Below are positions 1-64,000 of a stretch of 64,000 nucleotides of DNA, in pieces. The stretch comes from Leptolyngbya sp. CCY15150. GTDB taxonomy: Bacteria > Cyanobacteriota > Cyanobacteriia > RECH01. Where the stretch lies: positions 1 to 64,000 of the forward strand of contig NZ_JACSWB010000277.1 of assembly GCF_016888135.1 (NCBI RefSeq), given 5' to 3'. How positions within the stretch are numbered: position 1 is the stretch's first letter; each line of letters opens with the position of its first letter. Made by a program: the position numbers and the translations under genes. The notes under the pieces were generated by a model. The model was not told the DNA's origin. It saw only the letters and a program-made list of their open reading frames with translations, and did no database searches.

Positions 1-435
1 AGGCGACGAGCGCCTCTTCGTAGCGTCCTAAGTTAATTAGCGCACCTCCTTTGTTGGTGAGCGCTTCGTGGAAGTCGGGTTTAATGTCTAGGGCTTGGTC
101 ACAGGCGACGAGCGCCTCTTCGTAGCGTCCTAAGTTAATTAGCGCAAACCCTTTGTTGGAGAGCGCCATGTGGAAATCGGGTTTAATGTCTAGGGCTTGG
201 TCACAGGCGACGAGCGCCTCTTCGTAGCGTCCTAAGTTAATTAGCGCAAACCCTTTGTTGGAGAGCGCTTCGTGGAAGTCGGGTTTAATATCAAGGGCTT
301 GGTCATAGGCGGCGAGCGCCTCTTCGTAGCGTCCTAAATTATCTAGCACAACCCCTTTGTTGGAGAGCGCTTCGTGGAAGTCGGGTTTAATATCAAGGGC
401 TTGGTCATAGGCGGCGAGCGCTTCTTCGTACTCTC
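1..435. repeat. Tandem 102-bp direct repeats coding TPR units
   Basis: Units begin at 1, 103, 205, 307 and 409, exactly 102 bp (34 codons) apart. Neighbouring units differ at only a few bases, and the last one diverges after about 20 bases. They encode the TPRs of the STAND protein. The near identity at DNA level points to recent unit duplication or gene conversion, and the number of copies may vary between strains. Confidence 0.95.
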
Positions 436-2386
436 TCAACTGATGCAGATCAGATCCAATCGACCAAAATAGATCGCTGCTAAAGCTAGGATAGTCTGGA
501 TGTATGAGTTTTTTTGCTTGCTCCTGGGCAACCATGAGATAATTAATCCGATCATCGTCCGAGCATTGATGTGCCTGATAAAGAAGAGCTGAGAAATGGG
601 CCAAGCCATTCAATGAATCTTGCTGAGATAGACAAAGCCTAACCGATTTATCAACATCACCGGTAGATAGCCTCAAATCCTGAAGATAGTCAGCAGGTGA
701 TCCAAAAGGTTTTTGCAGAAGGGTGCGTCCTAGCCCTACCACAGGCTGAACTTTGTGCAAGAAATCGTAATTAGCATATGGTATGAGATAATTTGTGTTC
801 GGTAAGCCTTTCTCGGCCATTGCCGTTGTGTGGGGCGATTGCACCATACTAAGCACCCAGAAATAGCTGGCTTCCAGGAGATGAGAAACAAACTGTGTCT
901 TTAGTATCTCTACGCGGCCAAATATAAGGTGATATAAATATTCTGAGCGCAAATCTCGCCAAGTTGGATTTTCATATTTTGCAGGTGGGGCACTGGTCTT
1001 TGGCACTTCTCGATCCGATCGAGCTTTGAAATAGTTGACTAAAACTTCATGAGCTTGACGAAATCCGGTATCATCCTCTCGCTGAAACGACTGATGGAAA
1101 ACATCTCGCGCCACATCATCCAGTCGATAGCGGGACTGTACAACCTCAACAAAGGTCTTTTGAGTCAGCCAAGTATAGCAATCTTCCTCTGTTCCCAAAA
1201 CAGCTTTTGGATCAATATGAAACTGCTGAATTAAATAAGTGATGATCGGCTTATCAATCCAACGACAGCAGGCAGCTAGTTGAATGATCTGTTTTTGTGC
1301 CTCCGTCATCCCCTGAAGCAGAAGACGCTCCACCGCCTGATTTCCCTGGGATAGATCTAGAGGTTGCCCCTGCTCATGCCGCTGGCGAATGAAGTTGAGA
1401 TAGTAGGGAAGTCCCTTGGTAGCCTCGTGAAGCTCTTCGCGGCTGCCAACGGCTTCAAGCTGTCCTTGATCAATGTAGTCGTTAGTTTGGTCTGCATCAA
1501 ACCGTCTTAATTCTCGGGCAAACATCCAGATATAGTCTTGCTGCAGCTTCCGCCAAACTTCACTACGCTCTGTGATGCAGTAGCGTCCTGCTATCAAAAC
1601 TCGGACAGGGTGAGTTTGCAACCGTTCGCGAACGTCTAACAGCATCCGTCGAACCCAACTATCAATCTCATCAGGAGCTTTTTCGTAGGTATCGAGCAAT
1701 AACACCACAGGAGATGTTTTAGATCGCTGCTGCAGACTCGTCATCAGCGCATCACTCAACTTAGCAATGGGATTGAGCATCAACTCTTGCAAAACCCGAT
1801 TTTTCTTCGTTGCTTGATGGGAGTTGAGAAGATTGACCAATTCATCCTTGACCGACAGGATCGCTGTTACACCATCAACACCCTGATCTGCCAACACTCG
1901 TCCTGCCACCGCCACCGGCTTAGGCATCCCCAGCCACTCAGATAGATCTACCCCATGCCTTAAGACAGACTTCACCTGTCTCAGCTCTTCTGATGTCACA
2001 CTATTTCCCTGAGATGGTTGCGTCTCAAGCTGATACCGTGTCTCTTGATACTGCTGCCAGAGTTTTGGGAAGGGATCCTCCGCAAACAAATCTCGTTTCC
2101 AAACTGGGCCACGCAGCTCGCCTAGCGTTTTGGCAAGCGCTTCCATCACCATGAGCGGTGTTTCGGGTTCTTCAGGGCGATCGCCAAAGGAAAACCGCAG
2201 AATAGTAGCGTTATCCTGCCGATCCTGACGAAGCTTTTTCAGCAATGTGGACTTGCCAACGCCTCCAATCCCCCAAACATGGAAGATGATCGGATGCTGA
2301 TCAGGATGCTGTAGCGCTGCATCGAGACCTTTAAGAATGTCTTCCGCTGGTTTTCGAGAGATATAAATTGATGCCTGATCCGCCAT
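1..2386 (-). CDS. STAND-type P-loop NTPase with C-terminal TPR repeats (3' end outside window)
   Basis: The frame is open from an ATG at 2386 to the left edge, about 795 codons with no stop, so the C-terminus is missing. Residues 39-46 are a Walker A motif (GIGGVGKS), and a Walker B-like run (VVLLLDTYEK) lies about 200 residues later, followed by RVLIAGRY; this order fits a STAND/NB-ARC-like ATPase. A helical middle region follows. From about residue 640 there are TPR units of 34 residues (consensus LGRYEEALVACDQALDIKPD) that continue past the edge. No effector domain is visible at the N-terminus. By family analogy it is a cytoplasmic ligand-gated oligomerising switch or scaffold; the target is unknown. 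The NTPase-TPR assignment is firm, the function open. Confidence 0.85.
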   Translation of the reverse strand, partial: MADQASIYISRKPAEDILKGLDAALQHPDQHPIIFHVWGIGGVGKSTLLKKLRQDRQDNATILRFSFGDRPEEPETPLMVMEALAKTLGELRGPVWKRDLFAEDPFPKLWQQYQETRYQLETQPSQGNSVTSEELRQVKSVLRHGVDLSEWLGMPKPVAVAGRVLADQGVDGVTAILSVKDELVNLLNSHQATKKNRVLQELMLNPIAKLSDALMTSLQQRSKTSPVVLLLDTYEKAPDEIDSWVRRMLLDVRERLQTHPVRVLIAGRYCITERSEVWRKLQQDYIWMFARELRRFDADQTNDYIDQGQLEAVGSREELHEATKGLPYYLNFIRQRHEQGQPLDLSQGNQAVERLLLQGMTEAQKQIIQLAACCRWIDKPIITYLIQQFHIDPKAVLGTEEDCYTWLTQKTFVEVVQSRYRLDDVARDVFHQSFQREDDTGFRQAHEVLVNYFKARSDREVPKTSAPPAKYENPTWRDLRSEYLYHLIFGRVEILKTQFVSHLLEASYFWVLSMVQSPHTTAMAEKGLPNTNYLIPYANYDFLHKVQPVVGLGRTLLQKPFGSPADYLQDLRLSTGDVDKSVRLCLSQQDSLNGLAHFSALLYQAHQCSDDDRINYLMVAQEQAKKLIHPDYPSFSSDLFWSIGSDLHQLREYEEALAAYDQALDIKPDFHEALSNKGVVLDNLGRYEEALAAYDQALDIKPDFHEALSNKGFALINLGRYEEALVACDQALDIKPDFHMALSNKGFALINLGRYEEALVACDQALDIKPDFHEALTNKGGALINLGRYEEALVA

Positions 2387-2721
2387 TGCTATCCATGGTT
2401 AGAAGGTGCTTGTATTGTAGCGGATGCTTCTAGGTCTTCTTAACCATACTCTTGACCTGGCTGGGTGACAAAAATTAACGCGGAGACGATGTCAGCTTTT
2501 TCTAGATCGTCATACTTCAACAGTCTCAACAATCGCGCCCATTGGATGACGGCTGTAGAACTCTACTCAAAGATAGCAAACCCCTAAGCCACCCGCTTTA
2601 TCGCCAAGGTGCGTCCTTGGCGATCTTGGAGCCATTTGTGGCAGACCTAGTAGCTCCCAATAGGAAAGCTCTAGACTTCCTCTTTTTGTCTAGCCTCTCT
2701 CGATAACTCATAAATTGTGAG
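2387..2721. other. Intergenic spacer with a perfect hairpin
   Basis: No convincing gene is present. A perfect 9-bp inverted repeat, TCGCCAAGG-tgcgt-CCTTGGCGA, lies at 2601-2623. CTAGAC/GTCTAG arms flank a T-rich loop around 2672-2694, just beyond the end of the PIN gene. Neither has a clear U-run on the minus strand, so terminator activity is only possible. Confidence 0.5.
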
Positions 2722-3132
2722 CTAGGGAAGTAACGTGAAAGCAGGACAGTGTTGAGGTCGATAGAGACTAAAATCTCGTCGATCTAAGGTCAAAACTATT
2801 GTGAGGTTCAAGCGTTCTGCGATCGCCATAACAGAAGCATCTACAAAGTCTATTCTACTGTCTTGATACTCTTCTAAAACATCTCCTATTCTTGCAATAT
2901 CCTCTTCTGTCAGAGCCGTTAGCTCAAAGCGACTTGTTTTTAGCGATCGCAGAAATTGAACAACCGAAGAGATGCCAGCAGCTCGACCCAAGAGATAGGC
3001 AACTTCTGCTAATACACTTTGAGGAACAATAATTTCTTTTTGCTGAAGATAGATAGCTTTTACGTCCTGGTGATAGGAATCTTGACGATCTACCAGGGCA
3101 ACAATAAATCCTGTATCAGCAATAGAAATCAT
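2722..3132 (-). CDS. PIN-domain ribonuclease, VapC-like toxin
   Basis: This 136-residue protein opens with ISIADTGFIVALVDRQD, the first acidic strand of a PIN domain. It carries the internal Glu of an AEVAYLLGR helix, then DFVDASVMAIAE and a late LDRRDF acidic motif: the usual metal-binding set of PIN nucleases. An ATG at 3132 overlaps the upstream stop as ATGA and gives a start next to the first strand; an in-frame ATG at 3147 would add five residues. Its overlap with the preceding small acidic gene indicates translational coupling, as in toxin-antitoxin pairs. By family knowledge it should cleave RNA; the target is unknown. Confidence 0.85.
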   Translation of the reverse strand: MISIADTGFIVALVDRQDSYHQDVKAIYLQQKEIIVPQSVLAEVAYLLGRAAGISSVVQFLRSLKTSRFELTALTEEDIARIGDVLEEYQDSRIDFVDASVMAIAERLNLTIVLTLDRRDFSLYRPQHCPAFTLLP

Positions 3133-3422
3133 TCTTTCCACGTCCACCCCGATCGAGGTTGAATGTCTGCTTCTAAAATTTCTTCCGCACGCTCCGAGAG
3201 ATTAGGGGTTATCCCCGAACACATTCCTATGATTGGATCATCTTCTGGGGAAACAGTTGTTGATATTGGAGATTCAAGAACAGAATCTCTAACCGCGTTT
3301 TCTGATGTGTCTGGGAAGTAGGCTTCTAAACTTTGAATCAACTTTTCCAGGAAAAGAAGTTTTTGAAAACTCAGTTGATTAATTCGTTCAATTAGTTTTT
3401 GTCGCAGTTCGATCGCTGTCAT
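3129..3422 (-). CDS. Putative antitoxin partner of the PIN toxin
   Basis: It encodes 97 residues starting MTAIELRQKLIERINQ, from an ATG at 3422 with a purine-rich AAAAAGAGA stretch upstream. The N-terminal half is an amphipathic helix with LSFQKLLFLEKLIQSLEAYF. The C-terminal half is acidic and probably disordered, ending in WTWKE. Small size, acidic tail and a 4-bp overlap with the PIN gene are typical of antitoxins that wrap the toxin. I see no recognisable DNA-binding fold such as AbrB or RHH, so the antitoxin call rests on context. An upstream ATG at 3488 would add 22 residues that do not look coding. Confidence 0.6.
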   Translation of the reverse strand: MTAIELRQKLIERINQLSFQKLLFLEKLIQSLEAYFPDTSENAVRDSVLESPISTTVSPEDDPIIGMCSGITPNLSERAEEILEADIQPRSGWTWKE

Positions 3423-3528
3423 GGCTGTATCTCTTTTTCGTCCAATTGGGTTAAGCAATAGAGATAGGGTATTGATTTGGATCAACAATCTTCTTATGTA
3501 GTTTTGTTGTGCTTCTTACGGGGGAGCT

Positions 3529-3774
3529 TCATAGGGCAAGCACCCCATCCCGAACAATATGGAGCCGAATCAATCGAGGGCGATTCTCTCCCTCCTCAAA
3601 ATGACAAGCGACCGCATCCTTCACCATAATTCTCAGCGCTTCCAAGGTATCCGCCTGAGTAACGATAGATTCTCCCAGAGCCTGGGCAACGTATCCCCCC
3701 TCATTGTCTTCCTCAACTAAGAAAATAATTTCCTTCAGCGTTTTTGGAATCACCGACAATACTTCATGACTCAT
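3529..3774 (-). CDS. HicB-like / DUF1902 small protein, no HicA partner seen
   Basis: This protein of about 81 residues (MSHEVLSVIPKTLKEIIFLV) has the HicB-like fold signature: a strand with EEDNEGGYVAQALGESIVTQ, then a helix with TLEALRIMVKDAVACHF. In HicAB systems it is the antitoxin, usually next to a HicA RNase of about 60-80 residues. Only about 100 bp separate it from the PIN antitoxin gene and no HicA is present there, so it is an orphan or belongs functionally to the PIN pair. An in-frame ATG at 3783 would add three residues. Confidence 0.65.
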   Translation of the reverse strand: MSHEVLSVIPKTLKEIIFLVEEDNEGGYVAQALGESIVTQADTLEALRIMVKDAVACHFEEGENRPRLIRLHIVRDGVLAL

Positions 3775-4449
3775 AGAACACATTCCAAATTTCTCTCATT
3801 CTAAGAAAACGATCCATATCAGTCTGCTTGCGCATCAAAGCCATTGCCACTACAACACTCACTCCTACAGCACTCTTGCAGCACTTGAGCGCTGAGGCGA
3901 CTACGGGCGATCGCCCCCTCCTACTCTTACTAGAGATGCTTCCGTGATTCTAGCTCAGGTCATGGGGAGTCCAGCGCCCCTCACCGAGCTGCACTCCGCA
4001 CCCGTGGGACGGCAGGCGTCGAACCTTCATAGCCTCTTCTCAATCATCACCATAGATGGATTGATAGTGGGCGATCGCTTTCCGAGGCGGCTTATGGGTT
4101 TCAAGCGGGAAGCGATCGCTGATAAGTTTTTCTTTTTCTCTTCATCAAAAAAGATCACATCCAAAGTGATTACACTCGGGATGATTTTATGGTTAGATAT
4201 TAATCAATGGTTTTTAATACTTTGATAGACTTTAGTCTATTGATAAAAGTGGAGTTCCGCTGTGGTATGGCCCTCTAAGGGGCAGTCAAGCAGTGGGGCG
4301 ATCGCGTTGCTTGACTCCGGCGGATAGCGTTTGTTATGTCTCTGGTTGACGGTGCCTCAGGCTTGGCTGCTGGCATCGAACTCTAGAGTAGGCAAACGAC
4401 TTAGGCTATTGCCTGCTTGTCTTTATAATCTCAGTTTAGTGGTCTAACC
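3775..4449. other. Intergenic region upstream of bicA
   Basis: No convincing gene is present. ATAGACT-tt-AGTCTAT at 4225-4240 is a palindrome next to TTAATAC and could be a LysR-type (CmpR/NdhR-like) operator for the low-CO2 gene bicA; this is inference. Several HIP1 sites are present. An open stretch at 3944-4225 has no family resemblance and no ribosome binding site and is not called. Confidence 0.45.
4424..4429 (+). promoter_or_regulatory. -10 hexamer of a likely bicA promoter
   Basis: A consensus TATAAT lies 20 bases before the bicA ATG, implying a very short 5' leader. There is no good -35 hexamer 16-18 bases upstream, which would suit an activator-dependent promoter such as those under CmpR. 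I see no Shine-Dalgarno sequence ahead of the ATG. Confidence 0.4.
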
Positions 4450-6147
4450 ATGCAAATTACTAACAAAATTCATTTTCGCAACTTACGGGGTGACCTATTT
4501 GGGGGCGTCACGGCCGCCGTCATTGCGTTACCCATGGCGCTGGCGTTTGGTGTTGCTTCCGGAGCGGGAGCCGTCTCAGGTCTGTGGGGGGCGGTGTTGG
4601 TCGGTTTCTTTGCGGCCCTTTTTGGCGGCACGCCGACCCTCATTTCCGAACCTACGGGGCCGATGACGGTGGTGATGACGGCGGTCATTGCCCAGCTCAT
4701 GGCAGCGGATCCAGAGAATGGCATGGCCATGGCCTTCACGGTGGTGATGATGGCTGGCGTCTTTCAGATCATATTTGGTCTGCTGCGGCTAGGGAAGTAT
4801 GTGACGCTGATGCCCTACACCGTGATCTCGGGCTTTATGTCTGGGATTGGGATCATTCTGGTGATTTTGCAAATGGCTCCCTTTTTGGGCCAGGCGAATC
4901 CACCGGGTGGGGTTGTGGGCATGTTGCGATCGCTTCCCGAACTGCTCGTCAATATTCAACCGGCAGAAACCTTCCTGGCAGCGATCACCATCGGTATCAT
5001 TTGGTTTATGCCCGCCAGATTCAAGCGGCTGGTTCCTCCCCAATTGATTGCCCTGATTGCCGGTACAGTTCTATCGTTTGTGCTGTTTTCGGGGCTCGAT
5101 ATTCGTCGGATTGGGGAAATCCCCATGGGCTTTCCAGACATGCAAGTCCCCACCTTTAGCATCAATCAATTGCGGCTGATGATTGTGGATGCAGCGGTGC
5201 TGGGGATGTTGGGCTGTATTGATGCCTTGCTCACCTCGGTTGTTGCTGATAGCCTTACCCGCACAGAGCATGATTCCAATAAGGAACTCATTGGTCAAGG
5301 TCTAGGTAACTTAATGTCGGGCTTGTTCGGCGGTATTGCCGGTGCCGGTGCCACCATGGGCACGGTGGTGAATATCCAAACGGGTGGGAAAACAGCGCTC
5401 TCGGGTTTAACTCGGGCGGGGGTGCTGTTGGTGGTCATTTTAGGAGCTGGTAACCTAGCAGGTATGATTCCCTTAGCAGTTTTGGCAGGTATTGCCCTCA
5501 AGGTTGGGATTGATATTATTGACTGGAGTTTCTTGAAGCGTGCCCATGAGGTGTCGGTCAAGGGTGCTCTAATTATGTATGGGGTGATTATCCTGACGGT
5601 GCTGGTAGACTTGATTGCAGCCGTGGGGATTGGGGTTTTCGTCGCCAATATTCTCACCATCGATCGCATGAGTACGCTGCAGGCTAAGTCTGTGCAAACG
5701 ATTACAGATGCTGATGATGCCATTTTAATTCATGCGGATGAAAAGCGCTGGTTGGATGAGGCCAATGGTCGTGTTTTGCTGTTCCAGCTCAGTGGGCCGA
5801 TGATTTTTGGCGTGGCGAAGGCGATCGCCCGTGAGCACAATGCGATCAGTGACTGTGATGCTATTGTGTTTGACTTAAGTAATGTCCCGCACTTGGGGGT
5901 GACGGCGTCCCTTGCCCTAGAGAATGCTATCCAAGAAGCTGTAGAAAATCGTCGCTATGTGTTTATTGTGGGGGCAGCCGGGCAAACCAAGCAGCGATTA
6001 GACAAATTAAAGATCTTCCAGTTAATTCCACCCCAAAATCTTTACATGGATAGGGCGGCAGCACTCAAAGCTGCAGTCAATACAGTTTTCCCAGATGTGC
6101 ATGAGCCACCCTTAGATTTGGATACGGATGCTTCTGTTGCTCTTTAA
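4450..6147 (+). CDS. bicA: BicA-type Na+-dependent bicarbonate transporter (SulP family)
   Basis: The protein has 565 residues, the usual length for BicA. A SulP membrane domain covers roughly residues 1-410, with the signature ISEPTGPMTVVMTAVIAQ near residues 65-85 and a glycine-rich core GLFGGIAGAGATMGTVVNIQTGG. A cytoplasmic STAS domain covers about 430-550 (AIVFDLSNVPHLGVTASLAL). BicA brings bicarbonate into the cell in symport with Na+ as a low-affinity, high-flux part of the CO2-concentrating mechanism. The following mrp Na+/H+ antiporter operon could restore the Na+ gradient; this pairing supports BicA over a sulfate SulP. A strong terminator follows, so bicA and mrp are separate units. 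Substrate is inferred from sequence. Confidence 0.9.
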   Translation: MQITNKIHFRNLRGDLFGGVTAAVIALPMALAFGVASGAGAVSGLWGAVLVGFFAALFGGTPTLISEPTGPMTVVMTAVIAQLMAADPENGMAMAFTVVMMAGVFQIIFGLLRLGKYVTLMPYTVISGFMSGIGIILVILQMAPFLGQANPPGGVVGMLRSLPELLVNIQPAETFLAAITIGIIWFMPARFKRLVPPQLIALIAGTVLSFVLFSGLDIRRIGEIPMGFPDMQVPTFSINQLRLMIVDAAVLGMLGCIDALLTSVVADSLTRTEHDSNKELIGQGLGNLMSGLFGGIAGAGATMGTVVNIQTGGKTALSGLTRAGVLLVVILGAGNLAGMIPLAVLAGIALKVGIDIIDWSFLKRAHEVSVKGALIMYGVIILTVLVDLIAAVGIGVFVANILTIDRMSTLQAKSVQTITDADDAILIHADEKRWLDEANGRVLLFQLSGPMIFGVAKAIAREHNAISDCDAIVFDLSNVPHLGVTASLALENAIQEAVENRRYVFIVGAAGQTKQRLDKLKIFQLIPPQNLYMDRAAALKAAVNTVFPDVHEPPLDLDTDASVAL

Positions 6148-6575
6148 GGTGTCAGGAGCCAGATGGGAATGATACTTTAAGCGAAATGGTGAGCTACGGC
6201 TGTGTTGAACAGCCATCTACACTAGAGTTTATGGATATCCATTGACTTGCAACCATCAGAGTTCAGCGTGGGTTATCTGTTCAACCCACGCCCTTCTTTT
6301 ATATCCATGATTGGCTTTGACCTACAAGATAGGAGGACGTAATTCTTGGCAAGATGCATTTCGCCTAAGGCTCAAACTTTTATGAAAAGGGGATGGAGCG
6401 TCGTTGAAACCCGGTACGTGAGCCTGGTTAAATTGAGTCCACTTCCCTAGGGCCGCCGCTTTTCAAGATGATCGTCATCATCTTGGGATTCTAGGCATGA
6501 ACTTTATTGAACAGGATGACTCCCAGCCATAGTCTCTGAGCGATCGCTCTCTTGGTCATATACCACCTATTCACC
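6148..6575. other. Spacer between bicA and the mrp operon
   Basis: It contains a small hairpin, GGCTGT-gttga-ACAGCC at 6198-6214, and the strong bicA terminator described separately. The rest, before mrpC, presumably holds the mrp promoter, but I cannot pick out a clear -35/-10 pair. Confidence 0.4.
6266..6301 (+). terminator. Rho-independent terminator of bicA
   Basis: A perfect 9-bp stem, GCGTGGGTT (6266-6274) and AACCCACGC (6283-6291), has an 8-base loop and is followed by the pyrimidine-rich tail CCTTCTTTTAT. It ends the bicA transcript about 120 bases after the stop codon. Confidence 0.85.
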
Positions 6576-6917
6576 ATGTCATTGTTAGAAGCTTGTGTTT
6601 TTGCAACGGTTCTATGTGGATTTTTCGGCATTATTTGGAAAAAGAACTTAATGATGAAGATCATCTCCATGGATGTGATGAGCACCGGGGTGATCGCTTA
6701 CTACGTTCTCATTGCGGCACGCGGAGGATTATTCACCCCCATTGCTTCTGATGTGCAGCCGGGCAGCTATGCCGATCCGGTGCCCCAAGCGGTGATCTTA
6801 ACCGCAATTGTGATTGGCTTTTCCATCCAAGCTCTCATGCTGGTCGGTGTTATGAAGCTGGCACGAGATAACCCCACTCTGGAGAGCAGTGAAATTGAGA
6901 AGAACAACACACCATGA
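6576..6917 (+). CDS. mrpC: Mrp Na+/H+ antiporter subunit C (NuoK-like)
   Basis: It encodes 113 residues from ATG at 6576 (MSLLEACVFATVLCGFFGII); an in-frame TTG at 6552 is less likely. Three membrane segments are visible, as in MrpC/NuoK. The second carries the SMDVMSTGVIAYYVLI region, and the third follows a loop with PQAVILTAIVIGFSIQALM, the family signature. Its stop overlaps the mrpD start by 4 bases. MrpC forms a small membrane part of the hetero-oligomeric antiporter, next to MrpD. Confidence 0.85.
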   Translation: MSLLEACVFATVLCGFFGIIWKKNLMMKIISMDVMSTGVIAYYVLIAARGGLFTPIASDVQPGSYADPVPQAVILTAIVIGFSIQALMLVGVMKLARDNPTLESSEIEKNNTP

Positions 6918-8443
6918 GCAATCTTCTATCAACCGGACTTGAGCTATTGACCCAAGGGATCGCGATCGCTGACCCCATATCGACCGCGCTGCAGGATACG
7001 GCCCCCGTGGCGATCGTTTGGATGGCGATTCCATTTTTCGTGGGCTTTAGCGGCTATCTGCTGCCCAAATTTCATCGCTACTTGGCCCTCGGGATTGCTC
7101 TGATGTCTTTGGCCTACGGACTGCAGCAGCTATGGGCTCCTGTACCGCTCACTGTACAGCTCTTGGATCAGTTTGGCGTGACGCTGTTCATTGATTCCCT
7201 GAGCGGCTATTTTATTGTCACTAATGCTTTAGTGACGGCGGCAGTAGTTCTCTACTGTTGGCAAACGGGTAAGAGTGCCTTTTTTTATACCCAGATGATC
7301 ATTCTGCACGGCAGTCTCAATGCTGTGTTTATCTGTGCGGACTTTATTAGTCTATATGTGGCGCTGGAAGTCATTGGGATTGCTGCCTTCTTGCTGATTG
7401 CCTATCCCCGCACCAATCGATCCATTTGGGTGGCGCTGCGCTATCTATTTGTCAGCAATACGGCGATGCTGTTTTACCTGATAGGGGCGTTGTTGGTTTA
7501 CCAATCTAGCCATACCTTTGCCTTCATGGGATTGCAGGATGCTCCCACCGAAGCGATCGCTCTGATCATGGTAGGACTTTTGACCAAAGGCGGTATTTTT
7601 GTCTCTGGCCTATGGCTACCGCTCACCCATTCTGAAGCAGAAACGCCTGTCTCAGCTCTGCTCTCTGGGATTGTGGTGAAAGCGGGGGTATTTCCCCTGG
7701 TGCGCTGTGCCTTGATGGTGGAAGGTATGGCCCCCCTGCTCGGCATCTTTGGCGTGGGAACGGCTGTGTTGGGTGTTGCCTATGCGGTAGTGGAAACAGA
7801 TACGAAGCGGCTCTTGGCCCTCAGTACCATTTCCCAGCTCGGCTTTGTGCTGGCGGCTCCGGCGGTGGCTGGGTTCTATGCCCTTACCCATGGTCTGGCG
7901 AAAACCACTCTCTTTTTAATCAGCGGTAATCTACCGAGTCGAAGTTTTCAGACCCTGCGCCAAACGCCGCTCTATGCACCGCTGTGGGCTGCCTTGGCGA
8001 TCGCTTGTCTCTCAGTCATGGGATTTCCGCTATTAGCAGGATTTGGGGCCAAAGTTCTGACGCTCAAGGAATTGGAGCCTTGGCAGGCGATCGCCCTGAA
8101 CCTCGTGGCGGTGGGGACAGCGATCGCCTTAGCTAAGTTTCTGTTTCTGCCGGTGGCTACCCAATCTAAAGATGCTGCGCCCCATGCTATGCATCAAAGT
8201 TTTTGGTGGGCGATGATCCTCCTGCTGGGCAGTCTGGTGGTGGCTAATGGTCTATATTTGGAGGTTTATACCGTCACCGAGATGGCCAAAGCCTTGTTAA
8301 TTCTGGGTGCTGGCTGTCTAGTGCATATCGTGCTAGTTCAGCGAGTGGTCTTGAAGCTGCCGCGCATGTTTGAACGCCTAGATCATCTCATTGGCATGAT
8401 GAGTCTGACGTTAACCGCTCTCTTTTGGATGGTGTTGACATGA
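6914..8443 (+). CDS. mrpD: Mrp antiporter subunit D (proton-translocating, NuoM/N-like)
   Basis: The protein has 509 residues with about 14 hydrophobic segments. The family's intramembrane charges are visible: a Glu in LYVALEVIGIAAF (near residue 150), a Lys in GLLTKGGIFVSG (near 220) and a Lys in THGLAKTTLFL (near 330). These line the proton half-channels in MrpD and complex I subunits. It starts inside the mrpC stop (ATGA) and ends overlapping mrpE. It is the only large antiporter-like subunit here; as I recall, the Anabaena operon carries two MrpD genes. Confidence 0.88.
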   Translation: MSNLLSTGLELLTQGIAIADPISTALQDTAPVAIVWMAIPFFVGFSGYLLPKFHRYLALGIALMSLAYGLQQLWAPVPLTVQLLDQFGVTLFIDSLSGYFIVTNALVTAAVVLYCWQTGKSAFFYTQMIILHGSLNAVFICADFISLYVALEVIGIAAFLLIAYPRTNRSIWVALRYLFVSNTAMLFYLIGALLVYQSSHTFAFMGLQDAPTEAIALIMVGLLTKGGIFVSGLWLPLTHSEAETPVSALLSGIVVKAGVFPLVRCALMVEGMAPLLGIFGVGTAVLGVAYAVVETDTKRLLALSTISQLGFVLAAPAVAGFYALTHGLAKTTLFLISGNLPSRSFQTLRQTPLYAPLWAALAIACLSVMGFPLLAGFGAKVLTLKELEPWQAIALNLVAVGTAIALAKFLFLPVATQSKDAAPHAMHQSFWWAMILLLGSLVVANGLYLEVYTVTEMAKALLILGAGCLVHIVLVQRVVLKLPRMFERLDHLIGMMSLTLTALFWMVLT

Positions 8444-8829
8444 TTGCCTATTTAGACCTGCTGCTGCGATTAGTCATTTGGTTTTTGCTCACCGCCGACG
8501 GTAGCTTAGCCAATATCATCATCGGCATATGCGTAGCGCTTCTGTTACCGCGAGGCTATACGGCATCGTCTACCCTACGGGATTGGCTGCATGTGCTCTG
8601 GGAAATTATTGTTGCTATCCCCATCGCCTACAAGGAAGCAATTGAAATCATGCTGCGTCCCCATCGCCATGAAGCGATCGCCATGCAACGGGTAAAACCT
8701 AATCGTTCTCCTGGGCTGATTTTCCTAGATATTTTCCTGATCACCTTCACGCCCAAAACCATTGTTCTGCACTATCACGACGATGGTCGGTATGAAGTTC
8801 ATCAAGTGGCAAGGAGGACGAAGCCATGA
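8440..8829 (+). CDS. mrpE: Mrp antiporter subunit E
   Basis: This 129-residue protein starts at an ATG (8440) overlapping the mrpD stop as ATGA; a TTG five codons earlier is less likely. Two N-terminal membrane helices (LLLRLVIWFLLTADGSLANIIIG) are followed by a cytoplasmic domain with TFTPKTIVLHYHDDGRYEVH, matching MrpE/MnhE. The family's role is in assembly and stability of the Mrp complex rather than ion transport itself. The next gene overlaps by 4 bases. Confidence 0.87.
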   Translation: MIAYLDLLLRLVIWFLLTADGSLANIIIGICVALLLPRGYTASSTLRDWLHVLWEIIVAIPIAYKEAIEIMLRPHRHEAIAMQRVKPNRSPGLIFLDIFLITFTPKTIVLHYHDDGRYEVHQVARRTKP

Positions 8830-9077
8830 ACTGGGTGATCACGATTATGATCCTGGCGCTACTCATTCCTATCTATGAAGCCTGGCAAGATGACAGTATT
8901 TGGCAAAAAATGTTGGCCTTCGCCAGCATCGCCACGAAGACATCGATCATGATCTTAGTAGTCTCTGTTCTGCGGGATGATTGGATGATTGGCGTGGTAG
9001 GCGTGTTGATTTTGAGTGTGGGTAATGCTGCTCTGATGCTTCTGGCTCATGTTTTACGACGGATAAACGACCTATGA
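8826..9077 (+). CDS. mrpF: Mrp antiporter subunit F
   Basis: It encodes 83 residues with three membrane segments, including a central DSIWQKMLAFASIATKTSIMILVVSVLRDDWMIG region that matches the order of MrpF/PhaF (conserved charges flanking the second helix). Overlaps with mrpE and mrpG (4 bases each) imply translational coupling and equal stoichiometry. MrpF is a small structural part of the antiporter complex. Confidence 0.82.
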   Translation: MNWVITIMILALLIPIYEAWQDDSIWQKMLAFASIATKTSIMILVVSVLRDDWMIGVVGVLILSVGNAALMLLAHVLRRINDL

Positions 9078-9352
9078 TTGATACCTTGAGCTATACCTTA
9101 ATCAGTATTGGTTTGGTGTTCTGGTTTTGGGGAACCTGGCCGTTAGTGGGCGATCGCTCTGTCTTATTCAAGCTCCATAGCCTATCCGTATCCGACACCC
9201 TGGGTTCCATGAGTATCGTCGTGGGGCTGTTGCTCAAAATTCCCCGAGAATGGCCGTTGCTGGTCTTGGCGCTGATTTCGTTAGCCATCTGGAATACCGT
9301 ACTTGGCTATGTGTTGGCCTACTGTTCGACCCGAGGAGGAGAAGATGCCTGA
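9074..9352 (+). CDS. mrpG: Mrp antiporter subunit G
   Basis: This 92-residue protein has three hydrophobic segments and the MrpG-type core GDRSVLFKLHSLSVSDTLGSMSIVVGLLL, where the LHSLSVSDTLG stretch is the family hallmark (usually R-L-H-A-x-S-x-x-D-T-L-G). The start overlaps the mrpF stop, and the end overlaps the next gene by 8 bases. Role: small structural subunit of the Mrp complex. Confidence 0.85.
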   Translation: MIDTLSYTLISIGLVFWFWGTWPLVGDRSVLFKLHSLSVSDTLGSMSIVVGLLLKIPREWPLLVLALISLAIWNTVLGYVLAYCSTRGGEDA

Positions 9353-10007
9353 GATCTTGACAGATGAGTTTTATATCCTAGCGATCGCTCTTCTACTGCC
9401 CTTGACCGCCTGTATGTTGGTTTCCCAGGTCAATCCCTATCACGCCTTGGTGATTCGCGGCATTTTGGGAGCGGTGGCCGCCTTGGTCTATGCCTTGTTT
9501 GGGGCGGCTGATGTGGCCCTGACTGAAGCCCTAGTTGGCACCATGTTATCCATCACCCTCTATGCCGTCGCGGTGCGATCGTCGATGATTATGCGGTTGG
9601 GTGTACTGGATTCTAAGACCACTGAGCATCCTCTGCCATCGATGGATTCTGTGCTAGCGGCTCTGCGTCCACCGCTAGATAAGTACTACCTACGCCTTGA
9701 AGTTGTTCCTTATTCTAATTTGCAAGATCTCCATACTGCCCTGCGCGACCAGGAGGTTCATGCTATCTGTGAATCCTTGGAGCCACGGCAAACCCAGCCT
9801 GCATCATTAACCGTGGATGATTCAACCCTTGAGAACCATGAACCGTCCTACCGTCTGCACATTCGCGTTCGGCGGCTCTACGATATTCTCCAAGCCGCTC
9901 TGCCGGAAGCGATCGCCCATTTAACCTACGCCAATCTTGCTCCGTCTAGTACAGCAGCATCTCAGTCAACACCCAGTATTGCTAACCCCCTGGAGGGACA
10001 CCTGTGA
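9345..10007 (+). CDS. mrpA: Short MrpA-like subunit (DUF4040/MbhE-type domain)
   Basis: The 220-residue product starts at ATG 9345 after the strong Shine-Dalgarno GAGGAGGAG, inside the mrpG end. Residues 1-85 hold three membrane helices with LVIRGILGAVAALVYALFGAADVALTEALVGTMLSITLYAVAVRSS, the DUF4040 domain that forms the C-terminal part of MrpA in Bacillus. The hydrophilic C-terminal half is poorly conserved. The large NuoL-like half of classical MrpA is absent, as is usual in cyanobacterial operons. A conserved acidic residue in the ADVALTEA segment is implicated in ion passage in related subunits. Confidence 0.78.
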   Translation: MPEILTDEFYILAIALLLPLTACMLVSQVNPYHALVIRGILGAVAALVYALFGAADVALTEALVGTMLSITLYAVAVRSSMIMRLGVLDSKTTEHPLPSMDSVLAALRPPLDKYYLRLEVVPYSNLQDLHTALRDQEVHAICESLEPRQTQPASLTVDDSTLENHEPSYRLHIRVRRLYDILQAALPEAIAHLTYANLAPSSTAASQSTPSIANPLEGHL

Positions 10008-10666
10008 AGTGGATTTATATTGCAGCGGGCATTGCAACCTATCTTAAAATGCTGGTCTTGCCTAACCTGGCTCTAGATACCAGCGAATTGTCGATTGTGG
10101 AAATGGTGGTACAGGATACGGGTGTCCCCAATGCTGTATCGGGCATTATTTTCAGAAACCGTGTTTACGACACAATCTTCGAGGTGGTTGTATTTACCTT
10201 AGCCATCATGGGAGTTCGCTTTCTCTTGGCTGATGAACAACCCACCACCACGATCTATCAATTTACCGATCATCCTTCCATTGTCCTAGCACGTCTAGGA
10301 GCTACGATCGCTGCCTTGGTGAGTATTGAACTCGCGCTACGAGGGCACCTGAGCCCCGGCGGTGGATTTGCGGCGGGGGTGGCGGGGGGAACGGCCATTG
10401 GTCTGGTGGCGATCACCTCGTCGTCGCAATGGATGGAGGCGGTCTATCAACGCTGGCACGCTGCCACCTGGGAGAAAATTGCCGTCCTCATTTTCATCAT
10501 CCTAGCTGTCCTCGCCTTGGTGGGCATCGAGCCGCCCCATGGCAATCTGGGAACCTTAGTCAGCGGTGGCTGGATTCCAATTCTCAACCTGTTGGTGGCG
10601 ATCAAGGTGGCGCTGGGATCTTGGGCGGCAATTCTGTTGTTCATCCGGCATCGAGGATTGTTGTAA
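10004..10666 (+). CDS. mrpB: Mrp antiporter subunit B (MnhB domain)
   Basis: The 220-residue protein begins at a GTG (10004) preceded by GGAGGGA and overlapping the previous stop. The N-terminal part (DTGVPNAVSGIIFRNRVYDTIFEVVVFTLAIMGVRFLL) resembles the MbhF/MrpA C-terminal segment. From about residue 90, ARLGATIAALVSIELALRGHLSPGGGFAAGVAGGTAIGL is the MnhB signature with the strongly conserved GHxxPGGGF. It is therefore MrpB with an N-terminal extension, and it closes the CDEFGAB operon. Confidence 0.86.
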   Translation: MKWIYIAAGIATYLKMLVLPNLALDTSELSIVEMVVQDTGVPNAVSGIIFRNRVYDTIFEVVVFTLAIMGVRFLLADEQPTTTIYQFTDHPSIVLARLGATIAALVSIELALRGHLSPGGGFAAGVAGGTAIGLVAITSSSQWMEAVYQRWHAATWEKIAVLIFIILAVLALVGIEPPHGNLGTLVSGGWIPILNLLVAIKVALGSWAAILLFIRHRGLL

Positions 10667-10844
10667 ACCATCTTTGTAAACGGCCTGCTCAACCTGGTAA
10701 ACAACCTGGGCATACTAGACTATGTCAGTTTGCCCTAGGGGAATGCCCTTGGGAATTTTGGTTCTTGGATGGATGCCTTGTTAAGATAGCGAATGTCATC
10801 CATCTGCCTTGTCCTGTTGACCATTCCTACCCGTTTGTGATGCC

Positions 10845-11834
10845 ATGAGTTCTACGGATGTTGAAGCACCCCACGCACCTGAACCCCAGTCTAGCGATCG
10901 CCCTATTGTGGTTCAGGTTGAAGCATTACAGAAGGCCTACCGCACGGGCTTTTGGCTCAACCAAACTGTTGTGCCACTCAAAAATTGTTCGCTGACGGTC
11001 TACCAAGGCGAAACCTTTGGGTTGCTGGGCCCCAATGGCGCAGGCAAGACGACGTTGCTGAAAACGTTGCTGGGCATTGTGCGTCCCACCAGCGGTCGCG
11101 GCCTGTTGCTGGGTCAACCCTTGGGCGATCGCACCGTCAAACAGCGGGTGGGCTACCTACCGGAAAATCCCTACTTCTACGATTACCTCACCGGCTGGGA
11201 GTTTTTGGAATATGCCGCTGGGCTCTTCCGCATTCCTCGGTCGGTGCAGAAAACCCGCATTCCTGAACTGCTGGACTTGGTGGGCCTGGCGAAATCTGCC
11301 GCTGTCAAAAAGCAGATGCGCAAGTACTCGAAGGGAATGCTGCAGCGGGTGGGCATGGCCCAAGCGCTGATTAATGATCCTGATGTGGTGTTCTTGGATG
11401 AACCCATGTCGGGTCTAGATCCCATGGGTCGCTACCAGATTCGCGAAATCATTCTGTCGCTGAAAGCCCAAGGCAAGACCATTTTCTTCAACAGCCACGT
11501 GCTTTCGGATGTGGAACTGATTTGCGATCGCATTGCCATCTTGGCTCAAGGTGAGCTGCTATGTGTCGGCTCCATTCCCGAACTGGTCGGCGTCACAGAG
11601 GTCTATGCTGTGCGGGTGCGGGGCGGTAATGCTGAGGTGCTCCGTCAGTGGATCCCCGACTTGGAAGCCGATGATGGCGTGTGGCACGGACACCTTAAGG
11701 GCGAACCCCAAGACTTTCTTGCTAGCCTACGGCTGATGAGTGCCCAGTTGCTGAGTATGCAGCTCGCTCGCCCAAGCCTAGAGGAATTTTTTGTGCAGCA
11801 ATTGCGTCAGCGTGGCATCTATACCAGTCACTAG
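10845..11834 (+). CDS. ABC transporter ATP-binding protein, ABC-2 type
   Basis: A 329-residue ATPase with Walker A LGPNGAGKTT (near residue 60), Q-loop region RVGYLPENPYFYDYL, signature YSKGMLQRVGMAQAL, Walker B VVFLDEPMSGLD and H-loop FNSHVLSDVE. A C-terminal extension of about 90 residues is usual in DrrA/CcmA-like exporters. No permease gene adjoins it on either side, so its membrane partner must be elsewhere. It is unrelated to the mrp operon, 178 bases upstream. Substrate unknown. Confidence 0.85.
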   Translation: MSSTDVEAPHAPEPQSSDRPIVVQVEALQKAYRTGFWLNQTVVPLKNCSLTVYQGETFGLLGPNGAGKTTLLKTLLGIVRPTSGRGLLLGQPLGDRTVKQRVGYLPENPYFYDYLTGWEFLEYAAGLFRIPRSVQKTRIPELLDLVGLAKSAAVKKQMRKYSKGMLQRVGMAQALINDPDVVFLDEPMSGLDPMGRYQIREIILSLKAQGKTIFFNSHVLSDVELICDRIAILAQGELLCVGSIPELVGVTEVYAVRVRGGNAEVLRQWIPDLEADDGVWHGHLKGEPQDFLASLRLMSAQLLSMQLARPSLEEFFVQQLRQRGIYTSH

Positions 11835-12114
11835 AATGCTTGTATAGCTACATTTTCCAATATCCAGTGTTATGTAGTTATGGCTATAATCATCCTGCTT
11901 AGGACATCAAGCCCCCCTGGAGACCTAAATGTTTGAGCATTCGATCTAGGACATATCTCAACCAGGCTGACAATCACTATAATTAAAACATTGGTGTTGG
12001 CTGAATCAGGGTATGAATCTTTAGTTAGAAGCCCTGAAAATATACAAAACTTTTCGGAGTTATACTACTATTCAGCAACGCCAGAACATTTCTAGGAATT
12101 TCTTGACTAACTAG

Positions 12115-12810
12115 ATGCTGGAATTTATTGTACAGGTTCTTCTAGCAGGGGGGAGTGCAACGGTAATTTCCTTATCCCTGCTTAAGTGGTTGGGTGACAA
12201 ATGGATTACTCACCAGCTTTCTCAAAAGCTTGAGTCATTCAAGCGCCAGCAGTCTGAGTTGCTTGAGCAGTACCGCTATCAAATTAATGCCCGATTTAAC
12301 CGCATTACCAAGATTCATGAGAAAGAGTTTGAGGTTCTACCTGAGATATGGTACAGGCTACAAGATACATATAGGCATTTCCAAGCCCTTTCTTCGCCAG
12401 AGCAATCTTTTTCAGATCTCGATCGCTTCTCTTCGGAACAGCTTGAAGCATTTTTGGAAAAGTGTTTGCTGAATGATTTTCAAAAAGAACAACTGCGATG
12501 TTCTACCCATAAAATCAATTATTATAAGGATACTATTTACTGGATTCGCTTGAGTATAGCCTGTCAAGTATTTGAGGAATTTCGCAAATACTTGCACTAC
12601 AACAAGATTTTCCTTAGTCAGGATTTATTTGAGTTGTTGACTAAAATTGAATCAGCTTTGATCGAAACACAAGTAGATCTGGAAACTCCGGGGCCTAAGC
12701 TTTGGAAAGAAGGACGTGTTATAAACAAAAAATTAAATGAAGCTGTTGGAGAGTTACTGAAACAAGTTGAGAATGCAGTTCAAAAGAGACTACATTTCAA
12801 CCAAGCCTAA
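12115..12810 (+). CDS. Unknown protein: one membrane helix plus coiled coil, AT-rich gene
   Basis: The 231-residue protein is not recognised. Residues 4-24 form a membrane segment (FIVQVLLAGGSATVISLSLL), followed by a charged coiled-coil region (KLESFKRQQSELLEQY) and a mostly helical cytoplasmic domain rich in Lys/Glu/Gln. The gene is visibly AT-richer than its neighbours, stands alone and is flanked by AT-rich spacers, which suggests transfer. Membrane-anchored helical proteins of this kind occur in variable and defence-linked regions, but nothing here proves such a role. Confidence 0.7.
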   Translation: MLEFIVQVLLAGGSATVISLSLLKWLGDKWITHQLSQKLESFKRQQSELLEQYRYQINARFNRITKIHEKEFEVLPEIWYRLQDTYRHFQALSSPEQSFSDLDRFSSEQLEAFLEKCLLNDFQKEQLRCSTHKINYYKDTIYWIRLSIACQVFEEFRKYLHYNKIFLSQDLFELLTKIESALIETQVDLETPGPKLWKEGRVINKKLNEAVGELLKQVENAVQKRLHFNQA

Positions 12811-13048
12811 ATGCATATGGAAATTCGGATGTAGCTGTTTTTGATCCAGTGATTCCGTGAATTAATAAAATGCATTAGCGACCGTATAACAATCTAATTG
12901 GAGCGGACTGCCGGGGGATCCTGGTGAGCTGCAAAGGTTATTTATCCCACTGACCACGAATGTTAATTGTTAGGGTGCAACGAACGGCGTTGTCTTTAAG
13001 ATTCAGTGTTCTAGAAGTGGGTAGATGCGATCGCCCCCCTGCTATCCC

Positions 13049-14011
13049 TTACCCAAATGACCACATCACCGGATTGTCATCTAGGTGGTCGGCGACGCTA
13101 TGACCAATCTCATCGATCGCTTTCCGATCGCTCTCGTCGAGCTGAACATCAGCAGCGATCGCATTTTGTCGCACCTGGTCGGCATTGCGAGCACCGGCAA
13201 TCACGCAGGTTTGGGGTTGTCCCATCAGCCAGGCCAAGGCCAGTTGCCCTAGGGTGATGCCGTATTTGTCTGCTAGAGGGCGCAGTTGAGCGATCGCTGC
13301 TTGGGCGCGGGCGTAGTGCTCGGGTTGGAAGAGCTTGTTCTTGGCGCGGATATCGCCTTCCGCAAACTGATGATCGGGGCCAAATTTGCCGGTGAGCAAT
13401 CCTTGGGCCAGGGGTGAGTAGGCCAGGATAGTGATGTTGTGCTCGATGCAGTAGGGCATGGCATCAGTTTCCACATGCCGCCAAAATAGCGAGTAGGGTG
13501 GCTGCAGGCTATCGATGCGTCCATACTCAGCCGCTTCTTCGAGCTGGGTGCGGGAGAAGTTGGAAACGCCGATGGCGCGAATTTTGCCTTGCTCTTTCAG
13601 TTCCACCATGGCTCGCATGGTTTCGCTAATGGGCACCACGTCGCTATTGAAGGAGCCGGAGGGCCAGTGAATTTGATACAGATCAATATAGTCGGTTTGC
13701 AAATGCTTGAGAGAGCGATCGCAGGCTTCTAGCACCTCAGAGTATTTCATGTGGTTGGCGAATACCTTGGTGGCATAGACAACGCGATCGCGGCGGTCTG
13801 ACAGCGCCTTGGCGACGAGCTGTTCTGAATAGCCATCACCATAGATTTCTGCTGTATCAATGGTGGTGATGCCTGCGTCAACTGCTGCCTGGATGGCCGC
13901 GATCACCTGATCGTCCTCAATGCCCACCCAGCCACGTTTCCCTGCTTGCCAGGTACCCATCAAAATTGGCGTAATCTGCAGGTCGGATTGTCCAAGTTGG
14001 CGCGTTTGCAT
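13049..14011 (-). CDS. Aldo/keto reductase
   Basis: This 320-residue NADPH-dependent oxidoreductase has a TIM-barrel sequence with the catalytic tetrad: Asp and Tyr in TIDTAEIYGDGYSE (near residues 52-57), Lys in VYATKVF (near 82) and His in LYQIHWPSG (near 113). ITILAYSPLAQGLLTGKF and VIAGARNADQVRQN match the cofactor-binding part. It starts MQTRQLGQSDLQITPILMG, as usual for the family. It stands alone; physiological substrate is not predictable. Confidence 0.9.
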   Translation of the reverse strand: MQTRQLGQSDLQITPILMGTWQAGKRGWVGIEDDQVIAAIQAAVDAGITTIDTAEIYGDGYSEQLVAKALSDRRDRVVYATKVFANHMKYSEVLEACDRSLKHLQTDYIDLYQIHWPSGSFNSDVVPISETMRAMVELKEQGKIRAIGVSNFSRTQLEEAAEYGRIDSLQPPYSLFWRHVETDAMPYCIEHNITILAYSPLAQGLLTGKFGPDHQFAEGDIRAKNKLFQPEHYARAQAAIAQLRPLADKYGITLGQLALAWLMGQPQTCVIAGARNADQVRQNAIAADVQLDESDRKAIDEIGHSVADHLDDNPVMWSFG

Positions 14012-14291
14012 GAAGAAGCTCTGAGAAGGTCAGCGGGGTGACAACCATCACCTGTGCGGTCACAGATTGACGGAAATCTCCATCAATAGGATAGAACACC
14101 TAATTTTAGTTTCGCAAGCACAAGGTTCGCGTTGGGGAAGATTGTGACTCAATTTCTGGAAACATTGCACAAATGATTTTTCTTCACCCGATAGAAATCA
14201 TGTGGGCTAAATAAATCCGTTAGACAACCAAGCGATCGCATTTGGGCTTGGCTCACGACCCTAATCACTTACTCGTAGAGCGTACTTAGCC

Positions 14292-14483
14292 ATGATCAAT
14301 AACCTATCTCATGCTTTATCCGGCTCTGTAGCTGGCAAATTTCTCTGCATCTTAGCCATCATGTTACCTGTTCTGGGCGTGGTATTAATCGCCAGCGCTC
14401 AGTCTGATGAACCTGTTACGGAAAAACGTCAGAGCGATCCGATTATTCCACCACCCGCCTACGTCGCGTCGTCCTTGCTGTAA
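14292..14483 (+). CDS. Small single-pass membrane protein, unknown
   Basis: It encodes 63 residues, MINNLSHALSGSVAGKFLCI followed by a hydrophobic stretch (LAIMLPVLGVVLIASA) and a polar Pro-rich tail ending AYVASSLL. It could be a membrane-anchored peptide or carry an uncleaved signal sequence. No family is recognised and there is no strong ribosome binding site. The gene is divergent to the aldo/keto reductase gene across a 280-base spacer. Confidence 0.5.
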   Translation: MINNLSHALSGSVAGKFLCILAIMLPVLGVVLIASAQSDEPVTEKRQSDPIIPPPAYVASSLL

Positions 14484-14626
14484 ATCTGGTACAGGCTGAT
14501 GTTTGGCAAGTACTATTTGCTAAGCATCAGCTCGATCTAACACTCTATCTAGCATTAGCAGAGCTTGGATACGTTACGCTAACGGCTAACTCATCCTACA
14601 AGTACACCAGGTTTATCCTTTGTCCG

Positions 14627-15574
14627 TCAAGCTGTTCCATGTTCTTTTCCTGGTTCAGAATAGTTGTGAAGAAACTGAAACGCCTGTGCTTGCCAAATAT
14701 CAATTTCTGGCCATCGCCAAGGTCGTTGGGTTGAATCAGATAGATTAGACTTACATCCATCTAGACACTTTTTCCAATAGTGTTTGGCATAGTCTAGATT
14801 TTCTGTGGCTTCATAGACCTGAGCTAATAGACAATAGGAAGCGGTGGAGGATGGATCGAGGGCGATCGCTTGATGGAGCTGCTCTAAGGAGCGATCGTAT
14901 TGTCCCAGTAAATATAGCGCCCAGCCTAGATTTTTATGGAGAGATACTCGAATTAATGGTTCTTCAATCTCGTCGTCTAGACAGTCTTCTAAGGGTTGTA
15001 GTGCTGCTTGGGGCTGTCCTTCTAAAATATTCAGTCGAGCTAAGTTACAGATGGCTGCATAGGCTCCTTTGCCTTGGAAATCCCGAGCTTTTTTGTAGTG
15101 AGATTTAGCTTTCTCGTTTGCCTGAAGTCGTTCGTAGGTGGTGCCGAGGTTATAGTGGGCGTTGGCGTAGTCGGGACGGAGGGCGATCGCTGCCTGAAAA
15201 TACTGAACGGCGATGGCGAAGTTCCCAGCCATGTATTCATTAAACCCCTTTTGGTTGAGCTGTTGGGCTTCATCGTGCAGTTGGGGCTGGGGCACGGTCA
15301 TCTGTGGACGATGGCCAGCAACGACGCGAATCAGGTCTGATCGCTTGAGTTTTTGCCCATGATAGTCAGGCAATGCCTGCGTGAATACGTCACAAATCCG
15401 CTCGATGTGTTTGCGCACGGTAGGTTCGCTCACGCCCATCTCTTTTGCAATCTCCGTGTCTGATGCACCAACTAAAAGGTTCTCCAACACCTGTTTTCGG
15501 CGCGGCGTCAAGCTCTGAATCACATCATCAATGGAAGACGTAAGCATCATCAGGATCCTGAATGGGTTATGCAA
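14627..15574 (-). CDS. LuxR-type HTH regulator with TPR domain
   Basis: The 315-residue protein has a GerE/LuxR helix-turn-helix at the N-terminus (residues about 20-65: LTPRRKQVLENLLVGASDTEIAKEMGVSEPTVRKHIERI). TPR-like repeats from about 110 to 290 follow (FNEYMAGNFAIAVQYFQAAIALRPDYANAHYNLGTTYERL, then LGQYDRSLEQLHQAIALDP). There is no receiver domain, so TPR-mediated protein contacts probably control DNA binding. The divergent spacer upstream has repeated TGTCACAAAT-like sites, candidate targets for this regulator. Downstream ATGs at 15550 and 15547 are alternative starts. Confidence 0.82.
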   Translation of the reverse strand: MHNPFRILMMLTSSIDDVIQSLTPRRKQVLENLLVGASDTEIAKEMGVSEPTVRKHIERICDVFTQALPDYHGQKLKRSDLIRVVAGHRPQMTVPQPQLHDEAQQLNQKGFNEYMAGNFAIAVQYFQAAIALRPDYANAHYNLGTTYERLQANEKAKSHYKKARDFQGKGAYAAICNLARLNILEGQPQAALQPLEDCLDDEIEEPLIRVSLHKNLGWALYLLGQYDRSLEQLHQAIALDPSSTASYCLLAQVYEATENLDYAKHYWKKCLDGCKSNLSDSTQRPWRWPEIDIWQAQAFQFLHNYSEPGKEHGTA

Positions 15575-15946
15575 TAGCCGTTATCCGGGCTAACTTCCCA
15601 TTGTATGCCACAACTGTGACTATTGCCCACTATCTGCCATTGACCCCAAATCTGTCACGGGTGTGTCACAAATCTAGATACCCTCTCGTCCATGAGCCGT
15701 GCTTAGAACTCTGCCTATCGATAGCCATCATGATCTGAACTGGTTTATCATACAAGTTCTAGGATTTGTGACAAGACATACCCTAAGCACCTAAGAGGTT
15801 GACAACTTTCGAGAGAGCTGGCAACATATAAGAGTCACATTTGTGAGCTTAACTTGAGTTGTTGTCGAACCTTGTTCCGGGCGTTTTGTGACTGATGGTG
15901 AACTACCGCATGTGCAGCGCCTAAGCCATCTACAGGAGTCAGTGCT
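15575..15946. promoter_or_regulatory. Divergent regulatory spacer with repeated TGTCACAAAT-type sites
   Basis: Between the LuxR-TPR gene and two small membrane-protein genes there are several related sites: CTGTCACGG (near 15652), TGTCACAAATCTAGA (15664-15678), the inverted copy TCTAGGATTTGTGACA (near 15758-15773), the palindrome TCACA-TT-TGTGA (about 15835-15846) and TTTTGTGAC (near 15884-15892). The TGTGA/TCACA half-sites recall CRP-like sites, but the orientation differs. The pattern suggests a multi-site operator; the protein that binds it is unknown. Confidence 0.55.
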
Positions 15947-16195
15947 ATGGTTTCTGATCCGGATCGTCACAGTAATCATTACAGTCTTTTGGTTAAAGCC
16001 TGTATAGCTGCGTTTAAGTGGCTGTCATGGCTAGGAACTGGGTTTGCGATCGCCTATATTTTGGCAGTCTGTTTACGTGCTCCATGGATCCTGAGATTGC
16101 TGATGATGCTGGCAACCCATCTCACTGTACCGATGATGAGTATTGCTCTTTGTTGGGTGGCGTTTGTGGTGGTGGTGGAGTCTTGGCGTTCATGA
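15947..16195 (+). CDS. Small two-helix membrane protein, unknown
   Basis: It encodes 82 residues from an ATG with a good AGGAG nine bases upstream. Two strong hydrophobic segments are visible (KWLSWLGTGFAIAYILAVCL and LMMLATHLTVPMMSIALCWVAFVVVV). No family is recognised. It shares the regulatory spacer of the LuxR-TPR gene and precedes another tiny membrane-protein gene on the same strand. Confidence 0.6.
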   Translation: MVSDPDRHSNHYSLLVKACIAAFKWLSWLGTGFAIAYILAVCLRAPWILRLLMMLATHLTVPMMSIALCWVAFVVVVESWRS

Positions 16196-16356
16196 TGGTC
16201 GCTATGACGTTGGTGCTGTGTGATGTTGAATTTCTAGTTAACTGGCAAGCCGTGCAAGAAGGCTGATGTGTGAACAGTCTTGCCATACAGCGCCCAAGCT
16301 AAACCTACTGTAGTGCCAGTTGTTTAATTCCTTGAGCTTATAACCTGGAGTCTGTC

Positions 16357-16533
16357 ATGTCATCATGTAGCTGTGAAGATACCCGCAAATGTGAATTTAT
16401 CCAAGATCGCAACAATCCCGATCGCTATGTCTGTTTGCCCTGCGGCAAGGTTCGCGAGACAAACCAAGGCTGGGGAATAGGGTTTTGGGAATGGTTGATT
16501 ACCTTTGGTATTGCTGTGCTTATGCTTCTTTGA
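16357..16533 (+). CDS. 58-residue Cys-rich protein with C-terminal membrane helix
   Basis: Reading from ATG 16357 gives MSSCSCEDTRKCEFIQDRNN followed by PDRYVCLPCGKVRETNQGWG and the hydrophobic tail WLITFGIAVLMLL, stop at 16533. Five Cys (C-x-C, C, then C-x2-C-G) look like a small zinc ribbon or a metal/Fe-S site. CTGGAG seven bases upstream is a good ribosome binding site. The gene lies 160 bases after another small membrane-protein gene on the same strand. Function unknown. Confidence 0.6.
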   Translation: MSSCSCEDTRKCEFIQDRNNPDRYVCLPCGKVRETNQGWGIGFWEWLITFGIAVLMLL

Positions 16534-16842
16534 GGCGTTGCTGAAGAGTCGTCACCCAGAAGCTTTACAGGTAAGGAGATAGGTAGGATGCGTATAGCCT
16601 TCGGCATGGCTTCGCTAAAGCGATAGAGTAACGCATCTAAGCCTTGCAAGACAGTTCGTTACGGCTTCTTCTAGCTACACCAAGGTTTCTGGGTGTCTGC
16701 TGACTCGTTCAGTACCCGTTAAGGTAGGTGTATCCCAGTTTTGCAAGTTGACCTTCATTCCCTAACCCTTTCTCCCAGGACGGTAGAAGGGGAGCCGGAA
16801 GCAGGGATTTAGGGTGAGGGCTACAAAGGTAGGATGTACCCG
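16534..16842. repeat. Spacer with dispersed-repeat fragments
   Basis: It begins with GGCGTTGCTGAA (16534-16545), a sequence seen again at 53707 and 59864. At about 16756-16826 an interrupted inverted repeat of the CCCTAACCC/GGGTGAGGG type, common between cyanobacterial genes, is present (CCCTAACCCTTTCTCCC and, downstream, AGGGATTTAGGGTGAGGG). No gene is supported here. Confidence 0.45.
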
Positions 16843-17451
16843 TTAAGGCTGCCAAAAGTCGATGATATCGTAGTCTAGATCTGCCAGCATGGATCGCAGT
16901 AAGGGCAGACTGAGACCAATCACATTGGTATGGCAGCCCACCAATTGTTCTACAAAAAAACCGCCCTGACCTTCCAGGGCAAAGCACCCGGCGCAGTTGA
17001 GGGGTTCTCCGGTGGCTACGTAGGCGGCAATTTGGCGATCGCTGACCTTGGCAAACTGAACTTGGGTCATTTGACTGCGAGATAGGGTTTTGCCCTGCCG
17101 TCCATCAATCAAAACGTGCCCGGTATACAGTTCTCCCACCCGACCGCGCATCTGCTGCCAGCGGGCGATCGCTTCTTGGGCATGGGCAGGTTTACCGTGG
17201 ATTTCCCCATGGAGGGCTAGGACTGAGTCGCAGCCTAGGATTAACCAATCAGCGTTGTCGTGAGGTAGTTGGGCCGCGATCGCCTCCGCCTTGCCCCGAG
17301 CTAGCGCCTGGACTAGCTCGGCGGCATTGTTCATGACGATCTGATCTTCATCAAAATCGCTGGGCATGACTACTGGGTCGATGCCAGCACCTTGGAGAAG
17401 CCGCCGTCGGGCGGGGGAGGCTGACGCTAGGATGAATCGTGGACGTTGCAT
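16843..17451 (-). CDS. maf: Maf-family nucleoside triphosphate pyrophosphatase
   Basis: The 202-residue protein begins [20 protein letters not shown], the S-x-S-P-R-R-x-x-L motif of Maf proteins. It has the catalytic-region sequences [26 protein letters not shown] and the later [28 protein letters not shown]. Maf enzymes hydrolyse non-canonical or modified nucleotides (house-cleaning) and can affect septation. It precedes no obvious operon partner; psbP-like gene upstream is 70 bases away on the same strand, so both may be co-transcribed. Confidence 0.92.
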
Positions 17452-17521
17452 CTGGCGTTAGGTCGATAGGGTCAGGCAAGATGCCTGGGTGAAACGAATA
17501 GTCTGGGAATTAATCTGGGAA

Positions 17522-18061
17522 TTAATAGGCCTTAAACGACGCCACGACTTGGCGGAATGTATCTCGCATCTTGTCCCAGCGGTTTTCTGTTGTCGATGCA
17601 TTGAGGGTAAATAGCTTACCTCGACGCACCACGACGCTAGCTAAATTATGACGGTTTTGGGTGGGTAATTCTACGGCATATTCCAAGAGATAGTAGAGTT
17701 CACCATCCAACTCTCGTTCCGCCGCGCCCACCAATTCTGCTTTGCGATCGCTGCCGGCTGATGTGATCACTTTTTGGGCGAGGCGCTGTCCTACGTCGGT
17801 TGGCGTGCCGAGGTCGCGCAGGCTTTGCCCTTCGGGAATGGGACTGATGACGACACTGACGTTTTCGGATTCTTGGATGATGTCATGAAAAACAATGTCG
17901 GGGCCATTTTCCACTTTGGTTTCTACCCAGCCGTTGGGGTAGAAAAATTCATAGCCGTCATAGCTATCGATATAGCTGTTTAAGCCTGCCCCGGCTGAAA
18001 CACAGCTCTGCAAACCTAGACTCACGATTACCAGCAGTAGCAGTGCCATTCGCTTCAGCAT
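17522..18061 (-). CDS. PsbP-like lipoprotein (CyanoP family)
   Basis: It encodes 179 residues from ATG 18061, preceded by the good site AAGGAAG. The signal peptide MLKRMALLLLVIVSLGLQSC is a lipoprotein signal, with the modified Cys at residue 20. The mature part reads YDGYEFFYPNGWVETKVENG, then DIVFHDI, NVSVVISPI and LLEYAVELP, the PsbP fold order. CyanoP is attached on the lumenal side of the thylakoid and assists photosystem II assembly. The longer open frame upstream (to 18223) is rejected because it hides the signal peptide. Confidence 0.88.
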   Translation of the reverse strand: MLKRMALLLLVIVSLGLQSCVSAGAGLNSYIDSYDGYEFFYPNGWVETKVENGPDIVFHDIIQESENVSVVISPIPEGQSLRDLGTPTDVGQRLAQKVITSAGSDRKAELVGAAERELDGELYYLLEYAVELPTQNRHNLASVVVRRGKLFTLNASTTENRWDKMRDTFRQVVASFKAY

Positions 18062-18896
18062 AATTCTTCCTTGCCTTAGTCCATCAACTGATCCAATATC
18101 GGCAGTTCTGTCAGGAAACCGCCACCGTTCTATTCTCCCACTATGTTGGACTCTACAAAATCCCTTTCCAGCAACGATCGCTGATAGGGGTGAGGATGTT
18201 TGAGCCGATTTTCTAAATCCCATGCTGCTAGGGAGCGATCGCCCTCCTGTCTAAGAAAAATTGCGGCTAATGGTAGTTTGGCTTACATTCTCTCGCCTAG
18301 GGAAACGCAGTATAGTGAAGCTAACGATTCAGGGCACCGCATTGACGCATGGTGAAATGTAGGGTGGGATGCATAGTTGAGCAGAGGTTCAGTCTTGGGC
18401 GATCGCCATTTTTGGCACCCCGCAGCCTCCTGTTCCATGCATGACCGTCTAGCTGTCAGGGTGGTTCAGTTTTCCGTACTTGAGTTGAGGTAGATCCAGT
18501 TCTAAGCATGGGGTGATGTACCGATGGCAGTGGCAGCAGAGTGCTGCTCCATGGGGCGATCGACTATGGATCAACGATGTAGATCAACTATATAAATGTA
18601 TAAATGGGGCAACATTGACGAGATTCCTTAGGATCTCTCTATAGTTGAGGTGTTCACACCAATAGGCGATCGCGCTTAGACAAGCTAGGATTAGCCTAAT
18701 CCTTCCCGTTCTGGGAATAGAAACGTGTCAGCACCACTGTTGTCTGCAGCCATAGTCTAGATCTCGGGGCATCACAGATTGCATGAACAAAGGATTCCGT
18801 CCTCAGGAGCAACTGGCAGCAGAGGAGCGATCGCCGTTCCTGTAAGACCAGCTTCTTGATGCGACGGACTAGAGCTGACCTGATATCGGTATCCAG
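18062..18896. other. Long spacer without recognised genes
   Basis: No supported gene is seen on either strand. TCAACTATA (18584-18592) and TATAGTTGA (18640-18648) form a spaced inverted repeat around an AT-rich stretch, possibly part of a promoter for the kinase gene. Several HIP1 copies are present. Confidence 0.4.
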
Positions 18897-21800
18897 ATGG
18901 TGAATCCTGTTGTTTCGGCCGCATTGTCACACGAGCCACCTCGCGCTATGGACGATCATGAAAAAACAAATGACCAATTGCTTGCAGAACTCACTACACT
19001 GCGGCAGCAGGTTGCCCAATTAGAAGCGCGGCTTGAAGAACCATCCGCTGCACCGTTGTCGCACCTCGGTGATCCGTGTCCTTATATTCCGGCAGATATT
19101 CTTGACCAAGCGCGCATGGGTTTTTTCCAAAGCACGGTGGATGGCCACTACCTGCAGGTCAACCGAGCGATGGCGCAGATTTTGGGCTATGAATCGCCCG
19201 CGGCCCTGATGGAGACAATCACGCAGATTGATCAACAGCTTTATGTGAATGTGGCCGATCGCGATCGCTTCCAGCAGCAACTGCAGGAGCAGGACGTCAT
19301 TACTGAGTTTGAAGTCCAGGTCTATCGTCGGGATGGCAGCATTATTTGGCTCTCTGAAAACGCTCGGGCGGTGCGGGATGACCAAGGGGCGATCGCTTAC
19401 TATGAGGGCATCAGCACCGATATCACCAGTCGCAAAACCGCTGAGTTTGAGCTGCAGCGCATCCAGGGTGAGCTAGAGCGAATCATTGAAGAACGCACCA
19501 CGGCGCTCCAGTGTTCCAATGTGCAGCTTTCGGCGGAGGTGGCCGAGCGTCTGCAGGCGGAGGCGGCCCTGCGCGATGCGCGCAATCAACTGCAGGCGAT
19601 TCTCGATGCTGTGCCCGGTATCGTGTCTTGGATTACCTCTGATTTGCGCTACCTCGGGGTAAACCGCCACTTGGCCAGCACCTTTGACCTGCCTGTGGAG
19701 GCCTTCACGGGGCAAGATATCGGCTTCCTGGAAAGCAGCCAGGAGTTCAAGTCCTTTGTGCGCGACTTTTTTGCTTCTCCCGATCAAGATGCGTTTCGGC
19801 AAGTGGAAGCGGTGGTCAAAGGCGAAACCCGCTTCTATCTGATCGTGGCCCAGAAGTATGACCAAAACCAGGCGGCCTTCACCGTCGGTATTGATATCAC
19901 CAAGCGCTACGAGGCCGAGTCTGCCCTGCGGGATGCGGAGCAGAAATATCGCAGCATTTTTGAAAATGCGGTGGAAGGGATTTTCCAAACTACCCTGGAT
20001 GGACATTTTCTCAGCACCAACCCAGCCCTAGCGCGTATCTACGGCTACGATGCCCCGGATGATTTGGCCAATGGGCTGCCGGATATTAGCAATCAGCTCT
20101 ATTTCGACCCATCTCGTCGGGAAGAGTTCATCAAACAGCTCCATCGGGATGGGGCGGTGGTTCGCTTTGAGTCTCAGGTGTATCGCAAAGATGGTAGCCT
20201 CATCTGGATTTCGGAAAATGCCCGAATTGTCTACAACGAAGACGGTAGCCCGGCTTACTATGAGGGCACGGTTGAGGACATTACCGATCTAAAGCGGGCG
20301 GAGGAGGCGCTGCAGCGGGCCAATGAGGAATTGGAAAGCCGGGTGGAAGAGCGCACGGCGGCTCTGCGGGATGCCAACCATCGTCTACGCATTGAAATTA
20401 CCGAACGGCAGCGGATTGAGATGGCGCTGCGAACGTCGGAAGCAGAACTGCGGGCGTTGTTTGCAGCGATGCCTGATGTGATTGCGGTGTTTGATGGCAA
20501 CGGCACCTACCGCAAAATTATTTCCACCAATTCGGAATTGCTCTATCGTCCCCACATCGAACGTGCAGGGAAAACGGTGTACGAGGTCTTGCCGCCGGAG
20601 CAAGCCACGCTGTTTATCATCCACATTCAGCGATCGCTCAACACCAGCAAGACCGTGAATTTGGAATATTGCCTACCCGTATTTTCGTCGCGCCAACAGG
20701 ACGAGGATGATACAACCCGCAGCGCTTGGTTTAGCGCCAGCGTTTCTCCTTTGCCGAACAACTGTGTACTGTGGGTGGCGCGGGATATTACGGAACGCAA
20801 AATGGCAGAACAGCGGCTGCAGCAGGCGGAGGAAAAGTACCGCAGTATCTTTGAAAATGCCGCAGAGGGAATTTTCCAAACCACACCGGATGGCCAATGC
20901 CTCAGTGCTAATCCGGCTTTAGTGGAAATGTATGGCTATGGGTCACCAGCGGAGTTTATGGCTGCGGTGCCCGATATCAGTAAGCTCTATGTCTATCCCC
21001 AGCATCGGGCCGAGTTAATTGCTCAGTTAGAGCAGTGTAATGTAGTGTCACAGTTTGAAGCCGAGGTCTATCGCAAAGATGGCAGCGTGATTTGGACGTC
21101 GGAGAATGTGCGGGTGGTGCGCAATGAGGCGGGCGAGGCGCTGTACTACGAGGGGACGGTGCAGGATATCACCCAGCGTAAGTATGCGGAAGAGGCGTTA
21201 CGCGACTCGGAGGCCAAGGAGCGGGAAAAGTCTCAACAGCTTGAGCAAGCGCTGCGGGATTTGCAGCAAACCCAGACACAACTGGTGCAAAGCGAGAAGA
21301 TGTCGAGTCTGGGGCAGTTGATGGCGGGGGTAGCCCATGAAATCAATAATCCCGTGAACTTCATTTATGGCAACCTGGCCTATGCCCGCAACTACACCCG
21401 AGATATGTTGCGGCTGATTCAGGCCTATCAACGGGCCTATCCTGACCCCACGCCGGATCTGCGCCAGGAAACCGAGGATATTGACCTCGGCTTTTTGATG
21501 GAGGATTTGCCCAAGCTGTTGGGGTCGATGCGCCTTGGGGCTGAACGCATTCGCGAAATTGTGCGATCGCTCCGGAGTTTTTCGCGCCATGATGAGGCCG
21601 ATCTCAAAAAAGTGGATGTTCACGATGGCTTAGACAGCACCCTGCGGATTTTGCAGCATCGTCTGAAGGCAGATGGGGGCAAGCCGGCGATTCGGGTAGT
21701 CAAAGACTACGGGCAACTGGTGCCGATCAAATGCTTTGCCGGGCAGCTCAACCAGGTGTTTATGAACATTCTCAGCAATGCCATTGATGCTCTGCGCGAT

Positions 21801-22184
21801 CAGGAGCTGGCCGTTGGCTTGCACCGAGATCCTACCGATCCAGACTATGAGCATCCAGAGCATTTGACCTCGATTAGCGAGATTCGCATTCGAACGGAAC
21901 TGTCGCCGGAAGGCGATCGCGTCATTATCCACATTGCCGACAATGGCCCTGGCATCCCGCCCGAGGTGCAGCAGCGGATTTTCGATCCTTTCTTTACCAC
22001 GAAGGAGATCGGCAAGGGGACGGGATTGGGGCTGTCGATCAGCCATCAGATTGTGGTGGAGCGCCATTGTGGGCAGTTGCGCTGTGTTTCCAATCCGGAG
22101 GATGGCACGGAGTTCACTATTGAAGTCCCGGTGAATCCTGAAATTCCTGAAGAATGGGGCGATCGCGACAAGTCTCGTTCCTAG
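18897..22184 (+). CDS. Multi-PAS sensor histidine kinase
   Basis: The 1095-residue protein has no membrane segment, so it is probably cytoplasmic. PAS domains are at about residues 67-182, 228-340, 347-465, 515-632 and 645-765; the third and fifth are very alike (KYRSIFENAxEGIFQTTxDG). Coiled coils link them. The H-box is LMAGVAHEINNPVNF with phospho-acceptor His814; N-box NQVFMNILSNAIDAL (near 952), G1 DNGPGIP and G2 GTGLGLSIS follow. The HEINNP form is typical of the HisKA class that lacks a linked response regulator. No regulator gene is adjacent. Signal unknown. Confidence 0.93.
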   Translation: MVNPVVSAALSHEPPRAMDDHEKTNDQLLAELTTLRQQVAQLEARLEEPSAAPLSHLGDPCPYIPADILDQARMGFFQSTVDGHYLQVNRAMAQILGYESPAALMETITQIDQQLYVNVADRDRFQQQLQEQDVITEFEVQVYRRDGSIIWLSENARAVRDDQGAIAYYEGISTDITSRKTAEFELQRIQGELERIIEERTTALQCSNVQLSAEVAERLQAEAALRDARNQLQAILDAVPGIVSWITSDLRYLGVNRHLASTFDLPVEAFTGQDIGFLESSQEFKSFVRDFFASPDQDAFRQVEAVVKGETRFYLIVAQKYDQNQAAFTVGIDITKRYEAESALRDAEQKYRSIFENAVEGIFQTTLDGHFLSTNPALARIYGYDAPDDLANGLPDISNQLYFDPSRREEFIKQLHRDGAVVRFESQVYRKDGSLIWISENARIVYNEDGSPAYYEGTVEDITDLKRAEEALQRANEELESRVEERTAALRDANHRLRIEITERQRIEMALRTSEAELRALFAAMPDVIAVFDGNGTYRKIISTNSELLYRPHIERAGKTVYEVLPPEQATLFIIHIQRSLNTSKTVNLEYCLPVFSSRQQDEDDTTRSAWFSASVSPLPNNCVLWVARDITERKMAEQRLQQAEEKYRSIFENAAEGIFQTTPDGQCLSANPALVEMYGYGSPAEFMAAVPDISKLYVYPQHRAELIAQLEQCNVVSQFEAEVYRKDGSVIWTSENVRVVRNEAGEALYYEGTVQDITQRKYAEEALRDSEAKEREKSQQLEQALRDLQQTQTQLVQSEKMSSLGQLMAGVAHEINNPVNFIYGNLAYARNYTRDMLRLIQAYQRAYPDPTPDLRQETEDIDLGFLMEDLPKLLGSMRLGAERIREIVRSLRSFSRHDEADLKKVDVHDGLDSTLRILQHRLKADGGKPAIRVVKDYGQLVPIKCFAGQLNQVFMNILSNAIDALRDQELAVGLHRDPTDPDYEHPEHLTSISEIRIRTELSPEGDRVIIHIADNGPGIPPEVQQRIFDPFFTTKEIGKGTGLGLSISHQIVVERHCGQLRCVSNPEDGTEFTIEVPVNPEIPEEWGDRDKSRS

Positions 22185-22204
22185 GGGGCGATCGCGCTGG
22201 AACT

Positions 22205-22648
22205 CTAAGCTTCTAGCAACTTCCGCAGGCGACGGATATGCACAGCTCGGCTGGCGATGGTTACGGAGCCATCTTCTAAGACGACGTAGACCTTACCCGA
22301 CACTAAACGGCCAATGGCCGATCGTTCGTAGACCGTGACGTCGTCGTCCAGTCCTCGGGGTGCTTCAACCTTTTTGTACCCCATATCGGCTAGCTTGCCC
22401 TCCAATTCCTTCATCACCTTGGCGGGTTTGGCGGCTGTCATCGAAAACTCAATGGTGCGGTTGAAATATCCCCCGAGGCTGCCAGCAAACAGTCCCGTCA
22501 CCAAGCCTAGCTGCTGGGGCAATCCGGTGGAGATGGTGATACTCAGCACCCGCGATGCCATAAAGGTGGTGACAAAGGCGGTGGAGACGAAGTAATACAT
22601 GAAGGTTGAGGCAAAGCCTGGCCCAAACTGTCGGGTGCGATCGCTCAT
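22205..22648 (-). CDS. Conserved cyanobacterial-type membrane protein, unknown
   Basis: The 147-residue protein (MSDRTRQFGPGFASTFMYYF) has two hydrophobic stretches in the first 70 residues (VSTAFVTTFMASRVL; LGLVTGLFAGSLGGYF). A soluble C-terminal domain ends KVYVVLEDGSVTIASRAVHIRRLRKLL. ATG 22648 has AGTAGGTGG upstream; a TTG at 22669 is an alternative. No named family is recognised. It lies convergent to the histidine kinase gene and on the same strand as aroF, but the aroF terminator separates it from that gene. Confidence 0.7.
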   Translation of the reverse strand: MSDRTRQFGPGFASTFMYYFVSTAFVTTFMASRVLSITISTGLPQQLGLVTGLFAGSLGGYFNRTIEFSMTAAKPAKVMKELEGKLADMGYKKVEAPRGLDDDVTVYERSAIGRLVSGKVYVVLEDGSVTIASRAVHIRRLRKLLEA

Positions 22649-22788
22649 ACTGGATGACCACCTACTCAAGACTGCGCATCAAAACTGCTAACAGTGTATC
22701 GGTATTGAGTGCCTGCAGGTCGATCTCTAGGGACTGGTTCCCCAGAGATCGACTAGAGATCGGACAGGATCGGCTATAAATCGGCCAT

Positions 22789-22813
22789 AAAAAAGGTTGG
22801 CTGTTAGACCAAC
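22789..22813 (-). terminator. Rho-independent terminator of aroF
   Basis: On the minus strand GTTGG (22813-22809) and CCAAC (22800-22796) form a stem that includes the aroF stop codon in its loop, followed by CTTTTTT. Compact stop-codon-overlapping terminator. Confidence 0.75.
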
Positions 22814-23673
22814 GTGAGGTGAGGCATGGGTTCAACGGTGGCAATGGAGCGGCCCACAGCCGTGGCGATCGCCCGCAGGTTGTTGACGAGATCTACCATC
22901 TCGTCTAAGGACAGAGCCTGCCGTGCATCGGATACGGATTGCTCCGGTTGGGGATGGCATTCCACCATCAAACCATCGGCACCACAGGCGATCGCTGCGC
23001 GGGACAGGTCGGCCACTAGTTCACGCTTGCCGGCCGCATGGCTAGGATCGACGAGCACCGGCAAGTGGGTGATTTGCTTCAGCGCCACCACGGTACCGAG
23101 ATCCAACACGTTGCGGGTGTAGGAATCGAAGCTGCGAATCCCCCGTTCACAAAGGATGACGTTGGGATTGCCGTGGCTGAGGATATATTCAGCGGCCATG
23201 ACGAATTCTTCGAGGGTGGCGGCTAGACCTCGCTTTAGGACAACGGGCTTGTTCACCGTGCCCACGGCTTTCAGCAAGTCGAAGTTTTGCATATTGCGGC
23301 TACCAATTTGCAGGACATCGGCATGGGCTGCCACCGCTTCGATTTGGGCGATCGCCATCACTTCGGTGATCACGGGCAGGCCGTAGCGATCGCGCACGCT
23401 GGCTAAAATCTCTAAGCCCTCTTGCCCCATACCTTGGAAAGAGTAGGGTGAGGTGCGGGGCTTGTAGACGCCGCCGCGCAGGGCTTGGACGGGAGCCGTA
23501 GCTAGGCGACTGGCCACCGCTTCCATCTGGGCGAGGCTTTCTACGGCGCAGGGGCCGCCGACGATCAGCAGGGACTCTCCGCCAACCGAAACGGTGTCCG
23601 ACAGAGCAATGATGGAGCGATGATCGGCGTGGGTCTTAGCGGCGAGGGTAGCTTGGTGCATGGGGTTTGACAT
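22804..23673 (-). CDS. aroF: 3-deoxy-7-phosphoheptulonate (DAHP) synthase
   Basis: This 289-residue enzyme joins phosphoenolpyruvate and erythrose 4-phosphate in the first committed step of aromatic amino-acid synthesis. Signatures of the AroA(beta)/KDSA-like type are GGPCAVES (near residue 39), RGGVYKPRTSPYSFQGMG (near 66), VLQIGSRNMQNFDLL, VVLKRGLAAT, CERGIRSFDSYTRN, VDPSHAAGKRELV and VECHPQPEQSVSD (metal-binding Cys, His, Glu and Asp). The N-terminus is only about 30 residues, so there is no ferredoxin-like or chorismate-mutase regulatory domain; feedback by allostery may be limited, and the leader provides a transcriptional alternative. GTCAAACC follows the ATG; RBS is weak. Confidence 0.93.
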   Translation of the reverse strand: MSNPMHQATLAAKTHADHRSIIALSDTVSVGGESLLIVGGPCAVESLAQMEAVASRLATAPVQALRGGVYKPRTSPYSFQGMGQEGLEILASVRDRYGLPVITEVMAIAQIEAVAAHADVLQIGSRNMQNFDLLKAVGTVNKPVVLKRGLAATLEEFVMAAEYILSHGNPNVILCERGIRSFDSYTRNVLDLGTVVALKQITHLPVLVDPSHAAGKRELVADLSRAAIACGADGLMVECHPQPEQSVSDARQALSLDEMVDLVNNLRAIATAVGRSIATVEPMPHLTLV

Positions 23674-23731
23674 GGGTTGAAGTTCCGTAGATTGAGGATG
23701 AATCAGTAAGCGATCGGGGCGGGGATGACCA

Positions 23732-23764
23732 ACAAAAAACCCGGAACCTAAGGGGCTCCGGGTT
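23732..23764 (-). terminator. Proximal attenuator terminator in the aroF leader
   Basis: On the minus strand AACCCGGA (23764-23757) and TCCGGGTT (23745-23738) form a perfect 8-bp stem with an 11-base loop, directly followed by a U6 run (23739-23734). It lies about 60 bases before the aroF start. Its 5' arm can pair alternatively with CTCCGGGT at the end of leader ORF 2. Confidence 0.85.
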
Positions 23765-23796
23765 TGTGAATAAGCGCATGGCTAAGTCACCCGGAG
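23756..23796 (-). promoter_or_regulatory. Candidate antiterminator of the proximal aroF attenuator
   Basis: CTCCGGGT (minus strand, 23796-23789), which spans the last codons and stop of leader ORF 2, is fully complementary over 8 bases to ACCCGGAG (23763-23756). The latter includes seven of the eight bases of the terminator 5' arm, so the two structures exclude each other. Confidence 0.7.
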
Positions 23797-23849
23797 GAGG
23801 ATCGGGGCCAAAAAAAGTAGGTGCTAAAAAAGGATGGGAAGGAGAGCAT
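23787..23849 (-). CDS. Aromatic-rich leader peptide 2 (attenuation peptide)
   Basis: The 20-codon ORF reads MLSFPSFFSTYFFWPRSSSG, with five Phe, one Tyr and one Trp, all within codons 4-14. Seven of 20 codons are aromatic, far above chance. The ORF ends just where the antiterminator arm lies, so a ribosome finishing the peptide would cover that arm, and one stalled at the aromatic codons would leave it free. No strong Shine-Dalgarno is visible, which is common in cyanobacterial genes. Composition, position and pairing all agree with a leader peptide, but translation is inferred. Confidence 0.7.
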   Translation of the reverse strand: MLSFPSFFSTYFFWPRSSSG

Positions 23850-23882
23850 GGGATGAGCGGTGGGTAAGGATGGATAGAAAAC

Positions 23883-23911
23883 AAAAAACCGCAGGCGTTG
23901 CGCTTGCGGTT
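23883..23911 (-). terminator. Distal attenuator terminator in the aroF leader
   Basis: On the minus strand AACCGCA (23911-23905) pairs with TGCGGTT (23893-23887), with an inner GCG/CGC extension after one mismatch and a three-base loop, then U6 (23888-23883). It is about 210 bases before aroF. Its first four stem bases also belong to the antiterminator partner of leader ORF 1. Confidence 0.82.
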
Positions 23912-23955
23912 CACTTCGAGGTTCCATGAAAAGATGGACTCACTCCAAGTGAACC
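23908..23955 (-). promoter_or_regulatory. Candidate antiterminator of the distal aroF attenuator
   Basis: GGTTCACTT (minus strand, 23955-23947; codons 14-17 of leader ORF 1) is fully complementary over 9 bases to AAGTGAACC (23916-23908). That second arm runs into the terminator 5' arm, sharing four bases. A small CCAT/ATGG hairpin lies between the two arms. Confidence 0.7.
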
Positions 23956-23996
23956 TTGATAAACCAACCATAAAATCGAGCGGCGGGACGTGCCAT
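23940..23996 (-). CDS. Aromatic leader peptide 1 (attenuation peptide)
   Basis: The 18-codon ORF reads MARPAARFYGWFIKVHLE, with Phe8-Tyr9-Gly10-Trp11-Phe12 clustered in the middle. Codons for all three aromatic amino acids occur within five positions, immediately before codons 14-17, which form the antiterminator arm. The ORF stops 29 bases before the terminator. A ribosome stalled on codons 8-11 would leave the arm free; a terminating ribosome would mask it. No strong ribosome binding site is seen. An overlapping frame (ATG 23971) also runs through here but reads across both terminators and is less plausible. Confidence 0.7.
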   Translation of the reverse strand: MARPAARFYGWFIKVHLE

Positions 23997-24353
23997 AACG
24001 TTCAATACTTGGGTGAAGCTGAAAAATCTATATGCCTAGAAGGTAACTGATCTGGGCTGAAAACGTCAACCTCAACGTTTGAGTCCTACAAGTCTCAAGA
24101 TGAAACGTTACGAGCGGCCAAGCAACACATTTTGTTCCGATAGGGGCTAAGCTGAGTGCAGCCTTGGTCTAGCGGTTGGTTGGGGAGATGGAGGTCACAT
24201 GATCTGTGATTTTCGCTACCATCATTCTGGCGGACGATCCCATAGGCAAAGGCTCCATTTTTCAGTACAACAGCTAAGGGCCGATCCCGTTGATCACCGG
24301 ATTTTGCGGGGGCGATCGCCTCTGCGTCTATGACTGCACCCTATTGTTAACTC
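23997..24353. other. Divergent promoter spacer between aroF and the ABC exporter operon
   Basis: No gene is seen. The aroF promoter must lie here; on the minus strand CATATAGAT near 24025-24033 could supply a -10 box, but a matching -35 is not clear. HIP1 occurs at 24312. Confidence 0.35.
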
Positions 24354-25409
24354 ATGATTGAAGTTGAACATCTCAGCAAACACTATGGCAGCAGCACCGC
24401 CATTGATGACGTTACCTTTTCGGTCAAACCGGGAGAAATCCTAGGGTTTCTGGGCCCCAACGGTGCGGGAAAAACCACCACCATGCGCATTCTGACCGGC
24501 TATCTACCGGCCAGCGGCGGCACGGCGCGGGTGGCTGGGTTTGATGTCCATGACGATTCCATGGCGGTGCGGCAGCGCATTGGCTACTTGCCGGAAACGC
24601 CGCCCCTCTACCCAGATATGACTGTTGAGGCGTTTTTATACTTCGTAGCTCGTCTGAAGCATGTGGCGGCGGGCGATCGCTCCACGCGGGTCGCCTCGGC
24701 GATGCAGCGCTGCAATCTGCTGGATAAGCGAGGGGTGTTGATTCGCAAGCTATCCAAGGGGTTTCGCCAACGGGTGGGCATTGCCCAAGCGATTGTCCAT
24801 GATCCGGCGGTGATTATTCTAGATGAACCGACGGTGGGTCTTGATCCTCGCCAGATTATTGATGTGCGCAATCTGATTCGCAGCTTGGCTGGGGAGCATA
24901 CGATTATTCTGTCCACCCACATTCTGCCGGAGGTGAGTGTCACCTGCGATCGCGTCACGATTATCAACCAAGGGCGGGTGGTGGCGACGAATACCCCGGA
25001 TCAACTGGTGGCTCAGCTCACCGGTGGCTTGGGCTATGACTTGGAAATTGAAGGGGATGGCGAGCAGGTGCGGCAGGCGCTGCAAGACCTCACGCCGGTG
25101 CAGTCGGTGCAGATCGTTCCCTCAGAGGGCCAAGCTCGTCAGCACCTGCAGATCACTACGGAAGGGCCCGAGGATCCGGGGCGGGAGATTGCGGCGATCG
25201 TCGTTGGAGCGGGCCTGGGCCTCTACGAAATGCGTCGCCGTCAGGTGAGTCTAGAGGATGTGTTCCTCCAGCTCACCACCATGGAATCAGCCGCATCGGA
25301 TGCCTTTGAAGATGGGGAAGCGATCGCCCCAGAATCCCAGGAGGAAGCGATCGCCTCAGAATCCCCACCTTCCGAGCCACCGCCTGATGAAGATCCTCCC
25401 TCGCTTTAG
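24354..25409 (+). CDS. ABC exporter ATP-binding protein, GldA-like
   Basis: The 351-residue ATPase has Walker A LGPNGAGKTTTMRIL (near residue 37), Q-loop RIGYLPETPPLYPDM, signature LSKGFRQRVGIAQAI, Walker B VIILDEPTVGLDPRQ and H-loop ILSTHILPEV. The C-terminal part after residue 310 is an acidic, Pro/Ser/Glu-rich tail. Together with the next two genes it forms the ATPase, permease and GldG-like auxiliary unit of an ABC-2 exporter that in Bacteroidetes is linked to gliding. In cyanobacteria its cargo is unknown. Confidence 0.88.
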   Translation: MIEVEHLSKHYGSSTAIDDVTFSVKPGEILGFLGPNGAGKTTTMRILTGYLPASGGTARVAGFDVHDDSMAVRQRIGYLPETPPLYPDMTVEAFLYFVARLKHVAAGDRSTRVASAMQRCNLLDKRGVLIRKLSKGFRQRVGIAQAIVHDPAVIILDEPTVGLDPRQIIDVRNLIRSLAGEHTIILSTHILPEVSVTCDRVTIINQGRVVATNTPDQLVAQLTGGLGYDLEIEGDGEQVRQALQDLTPVQSVQIVPSEGQARQHLQITTEGPEDPGREIAAIVVGAGLGLYEMRRRQVSLEDVFLQLTTMESAASDAFEDGEAIAPESQEEAIASESPPSEPPPDEDPPSL

Positions 25410-25546
25410 ATCACTGTTTAGATCACTGTAGGATTGCTGTGAGGCGAAGCCGTAACGCACTTCTTATCAAGCTTTTGATGCGCACTCTACCAATCCCCAG
25501 GGCTTTCTAGCTATTGTTTACATTGTTGTCAGGAGCCAGCCTCTAG

Positions 25547-26344
25547 ATGGGTGTTTTAGTCAGCAACATCGTCGCCATCTATCGCAAGGAGCTACAGAGC
25601 TACTTTGCCTCCCCCTTTACCTACGTGATTACCGGGGTGTTTTGGTTTATTAGTGGCCTGTTTTTTGCCGCCATTTTGCTTGGCCCTACCGGGGTAATTG
25701 CCCAGGTGGCGGCCCAGGATCAGTTTGGCGGCGGCGCGCCAGTGGATGTGCCGAGCCAATTTTTGATTGTCTACCTCGGGGTGATTGGATCGTTGGCTCT
25801 GTTCATCCTGCCGATGCTGTCCATGGGGCTCTATGCCGAGGAACGCAAGCGCGGCACCCTAGAGCTGTTGGCCACCTCACCGATTACAAACTGGGCGGTG
25901 GCGGTGGGCAAGCTGCTGGGGGTGCTGACGTTCTTTTTCACCATGACGGTGCCGCTGTTGATCTATGAAGCGATCGCCTTTTTGTCTGCAGATCCGCCCG
26001 CCAATCCAGTGCTGCTGCTGGTGGCCCATGGTGGGCTGCTGCTGCTAGCTGCCGCCGTGCTCTCCCTGGGGATGTTCGTCTCATCGCTCACCGATAGCAC
26101 CATCCTCTCGGCGGTGCTGACCTTTGGGCTGATGCTGATGCTCTGGGTGACGGATTTAATCGCCAGTGGCGTCCAAGGGCCCGTCGGGGAAGCCATTGCA
26201 CATCTATCGCTGCTCACTAGCTATGGCAATTTAATCCAGGGCATTGTGGAAACCAGCGATCTGGTGTTGTTCGCCAGCTATATCGTCCTCGGTATTTTTC
26301 TCACCGCTCAGTCTATTGAACTGCTGCGCTACCAACGCTCCTAG
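25547..26344 (+). CDS. ABC-2 type permease, GldF-like
   Basis: The 265-residue protein starts VSNIVAIYRKELQSYFASPFTYVITGVFWFISG, the GldF/ABC-2 beginning. It has about six membrane segments, and the loop MGLYAEERKRGTLELLATSPITNWAVAVGKLLG is the standard cytoplasmic coupling motif. It forms the transmembrane channel for the upstream ATPase. Preceded by the site TCAGGAG. The 137-base gap before it holds no gene. Confidence 0.88.
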   Translation: MGVLVSNIVAIYRKELQSYFASPFTYVITGVFWFISGLFFAAILLGPTGVIAQVAAQDQFGGGAPVDVPSQFLIVYLGVIGSLALFILPMLSMGLYAEERKRGTLELLATSPITNWAVAVGKLLGVLTFFFTMTVPLLIYEAIAFLSADPPANPVLLLVAHGGLLLLAAAVLSLGMFVSSLTDSTILSAVLTFGLMLMLWVTDLIASGVQGPVGEAIAHLSLLTSYGNLIQGIVETSDLVLFASYIVLGIFLTAQSIELLRYQRS

Positions 26345-26397
26345 GGGCGATCGCCTGACTCCCTCCCTCTGTTTTACTGCTGCAAGGTGCCTGTTAG

Positions 26398-27984
26398 ATG
26401 AAACGAACGCCATTGACTTTTAAGGGACTTCGGTATTTGGTTTGGCTTGCGCCCATGCTGGTGATTGCTGGGCTGACGGCGGGTGTTGTGGCCGGTAGCT
26501 GGGGGCCAGTGCCGCTGGTTCTGATTCTGATCGGTCTTGCCATCGCCATCGGTTGGTTGATCAGCGAAAGTCGCGGTGGCTTTTGGCGACGGCGCTCGAC
26601 CCAGGCCAATACCAATGGGTTGGTGGCTACGCTGGCCGTGGTGGTGATTTTGGGCCTGATCAACCTGCTGGGCGTCCGCTACAGCCAGTCCTTTGACCTT
26701 ACCGAAAATCAACTCTATACCCTGGCTCCCCAGTCGCAACAGGTAGTCAGTAGTTTAGAGCAGCCGGTGAAGCTCCTGATCTTTGCCCCCACCCCCAATC
26801 CCACCGAGGAACGCTTGCTGCGCAACTATCGCCGCCAGAGCGATCGCTTCAGCCATGAATATATCGATCCCCAAGCCAATCCCGTTTTGGCTCAGCAGGT
26901 GGGCGTTAGCACCATCGGCGAGGTCTATCTAGAAGTGGGCGAAGGTGACGCCGTGACCCGTCGCTATGTGCAAACCCTGACGCCCCAGCAACCGCTCTCG
27001 GAACGGTTGATCAGCAATGCCATTGCCCGCCTGGGCAGCGATCGCTCCCCCAAGATCTACATCACTCAGGGGCACGGAGAACGGATTCTGGAGGCTGGGC
27101 AAGGGGGCTTATCGGAAGCGATCGCCCGCCTGCAGGATGAGAATTATCTGGTGGAACCGCTGCAGTTGACGGAGGATGGACAGATTCCAGCGGATGCGGA
27201 TGTGGTGATTGTGCCTGGCCCCCAGCAGGCTTTTCTAGAAACCGAGGTGGAGGCTCTGGAAACCTTTGCCCAGGGAGCGAATGGGCTATTGCTGATGCTG
27301 GATCCCACCACGGAGCCGGGTCTTGATAGTTTCCTAGACAACTGGGGCATTACCCTCAGTACCGATGCCCTGATTCTGGATCCCGAGGGACAGGCGGTGG
27401 GGCTAGGCCCCGCCGTGCCATTGGTCACCCGCTATGGCCCCCACCCCATTACCGAACAACTGAGCGGTATGTCCTACTATCCCGTAGCTCAGCCCATTGC
27501 TTTGACTGAGGTGCCAGGGGTGGAAGCGGTGCCGCTGCTGTTGACGGGCGATCAGTCTCAAGTGCAGCCCATTGATGATCAAGGGCAAGTGCAGCTCGAT
27601 CCTGATGCGGAAGAGCAGGGTTCCTTGGCGGTGGGGGTGGCGATGAGCCGTCCGGCACAGGGGGATGGCACCCTTTCCGAGGAACCTGTGGATCTGCTGG
27701 AGAATGGTGAGGATGGCGAGTCGCGCTTGGTGATCATTGGCAACTCTGCCTTTGCCACGGATGGTCTATTTGGACAAGTGCTCAACGGCGATGTGTTCCT
27801 CAATGCGGTTGCTTGGCTCAGCAATCAAGAAGGGGAGGTGCTAGCCATTCGTCCGAAGGAACCAACTAGCCGCCGTATTGTGCTGACGCTAGGACAGCAG
27901 GCCACTCTAGCGATCGCTTCCCTAGTCGTAGTACCGCTGTTGGCCTTTGCCATCGCCATCGCCCTTTGGCTGAAGCGCCGGTAG
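26398..27984 (+). CDS. GldG-like auxiliary protein of the ABC exporter
   Basis: A 528-residue protein with two N-terminal membrane helices (about residues 10-60), a third near 75-95 (LVATLAVVVILGLINLLG), and a C-terminal helix (ATLAIASLVVVPLLAFAIAIALWL). Between them is a large soluble domain: SQSFDLTENQLYTLAPQSQQVVSSLEQPVKLLIFAP is the GldG hallmark, followed by a DUF4350-like segment (ITQGHGERILEAGQGGL). It should sit in the cytoplasmic membrane with the soluble domain outside and assist export by the GldA/F pair. Its stop is 20 bases before the convergent ybaK gene. Confidence 0.86.
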   Translation: MKRTPLTFKGLRYLVWLAPMLVIAGLTAGVVAGSWGPVPLVLILIGLAIAIGWLISESRGGFWRRRSTQANTNGLVATLAVVVILGLINLLGVRYSQSFDLTENQLYTLAPQSQQVVSSLEQPVKLLIFAPTPNPTEERLLRNYRRQSDRFSHEYIDPQANPVLAQQVGVSTIGEVYLEVGEGDAVTRRYVQTLTPQQPLSERLISNAIARLGSDRSPKIYITQGHGERILEAGQGGLSEAIARLQDENYLVEPLQLTEDGQIPADADVVIVPGPQQAFLETEVEALETFAQGANGLLLMLDPTTEPGLDSFLDNWGITLSTDALILDPEGQAVGLGPAVPLVTRYGPHPITEQLSGMSYYPVAQPIALTEVPGVEAVPLLLTGDQSQVQPIDDQGQVQLDPDAEEQGSLAVGVAMSRPAQGDGTLSEEPVDLLENGEDGESRLVIIGNSAFATDGLFGQVLNGDVFLNAVAWLSNQEGEVLAIRPKEPTSRRIVLTLGQQATLAIASLVVVPLLAFAIAIALWLKRR

Positions 27985-28003
27985 GTGACAAGAACTTGCC
28001 CAT

Positions 28004-28483
28004 CTAGTCGGCGGTGGCGATCGCTCCTAGAGTGGCTTGCACCGATCGCACATAGTCTTGGGGCGCAAGAACCATCAGCATACCCCGTGTCCCGGCCGAG
28101 ACAGCGATCGCGGCGTGATCGACTAAACTGCTATCCCCATAGACCGGGTAGGCTTTCTTACAGGCCAAGGCCGTCACCCCACCGCGAATATAGCCGGTCA
28201 GAGCCTGCACCTCTTTGAGGGGCACGGGCTGCACCTTGCGATCGCCGCTGAGTTTGGCCAGGGCTTTGAGATCAAGCTGGCGGTGGGAGGGAATGACCGC
28301 CAGGCAGACGCCGGTTTGGTCACCGCGAACGACGAGGGTTTTAAACACCTGCTGGGGCGGAAGGCCGATGCCGGCGGCGGCCTTCTCGGCATCTAGGTCA
28401 GCGGGATCATAGTCGTAGGTACGTAGCTCGTAGGGGATGCCGAGGCGATCGAGGGATCGAGCAGCGTTGGTTTTCTGAACCAT
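28004..28483 (-). CDS. YbaK/EbsC-type aminoacyl-tRNA deacylase
   Basis: The 159-residue protein reads KTNAARSLDRLGIPYELRTYDYDPADLDAEKAAAGIGLPPQQVFKTLVVRGD, then CLAVIPSHRQLDLKALAKLSGDRKV and GYIRGGVTALACKKAYPVYGD. That is the INS/YbaK fold with the conserved Lys in QVFKTLV and the GGV loop. YbaK hydrolyses mischarged Cys-tRNA(Pro); it acts in the cytosol. It follows the cytochrome gene by 10 bases on the same strand, probably co-transcribed. Confidence 0.9.
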   Translation of the reverse strand: MVQKTNAARSLDRLGIPYELRTYDYDPADLDAEKAAAGIGLPPQQVFKTLVVRGDQTGVCLAVIPSHRQLDLKALAKLSGDRKVQPVPLKEVQALTGYIRGGVTALACKKAYPVYGDSSLVDHAAIAVSAGTRGMLMVLAPQDYVRSVQATLGAIATAD

Positions 28484-28493
28484 GGGCTACCCC

Positions 28494-28871
28494 TCAAGAC
28501 GGCCAACCGGCTTCGGCTTGCTGCAATACATAGGCCGCAACGTCGTAGATCTCTTGACTGGAGAGGCGATCGCCATAGCCAGACATGGGCATTTTCCCCT
28601 GAGTCACGATAGTAGCGATCGCCTCTAGATCGTCCATGTGGTAGCGCTGCAGAGCCCGCTGCTTGAGAGACTTTCCTCGACGGATAATGTTGCCTCCCTG
28701 GGCATGGCATCCGGCACAGTTGGCGGCAAAAACCACGGCTCCTCGATCGGGATTAGGGCTGCTGTCTGCTTGGGCCCAGACGGGGCTAACGCCAATGCTC
28801 AGGATCAAGAGTCCACTGATCAAGAGAGCGATCGCTCCCGGTAGCGAATAGCGCTTGCTCCACGGAGTCAT
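28494..28871 (-). CDS. c6-like monohaem cytochrome c
   Basis: It encodes 125 residues from ATG 28871 with a clear signal peptide (LPGAIALLISGLLILSIGV, cleavage after VWAQA). The mature part has the haem site CAGCH. The C-terminal region MPMSGYGDRLSSQEIYDVAAYVLQQAEAGW resembles cytochrome c6, with the Met axial ligand in the MPMS segment. A variant central part (GNIIRRGKSLKQRAL in place of the usual c6 sequence) suggests a c6B/c6C-type paralogue. It would carry electrons in the thylakoid lumen or periplasm. Longer in-frame starts (28943) would bury the signal. Confidence 0.86.
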   Translation of the reverse strand: MTPWSKRYSLPGAIALLISGLLILSIGVSPVWAQADSSPNPDRGAVVFAANCAGCHAQGGNIIRRGKSLKQRALQRYHMDDLEAIATIVTQGKMPMSGYGDRLSSQEIYDVAAYVLQQAEAGWPS

Positions 28872-29063
28872 AGCTCTGATCCCCGGAAATAGGAGGTTTT
28901 GTCGTTGTTGCATGATGCCAGTTGTGACCTGCGTTTCAAACATTGTGGGTTCTATGGCCCTAAGAGACCTTCATGGTGTGATTAATATCACAGCTAAGAC
29001 TGATCTTCATCAATCTAAAGAACTTGTAAACCTTGGATAGTATAGACAGCCATAGCTCAGTCC

Positions 29064-29297
29064 ATGTTGTCTCTAGCTGTACCTATCGTAATGATCGATC
29101 GTCTTGTTACGTCTGCCTTCGAAACAGGTTGTCTCAGTGTGGAGTCTGAAGCGTTGATTCGCCAAGTGTTGGCGGCGCGTACCTATCGCGTTTCTGACTT
29201 GGAGCGACTGCAGCAGCTTAGGGATGCGGTGCAGTCTGGACGGGTGAAACGCGAGGCAACGGGTCGGTTTGAGCGAATTCTAGAAGTTTGTCGATAG
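29064..29297 (+). CDS. Small conserved-looking helical protein, unknown
   Basis: A 77-residue product with a core of VTSAFETGCLSVESEALIRQ, then a charged helix with LERLQQLRDAVQSGRVKRE. The all-helical, charged composition and the complete reading frame suggest a real gene, and I believe related small proteins occur widely in cyanobacteria. ATG 29091 (MIDRLVTS) is a likely alternative start. No function can be assigned. Confidence 0.6.
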   Translation: MLSLAVPIVMIDRLVTSAFETGCLSVESEALIRQVLAARTYRVSDLERLQQLRDAVQSGRVKREATGRFERILEVCR

Positions 29298-29562
29298 GCT
29301 GGGTCGCCCCACGCGCATTATGGGGAGCGATCGCCTTCGCTATCGTTTTAAGTCGCTAGACTCCATGACATGAAGCTACGCTGCTGGGTTTCGGCTACGC
29401 TCAATCCTCGTCTCATAGGAATTTGAGCCAATAGTTACGTCTCACCCCTTAAGACAGTCTTCGCTAAAGCTTCGATACAGATTGACGACGGCTACACATG
29501 GGCTCTATCCCAAGCAATGAATGGGACAGGGGCTGATAGGTCAGGTGCAGGGTCGCTAACCC

Positions 29563-29946
29563 CTAGGAATCTTCGAGCTGCTTGACCGACACATCAATAG
29601 CATCTACGTCCACCGTTCCCGGCGGTGTTAGGCGCTGAAACGTTCTGTTTTCTACCACCAGCGGTTCCCCGCAGTTTGGGCAAGCCAACTGCATGTTGTT
29701 GAACCCAGCTAAAGAACTGCTACATACGGGACATTGCCCTTCCACCAAGTTGCGCTTGAGCCACCAGCGAAACACCAGCACCGCCACAATGGGTGCCAGG
29801 ATCAGCAATCCTAGGAAGATGAAGAATGACTTCACTAACCACCCTAGCCCAATGATGCCCAGAAACCAGATGATGGCAAAGGTTGTAATCCAAAATCTGA
29901 GGCCAGACAGGTTCACTTGCAGATTGCTAAAGCTACTTTGCTTCAC
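29563..29946 (-). CDS. Membrane protein with zinc-ribbon domain
   Basis: This 127-residue protein is read from GTG 29946, which has AGGAGAA eight bases upstream; a TTG at 29994 is the alternative. Two membrane helices (FWITTFAIIWFLGIIGLGWLV and FFIFLGLLILAPIVAVLVF) are followed by a zinc ribbon with CPVC and CPNC pairs about 20 residues apart. The C-terminus is acidic. Role unknown; such ribbons usually mediate protein or RNA contacts. Confidence 0.72.
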   Translation of the reverse strand: MKQSSFSNLQVNLSGLRFWITTFAIIWFLGIIGLGWLVKSFFIFLGLLILAPIVAVLVFRWWLKRNLVEGQCPVCSSSLAGFNNMQLACPNCGEPLVVENRTFQRLTPPGTVDVDAIDVSVKQLEDS

Positions 29947-30174
29947 GGGGGATTCTCCTGCACGATAAGCAGTTCTAGTCCGAGGTTTCGCCAACTACCG
30001 AGGACGACGGGCTCAAACGGACTGCGGTGGTCTAACCTTAGTCTACGAAATTCGGCCCTTCTTGTCGCAAGGCATGAAGGACGGATGCCCGCCCTTGCCT
30101 GAGGGGCAAGGATGGGCAACGGTTTGGGTCAACAGGGGAGCTGTAACAATGGGTTACAGGATCCGTTGCGACGC

Positions 30175-32616
30175 TTACGACTCGTCAGTCACGCGCACCG
30201 AAAGACGCAGGGTGCCGGTTGTGGAGTCGGGCGATCGCCACCCCCGCAGATGATCGCGCACCTGTTGAATGAAGCTCAGGTCTTCTAAGGTCGAGGCTTG
30301 GTCATCCAGCAAGACTTGCTGCACGCTGCCGTTGACTAAGCGCAGTTCCATCAGTACTATCCCGGAGAGGCGATCGCTGATGTAAAGATCCTGTAAATAC
30401 TGATCTAGGTTGGTGTAGATGTCATCGCTGTTGGTTAGGGCAACGCCATCAAGGGTGAGATCGATGATTTCCAAACGTATATTATCGACCTCTAGGCTCG
30501 AAGAACGTGACTCAAGCTCCCAAGATGGCATGGACTGAGGGATCGATCTAGTGGGTTGGCGACCTAAACCAGCGGAGAAGGGTGCTGCTGAGGGCGGCGG
30601 TGCTGCGAGGGAGCCAAACATGAGGTCATTGTCATCGAAGTCAAAGGCAGGGCCAAAAATGCCTTCATAGCTGACGCCGTCGGGTAACTCCACCGGGACT
30701 TCTACGGTGCGGCGAGTGCCATCGGGGTCAACACGCACTTCGTCGGTGACAGCGACAAAGGCGGTGTATTGCGACAGCAGCCGATAGGCCAGTGCCGTTT
30801 GGGTGACGGCGTTGACGCCCTCCACGGTTTCCATGCCATAGAGCTGGTTCATTAAGTCTTTGATGCGGGCCCGTCCCCAGAGTTGGGCGATCGCTCCCTG
30901 GGATGGCCCACTCTCGAAATTAACCGCTAGGGTTTCATCAAAGGGAACGCCCCCTGCTGCCACGCCGCGAATGCGCAGCACACCGGATTGTCCGTCGGTT
31001 TTCCGCCCAAAGATGACGAGGGGCTGTTCGGCAAATAGGTCGGGAATGGCGGAGGGATAGATCTCAGGGGCGTCGCCCTCGCCTTCCCAGGTCACTTCAA
31101 TGTTGGTAAGAACAGGATTGTTGATCTGACGGAAGAAGCGATCGGCGACCTCTCCGGAGGGTTCATCCTGGCGAATCACCTGGGAGGTGCCGCGTCCGGC
31201 CTCGGCTAGGCGATCTAAGAGGAAGCGATTGACGGAACTGCCTACCCCAAAGCTATAGAGCCGGTTGCCTGGCTCTAGGCGTTGCTGCACTTCGGCGATA
31301 ATCTCAGCGTCGTTGCCAATATAACCATCGGTTAGCAGCACCACGCTACGCAGCCGTCCTTCTGGGGCAGGGGGAAAGTCAAGCACGGCTCGGATGCCGT
31401 TCAACAGTTCGGTGCCGCCATTAGCGGTGAGTTGATCGACGTAGGCGATCGCTCTCCGACGGTTTTCGGGAGTATTGGGCAGGGGCGTGGCGGAGAGCTG
31501 CTCGGTGGTGTTGGCAAAGTCGATGATTGTAAAGGTGTCGTTGGGATTGAGTCCATTAATCATGCGGCGCATGAGTTCCTGGGACTTCAGGAGAGGATCG
31601 CCCATCTGGGAGCCGGAGGTATCCATCAAAAACACCACATCTTTAGGAACGATGGCGGTGCTGGGATAGTCGATGGCGGGGATCAGGTAGGCCGCAAAGT
31701 GACCGCCCTCCTCGTGGCGCTGGGTGAGGACGGTGGCTTGGGGGCGATCGCTCATCACCTGGTAGCGCAGGATCAAGTCTTGATTGGGAATGGTGTCTGC
31801 GGCATCGAGCTGCACATGAACTTCTCGCCCGCGAGGGGTGGTCTGGATGGTGTGCGACGGAGAGGTGACATTGGTAATCGGCACCCCAGCATCTAGGTTA
31901 ACGGTGACCTGAATATCGTGCCCCGATCGCTGCTCTGGGGGAATGACTGGCGGCGTAATTCGAGTGGCGTCGGGGACTTGGGGCGTGTTGCCGGTGACGG
32001 TGGCTGGGCCAGGAATGTAGCGTGGCCCGACCACCATGGGAAAGACAAATTCGTAATGGGCACCCTCGAAGGTCAAGCTTTCGGTGTAGCGAATGGTGAC
32101 GTCGATCTGTTCACCGGGAAGGATATTGGCTAGGGACTGGGTGAAAATATTGGCGCGCTCTTGCTCTAAGAGTCCGGCTGTCCGTCCTTCGTCGATCGCC
32201 TGTTGATAAATCGCCTGGGCTTCTTCCCGAGGTTTAATGTCGCCACGAATGACGCGATCGCCAATGCGGATCTCCATATCATCCACTGCCGCTTCATCGG
32301 GCAACGGGAAGACATAGATGGCTTCCAGGGGATCCTCAAAGGGATTTTCAAAGGTCTGGGTCACCTCCACCCGCGCCACATTGCCAGTTACCTGGGCCTG
32401 CACATCGGTGTGGATGAGGGGAAAAACCTGGGAGCCCCCCTCGTTTTGCACATAGAGCCCACCAAGGGTGGATGTATCAGGGGCAGCCATACGGGGTTCT
32501 CCTGGGGTTGAACGAACGGCGGGAGCGGTTTGGGCAGTGACAAGATTGCCACGATCGCGAGCCAGACCCAACAGTCCTACAATAACGACTGCGGGCAGGA
32601 CATACATAAGTTTCAT
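30175..32616 (-). CDS. Secreted VIT and von Willebrand A domain protein
   Basis: It encodes 813 residues from ATG 32616 with GGAGTGAG upstream and a signal peptide MKLMYVLPAVVIVGLLGLAR. The VIT domain (about residues 60-190) has GNVARVEVTQTFENPFEDPLEAIYVFPLPDEAAV. The vWA domain (about 325-500) starts DVVFLMDTSGSQMGDPL, an intact MIDAS D-x-S-x-S motif, and has VVLLTDGYIGND. The C-terminal region is of unknown fold, with a late strand-rich domain. VIT/vWA proteins act in extracellular adhesion or surface complexes; this one has no visible sorting signal. The longer frame upstream (32745) is not used. Confidence 0.87.
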   Translation of the reverse strand: MKLMYVLPAVVIVGLLGLARDRGNLVTAQTAPAVRSTPGEPRMAAPDTSTLGGLYVQNEGGSQVFPLIHTDVQAQVTGNVARVEVTQTFENPFEDPLEAIYVFPLPDEAAVDDMEIRIGDRVIRGDIKPREEAQAIYQQAIDEGRTAGLLEQERANIFTQSLANILPGEQIDVTIRYTESLTFEGAHYEFVFPMVVGPRYIPGPATVTGNTPQVPDATRITPPVIPPEQRSGHDIQVTVNLDAGVPITNVTSPSHTIQTTPRGREVHVQLDAADTIPNQDLILRYQVMSDRPQATVLTQRHEEGGHFAAYLIPAIDYPSTAIVPKDVVFLMDTSGSQMGDPLLKSQELMRRMINGLNPNDTFTIIDFANTTEQLSATPLPNTPENRRRAIAYVDQLTANGGTELLNGIRAVLDFPPAPEGRLRSVVLLTDGYIGNDAEIIAEVQQRLEPGNRLYSFGVGSSVNRFLLDRLAEAGRGTSQVIRQDEPSGEVADRFFRQINNPVLTNIEVTWEGEGDAPEIYPSAIPDLFAEQPLVIFGRKTDGQSGVLRIRGVAAGGVPFDETLAVNFESGPSQGAIAQLWGRARIKDLMNQLYGMETVEGVNAVTQTALAYRLLSQYTAFVAVTDEVRVDPDGTRRTVEVPVELPDGVSYEGIFGPAFDFDDNDLMFGSLAAPPPSAAPFSAGLGRQPTRSIPQSMPSWELESRSSSLEVDNIRLEIIDLTLDGVALTNSDDIYTNLDQYLQDLYISDRLSGIVLMELRLVNGSVQQVLLDDQASTLEDLSFIQQVRDHLRGWRSPDSTTGTLRLSVRVTDES

Positions 32617-32837
32617 AGATCTCACTCCAGAGCAACAGGCGATCGCTCTCCCCTCGCACCCATCAACAGGGCTGGCGACAGCTTGCGAGCAACCGACCCT
32701 GTATGGCCTAGCGCCTTTCAGCATCGGAGCGATCGCTTCCAGCATGGCACTTCGATCCGGCTAGCTGGGATCGGTTACCAAAAGGGAAACCACTGGTTAG
32801 CTCTACACCCAGACCCGGCCATCTTCCGACCGCAACC

Positions 32838-34628
32838 CTAGGGATTAAAATACGCTTTGTAAATAGCATGGGCGATGGGCATGGCGCTCACCGATCCATA
32901 GCCGCCATTTTCCACAATGGCCGCGATCGCAATCTGGGGATCCTGGGCTGGCCCAAAGCCAACGAAAAGCGAGTGGGACGTCTGGCCTAGGACTTCCGAT
33001 GTACCCGTTTTGCCGCCGGTGAGGGGAATGCTGCCGTCGTTCAAGCCCTGGGCGGTACCCTGCTGCACCGTGGCGATTAATCCTTCTCGAATAACAGCGA
33101 TCGCGGCGGGATCGATCCCCGTGGGTATGGGCTGCATCTCGGGCGATGCGGTTTGATCCATCATCAAATGGGGGATCACCCGATTTCCACCGTTGGCGAT
33201 GGTGGCGGTCATCACGGCCATTTCCAGCGGCGTCACCTGCACTACCCCCTGACCAATGGCCATACTCACCGTATCGCCGGTGTACCAAGGTTCGCCGTAG
33301 AGTTCTACCTTTTCTTCTGGAGTGGGGATCAAACCGTGATTGCCACCTTCTAGCCCTAGGGTCGGCGTGGTGCCAATGCCTAACATTGCTCCCCAGTGGG
33401 CGATCGCTTCGGGCCCTGCCGCCATCCCCACTTGATAGAAAAAGGTGTTGCTGCTCACGGCAAGGGCATCACGAAAACCAATCGCCCCGTAGCCTTGGTT
33501 GCTATGTTCCCAGAACTGAGTACCGCCAACATTAATAAAGGCTGATGTATTGAGAATTGAGCCCGGAGTAAACTTACCCGACTGCATCCCCGCCACCGCT
33601 GTCACAATCTTAAAGGTGCTGCCGGGCGGATAACCCTGGAGGGCACGATTGAGAAACGGCTGGCTTTCGCCCTGAAGCTGCTGCCATTCAGCATCGGTCA
33701 CCCGGCGGGTAAAGATGTTGGGATCAAAGGAAGGGCCGCTGACCAAAACCAGAACTTCGCCCGTTTTAACATCGAGGGCGACAACCGCACCCCGTCGGTT
33801 GTTTAAGGCTTGCTCTGCCACCTGCTGTAGCTTGAGATCAATGGTGAGGTTAACGGAATCCCCGGAAATAGACGGTTCATTGCCCAGAATACGCCGTTCC
33901 TGACCGTTAGCATCGACTTCCACGCGGCGATTGCCCCAATGTCCTTCCAGGATGGGATTTGCCAACCGTTCGATCCCCATTTGCCCAACCACCATGCCGC
34001 TGGGATAATTAGGATTGCTCTCCATATCCGCTTCGGTGGCTTCGCCAATATAGCCAATGATGTGAGAGGCAAGGCGGCCATGGGGATAGTAGCGATTGGA
34101 TTCTGCCAGAATTTCAACGCCGGGAAACTGCTGGGCAAATTCTGCTAGGGCGACAAACGCATCGGGACTTAGTTGCTGCGCAATCCGCACGGGCAGCGGC
34201 GATGTATAGCCCGCCTGCTCTAGCTTGGCGAGCATCTCTTCTTTCGGAACATTCAGCAGGGGAGACAGTTGCTCGGCTAGATGTTGCCAATCTTCAGGCG
34301 ACTGCTGACGGGGCCAGAAGTAGACGGCGCGACTGAGGCGATTGGCGGCAATCAACTCTCCATTACGGTCGAGAATATTGCCGCGATCGGAGCGGATCGG
34401 TACTAGACGAGTCCGATTTTGCTCAGCTAGTTCTCGGTTGGCTGGGCCGGCTACCAGTTGGAGTTGGGCAAGACGATAGGCGCAAAATCCTAGGCAAACG
34501 GTACTGAATAGGATGAACACGATCGCTCGCTGGAGGAGCGTTTCACGGCTGATCGGACTTTTGACCAATGAGGTCTGAACATTCCGAGACTGGGGGGTGG
34601 TAGATGAAAATCGGAGGTCGGTAGTCAT
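32838..34628 (-). CDS. mrdA: Penicillin-binding protein 2 (class B transpeptidase)
   Basis: The 596-residue protein has one N-terminal membrane helix (residues about 30-52), a PBP dimerisation domain starting NRTRLVPIRSDRGNILDRNGELIA, and the transpeptidase domain. The motifs are S-x-x-K in YPPGSTFKIV (near residue 330), S-x-N in SSNTFFYQVG and K-T-G in GGKTGTSEVLG. This is the PBP2 order, required for cell-wall elongation with RodA, which is not in this window. Located in the cytoplasmic membrane with its active site outside. Confidence 0.93.
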   Translation of the reverse strand: MTTDLRFSSTTPQSRNVQTSLVKSPISRETLLQRAIVFILFSTVCLGFCAYRLAQLQLVAGPANRELAEQNRTRLVPIRSDRGNILDRNGELIAANRLSRAVYFWPRQQSPEDWQHLAEQLSPLLNVPKEEMLAKLEQAGYTSPLPVRIAQQLSPDAFVALAEFAQQFPGVEILAESNRYYPHGRLASHIIGYIGEATEADMESNPNYPSGMVVGQMGIERLANPILEGHWGNRRVEVDANGQERRILGNEPSISGDSVNLTIDLKLQQVAEQALNNRRGAVVALDVKTGEVLVLVSGPSFDPNIFTRRVTDAEWQQLQGESQPFLNRALQGYPPGSTFKIVTAVAGMQSGKFTPGSILNTSAFINVGGTQFWEHSNQGYGAIGFRDALAVSSNTFFYQVGMAAGPEAIAHWGAMLGIGTTPTLGLEGGNHGLIPTPEEKVELYGEPWYTGDTVSMAIGQGVVQVTPLEMAVMTATIANGGNRVIPHLMMDQTASPEMQPIPTGIDPAAIAVIREGLIATVQQGTAQGLNDGSIPLTGGKTGTSEVLGQTSHSLFVGFGPAQDPQIAIAAIVENGGYGSVSAMPIAHAIYKAYFNP

Positions 34629-35836
34629 GAACGGTCATCCATATCCAAGAGTGGTAGAGAGCGCAGACGTGATGTACACCGATGGTGACTGAGCGTTATT
34701 GGGGAGTATGGGGAGGGTGTCCTAGCAGATTGTCAATGCAGATTGGTAATGGCTTCACGGGGAACGTGCGGTTGGTTTAGGACGTTTCGTCGTTCTGGGT
34801 TGGATTTTTCGAGCGATCGCGGTTGGATGACCCTGCCATACTTCAAGGGGGCAAAACCGTACGCCGATGAGCTTGGGTAAAAACTTAGAGTGTCTGCTCC
34901 AAGCTTGGCTGCTCGTCATAGGGGGGTAAATCGTGCTTGCCTTAGAGCCTATCCATGGGACTGTCCAGATGAAGCTGGGTGATCAGCCGCTAGGTCACGT
35001 TGCCTGAGCCTTTGCCTGAGCCTTTGCCTGAGCTTTCTCTCGCATCCTGAGATGGATTGGGACAAGGGCGATCGCATCACGTACCCTACACCGCTGCACG
35101 CTACTGTCCTTCCCTTTAGAAATGAGGCAAAATCCGGATATTTTTGGATGAAAAATGAGTCGATGGTGTGTGAGGAAGCTCTATCTTTGTGGTGATTGCA
35201 AGATGATGCACTTCTCTATGACCATAACCTAATCTTTAGAAAAAGGTGCTCTGGCTCCATGAGATTTTAACGATCGTTGAACAGGTTCCACCACCCACAC
35301 CGTGGGATCTCTGGGGCTCTAGCGCGGCTTCTTGAGGAGGTCAGATCAGTCTTGGCATCTTGGCTCAGTAGGCAATCTTGGTGCATGTCAGCGTTCCCGC
35401 GTTGACACCTGTCTTGGTTGCTCCTGCACTCAGGCTGCAAGAGGCGCAGGAGCAATCCTAGGAGCGTTCCCACGCTCAGGGTAGGAACGATATCTATAGG
35501 CGTCAAGTCTCTGCACCCACGGGATTTCTGGGATGGCTTTTGAAGACGTCTGGTGAAGACGTCTGATCTTGGCTAGGTAGACCGTCTTGGTGCGTTATCG
35601 AACTTAACCCTGGTCTAAGTGTCAAGCTACAGCGGGTTGATTCCAGCCAGGGTTGATAAATCTTGGTTCTAAATTTAGCTTTGACCGGTTTGTCGGTTAA
35701 TATTGGTGCGATCGGGGCGCTCGTTTAAACAACCGGCAGGACATTCTAGGTGTCTGCCAGCCTCCTCGATGTTTGGCATCGTGGTGCAATCAATGACATT
35801 CTTGTTGAATACACGCTCAGTGCAGTTAGCATCATC
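34629..35836. repeat. Long spacer with degenerate repeats
   Basis: No supported gene is seen in about 1.2 kb. It contains three 12-bp tandem units TGCCTGAGCCTT at 35001-35036. A 10-bp perfect hairpin TTGCTCCTGC/GCAGGAGCAA lies at 35418-35455. GAAGACGTCTG occurs twice around 35541-35565. Two roughly 100-bp segments (about 35287-35395 and 35510-35595) resemble each other, sharing CCCAC..GGGAT.TCTGGG and CTTGGCT..GTAG...TCTTGGTGC. AACCCTGG/CCAGGGTT arms sit at 35606 and 35647. It looks like decayed repeat DNA. Confidence 0.45.
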
Positions 35837-36163
35837 ATGAATTCACACGTCAAAGTTGTTCAGCCAACCGGCATCTTAGATAGCACAAAAACTAACCAGT
35901 TTCGGGCTGAGATCAGTGAACTGGTGAATAGTGGCGCTAAGATTGTTCTCGTTAATCTGAAGGATATAACGTTTATCGATAGCTCAGGGCTGGGAGCCTT
36001 GGTCATCGCCTTAAAAACGGTGCGTTCAGCCGGAGGGCGCTTCTACATCTGCTCGATTAATGAACAGGTACGCATTTTGTTTGAGCTGACCAGTATGGAT
36101 CAGGTCTTTGAGGTGTATGACAACCAAGAAGCATTTGAGCAAGCGGTGCTATCCCCTAGCTGA
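35837..36163 (+). CDS. STAS-domain anti-sigma factor antagonist
   Basis: A 108-residue protein read from ATG 35837 (MNSHVKVVQPTGILD). It is a full-length STAS domain with the phosphorylation site in FIDSSGLGALVIALK. In partner-switching systems, the unphosphorylated antagonist binds the HATPase kinase and frees its target; the adjoining PP2C phosphatase would dephosphorylate the STAS Ser. An upstream GTG at 35750 would add 29 residues with no domain character. Convergent to the phosphatase gene. Confidence 0.88.
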   Translation: MNSHVKVVQPTGILDSTKTNQFRAEISELVNSGAKIVLVNLKDITFIDSSGLGALVIALKTVRSAGGRFYICSINEQVRILFELTSMDQVFEVYDNQEAFEQAVLSPS

Positions 36164-36377
36164 TCCCTAGGATCCCGCTGCTTGAGGGCAAGGGCGGCGC
36201 ACCCGACCAGCGATCGCCTTTCAAGATGATGAGGGTCTGTCGGTCTAGCGCTAATCTCTAGGGCTGGAGGGCGATCGCGTTCACTCTAGGTAAACCCTAG
36301 ATCTTCAGACGAGAGCGGCTGATATGGTGCCCTATCAACCAGCTGGGAGGATCTGGGGAGCGTGGGGAGCGATCGCC

Positions 36378-37520
36378 CTAGCCAAAGTTAATGCGCAGGA
36401 GCGAAAGATCGTCGTCGAATGAATCAACCTCGCTCTTCTCTTGCACCTGCTCCAGGATGACATCTAGGCTAGTGGTAATGGGTTCATCGGACAGCAGGGT
36501 TACAAAATCATCTAAGCCCCATGTTCCTCCCTTGAGCTGGCTGGCTTCAAAGGTTCCATCACTGAAGACATACAGGCTGCTGTTGCTGGGTACGTCATGA
36601 CGTTTGCTTTGAAAGGATGCATCGGGCAACATACCAATGGGCAATCCTGGGGTTTTTAAACGCTCAATGGTTCTTTTCCCCGAGGGGGCTTCATGGGTGG
36701 GCGTTGAAACTAAAATGGCGGGCGGATGACCAGCACTCGCATACATGAGCTGACGACGGGCTCGATTATAAACGCCATACCAAATGGTGAAATATTTTTC
36801 ATTTTGGTTGGTCATTTGAAAGGTGTCGTTCAGCGCTTTGAGCACATGATGGGGTTGATAAAAGTTGACATCAGGTAGGGATTGTGACCGTAATAAATTT
36901 AAAACTGCCGTGGATAGTAAGGTTGCTCCTAAGCCATGCCCAGAAACATCGAGCAAATAGATGACCAAATAATCAGGATCTAGCCAGTAATAGTCAAAGC
37001 AATCACCGCCTAATTGACTAGAGGGAATGAAGCGTGCATCGACTTGCACTAGACCCTTCAAGGGTTTCGGCAGGAGCGATCGCACGTAGTCTACGGCTTC
37101 AGATAGTTCAGACTCTAGGCACTGCTTTTGATACTGCAGGTCGCGGGTGAGCTGGCGTAGGCGTAGACCGGCCCGCACCCTTGCCTGTAGTTCAGCGATT
37201 TCGATGGGCTTGGCTAAAAAGTCATCTGCCCCGGTATCCAGTCCTTTGACTCGGTCTTCCAAACTTCCCCGCGCCGTCAACAAAATGAAGAAAATCGTCG
37301 AAAATGTAGGATCTCCCTTGACTTGCCGACAGACCTCTAGACCATCCACAATCGGCATCATCCAATCGCAAATGATCAAATCTGGGTGTATTTTCTTAAT
37401 TTGTTCAAGACCCTCTTGCCCATCAGATGCGATCGCAATTTCATACCCTTCCTTCTGTAGCGCCTTTTTTAGAAACAAGCGGATGATAGGGTCATCATCA
37501 ATAACCAAGATTTTTGACAT
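36378..37520 (-). CDS. Response regulator fused to SpoIIE/PP2C phosphatase
   Basis: The 380-residue protein starts MSKILVIDDDPIIRLFLKKA. The receiver domain (1-120) has the acidic pair DDD, the phospho-Asp in LIICDWMMP, a Thr in LLTARG and the Lys in FLAKPIE. After a coiled linker (125-150) comes a PP2C domain (about 170-380): QLGGDCFDYYWLDPDYLVIYLLDVSGHGLGA, then YASAGHPPAIL and FSDGTFE, the metal-binding Asp and Gly motifs. Phosphorylation by a histidine kinase should switch the phosphatase, as in RsbU-like proteins. A TTG two codons upstream is not used. Confidence 0.92.
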   Translation of the reverse strand: MSKILVIDDDPIIRLFLKKALQKEGYEIAIASDGQEGLEQIKKIHPDLIICDWMMPIVDGLEVCRQVKGDPTFSTIFFILLTARGSLEDRVKGLDTGADDFLAKPIEIAELQARVRAGLRLRQLTRDLQYQKQCLESELSEAVDYVRSLLPKPLKGLVQVDARFIPSSQLGGDCFDYYWLDPDYLVIYLLDVSGHGLGATLLSTAVLNLLRSQSLPDVNFYQPHHVLKALNDTFQMTNQNEKYFTIWYGVYNRARRQLMYASAGHPPAILVSTPTHEAPSGKRTIERLKTPGLPIGMLPDASFQSKRHDVPSNSSLYVFSDGTFEASQLKGGTWGLDDFVTLLSDEPITTSLDVILEQVQEKSEVDSFDDDLSLLRINFG

Positions 37521-37722
37521 GGGCAAGTTACACTTTCTTGCAAACAGAGCGTCTACCTTTCGTAAGGATTACAGCTTAAACTGTGGTGAATTATATAGAT
37601 AAATATGATGACACATTCAGTTGATTTAATCGAAGTCCCAAAATAGAATTAACGCTAGCAACATCCAAGAAAACTTAGAATGACCATTCGTAATCTTTAG
37701 ATTCACGGTTTCAGATCCACGC

Positions 37723-38289
37723 TTGGGGCATCGACATACGTTTGAAAAAAAACCAGAAAAACCGTCACTCATAGACTGGTCTTCTTGTGCAGATTTCACG
37801 TATTCTAAATCTAGCTATTTGAATCATAGGGAAATTCGGCAGTTGGACCTACTGAAGAGAGCACAAATTCAAGTATTAACTGATCTGGGTGCTCTGGCTC
37901 AAGTTTTATCATGGTTTGACCAGTTTAGTCACCCTCCGATTCCTCATGTGGTGTGGCTACAATGTCAGCTCATTCTAGCTGAAGGGTTTACCAATGCTGT
38001 GCGCCATGCCCACCGAGACTGCTCACCCGATACTCCAATTGAGATTGAAGTCACGATGTTAAGCGATGCCCTGGAGATTCGCATCTGGGATCAAGGGGAA
38101 CCCTTTGATCTAGAAACGAAACTCGCCACGATGCCCAAAGGAATGGACAAACATGCGGAGGGTGGGCGTGGCCTCAAGCTGATGCAGCGGATGTCGGATG
38201 TGCTGAAGTATTCCAGAACTGACGATCAGCGCAATTGCTTGCTTGCTGTTAAACGTTATACCCTAGAAAACGAGGCAAATCCAGAGTAA
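37723..38289 (+). CDS. HATPase anti-sigma/antagonist kinase (RsbW-like)
   Basis: It encodes up to 188 residues from a TTG at 37723; the start is uncertain, as no ATG precedes the domain. The GHKL ATPase domain has LILAEGFTNAVRHAH (N-box), IRIWDQGEPFDL (G1-like) and GGRGLKLMQRMSDVL (G2). Such kinases phosphorylate STAS antagonists and hold sigma factors or other targets. With the STAS, PP2C and Hpt genes it forms a signalling cluster. Divergent from the phosphatase gene. Confidence 0.82.
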   Translation: MGHRHTFEKKPEKPSLIDWSSCADFTYSKSSYLNHREIRQLDLLKRAQIQVLTDLGALAQVLSWFDQFSHPPIPHVVWLQCQLILAEGFTNAVRHAHRDCSPDTPIEIEVTMLSDALEIRIWDQGEPFDLETKLATMPKGMDKHAEGGRGLKLMQRMSDVLKYSRTDDQRNCLLAVKRYTLENEANPE

Positions 38290-38398
38290 CCCGCGATATT
38301 CCGCTCAACCGTCTGGGCGTTGAGCGGTTGCTTGCTCCTGCTAAAGCTCGCTAGCCTAGGGCACCGATGTGCCTATCTATGCTTCACCTATAGGACTC

Positions 38399-38827
38399 CT
38401 ACGGGCTCTGAGCGTCTTCATAGCCATCGACCGGATGAGGACGCTGCTGGCCGCGAACCCATGTTTGGAGTTGATGGGTGTGGGCAGCGATCGCTTCGTA
38501 GCAACGGTCTAGACCATCAGGTTGATGATGTTGGGCGTAAACTTCTAGTTGTTCAGCGCTGGTGTAGATGCCATGCACACCCACGTTAGCACTCGCTCCT
38601 TTGATGTAGTGAGCTAGCTTCTCAATTTCATCAAACTGTTGATGGGCGATCGCATGTTCTAAGGATATGAGATGCACGTCGGTGTCTTCTACAAAAAGAC
38701 CCAAAAGCTGCACTTCAAACTCTGGGTCAGAGTCAGAAAGCTGATGAAGATGTTCCCAGTCAATCTGCAGAATCAGCGAACACTGGGACGTTGATGGTGG
38801 GTTGGGTGGCTGGGAGCTAACGTTCAA
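38399..38827 (-). CDS. Histidine phosphotransfer (Hpt) domain protein
   Basis: A 142-residue helical protein. HYIKGASANVG is the Hpt motif (the His near residue 73 accepts phosphate), preceded by FVEDTDVHLISLEHAIAHQQFDEIEKLAHYIK. A disordered N-terminus and Gln/His-rich tail flank the domain. It would relay phosphate between a hybrid kinase and the receiver-PP2C protein of this cluster; the direct partners are not proven. Convergent with the HATPase gene. Confidence 0.85.
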   Translation of the reverse strand: MNVSSQPPNPPSTSQCSLILQIDWEHLHQLSDSDPEFEVQLLGLFVEDTDVHLISLEHAIAHQQFDEIEKLAHYIKGASANVGVHGIYTSAEQLEVYAQHHQPDGLDRCYEAIAAHTHQLQTWVRGQQRPHPVDGYEDAQSP

Positions 38828-39084
38828 GAGTTACTGTACACATACTCGACGGCGGGGGCACGAACCATCAGACCATGGGTTGTCTGAGGTTACCTGGTGG
38901 GAATCACTGAAGATGATCGATCCACGAGAATGAAGCAGTGACGATGCAAGAGGTTCGCCCGTTATTGTAGTCGAGATGGGCGATCGCTTCCAAATCGTTG
39001 CTAAAAACTCAGCATGTCTCTTTTGTCCTGGCAGCTTGTCCAACCGGCCAAATCTTGCCCGAGGGAATAAGCTTGTCCAGGAAG

Positions 39085-40929
39085 CTATTGACAAGGATCT
39101 GCAGAAACAGTTTGGGGTACTAGCCCAACAATATGGGGAACGGGACGTGGCTCGTATCCCACCAGAGATGCCCCTTCATAGGACAAGGATGTACTGGCTC
39201 CTGAATCTAGCATAACGGCGTTGTAGAGCCCTAGGTTGGCTAGAATTTCCCCGAGATGAATCGAGTCTACAAAATCGTGAGAGACGCCGACAACTGGCTG
39301 CCCGGCTTGGTTAATGCCCCAAAAGGCACGATGACGTTTGGCATCAAAATCAAAGAGGCCAACAAAGGTTTCGGCGGGCTGGGGCTGTCCGTCGCGCACG
39401 AGCCAAGCCGCTGCAATAAAGGCATCGGTGATGTCAGGCATCTCGGACTGAATGCCGTCTAGGGAGTTATGGGCATCAGGGTTGAAGGGAAGGAACTGGA
39501 TGCTGGTAGGGCTAATCATCACCAGCGGGCGGTTGGTCAATCGATAGATATCATTGCGATCGCCTGGGATAAACTGCTGGGTGTTTTGGCTGTAGACGGG
39601 GCCGATCATCTGGTTGGAGTCTAGATATTCCAACGAAAAGAAGCCTCCATCGACGGCGGCAACAATATCGGTATTGGCAATGATGTCTTGAACCTGATAG
39701 CGGCTATCGGCGTGAACGGTGATGGGTTTGCCGCCTGTAATAAGCGTGAGGGGAATGTCGTCTACGGTATGTTGTTGCTTGATAATGGGCGCGGTAAAGT
39801 CCATCGTGCCCTCAAAGGACTGCAAGGGCGCGCCGCCCCAGGCTTGGTCGAGCACGTCTTCAAGTTGGGATTGTCCTAGGCGAGCGATCGCCAACAGGTT
39901 GTCGGATTCTCCGGCAAGCAAGTCTTCGGTATTGCTCATGGTCAGGGCAGCGAAAAAGCCTGCCTCGCTGACTAGTTCGGCAACCTGATCATTGTAATTC
40001 CCTTCTGGATAGGTGAAATAGTCAATGGGGATGCCCAAGCGTTCTTCTAGCTCTTGCTTAGAACCAGCAATTTCTTGGCGGGCCTCTTCTAGCGAAAGGT
40101 TTCGCAAATCGGCGGGATGGGTGATGCTATGGGCAGCGATCGTCACCAGTGGATCGGCGGCCATCTGCTCAAGTTGCTCCCAATCTAGGCCCGGCCGCCC
40201 ATGATCTCGTCCAACTTTATAGGTATAGACAGAAAACAGGCCTGGATAGCCATAGTCTTGGAGCAGCGGCCAAACGTAGTCATGGTGACCAAGATAGCCA
40301 TCATCAAAGGTTAGTAAAATGGGTTTCTCAGGCAGGGGTAGACCGGTGCGCAGATGGTTGACCAGTTGATCCATGCTGACGGGAGTGAGGCCATGGTCGC
40401 GAATCAGTTGGAGATGGGCTTCAAACTCCTCTGGGGTGACATCAAAGAAAACGTCTTTCTCTGCCAAAATATCGTGGTACATGATCACCGGTACGTTGGC
40501 GAGGCGGGCGCGATCGTGGATCTCTGGCCAAGGACTAGGATTGAGCTGGGCCATCCACTGTGGGGCGGCCGTTGTGACTAAGGGCTCTATGGAACTCTGG
40601 GGCTGCTCGACCCATTCAACCAGTTGCAGGATTGTTTGGGTCACTGTTTGCACAGACAAGGGTGACGGGGCCTGGCACTGTTGACCGAGATTCACCGTTG
40701 GTGCGTCTGGGTTGACTGGCACATCCGTGGATATATCCGTGGACGTTGTTGTAGGGCTGTCGTTGAGCGATCGCCCTTCAGCACGTTGGGCCTGTACTGG
40801 CGTCGATGGCCACGATTGGGTACTCCCGATTGCCACGGTGCTGGCAATGGCTAGAAGTAGAATCTGTCGTCGCCAAGGTTGGCGTAGGCAAGAGGTTAGG
40901 GACTGCATCCAGTCAGCGGGCATGGTCAT
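39085..40929 (-). CDS. Polysaccharide deacetylase fused to phosphodiester glycosidase-like domain
   Basis: It encodes 614 residues from ATG 40929 (an ATG two codons on is possible) with an N-terminal hydrophobic signal (QILLLAIASTVAIGSTQ). The NodB domain (about residues 150-330) has NVPVIMYHDIL, LTFDDGYLGHHDYVWPLL and AAHSITHPADL, the metal site D and H-x-x-x-H. The C-terminal half (about 395-610) resembles NAGPA/DUF2233: VAAVDGGFFSLEYLDSNQMIG and VMLDSGASTSLSYEG. The pair would act on extracellular glycans. Rare combination; family membership of both halves is inferred. Confidence 0.85.
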   Translation of the reverse strand: MTMPADWMQSLTSCLRQPWRRQILLLAIASTVAIGSTQSWPSTPVQAQRAEGRSLNDSPTTTSTDISTDVPVNPDAPTVNLGQQCQAPSPLSVQTVTQTILQLVEWVEQPQSSIEPLVTTAAPQWMAQLNPSPWPEIHDRARLANVPVIMYHDILAEKDVFFDVTPEEFEAHLQLIRDHGLTPVSMDQLVNHLRTGLPLPEKPILLTFDDGYLGHHDYVWPLLQDYGYPGLFSVYTYKVGRDHGRPGLDWEQLEQMAADPLVTIAAHSITHPADLRNLSLEEARQEIAGSKQELEERLGIPIDYFTYPEGNYNDQVAELVSEAGFFAALTMSNTEDLLAGESDNLLAIARLGQSQLEDVLDQAWGGAPLQSFEGTMDFTAPIIKQQHTVDDIPLTLITGGKPITVHADSRYQVQDIIANTDIVAAVDGGFFSLEYLDSNQMIGPVYSQNTQQFIPGDRNDIYRLTNRPLVMISPTSIQFLPFNPDAHNSLDGIQSEMPDITDAFIAAAWLVRDGQPQPAETFVGLFDFDAKRHRAFWGINQAGQPVVGVSHDFVDSIHLGEILANLGLYNAVMLDSGASTSLSYEGASLVGYEPRPVPHIVGLVPQTVSADPCQ

Positions 40930-41365
40930 AGGTTGTCTGGGTGGGAGTCGCACTCTCGATAGGGATTAGTGTAGGTGTCAGATCTGGTCATACGGGCTCA
41001 CGCAGGCAGCATCCGCCCAGTGTGACCAACGGGTGAAAAGACAGGTAAAACGTTGTGTAGACGTGCTTCTTATAGACATACCGCTACAACGTTAACGCTA
41101 GATAAAGTAATTTGACCACGATGGTGGAGATGGTCGGTGGACAGGTAGGCTCCGGCTTTCAGGGCGCATCGAATCTACGACGATCCTCGGGAACCTCTAT
41201 CCGCCTAACGAATGGGGAGGCGGAGTATAGATCTCACGGTGTCCCTGCAAGGCCAGCATCGGGAGGATGTCACGCAACAAAAGATGAAAAATTTTCGAGA
41301 CTATGGGGCGATCGCCCTCCTAGAGGCTAGAGTTGGGGTAAACCCATTCAGCCATTAAAGAAATC
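40930..41365. other. Spacer with an imperfect hairpin
   Basis: No gene is supported. CCGCCT...AGGCGG with flanking TCTAT/TATAGA forms an imperfect hairpin around 41198-41232. An open stretch at 41112-41330 has no recognisable features. Confidence 0.35.
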
Positions 41366-41824
41366 ATGACAGTCTATCAAGAAGATGTGTCTGAAACCAT
41401 GAACCAGACGACCCTTTCGACCAGCTATGTAGATGTGATTGAAACCGTCATCTCTAGCCTAGAGGAAGACCAGAGCGCGATGGTTAGCCATACTGACGAT
41501 GGCGATCTATGGAAGTTTCAGTACGGTACGGTGGAAGTCTTTGTGTTGCTCACGGGCAACAAGGAAGATGATCTGTTCAAAGTCTGGGCGACGGTGATGG
41601 ATCTGCCTGCCAAGGATGAACCAGGGCTGATGCGCAGACTGCTGGAAAAAAACTGGTCTGAAACCCTAGAAGCCAGTTTTGGTATTGTCAATCAGCAGGT
41701 GGTGGCGCTAGCGAGCCGCACAGTGGCCGATCTCTCACCTGCGGAAATTTCCCGCAATATCACGATTGTGGCAACCATTGCCGATGAGAACGACGAAATA
41801 CTCAAGGAAGAGTTTGGCGGTTAG
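41366..41824 (+). CDS. YbjN-domain protein
   Basis: The 152-residue protein has a YbjN/type III chaperone-like fold: VDVIETVISSLEEDQSAMVSHTDDGDLWKFQYGTVEVFVLL, then KVWATVMDLPAKDEPGLMRRLLEKNWSETLEASFGIVNQQVVALASRTVADLSPAEISRNITIVATIADENDEIL. It is cytosolic, acidic and common in cyanobacteria, without an established role. AAAGAAA lies nine bases upstream of the ATG. Terminated with the downstream hairpin at 41908. Confidence 0.78.
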   Translation: MTVYQEDVSETMNQTTLSTSYVDVIETVISSLEEDQSAMVSHTDDGDLWKFQYGTVEVFVLLTGNKEDDLFKVWATVMDLPAKDEPGLMRRLLEKNWSETLEASFGIVNQQVVALASRTVADLSPAEISRNITIVATIADENDEILKEEFGG

Positions 41825-41844
41825 GCTATTCACTCAAGATGGGC

Positions 41845-41873
41845 TTGCCTAGATGAGTTCACTATAGTACAAT
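41845..41873 (+). promoter_or_regulatory. Near-consensus promoter in front of a candidate sRNA
   Basis: TTGCCT (41845-41850) and TACAAT (41868-41873) are separated by exactly 17 bases, an optimal spacing for the housekeeping sigma factor. Transcription would begin near 41880, upstream of a terminator only about 55 bases on and about 200 bases before the next gene. Confidence 0.55.
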
Positions 41874-41879
41874 TGAACT

Positions 41880-41933
41880 AAAGACACATTGATTCTAGAG
41901 TTGTACGGCAGTCCACCTATGGGCTGCTTTTTT
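41880..41933 (+). ncRNA. Candidate small RNA, about 55 nt
   Basis: It begins at the expected start of the TTGCCT-N17-TACAAT promoter and ends in a strong intrinsic terminator. The 5' part AAAGACACATTGATTC is unstructured and could act as seed; the only stem is the terminator itself. It lies between ybjN and an unknown conserved gene. It does not show the ACUCCUCACAC motif of Yfr1. The alternative is that the promoter serves the gene at 42083 with readthrough. Confidence 0.45.
41908..41933 (+). terminator. Rho-independent terminator
   Basis: GCAGTCCA (41908-41915) pairs with TGGGCTGC (41920-41927; one G-U pair), with a four-base loop and T6 (41928-41933). It ends the ybjN transcript or the candidate sRNA. 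Confidence 0.85.
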
Positions 41934-42082
41934 ATGAGCGATCGCCCTTGCCAAGTCCTGTGGGACAATAGCCCAGGATCGACGAAGGAGGCGCATGGCC
42001 TAAATAGTGCGCCTCCATATTAGAATAAAAGAGCTAGCAAGCAATACAGATGTACTTATCTTGACGTCAGGTCGTTTCACCT

Positions 42083-42559
42083 ATGGTTCAATACACCCTC
42101 ACTCAAAGCCCTGAGATCATCCTATCGGTGCCCGGCAAGGATTCTCAAAAAGCACGCAACAAGGCGATGGAACAACTGATGGAATTAATGGATGAGGGCA
42201 AGCTCCCCACCGAGCTGTCGAATGGATTTAGTCCTAGCGAATTCATTGAAGTCAAAGAGCCGGAGGTGACGCCCTCGGATGATGAGGACGCTATTACCCA
42301 TGCTGTGCAGGTGCTCAACAATCTGGCTACGCTGAAAATGAAGGTGCAGTCCTCGCGGGAGGAGGCCATGGCGATTCGTACCCAGATCGATAAGCTGTTC
42401 AGTGACGCGCTGGTGACGGAAGAAGAACTCACGGATCTCAAGCAGGGTTTTAAGGTGCTGAAAACCTTTGCCCAAAGCAATGTGCGCTACCGAGAAGCTC
42501 GGGCTCAGGCAGAAGAGGCCCGCACCATTCTCGATCGCGCTCTGAAAAGTGGTGACTAG
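42083..42559 (+). CDS. Conserved cyanobacterial-type helical protein, unknown
   Basis: The 158-residue protein starts MVQYTLTQSPEIILSVPGKD; its first third is acidic with mixed strands (PTELSNGFSPSEFIEVKE), and the rest is coiled-coil-like (NNLATLKMKVQSSREEAMAIRTQIDKLFSD; VRYREARAQAEEARTILDRAL). Cytosolic; function unknown. Its stop overlaps the convergent lnt stop by 4 bases. Confidence 0.72.
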   Translation: MVQYTLTQSPEIILSVPGKDSQKARNKAMEQLMELMDEGKLPTELSNGFSPSEFIEVKEPEVTPSDDEDAITHAVQVLNNLATLKMKVQSSREEAMAIRTQIDKLFSDALVTEEELTDLKQGFKVLKTFAQSNVRYREARAQAEEARTILDRALKSGD

Positions 42560-44217
42560 GATCTAAGGGGCGATCGCTTTCGGTTCCTCAGCTCCCATAG
42601 CGAAAGGGCGATCGCTCCTAGCCCCAGGGCCGGCGTCAACCAGTTGCCCCAGCGTACGTAGAGGGTTCGGGTTTGGCGACGATAGACGGTGTGGGCATGA
42701 AGTTCATAGGTGTTGATGCCAGACATCCAAAGGGTATGGCCATGGGCATCAACGATGCCGGAGTAGCCGGTGTTGGTAGCTCGTACGGCCCAGCGATCGC
42801 TTTCGATGGCTCGCATCACGTCTTGGGCATGGTGCTGCATCGGCATTGATGCTGCATAGTGGGCATTGTTCGAGGCCGTGAGGATCAACTGGCCGCCTTG
42901 GGCTGTCTGCTGCTGAAAGTGCTGAGGAAAGGCTGATTCATAGCAAATGCCGACTGTCATCAGACCCCAAGGCGTGTCAAATCTGGGGCGCAAATCACCG
43001 GCAATCATGCGGGCATCGAGGGGCGATAGGCGGTTGATGATGCTTCCTAGCCAACGCTCGAAGGGAATATATTCGCCTAGGGGTACCAGCCGCGCCTTGC
43101 GATATTCGCTGTAGGTGCGCCCATCGCCTAAGACGGTGAACAAGCTGTTGGCAATGTCGCCCCCCTCGCCGCCAAAGGCTCCTAGCCAGATGGGGGTTTG
43201 CTGTTCTACCACGGCTTGGTAGAGCGAGGTGCGGGTATGTAGGGGACTTGTCCACACCGTGGGCAGGGCAGTTTCTGGGGTCAACACCACATCAACCCCC
43301 TGCTCAGATAGGGTTTCATAGCCTGTGGTGTAGCCTGCGATCGCCCGTCGCCAACCTTCGTCGTAGAGCTTGATGGTATTGGGAATATTGCCTTGAATGA
43401 TGCCAACCTTCAGGGCCGCATCGGGGGCATCTTGGAGGGGCTGGATGTAAAGCCCGCCGCCGATCAGGTGGGCGCTGACCAAGAGGGCGATCGCTCCTAG
43501 TCCATAGGTTCGTGCAGCGGGACGGGCCTGGGGCGATCGCCAAGCGATCACCGCGTAGGCCAGAGCACCATTGACGCCGACGAGGACAGCGGTGATCGTC
43601 CAAGGGCCAGAGATCTGACCAAGATGCAGCAGCGGTAGATTATAGGGGCTTTGGCTATAGGCGATCGCTGACCAATAGAGCACTCCTCGGCTCCAGATCC
43701 ATTCAATGGCGCACCAGAACACAACGCCCCAAAGTATGGAGAGCCATGGTCGAGGCTGTAGCCATCGCAAGATTAAGGTTTGAGCGATCGCCCAAGCGAC
43801 GGTGATCCCTGCCCCCCAGAGAGTAATGAGCAGCCAACAGACGAGGGCGATGGTGATACTGGCCAGCCAAGGTACGCCCATCCAGGTCATGGGATGCACG
43901 CCGGTAATCCAGGCTAGGGCTAGGCCGTGATAGCCTACGCCCCAGGCTAGACCTAGGGCAGCGGCCTGGCGGAGGTTGGAGCCCATGGAGGTAGACTGGC
44001 GCGATCGCTGATACACCACCCACCAAAGGGGGGCGATCGCTACCCAAGCTAGCCCATACATCCCCACGGGAACCGGCGTCAGCCCCATCACCAGCCCCCC
44101 GATCGCCGCAACGATCAGGAGGTGATGTTGCCCCAACCAAGACCCGATGCGGGGAGGCCATAAGCCAGACCGGTCAGTCTTAGTCGGGACTGTCGTTGGT
44201 TTCATCCTCTGTCGCAT
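42556..44217 (-). CDS. lnt: Apolipoprotein N-acyltransferase
   Basis: The 553-residue membrane enzyme acylates the N-terminal Cys of lipoproteins. Several hydrophobic helices occupy residues 30-250. The periplasmic carbon-nitrogen hydrolase domain carries the catalytic triad Glu ([12 protein letters not shown]), Lys ([16 protein letters not shown]) and Cys ([10 protein letters not shown]), and a final C-terminal helix follows. Its start region overlaps the 3' end of gyrA by 38 bases; an ATG at 44205 would shorten that overlap by 12. The window also encodes probable substrates (PsbP-like, LprI-like and ABC binding lipoproteins). Confidence 0.92.
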
Positions 44218-46888
44218 CTACCACGGTTGCGTCTACGTCTAGAGCCTGGTCATCAGACGCAGTTGGATCAACGACCTCTGCTTCATCCAACTCCGACCCA
44301 TCCAACTCCGACCCGTCCGCGTCGTCTAGGGAGGCGACCTCATCGAGCTCCTCGTTGGCTGGCGGCACCAGCGCCACGGCCACGATGGCGTCATCTTCAT
44401 CTAGGCGCTGCACGCGTACCCCAGTGGCAGAGCGAGACTGACAGGTAATGGCTTTCACCACCTGACGGATGATAATGCCACGGCTAGTGACGATGATGAA
44501 CTCATCGGCATCGTTGACAACCCGGAGAGCGGCTAGCTCATCCTTGGGCAAGCGGAACTTGATGGCCCGCACACCCATGCCGGCCCGGTTTTGCAAACGA
44601 AACTCCGACACCGGTACCCGTTTACCCAAGCCACCGGTGGTAATCACCAGCACCCAAGGGCCTTGGTTGCGGGGCGAATCGACATCCAGCTCTTCTGTCT
44701 CGCCCTCCAACTCCGGTTCGTCAGCGCTGTTCATCACCTGCTCCACCACTTGGCTCGACAGGATGTCCATACTGATCAGCTCATCGCCTTTCCGCAGCGC
44801 CATGGATTTGACGCCACGGGTGGGTCGCCCTAGGGGACGTAGCTGTTCCTGATCGGTGCGGAAGTGAATGGTCATGCCCTTGCGGGTACCAATGATCACG
44901 CTGTCTTCCGAATGGGCCCGCCGCACCCAGCGCAACTGGTCGCCCTCCACCAGGGAGATGGCAATCAGGCCGTTGGTGCGAATGTTGCTAAAGGCCGAAA
45001 GCTGGGTTTTCTTGATGAACCCACTCTGGGTCAACATGATCAGGTATTCATCGTCGGTGAACTCCGACACCGGAATCACTGAGGTGATCTTTTCATTGTG
45101 GGGAATGGGCAGCATCTGCACGGTGGGGGTTCCCCGAGAGGTGCGAGAGCCGGTGGGAATTTGATAGGCCTTCAGGCAGTAGGCTACGCCGCGATCGCTG
45201 AAGAACAGAATACTGTCGTGGTCACAGCAGGTGATGAAATGTTCAACACCATCATCGTCTTTCATGCGGGTGCCGGCCTTGCCTCGGGTGGCACGGTTTT
45301 GAGCTTCAAAGGTGCTCACCGGCATCCGTTTGATATAGCCCTGCTCTGTCAGCAGAATAATGGCCTGCTCATTGGCAATCAGGTCGATATCGCCGAGGTC
45401 GCCGTCATGGGGGGCAATTACCGTGCGACGCGGTGTGCCGTGGGTGGCGCGAATCTGCTCTAGCTCGGTTTCAATAATTTCGAGCACGCGATCGCGACGG
45501 TCTAGAATGTCTTGTAGATCAAGAATTCGGGCCCGTAGGTCTTCATGTTCTTGCTGAATTTTCTCGGCTTCTAGGGCCGTCAGCCGCCGCAGTTGCATTT
45601 GCAAGATGGCATCGGCTTGGGATTCTGATAATCCGTGGGACTCAATCAGCTCCTGCTTGGCGGTGGGGGCATCGGCGGCCCGGCGAATCAAGGCAATGAT
45701 CTGATCGAGGTTATCGAGGGCAATGAGCAACCCTTGCAGGAGGTGATCCCGTTCTTCTGCCTTGCGGAGGCGATAGCGGGTGCGGCGCAGGATGGTTTCA
45801 ATGCGGAAGTCTAGAAAAACCTGCAGCAGGGGGCGAATGCCCAGCAGTTGGGGTTCTCCATCCACCAGGGCCAGCATGTTGACCCCAAAGTTGTTTTGCA
45901 GCGGGGTTTGCTTGTAGAGGTTGTTGAGCACCACGCGGGGGTAGGCATCTCGCTTTAGTTCGATGACGATGCGCATACCGTTGCGATCGCTCTCGTCGCG
46001 AATGTCGGCAATGCCCTCTAGACGGCGTTCGTTCACCATCTCCGCGATTTTCTCGATCAGCGCTGCCTTATTGGTTTGGAAGGGCAGCTCGGTGATGATG
46101 ATCGCTTCCCGGTCAGGACGTCCTCGATGTTCGATCGTCTCAATTTCTGCCACGCCGCGCATGGTGACCGAGCCGCGCCCGGTGGCGTAGGCTTCGCGGA
46201 TGCCGCTGGTGCCCAAGATTTGCCCGCCGGTGGGGAAGTCGGGGCCAGGAATATGTTGACGAAGCTCTACATCGGTTAGCTCGGGATTATGGATCAGGGC
46301 GATGACGCCATCAATCAGCTCCCCGAGGTTGTGGGGGGGCACGTTGGTGGCCATGCCTACGGCAATGCCCGATGAACCATTCAGCAGAAGCTGGGGCACG
46401 CGAGATGGCATGACCAGGGGTTCTTGCTGAGAGCCGTCGTAGTTGTCAATGAAGTCAACGGTGTCGGCTTCGATGTCTTGCAGCAGCGAGTCTGTGGTGA
46501 TGGCCCGCAGACGACATTCGGTGTACCGCATGGCTGCTGGCGGATCGTTATCGACGGAGCCAAAGTTGCCATGACCGTCTACCAAGGGCGATCGCATGGA
46601 AAAGGTCTGGGCCATGCGCACCAAGGCATCGTAGACGGCGGTGTCCCCGTGGGGATGGTATTTACCGATCACGTCCCCGACCACACGGGCGCATTTCCGG
46701 AAGGGACGATCGGGACTAAGCCCCAACTCATGCATCGCATACAGAATGCGACGATGGACAGGTTTCAGACCGTCCCTAGCATCGGGTAGTGCCCGTCCTA
46801 CGATGACGCTCATCGCATATTCTAAGTAGGATCGAGACATCTCACTCCGCAGATCCGTTGGGACAATCCGTTCCTGAGGGGTGCTCAT
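44180..46888 (-). CDS. gyrA: DNA gyrase subunit A
   Basis: The 902-residue protein starts [20 protein letters not shown]. The catalytic Tyr122 is in [10 protein letters not shown], with the same number as in E. coli. The quinolone region reads [13 protein letters not shown], with Thr at position 83 and Asp at 87. A GyrA-box-like [10 protein letters not shown] and the strand-rich C-terminal DNA-wrapping domain (about 530-840) are present, followed by an acidic tail (about 60 residues, mainly D/E) typical of intrinsically regulated gyrases. It introduces negative supercoils together with GyrB, which is not in the window. Confidence 0.95.
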
Positions 46889-47195
46889 AGGCTGAAAAGC
46901 TCCAAAAACTAAAAATTTCAGCAGTTAATGGCTCAAAATAGCTAAAAACTGCTGATCTACCTGCCGATTGGTCTTAAAAGTTATGAATCGCGTCTGCTCA
47001 TTCTAGCATGTTTTCCCTAAGTAAGGCCTGGGGTGCAATCCCTCTCTGAGGTCTGGCATGGCATATATAGCTAGGGTTTGGGCGATCGCCCCCTGGGAAC
47101 TGAGCCGGGGAGTGGCGTAAGTTTTTGCCCATGATCTTACGGGCGATCGCACTCTCCCGTAAGATCGAAAGAAAGCACTTACCTTAGGGCTGCCC
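46889..47195. other. gyrA leader spacer with hairpin and T-rich tail
   Basis: On the minus strand TCAGCAGTT (46955-46947) and AACTGCTGA (46926-46918) form a perfect 9-bp stem, with a further GCT/AGC pair inside, followed by AATTTTTAGTTTTTGG. It lies 30 bases before the gyrA ATG and could act as a terminator or attenuator of gyrA. The rest holds HIP1 sites and no gene. Confidence 0.5.
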
Positions 47196-48134
47196 ATGCT
47201 GCCAATTTTCTACGACGACGCCTTCCAACTGCATGACACAGGCTTCTACCATCCTGAGAATGGCGGTCGCTTGACGGCCGTGGCAGCGGCCTTGCGGGCC
47301 CAGCCCTGGGCCGATCAGCTCGACTGGCGATCGCCCACACCGGTTGATCGTCAGGGCGATCGGCTCACCCAGGCCCTGCTGCGGGTGCATCCCCGCGACT
47401 ACCTAGAGGCCGTGCGGGCTTTGTCGAATCAGGGAGGTGGGCAGATTGATCCCGATACCCCCGTCTCACCGTTAACCTACGATGTGGCCAGGCTCGCCGT
47501 CAGCGCTTGGTTAGACGGGGTAGATGTGGTGCATCAACATCAATGTCCGGCTTTTGTGCTGGCCCGTCCTCCCGGACACCATGCCCTAGCCCAGCGCGGT
47601 ATGGGATTTTGCATCTTTTCCAACGCGGCGATCGCTGCCTACTATGCCCTAGAGCAGGCCGGCATCCAGCGTGTGGCAATTTTTGACTGGGACGTGCATC
47701 ATGGTAACGGCACTCAGGCGATCGTGGAAACCCATCCACGCCTAGCCTATTGCTCCATGCATCAATATCCGTTCTACCCCGGCACCGGGGCCCCAACGGA
47801 ACAGGGACACTACAACAACGTGCTGAATATTCCCATGGCCGCCGGAAGCACTATCGAGGATTACAGCCCTCGCTTAGAGCAAGACGTCATTCCCTTTTTG
47901 AAGGGGTTTGCCCCTGACTTAATCATTGTCAGTGCAGGGTATGATGGCAACCAGGCAGATCCCCTAGCCGGGATCTCGCTACAACCGCGTGACTATGGTC
48001 TATTCACCCAAGCCTGCTTGGATGTTTCTCATGCTGTTCTATTGGGTTTAGAAGGGGGCTATGATTACAACACTCTCAGCCAGTCCGTTGTAGCCACCTT
48101 AGAAGCCTGCTTAGCCCGAGTTGACATCACCTAG
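47196..48134 (+). CDS. Histone deacetylase-like amidohydrolase
   Basis: The 312-residue zinc enzyme of the arginase/deacetylase fold has VLARPPGHHALAQRGMGFC (active-site His pair), FDWDVHHGNGTQ (zinc-binding Asp and His) and IVSAGYDGNQADPLAGI (second zinc Asp), with the C-terminal LEGGYDYNTLS loop. Bacterial members deacetylate polyamines, acetoin-type or small N-acetyl compounds; this one cannot be assigned a substrate. It is monocistronic by position, upstream of the sigma factor. Confidence 0.9.
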   Translation: MLPIFYDDAFQLHDTGFYHPENGGRLTAVAAALRAQPWADQLDWRSPTPVDRQGDRLTQALLRVHPRDYLEAVRALSNQGGGQIDPDTPVSPLTYDVARLAVSAWLDGVDVVHQHQCPAFVLARPPGHHALAQRGMGFCIFSNAAIAAYYALEQAGIQRVAIFDWDVHHGNGTQAIVETHPRLAYCSMHQYPFYPGTGAPTEQGHYNNVLNIPMAAGSTIEDYSPRLEQDVIPFLKGFAPDLIIVSAGYDGNQADPLAGISLQPRDYGLFTQACLDVSHAVLLGLEGGYDYNTLSQSVVATLEACLARVDIT

Positions 48135-48402
48135 CGTGTGTCATCAGAGTGTGCGGATCAAAAACCGTCCCATCGGGTTAAGGATTTCGAAGCACAAGTC
48201 GATAGAGTGAGGCTGATGATGATCGAAGGGCCTGCTTGTGAGGAGTCATGCTCCTGCACTAGGGTCAGTCACCATCAACACCCCTCATGCTGAATGCTCC
48301 CTCGATCCGGATCAAGGGAGAAGCAAGGTGTCCTCCTCGGGAACTTTTCAGCATGATCCTCCATCTGAATTGTCAAGGAATCTCCGGAGCTTCGTTTTGC
48401 CC

Positions 48403-49059
48403 ATGAGTCAATCCATTCCCATCACTTGGTCAACGGCTGAGGCAACTTCTCCTCAGATACCTGTGCAAGCAGAAAAACTCTCGAACTACGATCTAATTCT
48501 TCGGTGTCAGGCTGGGTTGCGGCCTGAAAAAGCAGCGTTCTCTGAACTGATGCGCCGCTACCAATCCCACGTTGATCGGGTCTTGTATCATTTGGCACCT
48601 GACTGGTCTGATCGGTCTGACTTAGCCCAGGAAGTCTGGATCCGCGTTTACCGCAATCTTAAGCGCTTGCAGGAGCCTGCCAAGTTTCGGGGCTGGCTGA
48701 GCCGTATTACCACGAATTTGTTTTACGACGAACTGCGCAAGCGGAAACGGGTGAGTAGCCCTCTATCTCTAGATGCGCCTCGGATTTTTGATGATGGCGA
48801 GATGGATTGGGAACTGCCGTCGGGGGATCCAGGGCCGGCGGAACAGTTGGCAACCCGCGAGTTTTATGACCAGCTACGGGAGGCGATCGCTGATTTACCC
48901 GAAGTGTTTCGCATCACCATTGTGCTCCGGGAAATTGAGGGCATGGCCTACGAAGAAATTGCTGAAATTACGGGCGTTTCATTAGGAACGGTGAAGTCAC
49001 GGATTGCCCGCGCCCGTCAGCGTCTACAGCTTCAACTTCAGGCCTATCTACAAGACTAG
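48403..49059 (+). CDS. ECF-type RNA polymerase sigma factor (SigG-like)
   Basis: This protein has 218 residues from ATG 48403; a longer frame (48238) lacks domain support. Region 2 is AFSELMRRYQSHVDRVLYHL...DLAQEVWIRVYRNLKRLQEPAKFRGWLSRITTNLFYDELRKRKR. Region 4 is AIADLPEVFRITIVLREIEGMAYEEIAEITGVSLGTVKSRIARARQRLQ, with a recognition helix. The gene is followed, 420 bases on, by a probable anti-sigma factor gene, the standard ECF arrangement. Target regulon unknown. Confidence 0.88.
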   Translation: MSQSIPITWSTAEATSPQIPVQAEKLSNYDLILRCQAGLRPEKAAFSELMRRYQSHVDRVLYHLAPDWSDRSDLAQEVWIRVYRNLKRLQEPAKFRGWLSRITTNLFYDELRKRKRVSSPLSLDAPRIFDDGEMDWELPSGDPGPAEQLATREFYDQLREAIADLPEVFRITIVLREIEGMAYEEIAEITGVSLGTVKSRIARARQRLQLQLQAYLQD

Positions 49060-49479
49060 GGGCGGCTTTGCTCAGGATAGCTCCAGTCATCCTAACGTTG
49101 CCTAAATTTGTAGGAATTTATGGGGGCGATCGCTATCTTTTCTCCGGCGCTTCTCGTATGATTTGATCGGTAGAATTGCTGAGCAGGAAACGACAAGTCC
49201 TGACGACACGGTTTAGCGCCATCAGAGCCGCCCCTCATATTGCTCGTCTGACATCATCCAAACGATAGATAGATTCGGCAACAAATGATCGGTTTTGGGA
49301 GTCATAGCTGTTTAGGATGGTCAAATTGGCTGATTCTAGCTCACCTCCCACATCGTTAGGATGTAAGGCAAAGCCTGGAGGCAGAAACGCAGCCCGTCAG
49401 GTTGACTATCCCTCTCTCGTTCTCACCTCATTCGAACCCTAGTTTAGAAAAAAGGTTCACAAGTTTGGAGGGTGAACAT
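49060..49479. other. Spacer between sigma and anti-sigma genes
   Basis: No gene is supported in 420 bases. The gap is unusually long for an ECF pair and probably holds a separate promoter for the anti-sigma gene; I see no clear ECF -35 (GGAAC). HIP1 occurs near 49127. Confidence 0.4.
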
Positions 49480-49983
49480 ATGAATCCATCTTCCTCGTTG
49501 AGCATCATGGAACAAATGAAACGCGATCGCTTCGAGCTACTCAGTGCGTATTTAGATGGGGAGGTGACGTCGGAAGAACGTCATCAGGTTGAAACTTGGC
49601 TAGCCCATGATCCTCAGGTTCAACGCCTACATCAGCGCCTGCTATCCCTGCGCCAAGGTTTTGGGGCGATGCCCATGCCCTCAGCAGACTACAGTGCCGA
49701 CCAGCTTGTTCAGGGTGTTTTCCAAACCCTAGAACGCCGCAAGCGTCGCCGTCTGGGCTGGGGTGGAGCGGCGATCGCTGCTATGGCCGTTGGCGCTGTG
49801 TCATGGCTTGTCCCTGGTACGTTTACGCCATCGCCACAGTTGGCTACCTTACCAGACTCAAACTCTGCCGGTATGATTGTGCCGGATGATGCGTTGATGA
49901 TTGCCCTCGATCAGCCGATCGTGGACATTCCTGCATTGCCGACCTCTCCCAATCCGAAGGGCAATAAGCAAGAGATCTATTAA
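49480..49983 (+). CDS. Probable anti-sigma factor, single membrane helix
   Basis: The 167-residue protein starts at ATG 49480, seven bases after TTGGAGGG, a strong ribosome binding site. The N-terminal part (FELLSAYLDGEVTSEERHQVETWLAHDPQVQRLHQRLLSL) is the anti-sigma domain type without the zinc Cys/His motif. One membrane helix lies near residues 90-110 (WGGAAIAAMAVGAVSWLVPG), and the C-terminal part is periplasmic. It should bind the upstream ECF sigma factor at the membrane. Confidence 0.82.
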   Translation: MNPSSSLSIMEQMKRDRFELLSAYLDGEVTSEERHQVETWLAHDPQVQRLHQRLLSLRQGFGAMPMPSADYSADQLVQGVFQTLERRKRRRLGWGGAAIAAMAVGAVSWLVPGTFTPSPQLATLPDSNSAGMIVPDDALMIALDQPIVDIPALPTSPNPKGNKQEIY

Positions 49984-50239
49984 GTCTCTTGCGCCTCGGG
50001 TAAGGACTTGAGTCTGACCTAAAACCAGGTGCGCGTCATCGAAGCGATCGCATCTATGGGGGGATAGCTAGTGGGCTGTTCCCCCATAGTTTTGGGATCC
50101 TGAGTTCGGGGCTGGTTGACGGAGGAACCTCGACGACCCTTACCCCAAGCTTTTTCCCAAGCCAGCAGAGGGGAACGCACCTGCACTTTTCCTGCTCTCT
50201 TCCCAAGGGAGTGACGTTGACCTCGCGGATGCGGGGAAG

Positions 50240-50650
50240 CTAGGGAATCAAGGTCGTTTGATACTCTAATTCTGCCGTGCGCGCCTCGGTGAGCCTGGTT
50301 AGGCAGTCATTGAGATAGGCTGAATATCCGGTGCCATCGATTGCTTCTCGAACTTCAAAGGTACAGTGGGCATCGCGGTAGTCGATCCAGGCTAGGGCTG
50401 CATCGGTGAGTTTTTCTTGGGCGGCGGGGCTGAGCTGCGCCTTCCAGTCTTGATAGACACGGTTCAGCTTGGTATCCACCTCGTCGTATTGCTCTTGGGC
50501 GCAGTAGTTATACTCTGGCGTTCCTTGGGGGGCTTGGCAATTGACATTGGACGCTTGGGCTTGCAGCGTCTGGGTTCTATAGCCGATAGAAGAAACACTA
50601 AGGGCGATCGCCAGTCCCGTGATCCAAGCCATATGCTGTCGTTTCATCAA
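50240..50650 (-). CDS. LprI-family (DUF1311) secreted protein
   Basis: The 136-residue protein has a signal peptide (MAWITGLAIALSVSSIGYR; the initial MMKRQH adds charge) and a DUF1311/LprI domain: NCQAPQGTPEYNYCAQEQYDEVDTKLNRVYQDWKAQL, then AWIDYRDAHCTFEV and YLNDCLTRLTEART. Four conserved Cys probably form two disulfides. LprI-type proteins in other bacteria inhibit lysozyme. It is the first of two paralogues on this strand. Confidence 0.84.
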   Translation of the reverse strand: MMKRQHMAWITGLAIALSVSSIGYRTQTLQAQASNVNCQAPQGTPEYNYCAQEQYDEVDTKLNRVYQDWKAQLSPAAQEKLTDAALAWIDYRDAHCTFEVREAIDGTGYSAYLNDCLTRLTEARTAELEYQTTLIP

Positions 50651-50740
50651 ACCTCCTTATCATCGAATCTTCTCCGTCAAGCCTGGATGCGTTGCGGTTA
50701 CGCCTAACCCATGCTGCCGATCGCTCCCAAAGCGGTATAC

Positions 50741-50770
50741 CTATTGTTGTAAAACCTATTGTTGTAAAAC
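50741..50770. repeat. 15-bp tandem duplication across the stop of the LprI-like lipoprotein gene
   Basis: CTATTGTTGTAAAAC occurs twice in a row (50741-50755 and 50756-50770). The second copy holds the stop codon of the gene that ends at 50756, so the duplication repeats the last codons plus stop just beyond the gene. Confidence 0.9.
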
Positions 50771-51280
50771 CTCAATCCGTTCATCGGTCATCCGTTCTAG
50801 GCAAGAGTAATAGGTCAGCGGTTGTATGGAGCCACCTTCAAACAGGCTGGCTTCAAAGTCGCAGTTGTCATCCCGGTAGGTGAGCCAGGCTTCCTGGGCT
50901 TCTATCAATGCAGGGCGATCGCTTTGGGGAAGTTGACTCAGCACCTGTTGGTAGAGGCGATTCAGATCCTCATCTGCTAATTTAAAGGTTTCTTCTGCAC
51001 AGCGATTCATGGCGGATTGAGTCTGTGCATTCTGGCAATCTACACCATCGATCACGACATCCCGATCGCCTGGGGTGAATGGCGTGATCGGCGTGGGTTC
51101 TGGAGCCGAGGGCTCAGGGTTAGGCTCAGGTGCGGGCTCTTCTGGGCTGGTGGGAGACTCGGGTGGCGCTTCGGCTGCCGGTGGGGGCGTTGGACGCTCC
51201 GCTGTATCTCCCATCCAGCCACAGCTAGGGGCGATCGCCACCCCGAGAATCAGCCCGAAGCGCAGGAGTCTAATCGTCAT
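50756..51280 (-). CDS. LprI-family (DUF1311) lipoprotein
   Basis: It encodes 174 residues from ATG 51280 (an ATG at 51301 is possible). The signal ends ILGVAIAPSC with a lipobox-type Cys20, followed by a Pro/Glu-rich linker (residues about 25-70). The DUF1311 domain reads VDCQNAQTQSAMNRCAEETF...DLNRLYQQVL, AWLTYRDDNCDFEA and YYSCLERMTDERI, matching the neighbouring paralogue motif by motif. It would be anchored to a membrane, while the neighbour appears soluble. Lysozyme-inhibitor activity is a family guess. Confidence 0.84.
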   Translation of the reverse strand: MTIRLLRFGLILGVAIAPSCGWMGDTAERPTPPPAAEAPPESPTSPEEPAPEPNPEPSAPEPTPITPFTPGDRDVVIDGVDCQNAQTQSAMNRCAEETFKLADEDLNRLYQQVLSQLPQSDRPALIEAQEAWLTYRDDNCDFEASLFEGGSIQPLTYYSCLERMTDERIEVLQQ

Positions 51281-51461
51281 CTTGGGGAGGGATAGGTGCA
51301 TGGGAAGAGTATAGGACGAAACCAGTGCATCCTAGATTACATGAAACTTTGGACAGTGTTGGCTATGATGACCCTAACTCCCCTGTTTTGGATGAGTCTG
51401 ACCATCGTCGTTTATTTTGATCACTCCCACTGTAGCTCAGTTGCTGGCATCTGCTAAACCT

Positions 51462-53624
51462 ATGACCAAACCGAAACCTAAGCCTCAAGAGCAAGATCTG
51501 CGTCACCCCGATCTCTATTTCAACCGCGAACTCAGTTGGCTGGAGTTCAACCATCGCGTGTTGTCTGAAGCCTTAGATGAACGGACACGATTGCTCGAAC
51601 GGCTGAAGTTTTTAGCCATTTTCAGCAACAACTTAGATGAATTCTTTATGGTGCGGGTGGCTGGGTTAAAGCGGCAGGTGGAAGTGCAGGTGAGCAAGCG
51701 CACGCCCGATGGACGCACGCCCCAGGATCAGCTCAATGCCATCAGCGATCGCCTCCGCCCGATGGTGCGTGAACAGCACCGGCATTTTGAGCAAGATCTA
51801 CGCCCCACTCTGAAAGATTACGGCATCCATTTGCTGGACTACAGTCAGCTAACGTCGGAACAGCAATCTTGCCTGAATGACTATTTTAAGGATCAAATCT
51901 TCCCAGTCTTGACTCCCTTGGCTGTGGATCCAGGACATCCTTTCCCCTACATTTCCAACCTCAGTCTCAATTTGGCTGTGGTGGTCGAAGATCTGGAAGC
52001 TGGCATCGAGCACTTTGCTCGGGTCAAGGTGCCGAAGGTGTTGCCGCGATTTCTACCCCTGCCCAAAAACCTCTGGGGAAGCGATGATGCTTCCATCCTC
52101 TGGATGGGCGTTCCGCTGGAGCAGGTGATTGCCCATAATTTAGATTTTCTGTTTCCCGGCATGACGATTCGGGAATATCATCCGTTTCGGATTACCCGCA
52201 ATGCCGATTTGGAACTAGCGGAAGATGAAGCAGATGACCTGATGATGGCAATTGAGCAGGAGCTGCGCAAACGTCGCCTAGGCGGATCGGTGGTGCGGAT
52301 GGAGGTCTCGTCTACGATGCCGGATTGGGTGGAGGAAACCCTGCTACAGGAGATGAACCTTACCCACAATGATGTGTATATTGTGGATGGACTGCTGGGG
52401 TTAGAAGATCTCATGACCTTGATGTCGCTACCCTTGCCAGACCTGAAGGATGAGCCTTGGACACCCACCGTACCAAATCGACTCAAGCGCCTGCGGGATC
52501 CTAATGATGATACGGCGCTCTCTGATCTAGAGGATGGGGAAGATATCTTTTCTATCATGCGGCGACATGAGATTTTGCTGCACCATCCTTATCATGGCTT
52601 CTCTACGACTGTGCAGCAGTTTATCGGGCAAGCAGCCCGTGATCCAGATGTATTGGCGATTAAGATGACCCTGTATCGTACCTCAGGAGATTCTCCCATT
52701 ATCACTGCCCTGATTGCAGCGGCAGAAAACGGCAAGCAGGTGGTGGTCTTAGTAGAACTTAAGGCTCGCTTTGATGAGGAAAATAATATCTGGTGGGCTC
52801 GGAAGCTTGAAAAGTCTGGGGTTCACGTCGTTTACGGGCTAATGGGCTTAAAAACCCATACTAAGGTACTGCTGGTGGTGCGGCGGGAGGATGGACATAT
52901 TAATCGCTATGTTCATATTGGCACTGGCAACTATAATCCCAAAACGGCTAAGCTCTACACGGATTTGGGGCTATTGAGTAGTGATGAAGATTTAGGAGCG
53001 GACTTAACGGATCTATTTAATTTCCTCACCGGCTATTCACGGCAAAAATCTTACCGGAAATTACTTGTGGCACCGGTGAACCTACGCGATCGCATGTTGG
53101 AACTGATTCAGCGAGAAATTGCGCATTGTGAACAAGGTGGAACCGGGCGGATCATTGCAAAAATGAACTCCCTCGTAGATCCGACGATTATCCAAACGCT
53201 CTATAAGGCATCTCAAGCGGGTGTGTCTATTGATTTAATTGTGCGAGGGATCTGCTGTTTGCGCCCTCAACTGCCTGGTATTAGTGAAAATATCCGCGTG
53301 ATGAGCATTATTGGTCGATATCTTGAGCACTCTAGACTATTTTATTTTCACAATGAAGGAGAGGGCGAGATCTTTATCGGCAGTGCTGACTGGATGCCGC
53401 GTAATTTGGATAGGCGGGTGGAAGCGATGACACCGATTACTCATCCTAGGCTGATGAAAGATCTCCTAGAGGTGTTAGATATTATGCTGGCAGATAATCG
53501 CCAAGCGTGGGAACTACAGCCTGATGGGCAGTATATTCAGCGTCGCCCTGATGCGGATGAGGAGGAACGTAGTTCTCAGGTGATGTTGATGGAACGAGCC
53601 TTGAAGGCCAGTACGCCGTTGTAA
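51462..53624 (+). CDS. ppk1: Polyphosphate kinase 1
   Basis: The 720-residue enzyme (from ATG 51462; an upstream TTG lacks support) polymerises the terminal phosphate of ATP into polyphosphate. Order: DLYFNRELSWLEFNHRVL (N domain), the head domain, FSTTVQQFIGQAARDPDVLAIKMTLYRTSGDSPI, the catalytic part with VYGLMGLKTHTKVLLVVRRE (phospho-His in KTHTK) and the C2 domain with IGSADWMPRNLDRRVEAMTPI. Full length, cytosolic or membrane-associated. Phosphate and energy storage. Confidence 0.95.
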   Translation: MTKPKPKPQEQDLRHPDLYFNRELSWLEFNHRVLSEALDERTRLLERLKFLAIFSNNLDEFFMVRVAGLKRQVEVQVSKRTPDGRTPQDQLNAISDRLRPMVREQHRHFEQDLRPTLKDYGIHLLDYSQLTSEQQSCLNDYFKDQIFPVLTPLAVDPGHPFPYISNLSLNLAVVVEDLEAGIEHFARVKVPKVLPRFLPLPKNLWGSDDASILWMGVPLEQVIAHNLDFLFPGMTIREYHPFRITRNADLELAEDEADDLMMAIEQELRKRRLGGSVVRMEVSSTMPDWVEETLLQEMNLTHNDVYIVDGLLGLEDLMTLMSLPLPDLKDEPWTPTVPNRLKRLRDPNDDTALSDLEDGEDIFSIMRRHEILLHHPYHGFSTTVQQFIGQAARDPDVLAIKMTLYRTSGDSPIITALIAAAENGKQVVVLVELKARFDEENNIWWARKLEKSGVHVVYGLMGLKTHTKVLLVVRREDGHINRYVHIGTGNYNPKTAKLYTDLGLLSSDEDLGADLTDLFNFLTGYSRQKSYRKLLVAPVNLRDRMLELIQREIAHCEQGGTGRIIAKMNSLVDPTIIQTLYKASQAGVSIDLIVRGICCLRPQLPGISENIRVMSIIGRYLEHSRLFYFHNEGEGEIFIGSADWMPRNLDRRVEAMTPITHPRLMKDLLEVLDIMLADNRQAWELQPDGQYIQRRPDADEEERSSQVMLMERALKASTPL

Positions 53625-53661
53625 GTCGCAAGTTGAGTCTGGCTGCGGGATGATAGAGCCA

Positions 53662-53684
53662 GGGAGCGATCGCCGATCGCTCCC
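53662..53684 (+). terminator. HIP1-containing palindrome after ppk1
   Basis: GGGAGCGATCG-c-CGATCGCTCCC is an 11-bp perfect inverted repeat around one base, 38 bases after the ppk1 stop and built on HIP1 cores. It may act as a bidirectional hairpin; no U-run follows. Confidence 0.5.
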
Positions 53685-53781
53685 CATAGCCCTCCTTAGA
53701 CTCGTTGGCGTTGCTGAATCGCGATATGATTTGCACTAACGAACCGTGAGCGAGACTCCCTCGCACTTCATTCACAATCCC

Positions 53782-54390
53782 ATGATCCTGCCAACCTTTG
53801 ACCCAAATCGCCTTCAGCAACAGATGCAGTTTGTCTTAGAAATCGACAAGCTTAAAGGCATCCTGCGGCAAACCCTGATTACCGATGCTTCGCGCCAGGA
53901 AAATAGTGCTGAACATTCGTGGCACATCGCGATGATGGCGATCGCTCTTGAAGAATATGCCCATCAGCCGGTGAATCTGCTGCATGTGATTCGTCTGCTC
54001 CTAGTGCATGATCTGGTGGAAATCGATGCGGGCGATACCTTTTGCTATGACGCCGACGGCAACCAAAGCAAAGCAGCGCGCGAGATACAAGCTGCCGATC
54101 GCCTGTTTGGTCTGCTGCCGCCGGAGCAAGGGCAGCAACTGCGCGCTTGGTGGGATGAATATGAGGAGCAAGTGACAGCGGATGCCCAGTTTGCTAAGGC
54201 TCTGGATTGTCTACAACCCTTTTTGAATAATATGCAAACTAACGGGCATACCTGGATGCTGCATGGTGTGCATCATGCTCAGGTGCGCGATCGCATGTCG
54301 GCGGTGCAGGTTGGCGCGCCGGCCCTGTGGCCCTGGGTGGAATCGCAGATTGAGGAAGCGATCGCGGCTGGTCTGCTGCGGGCCGCCTAG
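53782..54390 (+). CDS. HD-domain phosphohydrolase, YfbR/HDDC2-like
   Basis: The 202-residue protein starts MILPTFDPNRLQQQMQFVLE. Its HD motifs are ENSAEHSWHIAMMAIAL (His pair), LLLVHDLVEIDAGD (HD pair) and a later Asp in AKALDCLQPFLNN. The family hydrolyses 5'-deoxynucleoside monophosphates or related substrates. A GTG at 53746 upstream is less likely as start. Cytosolic. Confidence 0.88.
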   Translation: MILPTFDPNRLQQQMQFVLEIDKLKGILRQTLITDASRQENSAEHSWHIAMMAIALEEYAHQPVNLLHVIRLLLVHDLVEIDAGDTFCYDADGNQSKAAREIQAADRLFGLLPPEQGQQLRAWWDEYEEQVTADAQFAKALDCLQPFLNNMQTNGHTWMLHGVHHAQVRDRMSAVQVGAPALWPWVESQIEEAIAAGLLRAA

Positions 54391-54594
54391 TACCGCAAGA
54401 GAGAAGAACGAAAATGGAAGAACGAAGATAGAGGAACGAGAAGGACTTCTAGGGCACACCAGGTTTTCCGCCTCAGCAGGCGGGTTACTGACGCTTCAGA
54501 GTACGGGCATTTGGTACGCTGGGAACGATTCGTTGGCAGGTGTCCTGGTTTAATGAGCATGAGTTTACGAGTTCAGCCTTGATGGAGATCAGCC

Positions 54595-55620
54595 ATGCTT
54601 GTCACCCAGCACCCTGTATTTCGGCGGTTTTGGTATCCGGTGGTGCCCATCGCCCAGATTCAGCATGGCCCAGCAGCGTTTGAGCTTTTGGGACAACGGC
54701 TGGTGATTTGGCAGGCGGGCGAGGGGCAGCCGGTGGCTGTGGCTGATCGCTGTTGCCATCGTTCAGCGCGGCTTTCGCAGGGAACGGTGGTGGACGGTGC
54801 GATTCAATGTCCCTACCATGGCTGGTGTTTCGATAGGCAAGGCCGCTGTGTGCAGGTGCCCCAGGTGCCCGATCGCCCCATTTCTCCGGCCTATCAGGTG
54901 CCGGGCTATGCCTGCGTTGAGCGCTACGGCTATGCCTGGGTTTGCTTGGATAGTCCGCTGGCAGATATTCCCGATATTCCCGAGGCTGTGGATCCGCAGT
55001 TTCGCTACATTCCCCAGTTCTATGAACCCTGGCGCTGTGCCGGTTTGCGGCTGATGGAAAATTCCTTTGACAATGCCCATCCCCACTTTGTCCATCACAA
55101 GACCTTTGGCATCTCCCAGGAACCCGTACCACCGCCGCCTACCTCGCTGGAAGAAACGGACGGGGGGCTGACCATGACCTATGGACTGCCGGTGAAAAAC
55201 TCTGACATGCAGAAACAGAATCTTGGCATGGAGAGCGATCGCACCCTGCGTCTCAGTCGTGCCACCTGGTATCTACCCTTTCTCCGCACCCTGCGGATTA
55301 CCTATCCTAACGGTCTGGTGCATTTGATTTTTACCGCAGCGACGCCGGTGAATGATCAGGTATCGCAGATTGTCCAGTTCTGTCTGCGCAATGATACGGA
55401 GGCGGATGCACCGGCCCAGGATATTATCGCCTTTGACCGAGCGGTGACGCTGGAAGATAAGGATATTTTGGAAGGGACGGACTATGATGTGCCCTTGGAT
55501 CTCCATGCTGAGCAGCATATGTGGACGGATCAACCCGGCATTATCATGCGGCGCAAATTGGCGCGACTGATTCATCCGGCTGCAGCGCCAGCGATCGCTC
55601 TTTCTAGCGCTACACTCTAG
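54595..55620 (+). CDS. Rieske-type non-haem iron oxygenase
   Basis: A 341-residue protein with the Rieske motif CCHRSARLSQGTVVDGAIQCPYHGW (C-x-H and C-x2-H around residues 50-70) and the mononuclear iron site ENSFDNAHPHFVHHKTFG (Asp-x2-His-x4-His, near 165). The C-terminus lacks the membrane segments found in chlorophyllide a oxygenases of plants. Cyanobacterial relatives are annotated as aromatic-ring or pheophorbide-type oxygenases. The substrate is not predictable. Followed 23 bases on by surE. Confidence 0.86.
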   Translation: MLVTQHPVFRRFWYPVVPIAQIQHGPAAFELLGQRLVIWQAGEGQPVAVADRCCHRSARLSQGTVVDGAIQCPYHGWCFDRQGRCVQVPQVPDRPISPAYQVPGYACVERYGYAWVCLDSPLADIPDIPEAVDPQFRYIPQFYEPWRCAGLRLMENSFDNAHPHFVHHKTFGISQEPVPPPPTSLEETDGGLTMTYGLPVKNSDMQKQNLGMESDRTLRLSRATWYLPFLRTLRITYPNGLVHLIFTAATPVNDQVSQIVQFCLRNDTEADAPAQDIIAFDRAVTLEDKDILEGTDYDVPLDLHAEQHMWTDQPGIIMRRKLARLIHPAAAPAIALSSATL

Positions 55621-55643
55621 AAGCGATCGCGTTTTCTAGAGCT

Positions 55644-56324
55644 ATGACGTTTATTTTGACCAATGATGACGGCATTGATGCCCCCGGTTTGCAGGCCCTG
55701 CGGAATGCCGTTGGCGACAACAGTGTGATCGTGGCCCCGCAGAAGCAATATTCTGGCTGCAGCCACCAACTGACCCGAGGAGCAGCGATCGCCATTCAAC
55801 GCCGATCGGATACGGCCTACGCCATAAATGGCACCCCTGCCGACTGTACCCGGGTGGCAGCGACCCATTTATGCCCCCAAGGAACCTGGGTGCTATCGGG
55901 CATCAATGCTGGGGGTAACCTAGGAGCAGATCTGTATGTGTCGGGAACCGTAGCAGCGGTGCGGGAGGCCGCCCTACTGCGATTGCCAGGTATCGCCTTT
56001 TCCCACTACATCCACCGTCGTCGGCCGATCAACTGGGAGCGGGCTACCCAGCTCACGGTTCAAGTCCTGGATCGCTTGCTGGGCTTACCCCAGAAACCTG
56101 GCTGTTTTTGGAATGTCAATCTACCCCATTTAGGGGACGACGATCCACCGCCAAACCTGGTATTTTGTTCGTGCTGCACCCAACCCCTGCCCACGGAGTT
56201 TGAAGTGATCGATCAGCAATTTCGCTACACTGGCGAATATGGCGATCGCACCCATGATCCAAACTCAGATGTGGCAGTATGCTTTGGGGGCAACGTTGCC
56301 ATTAGCCAGGTTTGCCTGTGGTAG
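55644..56324 (+). CDS. surE: 5'/3'-nucleotidase SurE
   Basis: The 226-residue protein starts MTFILTNDDGIDAPGLQALR, with the DD metal pair at residues 8-9; the SGINAGGNLGADLYVSGTVAAVREA motif follows. It is shorter than the 250-265 residues usual for SurE because of a trimmed C-terminus, but all metal and phosphate sites are present. It removes phosphate from nucleoside monophosphates and acts in the cytosol under stress. Third gene of a compact run. Confidence 0.9.
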   Translation: MTFILTNDDGIDAPGLQALRNAVGDNSVIVAPQKQYSGCSHQLTRGAAIAIQRRSDTAYAINGTPADCTRVAATHLCPQGTWVLSGINAGGNLGADLYVSGTVAAVREAALLRLPGIAFSHYIHRRRPINWERATQLTVQVLDRLLGLPQKPGCFWNVNLPHLGDDDPPPNLVFCSCCTQPLPTEFEVIDQQFRYTGEYGDRTHDPNSDVAVCFGGNVAISQVCLW

Positions 56325-56336
56325 CCTGGCCTCGAT

Positions 56337-56867
56337 GTGAGCCCGTGGTGTTTGGACATCAATCTCGTGAATGACTCAACCCAACTGCCGGTGATTGGCT
56401 GGCGAGAATGGCTGGTGTTGCCCGATTTGGGAATCACCGCCATCAAGGCAAAAATTGATACCGGGGCCCGCTCCTCTGCACTCCATGCGTTTCATATTCA
56501 GCCTATCGAGCGCGATGGTCAGCCCTGGGTACGGTTTCAGGTTCATCCCTTGCAACGCAACAGCGATCGCACTCTGACGGCAGAAGCCCCGCTTTTAGAC
56601 GAGCGAGAGGTGCGCAACTCCGGTGGCCATGCTGAACGGCGTCCCGTGATTCAAACGCGGGTGACCTTAAATGGCCAGCATTGGCCGATTGAACTCACCC
56701 TCACCAACCGCGATGTGATGGGATTTCGTATGCTGCTGGGTCGGCAGGCCGTGCGCCATAAATTCTGGGTAGACCCAGGGCGATCGTACCTGCAAAGTGC
56801 TGATGTTCATTCCACTGTCCATCGTTCAGATTCCTTGTTCATCCATCTCACCGAGCCAGAGCCGTGA
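56337..56867 (+). CDS. Retropepsin-like zinc protease/RimK-associated protease (RimB-like)
   Basis: Up to 176 residues; GTG at 56337 or GTG at 56367 (start of [20 protein letters not shown]) are candidate starts. [19 protein letters not shown] is the catalytic D-T-G-A motif of a retropepsin fold, labelled 'ATP-dependent zinc protease' in databases. [10 protein letters not shown] and [15 protein letters not shown] complete the domain. Its stop overlaps the start of the RimK-like gene by 4 bases, and homologues with RimK neighbours are known. Role: probably trimming of polyglutamate or peptide products. Confidence 0.82.
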
Positions 56868-57862
56868 CAGACTACAACGACCTGCATGACCGTGATTCCT
56901 ACGTTGATCAGAGCCAGACTGCTGACTCTAGCCCTGCCGATCGCCCCGCTAAACCGATGAAAATCGCCATCCTGTCGCAAAAAGCATCCCTCTATTCCAC
57001 GCGACGACTGAAGGAAGCCGGTGAGGAACGCGGCCATGAGATCCGGGTGATTGACTACCTGCGTTGCTACATGAATATCACCTCCCATCGTCCTCAGGTG
57101 ATCTACCAAGGGGATCCGTTGGATGATTTTGATGCGGTGATTCCACGGATTGGCGCGTCTAAAACTTTCTACGGCACGGCGGTGGTGCGGCAGTTTGAGA
57201 TGATGGGCGTCTTTTGCATGAATGAATCCCAGGCTATCTCGCGATCGCGGGACAAGTTGCGTTGCCTGCAGCTCCTAGCCCGGAAGGGGATTGGTCTTCC
57301 CGTCACCGGCTTTGCCCATTCCACGAAAGATATTGAAGGCTTGATTGAAATTGTCGGCGGTGCGCCGTTGGTGATTAAGCTGTTGGAGGGTACCCAGGGC
57401 ATCGGAGTTGTGCTAGCGGAAACCAAACAGGCTGCCCAGTCGGTGATTGAAGCTTTCCGTGGACTAGATGCCAATATTTTGGTGCAGGAGTTTATTAAGG
57501 AAGCCGGGGGCATGGATATCCGCTGCTTTGTGATTGGCGACAAGGTGGTGGCGGCTATGAAGCGTCAGGGAGCCCCCGGCGAATTTCGCTCTAACCTGCA
57601 CCGGGGCGGTATGGCAGCCAAAATTAAACTCACCCCGGAAGAGCGTAGCACGGCGATCCGAGCTGCTAAAGCCATGGGGCTGCGGGTGGCAGGGGTCGAT
57701 ATTCTGCGATCGAACCATGGCCCAGTGGTGATGGAGGTGAATTCATCCCCTGGTCTAGAGGGCATTGAAGCGGCAACCCAGGCGGATGTGGCAGGTAAGA
57801 TTATTGAATTTGTGGCCAAAAATGCTACGCCGCAACGCAGCCGAAATCGCCTCAATGGTTAA
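56864..57862 (+). CDS. rimK: RimK-like ATP-grasp glutamate ligase
   Basis: A 332-residue protein started at GTG 56864, inside the previous stop (an internal ATG at 56957 would give [20 protein letters not shown], the usual RimK start). ATP-grasp features are [60 protein letters not shown] and the metal-binding end [13 protein letters not shown]. It ligates glutamate to protein or peptide C-termini (ribosomal S6 in E. coli). Follows the protease gene; precedes a deacylase gene: a three-gene modification unit. Confidence 0.9.
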
Positions 57863-57907
57863 CCATGGCTAACCACAGTGCTGCAGGTTTGCGATACTCT
57901 GGAATGC

Positions 57908-58930
57908 ATGAGTGATGTCAATGTCAGCAGGGATACAAAGGGTGGAGTCGAAGAGCGATCGCCCCTCGGTCGTCAGCCGGGGACGGCGATCGCGATTGGT
58001 GGAGTGGAGGTGCTGCCGGGACGCAAGCAGCGTCTAGAACTTCCCATTGCCCGTCTACCGACGCAAACGTTACTCAGTTTACCGGTGACGGTGATCAATG
58101 GGCGCTATCAAGGGCCCTGTCTTTGGCTGAGTGCCGCTATTCATGGCGATGAAATTAACGGTGTGGATATTATCCGCCAAGTGCTGACCCAGGTAAAACC
58201 CCATCGCCTGCATGGACGGCTGATTGCCGTTCCCATTGTCAATATGTTTGGCTTTATCGAACAATCGCGCTATCTACCCGATCGCCGCGACTTAAATCGA
58301 TCTTTTCCTGGCTCCAAGCGCGGCTCCTTGGCAGCTCGCCTCGCCCATTTGTTTATGACTGAGGTGGTCGCCCATTGCGACTACGGCATTGACTTACATA
58401 CCGCCTCTTTTCATCGCGTCAACTGGCCTCAGGTGCGCGGCGACTTCAGCAATGCCAAGACCTATGCGGTAGCGAAGGCCTTTGGGGCACCCATTATCAT
58501 TCATTCATCCATGCGGGATGGTTCCCTGCGACAAGCGGCAGCCAATCGCGGCATCCCAGTGCTGCTCTACGAAGCTGGGGAAGCCCTACGGTTTGACCAA
58601 GACGCGATCGCTACCGGCGTGACGGGCATTTTACAGGTGATGTCGGCATTAGGGATGTATAGCTCACCTATCCTTCATCCTTCAGTTGATCCCATCGAGG
58701 TGCAGGAAACGAAATGGGTGCGGGCGAGTCGAAGCGGAATGCTGCACCCAGCAGTGACTTTAGGACAGTCGATTCAGAAAAAACAATCTTTGGGCTTCAT
58801 CACGGATGCCTTCGGCGATCGCACCAGTAAAATTGATAGTCCCTACAACGGCATTGTCATCGGTCACACCAATAATCCCTTAGTCAATCAAGGCGATGGT
58901 CTATTTCATCTCGCGGTGACTGAGTCCTAG
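57908..58930 (+). CDS. Succinylglutamate desuccinylase/aspartoacylase-family protein
   Basis: The 340-residue protein starts MSDVNVSRDTKGGVEERSPL at ATG 57908; 30 bases upstream a longer frame exists (57878). It has AAIHGDEINGVDII (His and Glu zinc ligands), RDLNRSFPGS (substrate Arg/Asn) and GIDLHTAS (third zinc His), as in M14-type aspartoacylases. The C-terminal half has the beta-sandwich region. It probably deacylates an N-acyl amino acid; the neighbouring RimK and retropepsin suggest a role in the same peptide modification. 46 bases follow rimK. Confidence 0.86.
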   Translation: MSDVNVSRDTKGGVEERSPLGRQPGTAIAIGGVEVLPGRKQRLELPIARLPTQTLLSLPVTVINGRYQGPCLWLSAAIHGDEINGVDIIRQVLTQVKPHRLHGRLIAVPIVNMFGFIEQSRYLPDRRDLNRSFPGSKRGSLAARLAHLFMTEVVAHCDYGIDLHTASFHRVNWPQVRGDFSNAKTYAVAKAFGAPIIIHSSMRDGSLRQAAANRGIPVLLYEAGEALRFDQDAIATGVTGILQVMSALGMYSSPILHPSVDPIEVQETKWVRASRSGMLHPAVTLGQSIQKKQSLGFITDAFGDRTSKIDSPYNGIVIGHTNNPLVNQGDGLFHLAVTES

Positions 58931-59427
58931 GGGGCGATCGCTAGATCCGAAACTTACCCTAACTCATCTATACACCTTTTTATACAGCGATGATCTTGGT
59001 TACCCTAAATCTATTCATATTCCCCCCAAAAACAATTCAAGTCTTCATCTAATTTGGACTGCCGTTGCTACAGTACATCTTCCTCTAATTGCAAATCACG
59101 CAAAGAGTATCTTTTCTCAACTGATTGGTTAGATCTTTCAATAACCTCTGCAACAACACGTCGATTCACCATAGGTCCAACTCGATCATCAATTTCCTCT
59201 ACCGAGGCGTCATGAAGAGCGATCGCTCTGCCGCAGCTTTTCTCACGAGTTGTTGGACAGTAGCAGGCACTGGGCTAACTCAGTCGCCAGCAGCCCAGTG
59301 CAGCTTCAAGCAAATGCGCTAGGGCAGGATCACAGGGCACCATGTGCCGATGGTATGGTTGATGTGAAAGGTTGTCACAGCAGTTTTCCTACGCGATACC
59401 ATTTGCAAGGCTGGGGTGGCGATCAAC
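58931..59427. other. AT-richer spacer with a coding remnant
   Basis: A stretch of lower GC begins near 58960. A minus-strand coding remnant at 59068-59274 is described separately. No terminator with U-run is obvious after the deacylase gene. Confidence 0.4.
59068..59274 (-). pseudogene. Possible gene remnant of unknown family
   Basis: A 69-codon open stretch on the minus strand reads ...HDASVEEIDDRVGPMVNRRV VAEVIERSNQ SVEKRYSLRD LQLEEDVL before its stop at 59068. The charged, helix-like composition looks coding, but the only internal ATG (59172) leaves 34 residues and a stop closes the frame just upstream at 59275. It looks like the C-terminal end of a decayed small protein, or an unrecognised short gene. 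Confidence 0.3.
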
Positions 59428-59802
59428 CTATTGATTTAACACATCCCGCTTGTGCTGAGGGGCAGCAGCGATCGCAGCCACTTGGGCTCTCAAGTCCTCT
59501 GAGATTCCCAATTCCTCAAGGGTGATCATCAAGTCTTCGGCTACGGCGTCAAAGTGCTCGCTGTTTAGTCCATGGTGTTTGACGAGTTCTTGATGGGCTT
59601 CGCGCATATAGCGGCCATCGTACTTATCGGTGCCGCCAAAGGCGTAGGTCAAGAAGGCCTTTTGGTGTGCTCGCTGCTTGGTCATGTTCACGTTGGCAAA
59701 GAAGTGCTTAATGCGATCATCCTGGAGCACGCGCTCGTAAAATTTATCGACGGCTAAATCTACTGCTGCTGCGCCACCTAGTTGGTCAAATAAGGTCGTC
59801 AT
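59428..59802 (-). CDS. glbN: Group 1 truncated haemoglobin (GlbN/cyanoglobin)
   Basis: The 124-residue protein starts at ATG 59802, eight bases after AAAGGA. MTTLFDQLGGAAAVDLAVDKFYERVLQDDRIKHFFANVNM is the trHb1 start, with the Phe-Tyr B-helix pair; the proximal His is in HQELVKHHGLNSEHFDAVAEDL. Cyanobacterial GlbN binds oxygen and NO and helps against reactive nitrogen. A longer upstream frame (59883) reads through AT-rich repeat DNA and is rejected. Confidence 0.92.
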   Translation of the reverse strand: MTTLFDQLGGAAAVDLAVDKFYERVLQDDRIKHFFANVNMTKQRAHQKAFLTYAFGGTDKYDGRYMREAHQELVKHHGLNSEHFDAVAEDLMITLEELGISEDLRAQVAAIAAAPQHKRDVLNQ

Positions 59803-60301
59803 GGGTTGTCCTTTGAAATAAAAAACGATTGAGAGATGTCTGTTGAGAAATGTCTGTTTTTTGGGCGTTGCTGAATGAGGCAATGAAATCGGAACGTGAG
59901 ATGCTCACACTCCCAACTCATTCGCCATCAAGACAGTGTGAGCGAGACGCTCACGGTTAAACATGAGCTACTCCACTGTTTGGCCTCAGTGTGACAGAGA
60001 TTGTTCAATTTGTTCATGAGGTAGCTCATAGTCTGACCACTTCCAGTCTTCAAGGCTGGATACATGGATACAAAACAAAGCCCTCAATCAGGGGGCGATC
60101 GCTTTTTCTGAGAGATGTTGCGAGGGGCGATCGCTAGAACGGCAGATCTGTATCTGTACTGAAAAGGCATTGACTATAATGCCAGCCTTCACGGATGACC
60201 CAGTCGCTACGGACACCTCTGGTAGATCCTAGAAACGTAACCCTCGCCTCATAGATTCCTGGCTGGACAGAAAAAACTTTCTCTTCTCCCTTTCGACATA
60301 C
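59803..60301. repeat. Spacer with tandem and dispersed repeats upstream of glbN
   Basis: It holds a 14-bp imperfect tandem, GAGAGATGTCTGTT and GAGAAATGTCTGTT (59831-59858), then GGCGTTGCTGAAT (59864-59876), an element also found at 53707 and 16534. Two hairpins, GTGAG-atg-CTCAC and GTGAGCG-aga-CGCTCAC (near 59899 and 59941), follow. No gene is supported. Confidence 0.5.
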
Positions 60302-60748
60302 CTAGGGCTGAGAATTGAGAGAGGCAAGCATGGCTTTGAGGTGATGGAGTCCCACTGAATAGGTTGTCTTGCGCCGATGGGTTGCTTTTGATGGCTGAGG
60401 TACGGTTGGACGTTCATCGCACCTACTATTGGATCGCTGCTTTGGTTTTGGGTGACCACTTTTCAATCTGTCGAGTCCATCGTTTTGTCTCCTGGCAACA
60501 TAGTATTCCCCTGGCTGTGGGATTCTATAGATAGCAAATCGATCACATTTGACTAGCAGATATTGCAGTCCCTTTGGGTGGCGGGTGAACTGGAGGGCGA
60601 TCGCTTCTGGGTCGGCCTTGTAATGTTGCTGGAAATGTTGGCATAGCTGTTGCCGACTGATCCATGGAGTCTGGGTGTTCTGTTGATTGTCGTCGATCAG
60701 ATGCTCTATTGCTTTTAGAAAATTGTGCTTCGACCAACCGTCTTTCAT
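60302..60748 (-). CDS. Hypothetical basic protein
   Basis: The 148-residue protein from ATG 60748 (MKDGWSKHNFLKAIEHLIDD) has a helical N-terminal half with AIALQFTRHPKGLQYLLVKCDRFAIYRIPQPGEYYVARR. A low-complexity, Lys/Arg/Ser-rich C-terminal half follows. An ATG at 60814 would add 22 residues of low character. No family is recognised; the basic tail could bind nucleic acid. Isolated between repeat-rich spacers. Confidence 0.5.
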   Translation of the reverse strand: MKDGWSKHNFLKAIEHLIDDNQQNTQTPWISRQQLCQHFQQHYKADPEAIALQFTRHPKGLQYLLVKCDRFAIYRIPQPGEYYVARRQNDGLDRLKSGHPKPKQRSNSRCDERPTVPQPSKATHRRKTTYSVGLHHLKAMLASLNSQP

Positions 60749-62150
60749 GGGTTGTCCTGGTTCTAGAATGTGGGAGTTTATTGCACGGGATGCTATGGGA
60801 CTTGTGCTGGTCATGCACTGACCAGGCCATGCCTAACTACAGATTGACGGTGCAATGTATCGCACGACTTATCGGTCTAAATTTGGTGTGGGTTTCCCTA
60901 CATTCTCGATGTCATCTATCAGGCCAAGGTTGATCCAATGGATGGACGTTGGTCTGAATGTTGATGTGGATGCTTAGGTGTGAAGTACATTTGCGGCGCG
61001 GGATGTTTGCTAATCGTCACGCCATTGAAGGGTTGACCCTATAGCGAGAAGGGTTGACTGTTCTGCGATCGCAGAACAACATGTCCGACATCGCAAAACA
61101 GAATCCTGATCGAAGGACAAAAGTGTTTTGCTGAGACGTTTTTTGCAGCATTTTTAAGCCCCCAGACTTGTCACTTAGCAAGCATGTTGGCTAGCCAAAT
61201 ATTGGGGCATAGATTGGGCTCTGAAATCCTGGAGAGATGACTGCGACCATGGGCTGTGAGGGGGTGGGCAGGAGGGGAGATCTTTCAGGACTCGGGCAAC
61301 CTCAGCGGCGCTTCAGGGGGGCTACAGTCCATCGGGTTAATTGCGGTATTCGCAAACAATCAGCAGCCCTCTATCCCTATAAAACCCTTGTTTTGTAAGC
61401 AATCTGGAGAATCCTGACCTGGAATAAAAGTCTACTGGACTAATATTGGACTAAATTTTTGAGGGTCATTTCAGGGCAATTCTAGGGCGATCGCCTCCCC
61501 TCCGTCCTCTGAACACCGACCACGATCCAGGCAATTTGGCCTGTAGATCGGGTTGGCGATCGCCCCCAACTCACCTCAATCACCCCTGAAGTGTATCCAA
61601 TTTACCACCCAAAAAACGCGGATTTTAGGGGGAAAATCCAGGCAAAATTTGCTGCTTGAATTGCCTTAAATCAAGACATTAATTCTTAGAAATAGACCTA
61701 AAACAAACACAATAGACTCACATTAAGATAGCCATATATAACTAAGAGATTAATAGTCTTAAATTAGGACTCATTTCAAGACTATTTGTATTGATATAAG
61801 ACCTTGTTTGCAAGCGATCGCTCCCTAGTTTTGGGAACACAAAAACGCCGTTCTTCAATCTCCCGTTATCCAGTCAAAAGCGATCGCTCCGTTTCGCCCA
61901 TTTGCGCAATCACCAAATTCTTTATCTCAAAACGAGACGCTTAATCTTGTTACTAGTCTTAACTTAAGACTTAAAAATTCAACTTAAGACTTAGGTTAAG
62001 ACTTCAAAAATTAATTCAAGACTGAATTTCTTAACAAAGATAGCGATCGCCTATATTGCCCATCATTCTTAGTTCTAGGTATTCTTTTGGTAAAAGATCC
62101 CACTCAGATTTACGCTAACAATCAGCCCAATAAATTTATCGGTAAAAACC
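60749..62150. promoter_or_regulatory. 1.4-kb regulatory spacer with palindrome and TTAAGACT-like repeats
   Basis: No supported gene is present. TGTTCTGCGATCGCAGAACA (61059-61078) is a perfect 20-base palindrome centred on HIP1. From 61666 to 62030 the DNA becomes AT-rich and contains at least nine TTAAGACTT-like elements in both orientations (for example near 61666, 61755, 61776, 61959, 61982, 61996 and 62016). These precede the ABC binding-protein gene and could be an operator array. No NtcA-type GTA-N8-TAC site is evident. Confidence 0.55.
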
Positions 62151-63488
62151 ATGTCCAAAAACCATTACAAATTCAGCTTCTTCAATCGGCGATCGCCCAT
62201 GTTGTGGGGAGCGATCGCCCTTGCCCTCACCCTAGGAGCCTGCGGCGAAACGGCTCCTAGCGCTGATTCCGATGCTGCCGATACTGCCGATACGACCGAC
62301 ACCGCTGCCAGCAGCGAAGCGCTGAAAATTGGCACCCTGCTGCCGATCACCGGCGACCTGGCCCAATATGGTGGCCCGATGCAAGATTCCGCCACCTTAT
62401 TAGTCGAAACCGTAAACGGTTGCGGCGGTGTTCTAGGGCAACCCGTGCAGCTCATTTCTGAAGACGACCAAACCGATCCGGCCGCTGGGGCCGCCGCTAT
62501 GAGTAAACTTGCCGAAGTCGATCAAGTCTCTGGCGTTGTGGGAGCTGCTGCTAGCTCCGTCTCCAGCGCTGCTGTTGACATTGCCGTTCGCAACCAAGTG
62601 GTCGAAATTTCCCCCTCTGCCACCAGCCCCGTTTTCACAGAACAAGCCAAAGCCGGTGACTTTGATGGCTACTGGTTCCGCACGGCACCGCCCGACACCT
62701 TCCAAGGCCAAGCCCTGGCCCAGTTAGCCATGGATCAGGGGTATGAAACCGTTGCCGTCATCGCAATTAATAACGACTACGGTAGCGGTCTGGTTCAGTC
62801 CTTCGCTGAAGCCTACACCGCCCTCGGGGGCACCGTCGTCAACCAAGACAATCCCACCCTCTATCCCCCCGATGCTTCCTCCTTCGACTCCGAAGTCAGC
62901 AGCGTCTTCAATGGTTCCCCCGATGCTGTCCTGCTCGTTGCCTATCCTGAGACCGGCAGTCTCATTCTGCAAGCTGCCTTTGAGCAGGGTTTTCTCGATG
63001 GCGAGACCCAAGTGTTGCTGACCGATGGCATGAAAGATGCCAGCATCGCTGAACTGGTCGGCAAAGATAGCGACGGCAGCTTCGTCATTTCTGGCGTCAT
63101 GGGCACCGCGCCCAGTGCTGGCGGCCCTGGCTTAGAACAATTCACCGCCATCTATAACGACGCCTTTAACCGCGACCCCTCTGTTTTTGATCCCAACACA
63201 TGGGATGCCACCGCTCTCATTGCCCTAGCGGCAGAAGCAGCCGGCGATACTAGCGGTACCGCTATCCGCGATGCCATCCGCAACGTTGCGAACGCGCCTG
63301 GCACTGAAGTGACAGATGTTTGCGAAGCTCTAGAACTCATCCGTCAAGGAGAAGATATCAACTACCAAGGTGCTAGCGGCCCAGTCGATTTGGATGACCA
63401 AGGCGATGTGGTAGGCAGCTACGATATTTGGACTGTCGGCGATGATGGGGCCATTCAGGTTCAAGAAACCATTGAAATTGGCGGCTAA
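62151..63488 (+). CDS. ABC transporter substrate-binding lipoprotein, LivJ/UrtA-type
   Basis: A 445-residue protein with a lipoprotein signal: MLWGAIALALTLGACGE, Cys near residue 31. A Ser/Thr/Asp-rich linker is followed by a two-lobe periplasmic domain: LKIGTLLPITGDLAQYGGPM, DQTDPAAGAAAMSKLAEVDQVSGVVGAAASSVSSA, INNDYGSGLVQSFAEAY and ASSFDSEVSSVF. This is the leucine/urea/amide-type family (NatB-like). The start carries a poor ribosome binding site. No transporter subunits follow within the window, so the substrate cannot be fixed. Confidence 0.88.
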   Translation: MSKNHYKFSFFNRRSPMLWGAIALALTLGACGETAPSADSDAADTADTTDTAASSEALKIGTLLPITGDLAQYGGPMQDSATLLVETVNGCGGVLGQPVQLISEDDQTDPAAGAAAMSKLAEVDQVSGVVGAAASSVSSAAVDIAVRNQVVEISPSATSPVFTEQAKAGDFDGYWFRTAPPDTFQGQALAQLAMDQGYETVAVIAINNDYGSGLVQSFAEAYTALGGTVVNQDNPTLYPPDASSFDSEVSSVFNGSPDAVLLVAYPETGSLILQAAFEQGFLDGETQVLLTDGMKDASIAELVGKDSDGSFVISGVMGTAPSAGGPGLEQFTAIYNDAFNRDPSVFDPNTWDATALIALAAEAAGDTSGTAIRDAIRNVANAPGTEVTDVCEALELIRQGEDINYQGASGPVDLDDQGDVVGSYDIWTVGDDGAIQVQETIEIGG

Positions 63489-63529
63489 CAATCAGGAAAG
63501 CCCCCACCTGATCGAGTAGCTAACTACGT

Positions 63530-63561
63530 AAGTTTCCCAGGGCGATCGCCTTGGGAAACTT
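63530..63561 (+). terminator. 32-base HIP1-centred palindrome after the binding-protein gene
   Basis: AAGTTTCCCA (63530-63539) and TGGGAAACTT (63552-63561) flank a GGCGATCGCC core with one off-centre mismatch. It is 42 bases after the stop, and could terminate transcription, though there is no U-run. Confidence 0.55.
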
Positions 63562-63683
63562 AACATTCAACGGATTGAGATCGTTCTAGAATCACTGTGA
63601 AAACAGAGCGATCGCTAGTTTTGCTTGACATCACTTAAACACTGCCCCCAAAACGCTTAACGTTGTATTCATTCATCACCCCC

Positions 63684-64000
63684 ATGGACCAACCCAACGA
63701 ACCCAAGGCCAAGCAAAATGCTTTTTGGCCAGCCATTGATTCCATCAAACGTGCCCGTGAAGTAGCCCAGCAAGGATTTTGGGCTGCTGTTGTTGTCGCG
63801 GTTATTACCAGTATCGTAGCCATCATTGCGATCGCGACAGGTGGAACGCTAGGTCTCCCTGTCAGCGCTTGGTCATTTATCGATGTCGGCATCTTTGTGG
63901 CGATCGCCATTGGTATTCGCCGCATGTCTCGCATTGCTGCAGTTCTAGGCTTAGTAGTCTACGCAGGCAATCAACTATATATCTGGTCGATCACCGGCCC
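63684..64000 (+). CDS. Membrane protein, partial (3' end outside window)
   Basis: From ATG 63684 the frame is open to the right edge (105 codons): MDQPNEPKAKQNAFWPAIDS is a polar start, then AAVVVAVITSIVAIIAIATG, VGIFVAIAIGI and IAAVLGLVVYAG are membrane segments. It has no recognised family. It is on the same strand as the ABC binding-protein gene but separated by a palindrome. Confidence 0.65.
   Translation, partial: MDQPNEPKAKQNAFWPAIDSIKRAREVAQQGFWAAVVVAVITSIVAIIAIATGGTLGLPVSAWSFIDVGIFVAIAIGIRRMSRIAAVLGLVVYAGNQLYIWSITG

Follow-up and report, generated by a model that had tools for sequence, protein, structure and literature searches.

The gene aroF of Leptolyngbya sp. CCY15150, which encodes a DAHP synthase, is preceded in the window (the whole stretch of 64,000 nucleotides that was analysed, positions 1 to 64,000 of contig NZ_JACSWB010000277.1) by two short open reading frames (ORFs) with aromatic codons, each of which is followed by hairpins. 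This raises the question of whether a single biosynthetic gene may be guarded by two attenuators in series and, if so, of what the pair would sense. In E. coli, the DAHP synthase genes are under repression by TyrR and TrpR.

For the cyanobacteria, a paper from 2016 reported no reliable data on the attenuation mechanism (PMC4833913), and another, from 2010, describes leader-peptide systems as known only in the Proteobacteria and Actinobacteria before its own case from the Firmicutes (PMC2965389). The open-access full-text literature, to which the search was confined, yielded no report of a cyanobacterial aromatic attenuator. The leader also has no Rfam family and produced no Rfam match at the gathering threshold, the T-box included. 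A T-box riboswitch was rejected, as its core gave no match to the Rfam model at that threshold, and the weak matches below the threshold (anti-hemB, RybB) are unrelated and were taken as terminator-like noise.

Architecture of the aroF leader

The leader occupies about 24033-23674 of the minus strand and is composed of two complete leader-peptide attenuators in series (Table 1), as the initial annotation had proposed, with every element on that strand and at, or within 1-2 bases of, the position first given to it. The predicted terminator ends are 23882 and 23733, where 23883 and 23734 had been named as approximate values.

Table 1. Features of the aroF transcription unit in the window
Feature	Position	Strand	Remarks
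Promoter-like site, TTGACG-18-TACCTT	24040-24069	minus	5' of ORF1; predicted leader start near 24033
Leader ORF1, predicted peptide MARPAARFYGWFIKVHLE-stop	23940-23996	minus	Family consensus YFYFWFxxVHxx-stop
Antiterminator 1, GGTTCACTT...AAGTGAACC	23908-23955	minus	-22.5 kcal/mol; ORF1 stop inside 5' half
Terminator 1, AACCGCA...TGCGGTTTTTTG	23882-23911	minus	-13.0 kcal/mol
Leader ORF2, predicted peptide MLSFPSFFSTYFFWPRSSSG-stop	23787-23849	minus	Family consensus WFYGFYFWPRxSSG-stop
Antiterminator 2, CTCCGGGT...ACCCGGAG	23756-23796	minus	-15.4 kcal/mol; 5' arm abuts and overlaps ORF2 stop
Terminator 2, AAACCCGGAGCCCCTTAGGTTCCGGGTTTTTTG	23733-23765	minus	-19.9 kcal/mol; also picked up by terminator scan
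aroF, type Ibeta 3-deoxy-7-phosphoheptulonate synthase, 289 aa	22804-23673	minus	NCBIfam NF006421, 7.9e-120
Terminator-like hairpin at aroF 3' end	22789-22813	minus	Fits a monocistronic unit

The first hairpin of each module has the stop codon of the ORF within its 5' arm or directly against it, and shares its 3' arm with the terminator, which is followed by a U-run. The antiterminator and terminator of each module overlap (in AACC in module 1 and in ACCCGGAG in module 2) and are therefore mutually exclusive.

Of 75 loci, 73 have the motif TTGAC upstream of ORF1 and one has it between the modules; no locus has it between module 2 and aroF. The full promoter-like pairs have the same distribution. 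The placement of aroF behind both modules, which the initial annotation had assumed, agrees with a promoter-like site that lies only upstream of ORF1, with none between or after the modules; one transcript should therefore meet both gates.

Both ORFs are short and enriched in the codons of the end products, with all three aromatic residues present in peptide 1 in 97%, and in peptide 2 in 100%, of 77-78 loci, at a mean F/Y/W content of 2.8/2.0/1.0 and 3.3/2.0/1.8, respectively. It had been suggested that the two modules sense different amino acids, peptide 2 being Phe-rich, and this suggestion finds no support in the comparison: the proportions are similar in both peptides, and the Phe-richness of peptide 2 is a peculiarity of this one sequence, in which peptide 1 is reduced to F-Y-G-W-F (F2 Y1 W1) and peptide 2 holds more Phe. 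The serial gating of one common signal is the likeliest purpose of the pair, judging from the peptides, and multiplicative gating by the two modules is plausible.

Conservation and distribution

The relatives comprised the best 80 in the genome collection, together with the loci from a search of the window's own aroF family, and the 80 best belong to the Leptolyngbyaceae, Oculatellaceae, Microcoleaceae, Nostocaceae, and other families. Both modules were found in 76 of the 78 loci that were readable, i.e., that had enough upstream sequence, and the two exceptions have module 2 alone (L027) or a replaced module 1 (L078).

In L078, foreign sequence (L078:1-300) stands in the place of module 1 and of the beginning of ORF2, with antiterminator 2 and terminator 2 remaining before aroF, which makes this locus a natural leader mutant; the end of the foreign sequence may be of the IS200/IS605 type. 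Another locus (L100, in genome G336) has an insertion with an inverted repeat, TTGGCTGAGCGGAGTCGAAGCC...CCTTCGACTCCGCTCAGGGGA, in the 5' part of the ORF2 region.

Covariance models of both modules were run on 340 cyanobacterial genomes of the class, and the aroF protein was searched for in the same set. The model of module 1 matched 129 genomes and that of module 2 matched 101, with a maximum of one match each per genome (the genome of Leptolyngbya sp. CCY15150 itself has a single module-1 match). Wherever a short aroF was detected, every module match lay upstream of it, and no module match was seen in this survey upstream of the long DAHP synthase.

In the first pass, the 129 genomes with a short aroF were divided into 94 with both matches upstream, 31 with module 1 only, three with module 2 only, and one with neither, and all 35 exceptions were then read individually. 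The many module-1-only genomes that these counts implied were rejected, given that 25 of the 31 do carry a module 2, which has diverged beyond the reach of the model and in many cases has a rebuilt antiterminator (CCGGGTCAGG/CCTGACCCGG); in one family, this pair replaces antiterminator 2. In G056 and G155, two of the three apparent module-2-only genomes, module 1 is present in diverged form; in the third (G326), module 1 is partly visible at a cut contig end. The final tally for the 129 genomes is 121-122 with the tandem, six with module 1 only (the five genomes of family f10 and G314), and one with module 2 only (G229).

Five more genomes have module matches with no short aroF in the protein list. 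In two of them (G260 and G127), the matches are near a contig end, and in G108 the match precedes a short-type aroF start that is absent from the listed protein matches. Module 1 of G115 (contig C48, L122) runs straight into a broken aroF fragment, the leader having outlived the gene, and in G299 (contig C109, L123) the short aroF is gone, and both modules persist in decayed form ahead of an unrelated open frame. Two short aroF matches (G128:C1:3292643-3293473 and G308:C281:4746-5570) contain one internal stop each, TGA and TAA, respectively, which may be either sequencing errors or a sign that these genes, behind their tandem leader, have recently become pseudogenes.

A maximum-likelihood tree of 48 aroF proteins, in which the root is the drawing midpoint and many deep forks are unresolved, groups the f10 genomes (module 1 only) with the tandem genome G161 (96/93), and nests G229 (module 2 only) in a tandem group (99/97). 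Given these placements, the tandem is most simply read as ancestral to the clade, with later losses. The tandem leader is probably the ancestral state of this aroF clade.

Covariation, coding constraint, and chance

Base-pair covariation is far above that of the slid controls in three of the four helices. In antiterminator 1, 95.1% of the cells are paired (50 sequences), with four pairs changed on both sides, amounting to 25 cells, and at most 51.5% are paired in the slid controls. For antiterminator 2, the pairing is 96.6%, with 16 cells changed on both sides (58 sequences), and for terminator 2 it is 98.0%, with 26 such cells. Terminator 1 is 100% paired and nearly invariant (50 sequences), and therefore provides little covariation. 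Each module has in this way an intrinsic terminator between its ORF and the structural gene. In the diverged G056, terminator 1 is re-paired as GGACCCAA..TTGGGTC.

The aromatic codons show mainly synonymous change, in the coding frame only: the pN/pS of the aromatic core, in counts uncorrected for relatedness, is 0.37 for peptide 1 and 0.26 for peptide 2 in this frame, and about 2.5 and 0.6, respectively, in the other frames. Gaps in the coding parts of ORF1 and ORF2 span three bases, and this coding constraint, in both the in-frame pN/pS and the 3-nt indels, supports translation of the leader ORFs. F, Y, and W interchange by position, and the aromatic run as a whole is kept. In Tildeniella nuda (L052), the aromatic run of peptide 2 is lengthened (WFYSVYFWFGFYFWFG), as if the control run had been duplicated.

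When the real leader was scanned with a detector of the full arrangement, two modules were found and no more; among 1,500 shuffles of the leader that preserve its dinucleotides, at least one module arose in three and two modules in none. The folding z-scores of the single structures are low in significance (-1.5 and -1.8 for the two modules), because each module switches between two structures rather than holding one stable fold, and single-structure folding was dropped as the wrong test for a switch. Given the conservation, the covariation, and the genome-wide specificity, a chance origin of the arrangement is untenable.

Ribosome position and the predicted switch

The ribosome was placed codon by codon, and only the RNA downstream of it was folded, with 12 nt from the first A-site base counted as covered; the probabilities are medians, taken before the terminator arm is complete. 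Antiterminator 1 forms with a median probability of 1.0 when the A site is at codons -12 and -10, 0.88 at -8, and about 0.6 at -7, falling to about 0.05 at codon -6 and to 0 at -4 and at the stop. Antiterminator 2 has a probability of at least 0.97 with the A site on codon -6 or any earlier one (before emergence of the arm); at codon -5 this is 0.55, and by codon -4, as at the stop, it has dropped to 0. Codon -7 is the last of the aromatic run in both modules, so that the switch point coincides with the end of each run. In this folding model, a stall on any control codon would free the antiterminator, the last codon of module 1 being borderline, and arrival at the stop codon would close it. 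An exclusive antiterminator, blocked with the ribosome at the stop and free on a stall, is thus indicated by the overlap of the arms, by the covariation, and by the folding at successive ribosome positions.

When no ribosome is present, terminator 1 of the window has a probability of 0.36 and terminator 2 one of 0.99, the medians over the relatives being 0.67 and 0.98, respectively. The computed defaults differ, with antiterminator 1 outweighing terminator 1, and the completed terminator 2 outweighing antiterminator 2. Given that terminator 2 (-19.9 kcal/mol) is more stable than antiterminator 2 (-15.4 kcal/mol), the latter must form first and persist; the switch is masked in the equilibrium probability of module 2 at full length, so that the folding was redone with a growing 3' end.

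The enzyme behind the leader

DAHP synthase forms that have no N-terminal regulatory domain are not known to be feedback-inhibited. The product of aroF does lack this domain, as had been described: its alignment with PRK08673, a profile of 338 residues, covers only positions 67-336. Its closest solved structures are 1ZCO, 4C1K, 4GRS, and 3PG8 (262 aa in 1ZCO and 4C1K, and 272 aa in 3PG8), and the longer form, 1RZM/3PG9, matches only from residue 80. The genome has one copy of the window-type (Ibeta) enzyme and, elsewhere, another DAHP synthase, which is of the AroFGH type (Ialpha, 355 aa, contig C217:93145-94029, L141); the search for a type II DAHP synthase in this genome found none.

The compensation for weak allostery that had been proposed fits these data, because the leader occurs only with the short form of the enzyme. 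This correlation within one clade suggests that the leader would supply the transcriptional feedback missing from the domain-less enzyme.

Discussion

The reading best suited to the comparative sequences and the folding model, to which a probability of roughly 0.85 may be assigned, is that of a doubled classical ribosome-mediated attenuation, in which both gates would sense all three aromatic aminoacyl-tRNAs. RNA polymerase would start upstream of ORF1 and carry one transcript through both modules, in each of which a ribosome would translate the short peptide, towards whose end the Phe/Tyr/Trp codons are clustered. A shortage of even one of the three charged tRNAs would stall the ribosome within this run of codons, and the antiterminator would fold, blocking the overlapping terminator. 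With an ample supply of all three, the ribosome would go on to the stop and cover the 5' arm of the antiterminator, the terminator would form, and the RNA polymerase would leave. The transcription of aroF would require the passage of both gates and, as both would sense the same set of amino acids, the pair would most likely function as one AND gate, with a low leak and a steeper response. Feedback at the level of transcription would then replace what the domain-less enzyme lacks. In this scheme, the anatomy, the covariation, the coding constraint, the distribution, and the computed geometry come directly from the analysis, and we infer the stalling, the termination in vivo, the multiplication in series, and the link to the missing allostery. 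The odds are about even for the scheme as a whole, i.e., that doubled ribosome-mediated attenuation in filamentous cyanobacteria is ancestral to the aroF lineage and forms a two-stage AND gate for the three aromatic aminoacyl-tRNAs, replacing allosteric feedback.

Tentatively, the two modules may instead differ in their jobs. Module 1, being strong, would be open by default and closed by a ribosome at the stop, and module 2 would be closed by default and opened by a stalled ribosome only if its antiterminator forms first, so that together they would cover both an untranslated leader and an excess of amino acids. The energies do run in opposite directions (antiterminator 1, -22.5 vs. terminator 1, -13.0 kcal/mol; antiterminator 2, -15.4 vs. 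terminator 2, -19.9 kcal/mol), as do the terminator probabilities in the window with no ribosome (0.36 vs. 0.99), but equilibrium folding ignores the speed of transcription and protein factors, the ribosome geometry is nearly equal in the two modules, and the same residues would be sensed in both. A division by amino acid, which the composition of the two peptides in this one sequence (F2 Y1 W1 in peptide 1, more Phe in peptide 2) might invite, is unlikely in view of the presence of F, Y, and W, in similar proportions, in both peptides of 97-100% of the 77-78 loci.

It is quite unlikely that only one module is the active sensor, with the other being either a remnant or a simple terminator that is retained as an additional brake. 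While some lineages do live with one module (f10 and G314 with module 1, G229 and L027 with module 2), constraint across the clade is seen in the peptides, antiterminators, and stop positions of both modules, and the logic of module 2 is kept even where its sequence has been replaced. Nascent-peptide arrest of the TnaC kind, in which free aromatic amino acids would be sensed instead of charged tRNA through the codons, appears very unlikely. The conserved C-terminal residues of the peptides (VHR/E and PRxSSG), which might speak for it together with the fixed distance of each aromatic run from the stop, are explained by the antiterminator arm encoded there, and the interchange of F, Y, and W, with the gain or loss of whole aromatic codons, is not expected of an arrest sequence.

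The doubled attenuation proposed here resembles the trpL, pheL, hisL, and ilvL leaders of the Enterobacteria in having a short ORF rich in end-product codons, with the position of the ribosome choosing between an antiterminator and an intrinsic terminator. It differs from them in its two full modules in series, the joint sensing of three aromatics, its DAHP synthase target, and its cyanobacterial host, and the model works without a separate 1:2 protector hairpin. The mgtCBR leader of Salmonella is also similar, in that it combines two short ORFs that are translated (as is predicted for the aroF ORFs) with attenuator structures, although its ORFs differ in their signal (ATP for mgtM, charged tRNA-Pro for mgtP) and have an additive effect (PMC3641672), whereas the aroF modules would read one common codon set before a biosynthetic gene. 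The supposed rarity of tandem attenuators holds for bacteria according to the literature consulted, where mgtCBR is called a singular example, but not within the aroF clade, in which the tandem is the rule.

The tandem (double) T-boxes of the Firmicutes likewise place two sensors of tRNA charge in series before an amino-acid gene (PMC9413887), but they bind the tRNA directly, without translation. In some Gammaproteobacteria, the rimP leader has two serial terminators, one with a potential antiterminator, with no amino-acid leader peptide described for it in the accessible text of the source (PMC2965389), in contrast with the aroF leader.

Taken as comparative evidence, the aroF leader argues strongly for a cyanobacterial coupling of transcription and translation that would be tight enough for attenuation. 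If true, the leader would provide a well-supported example of leader-peptide attenuation for the phylum, and one of serial attenuators for the same signal that have been kept by selection. As a natural case of two gates for one signal, it would make the value of serial gating, in terms of leak, steepness, and noise, open to measurement, with the one-gate lineages as natural controls and culturable genera that carry the leader, such as Nostoc, Calothrix, and Oculatella, at hand. For engineering, the leader would likely represent a transcriptional brake on aromatic production, which would not be removed by deregulation at the level of the enzyme.
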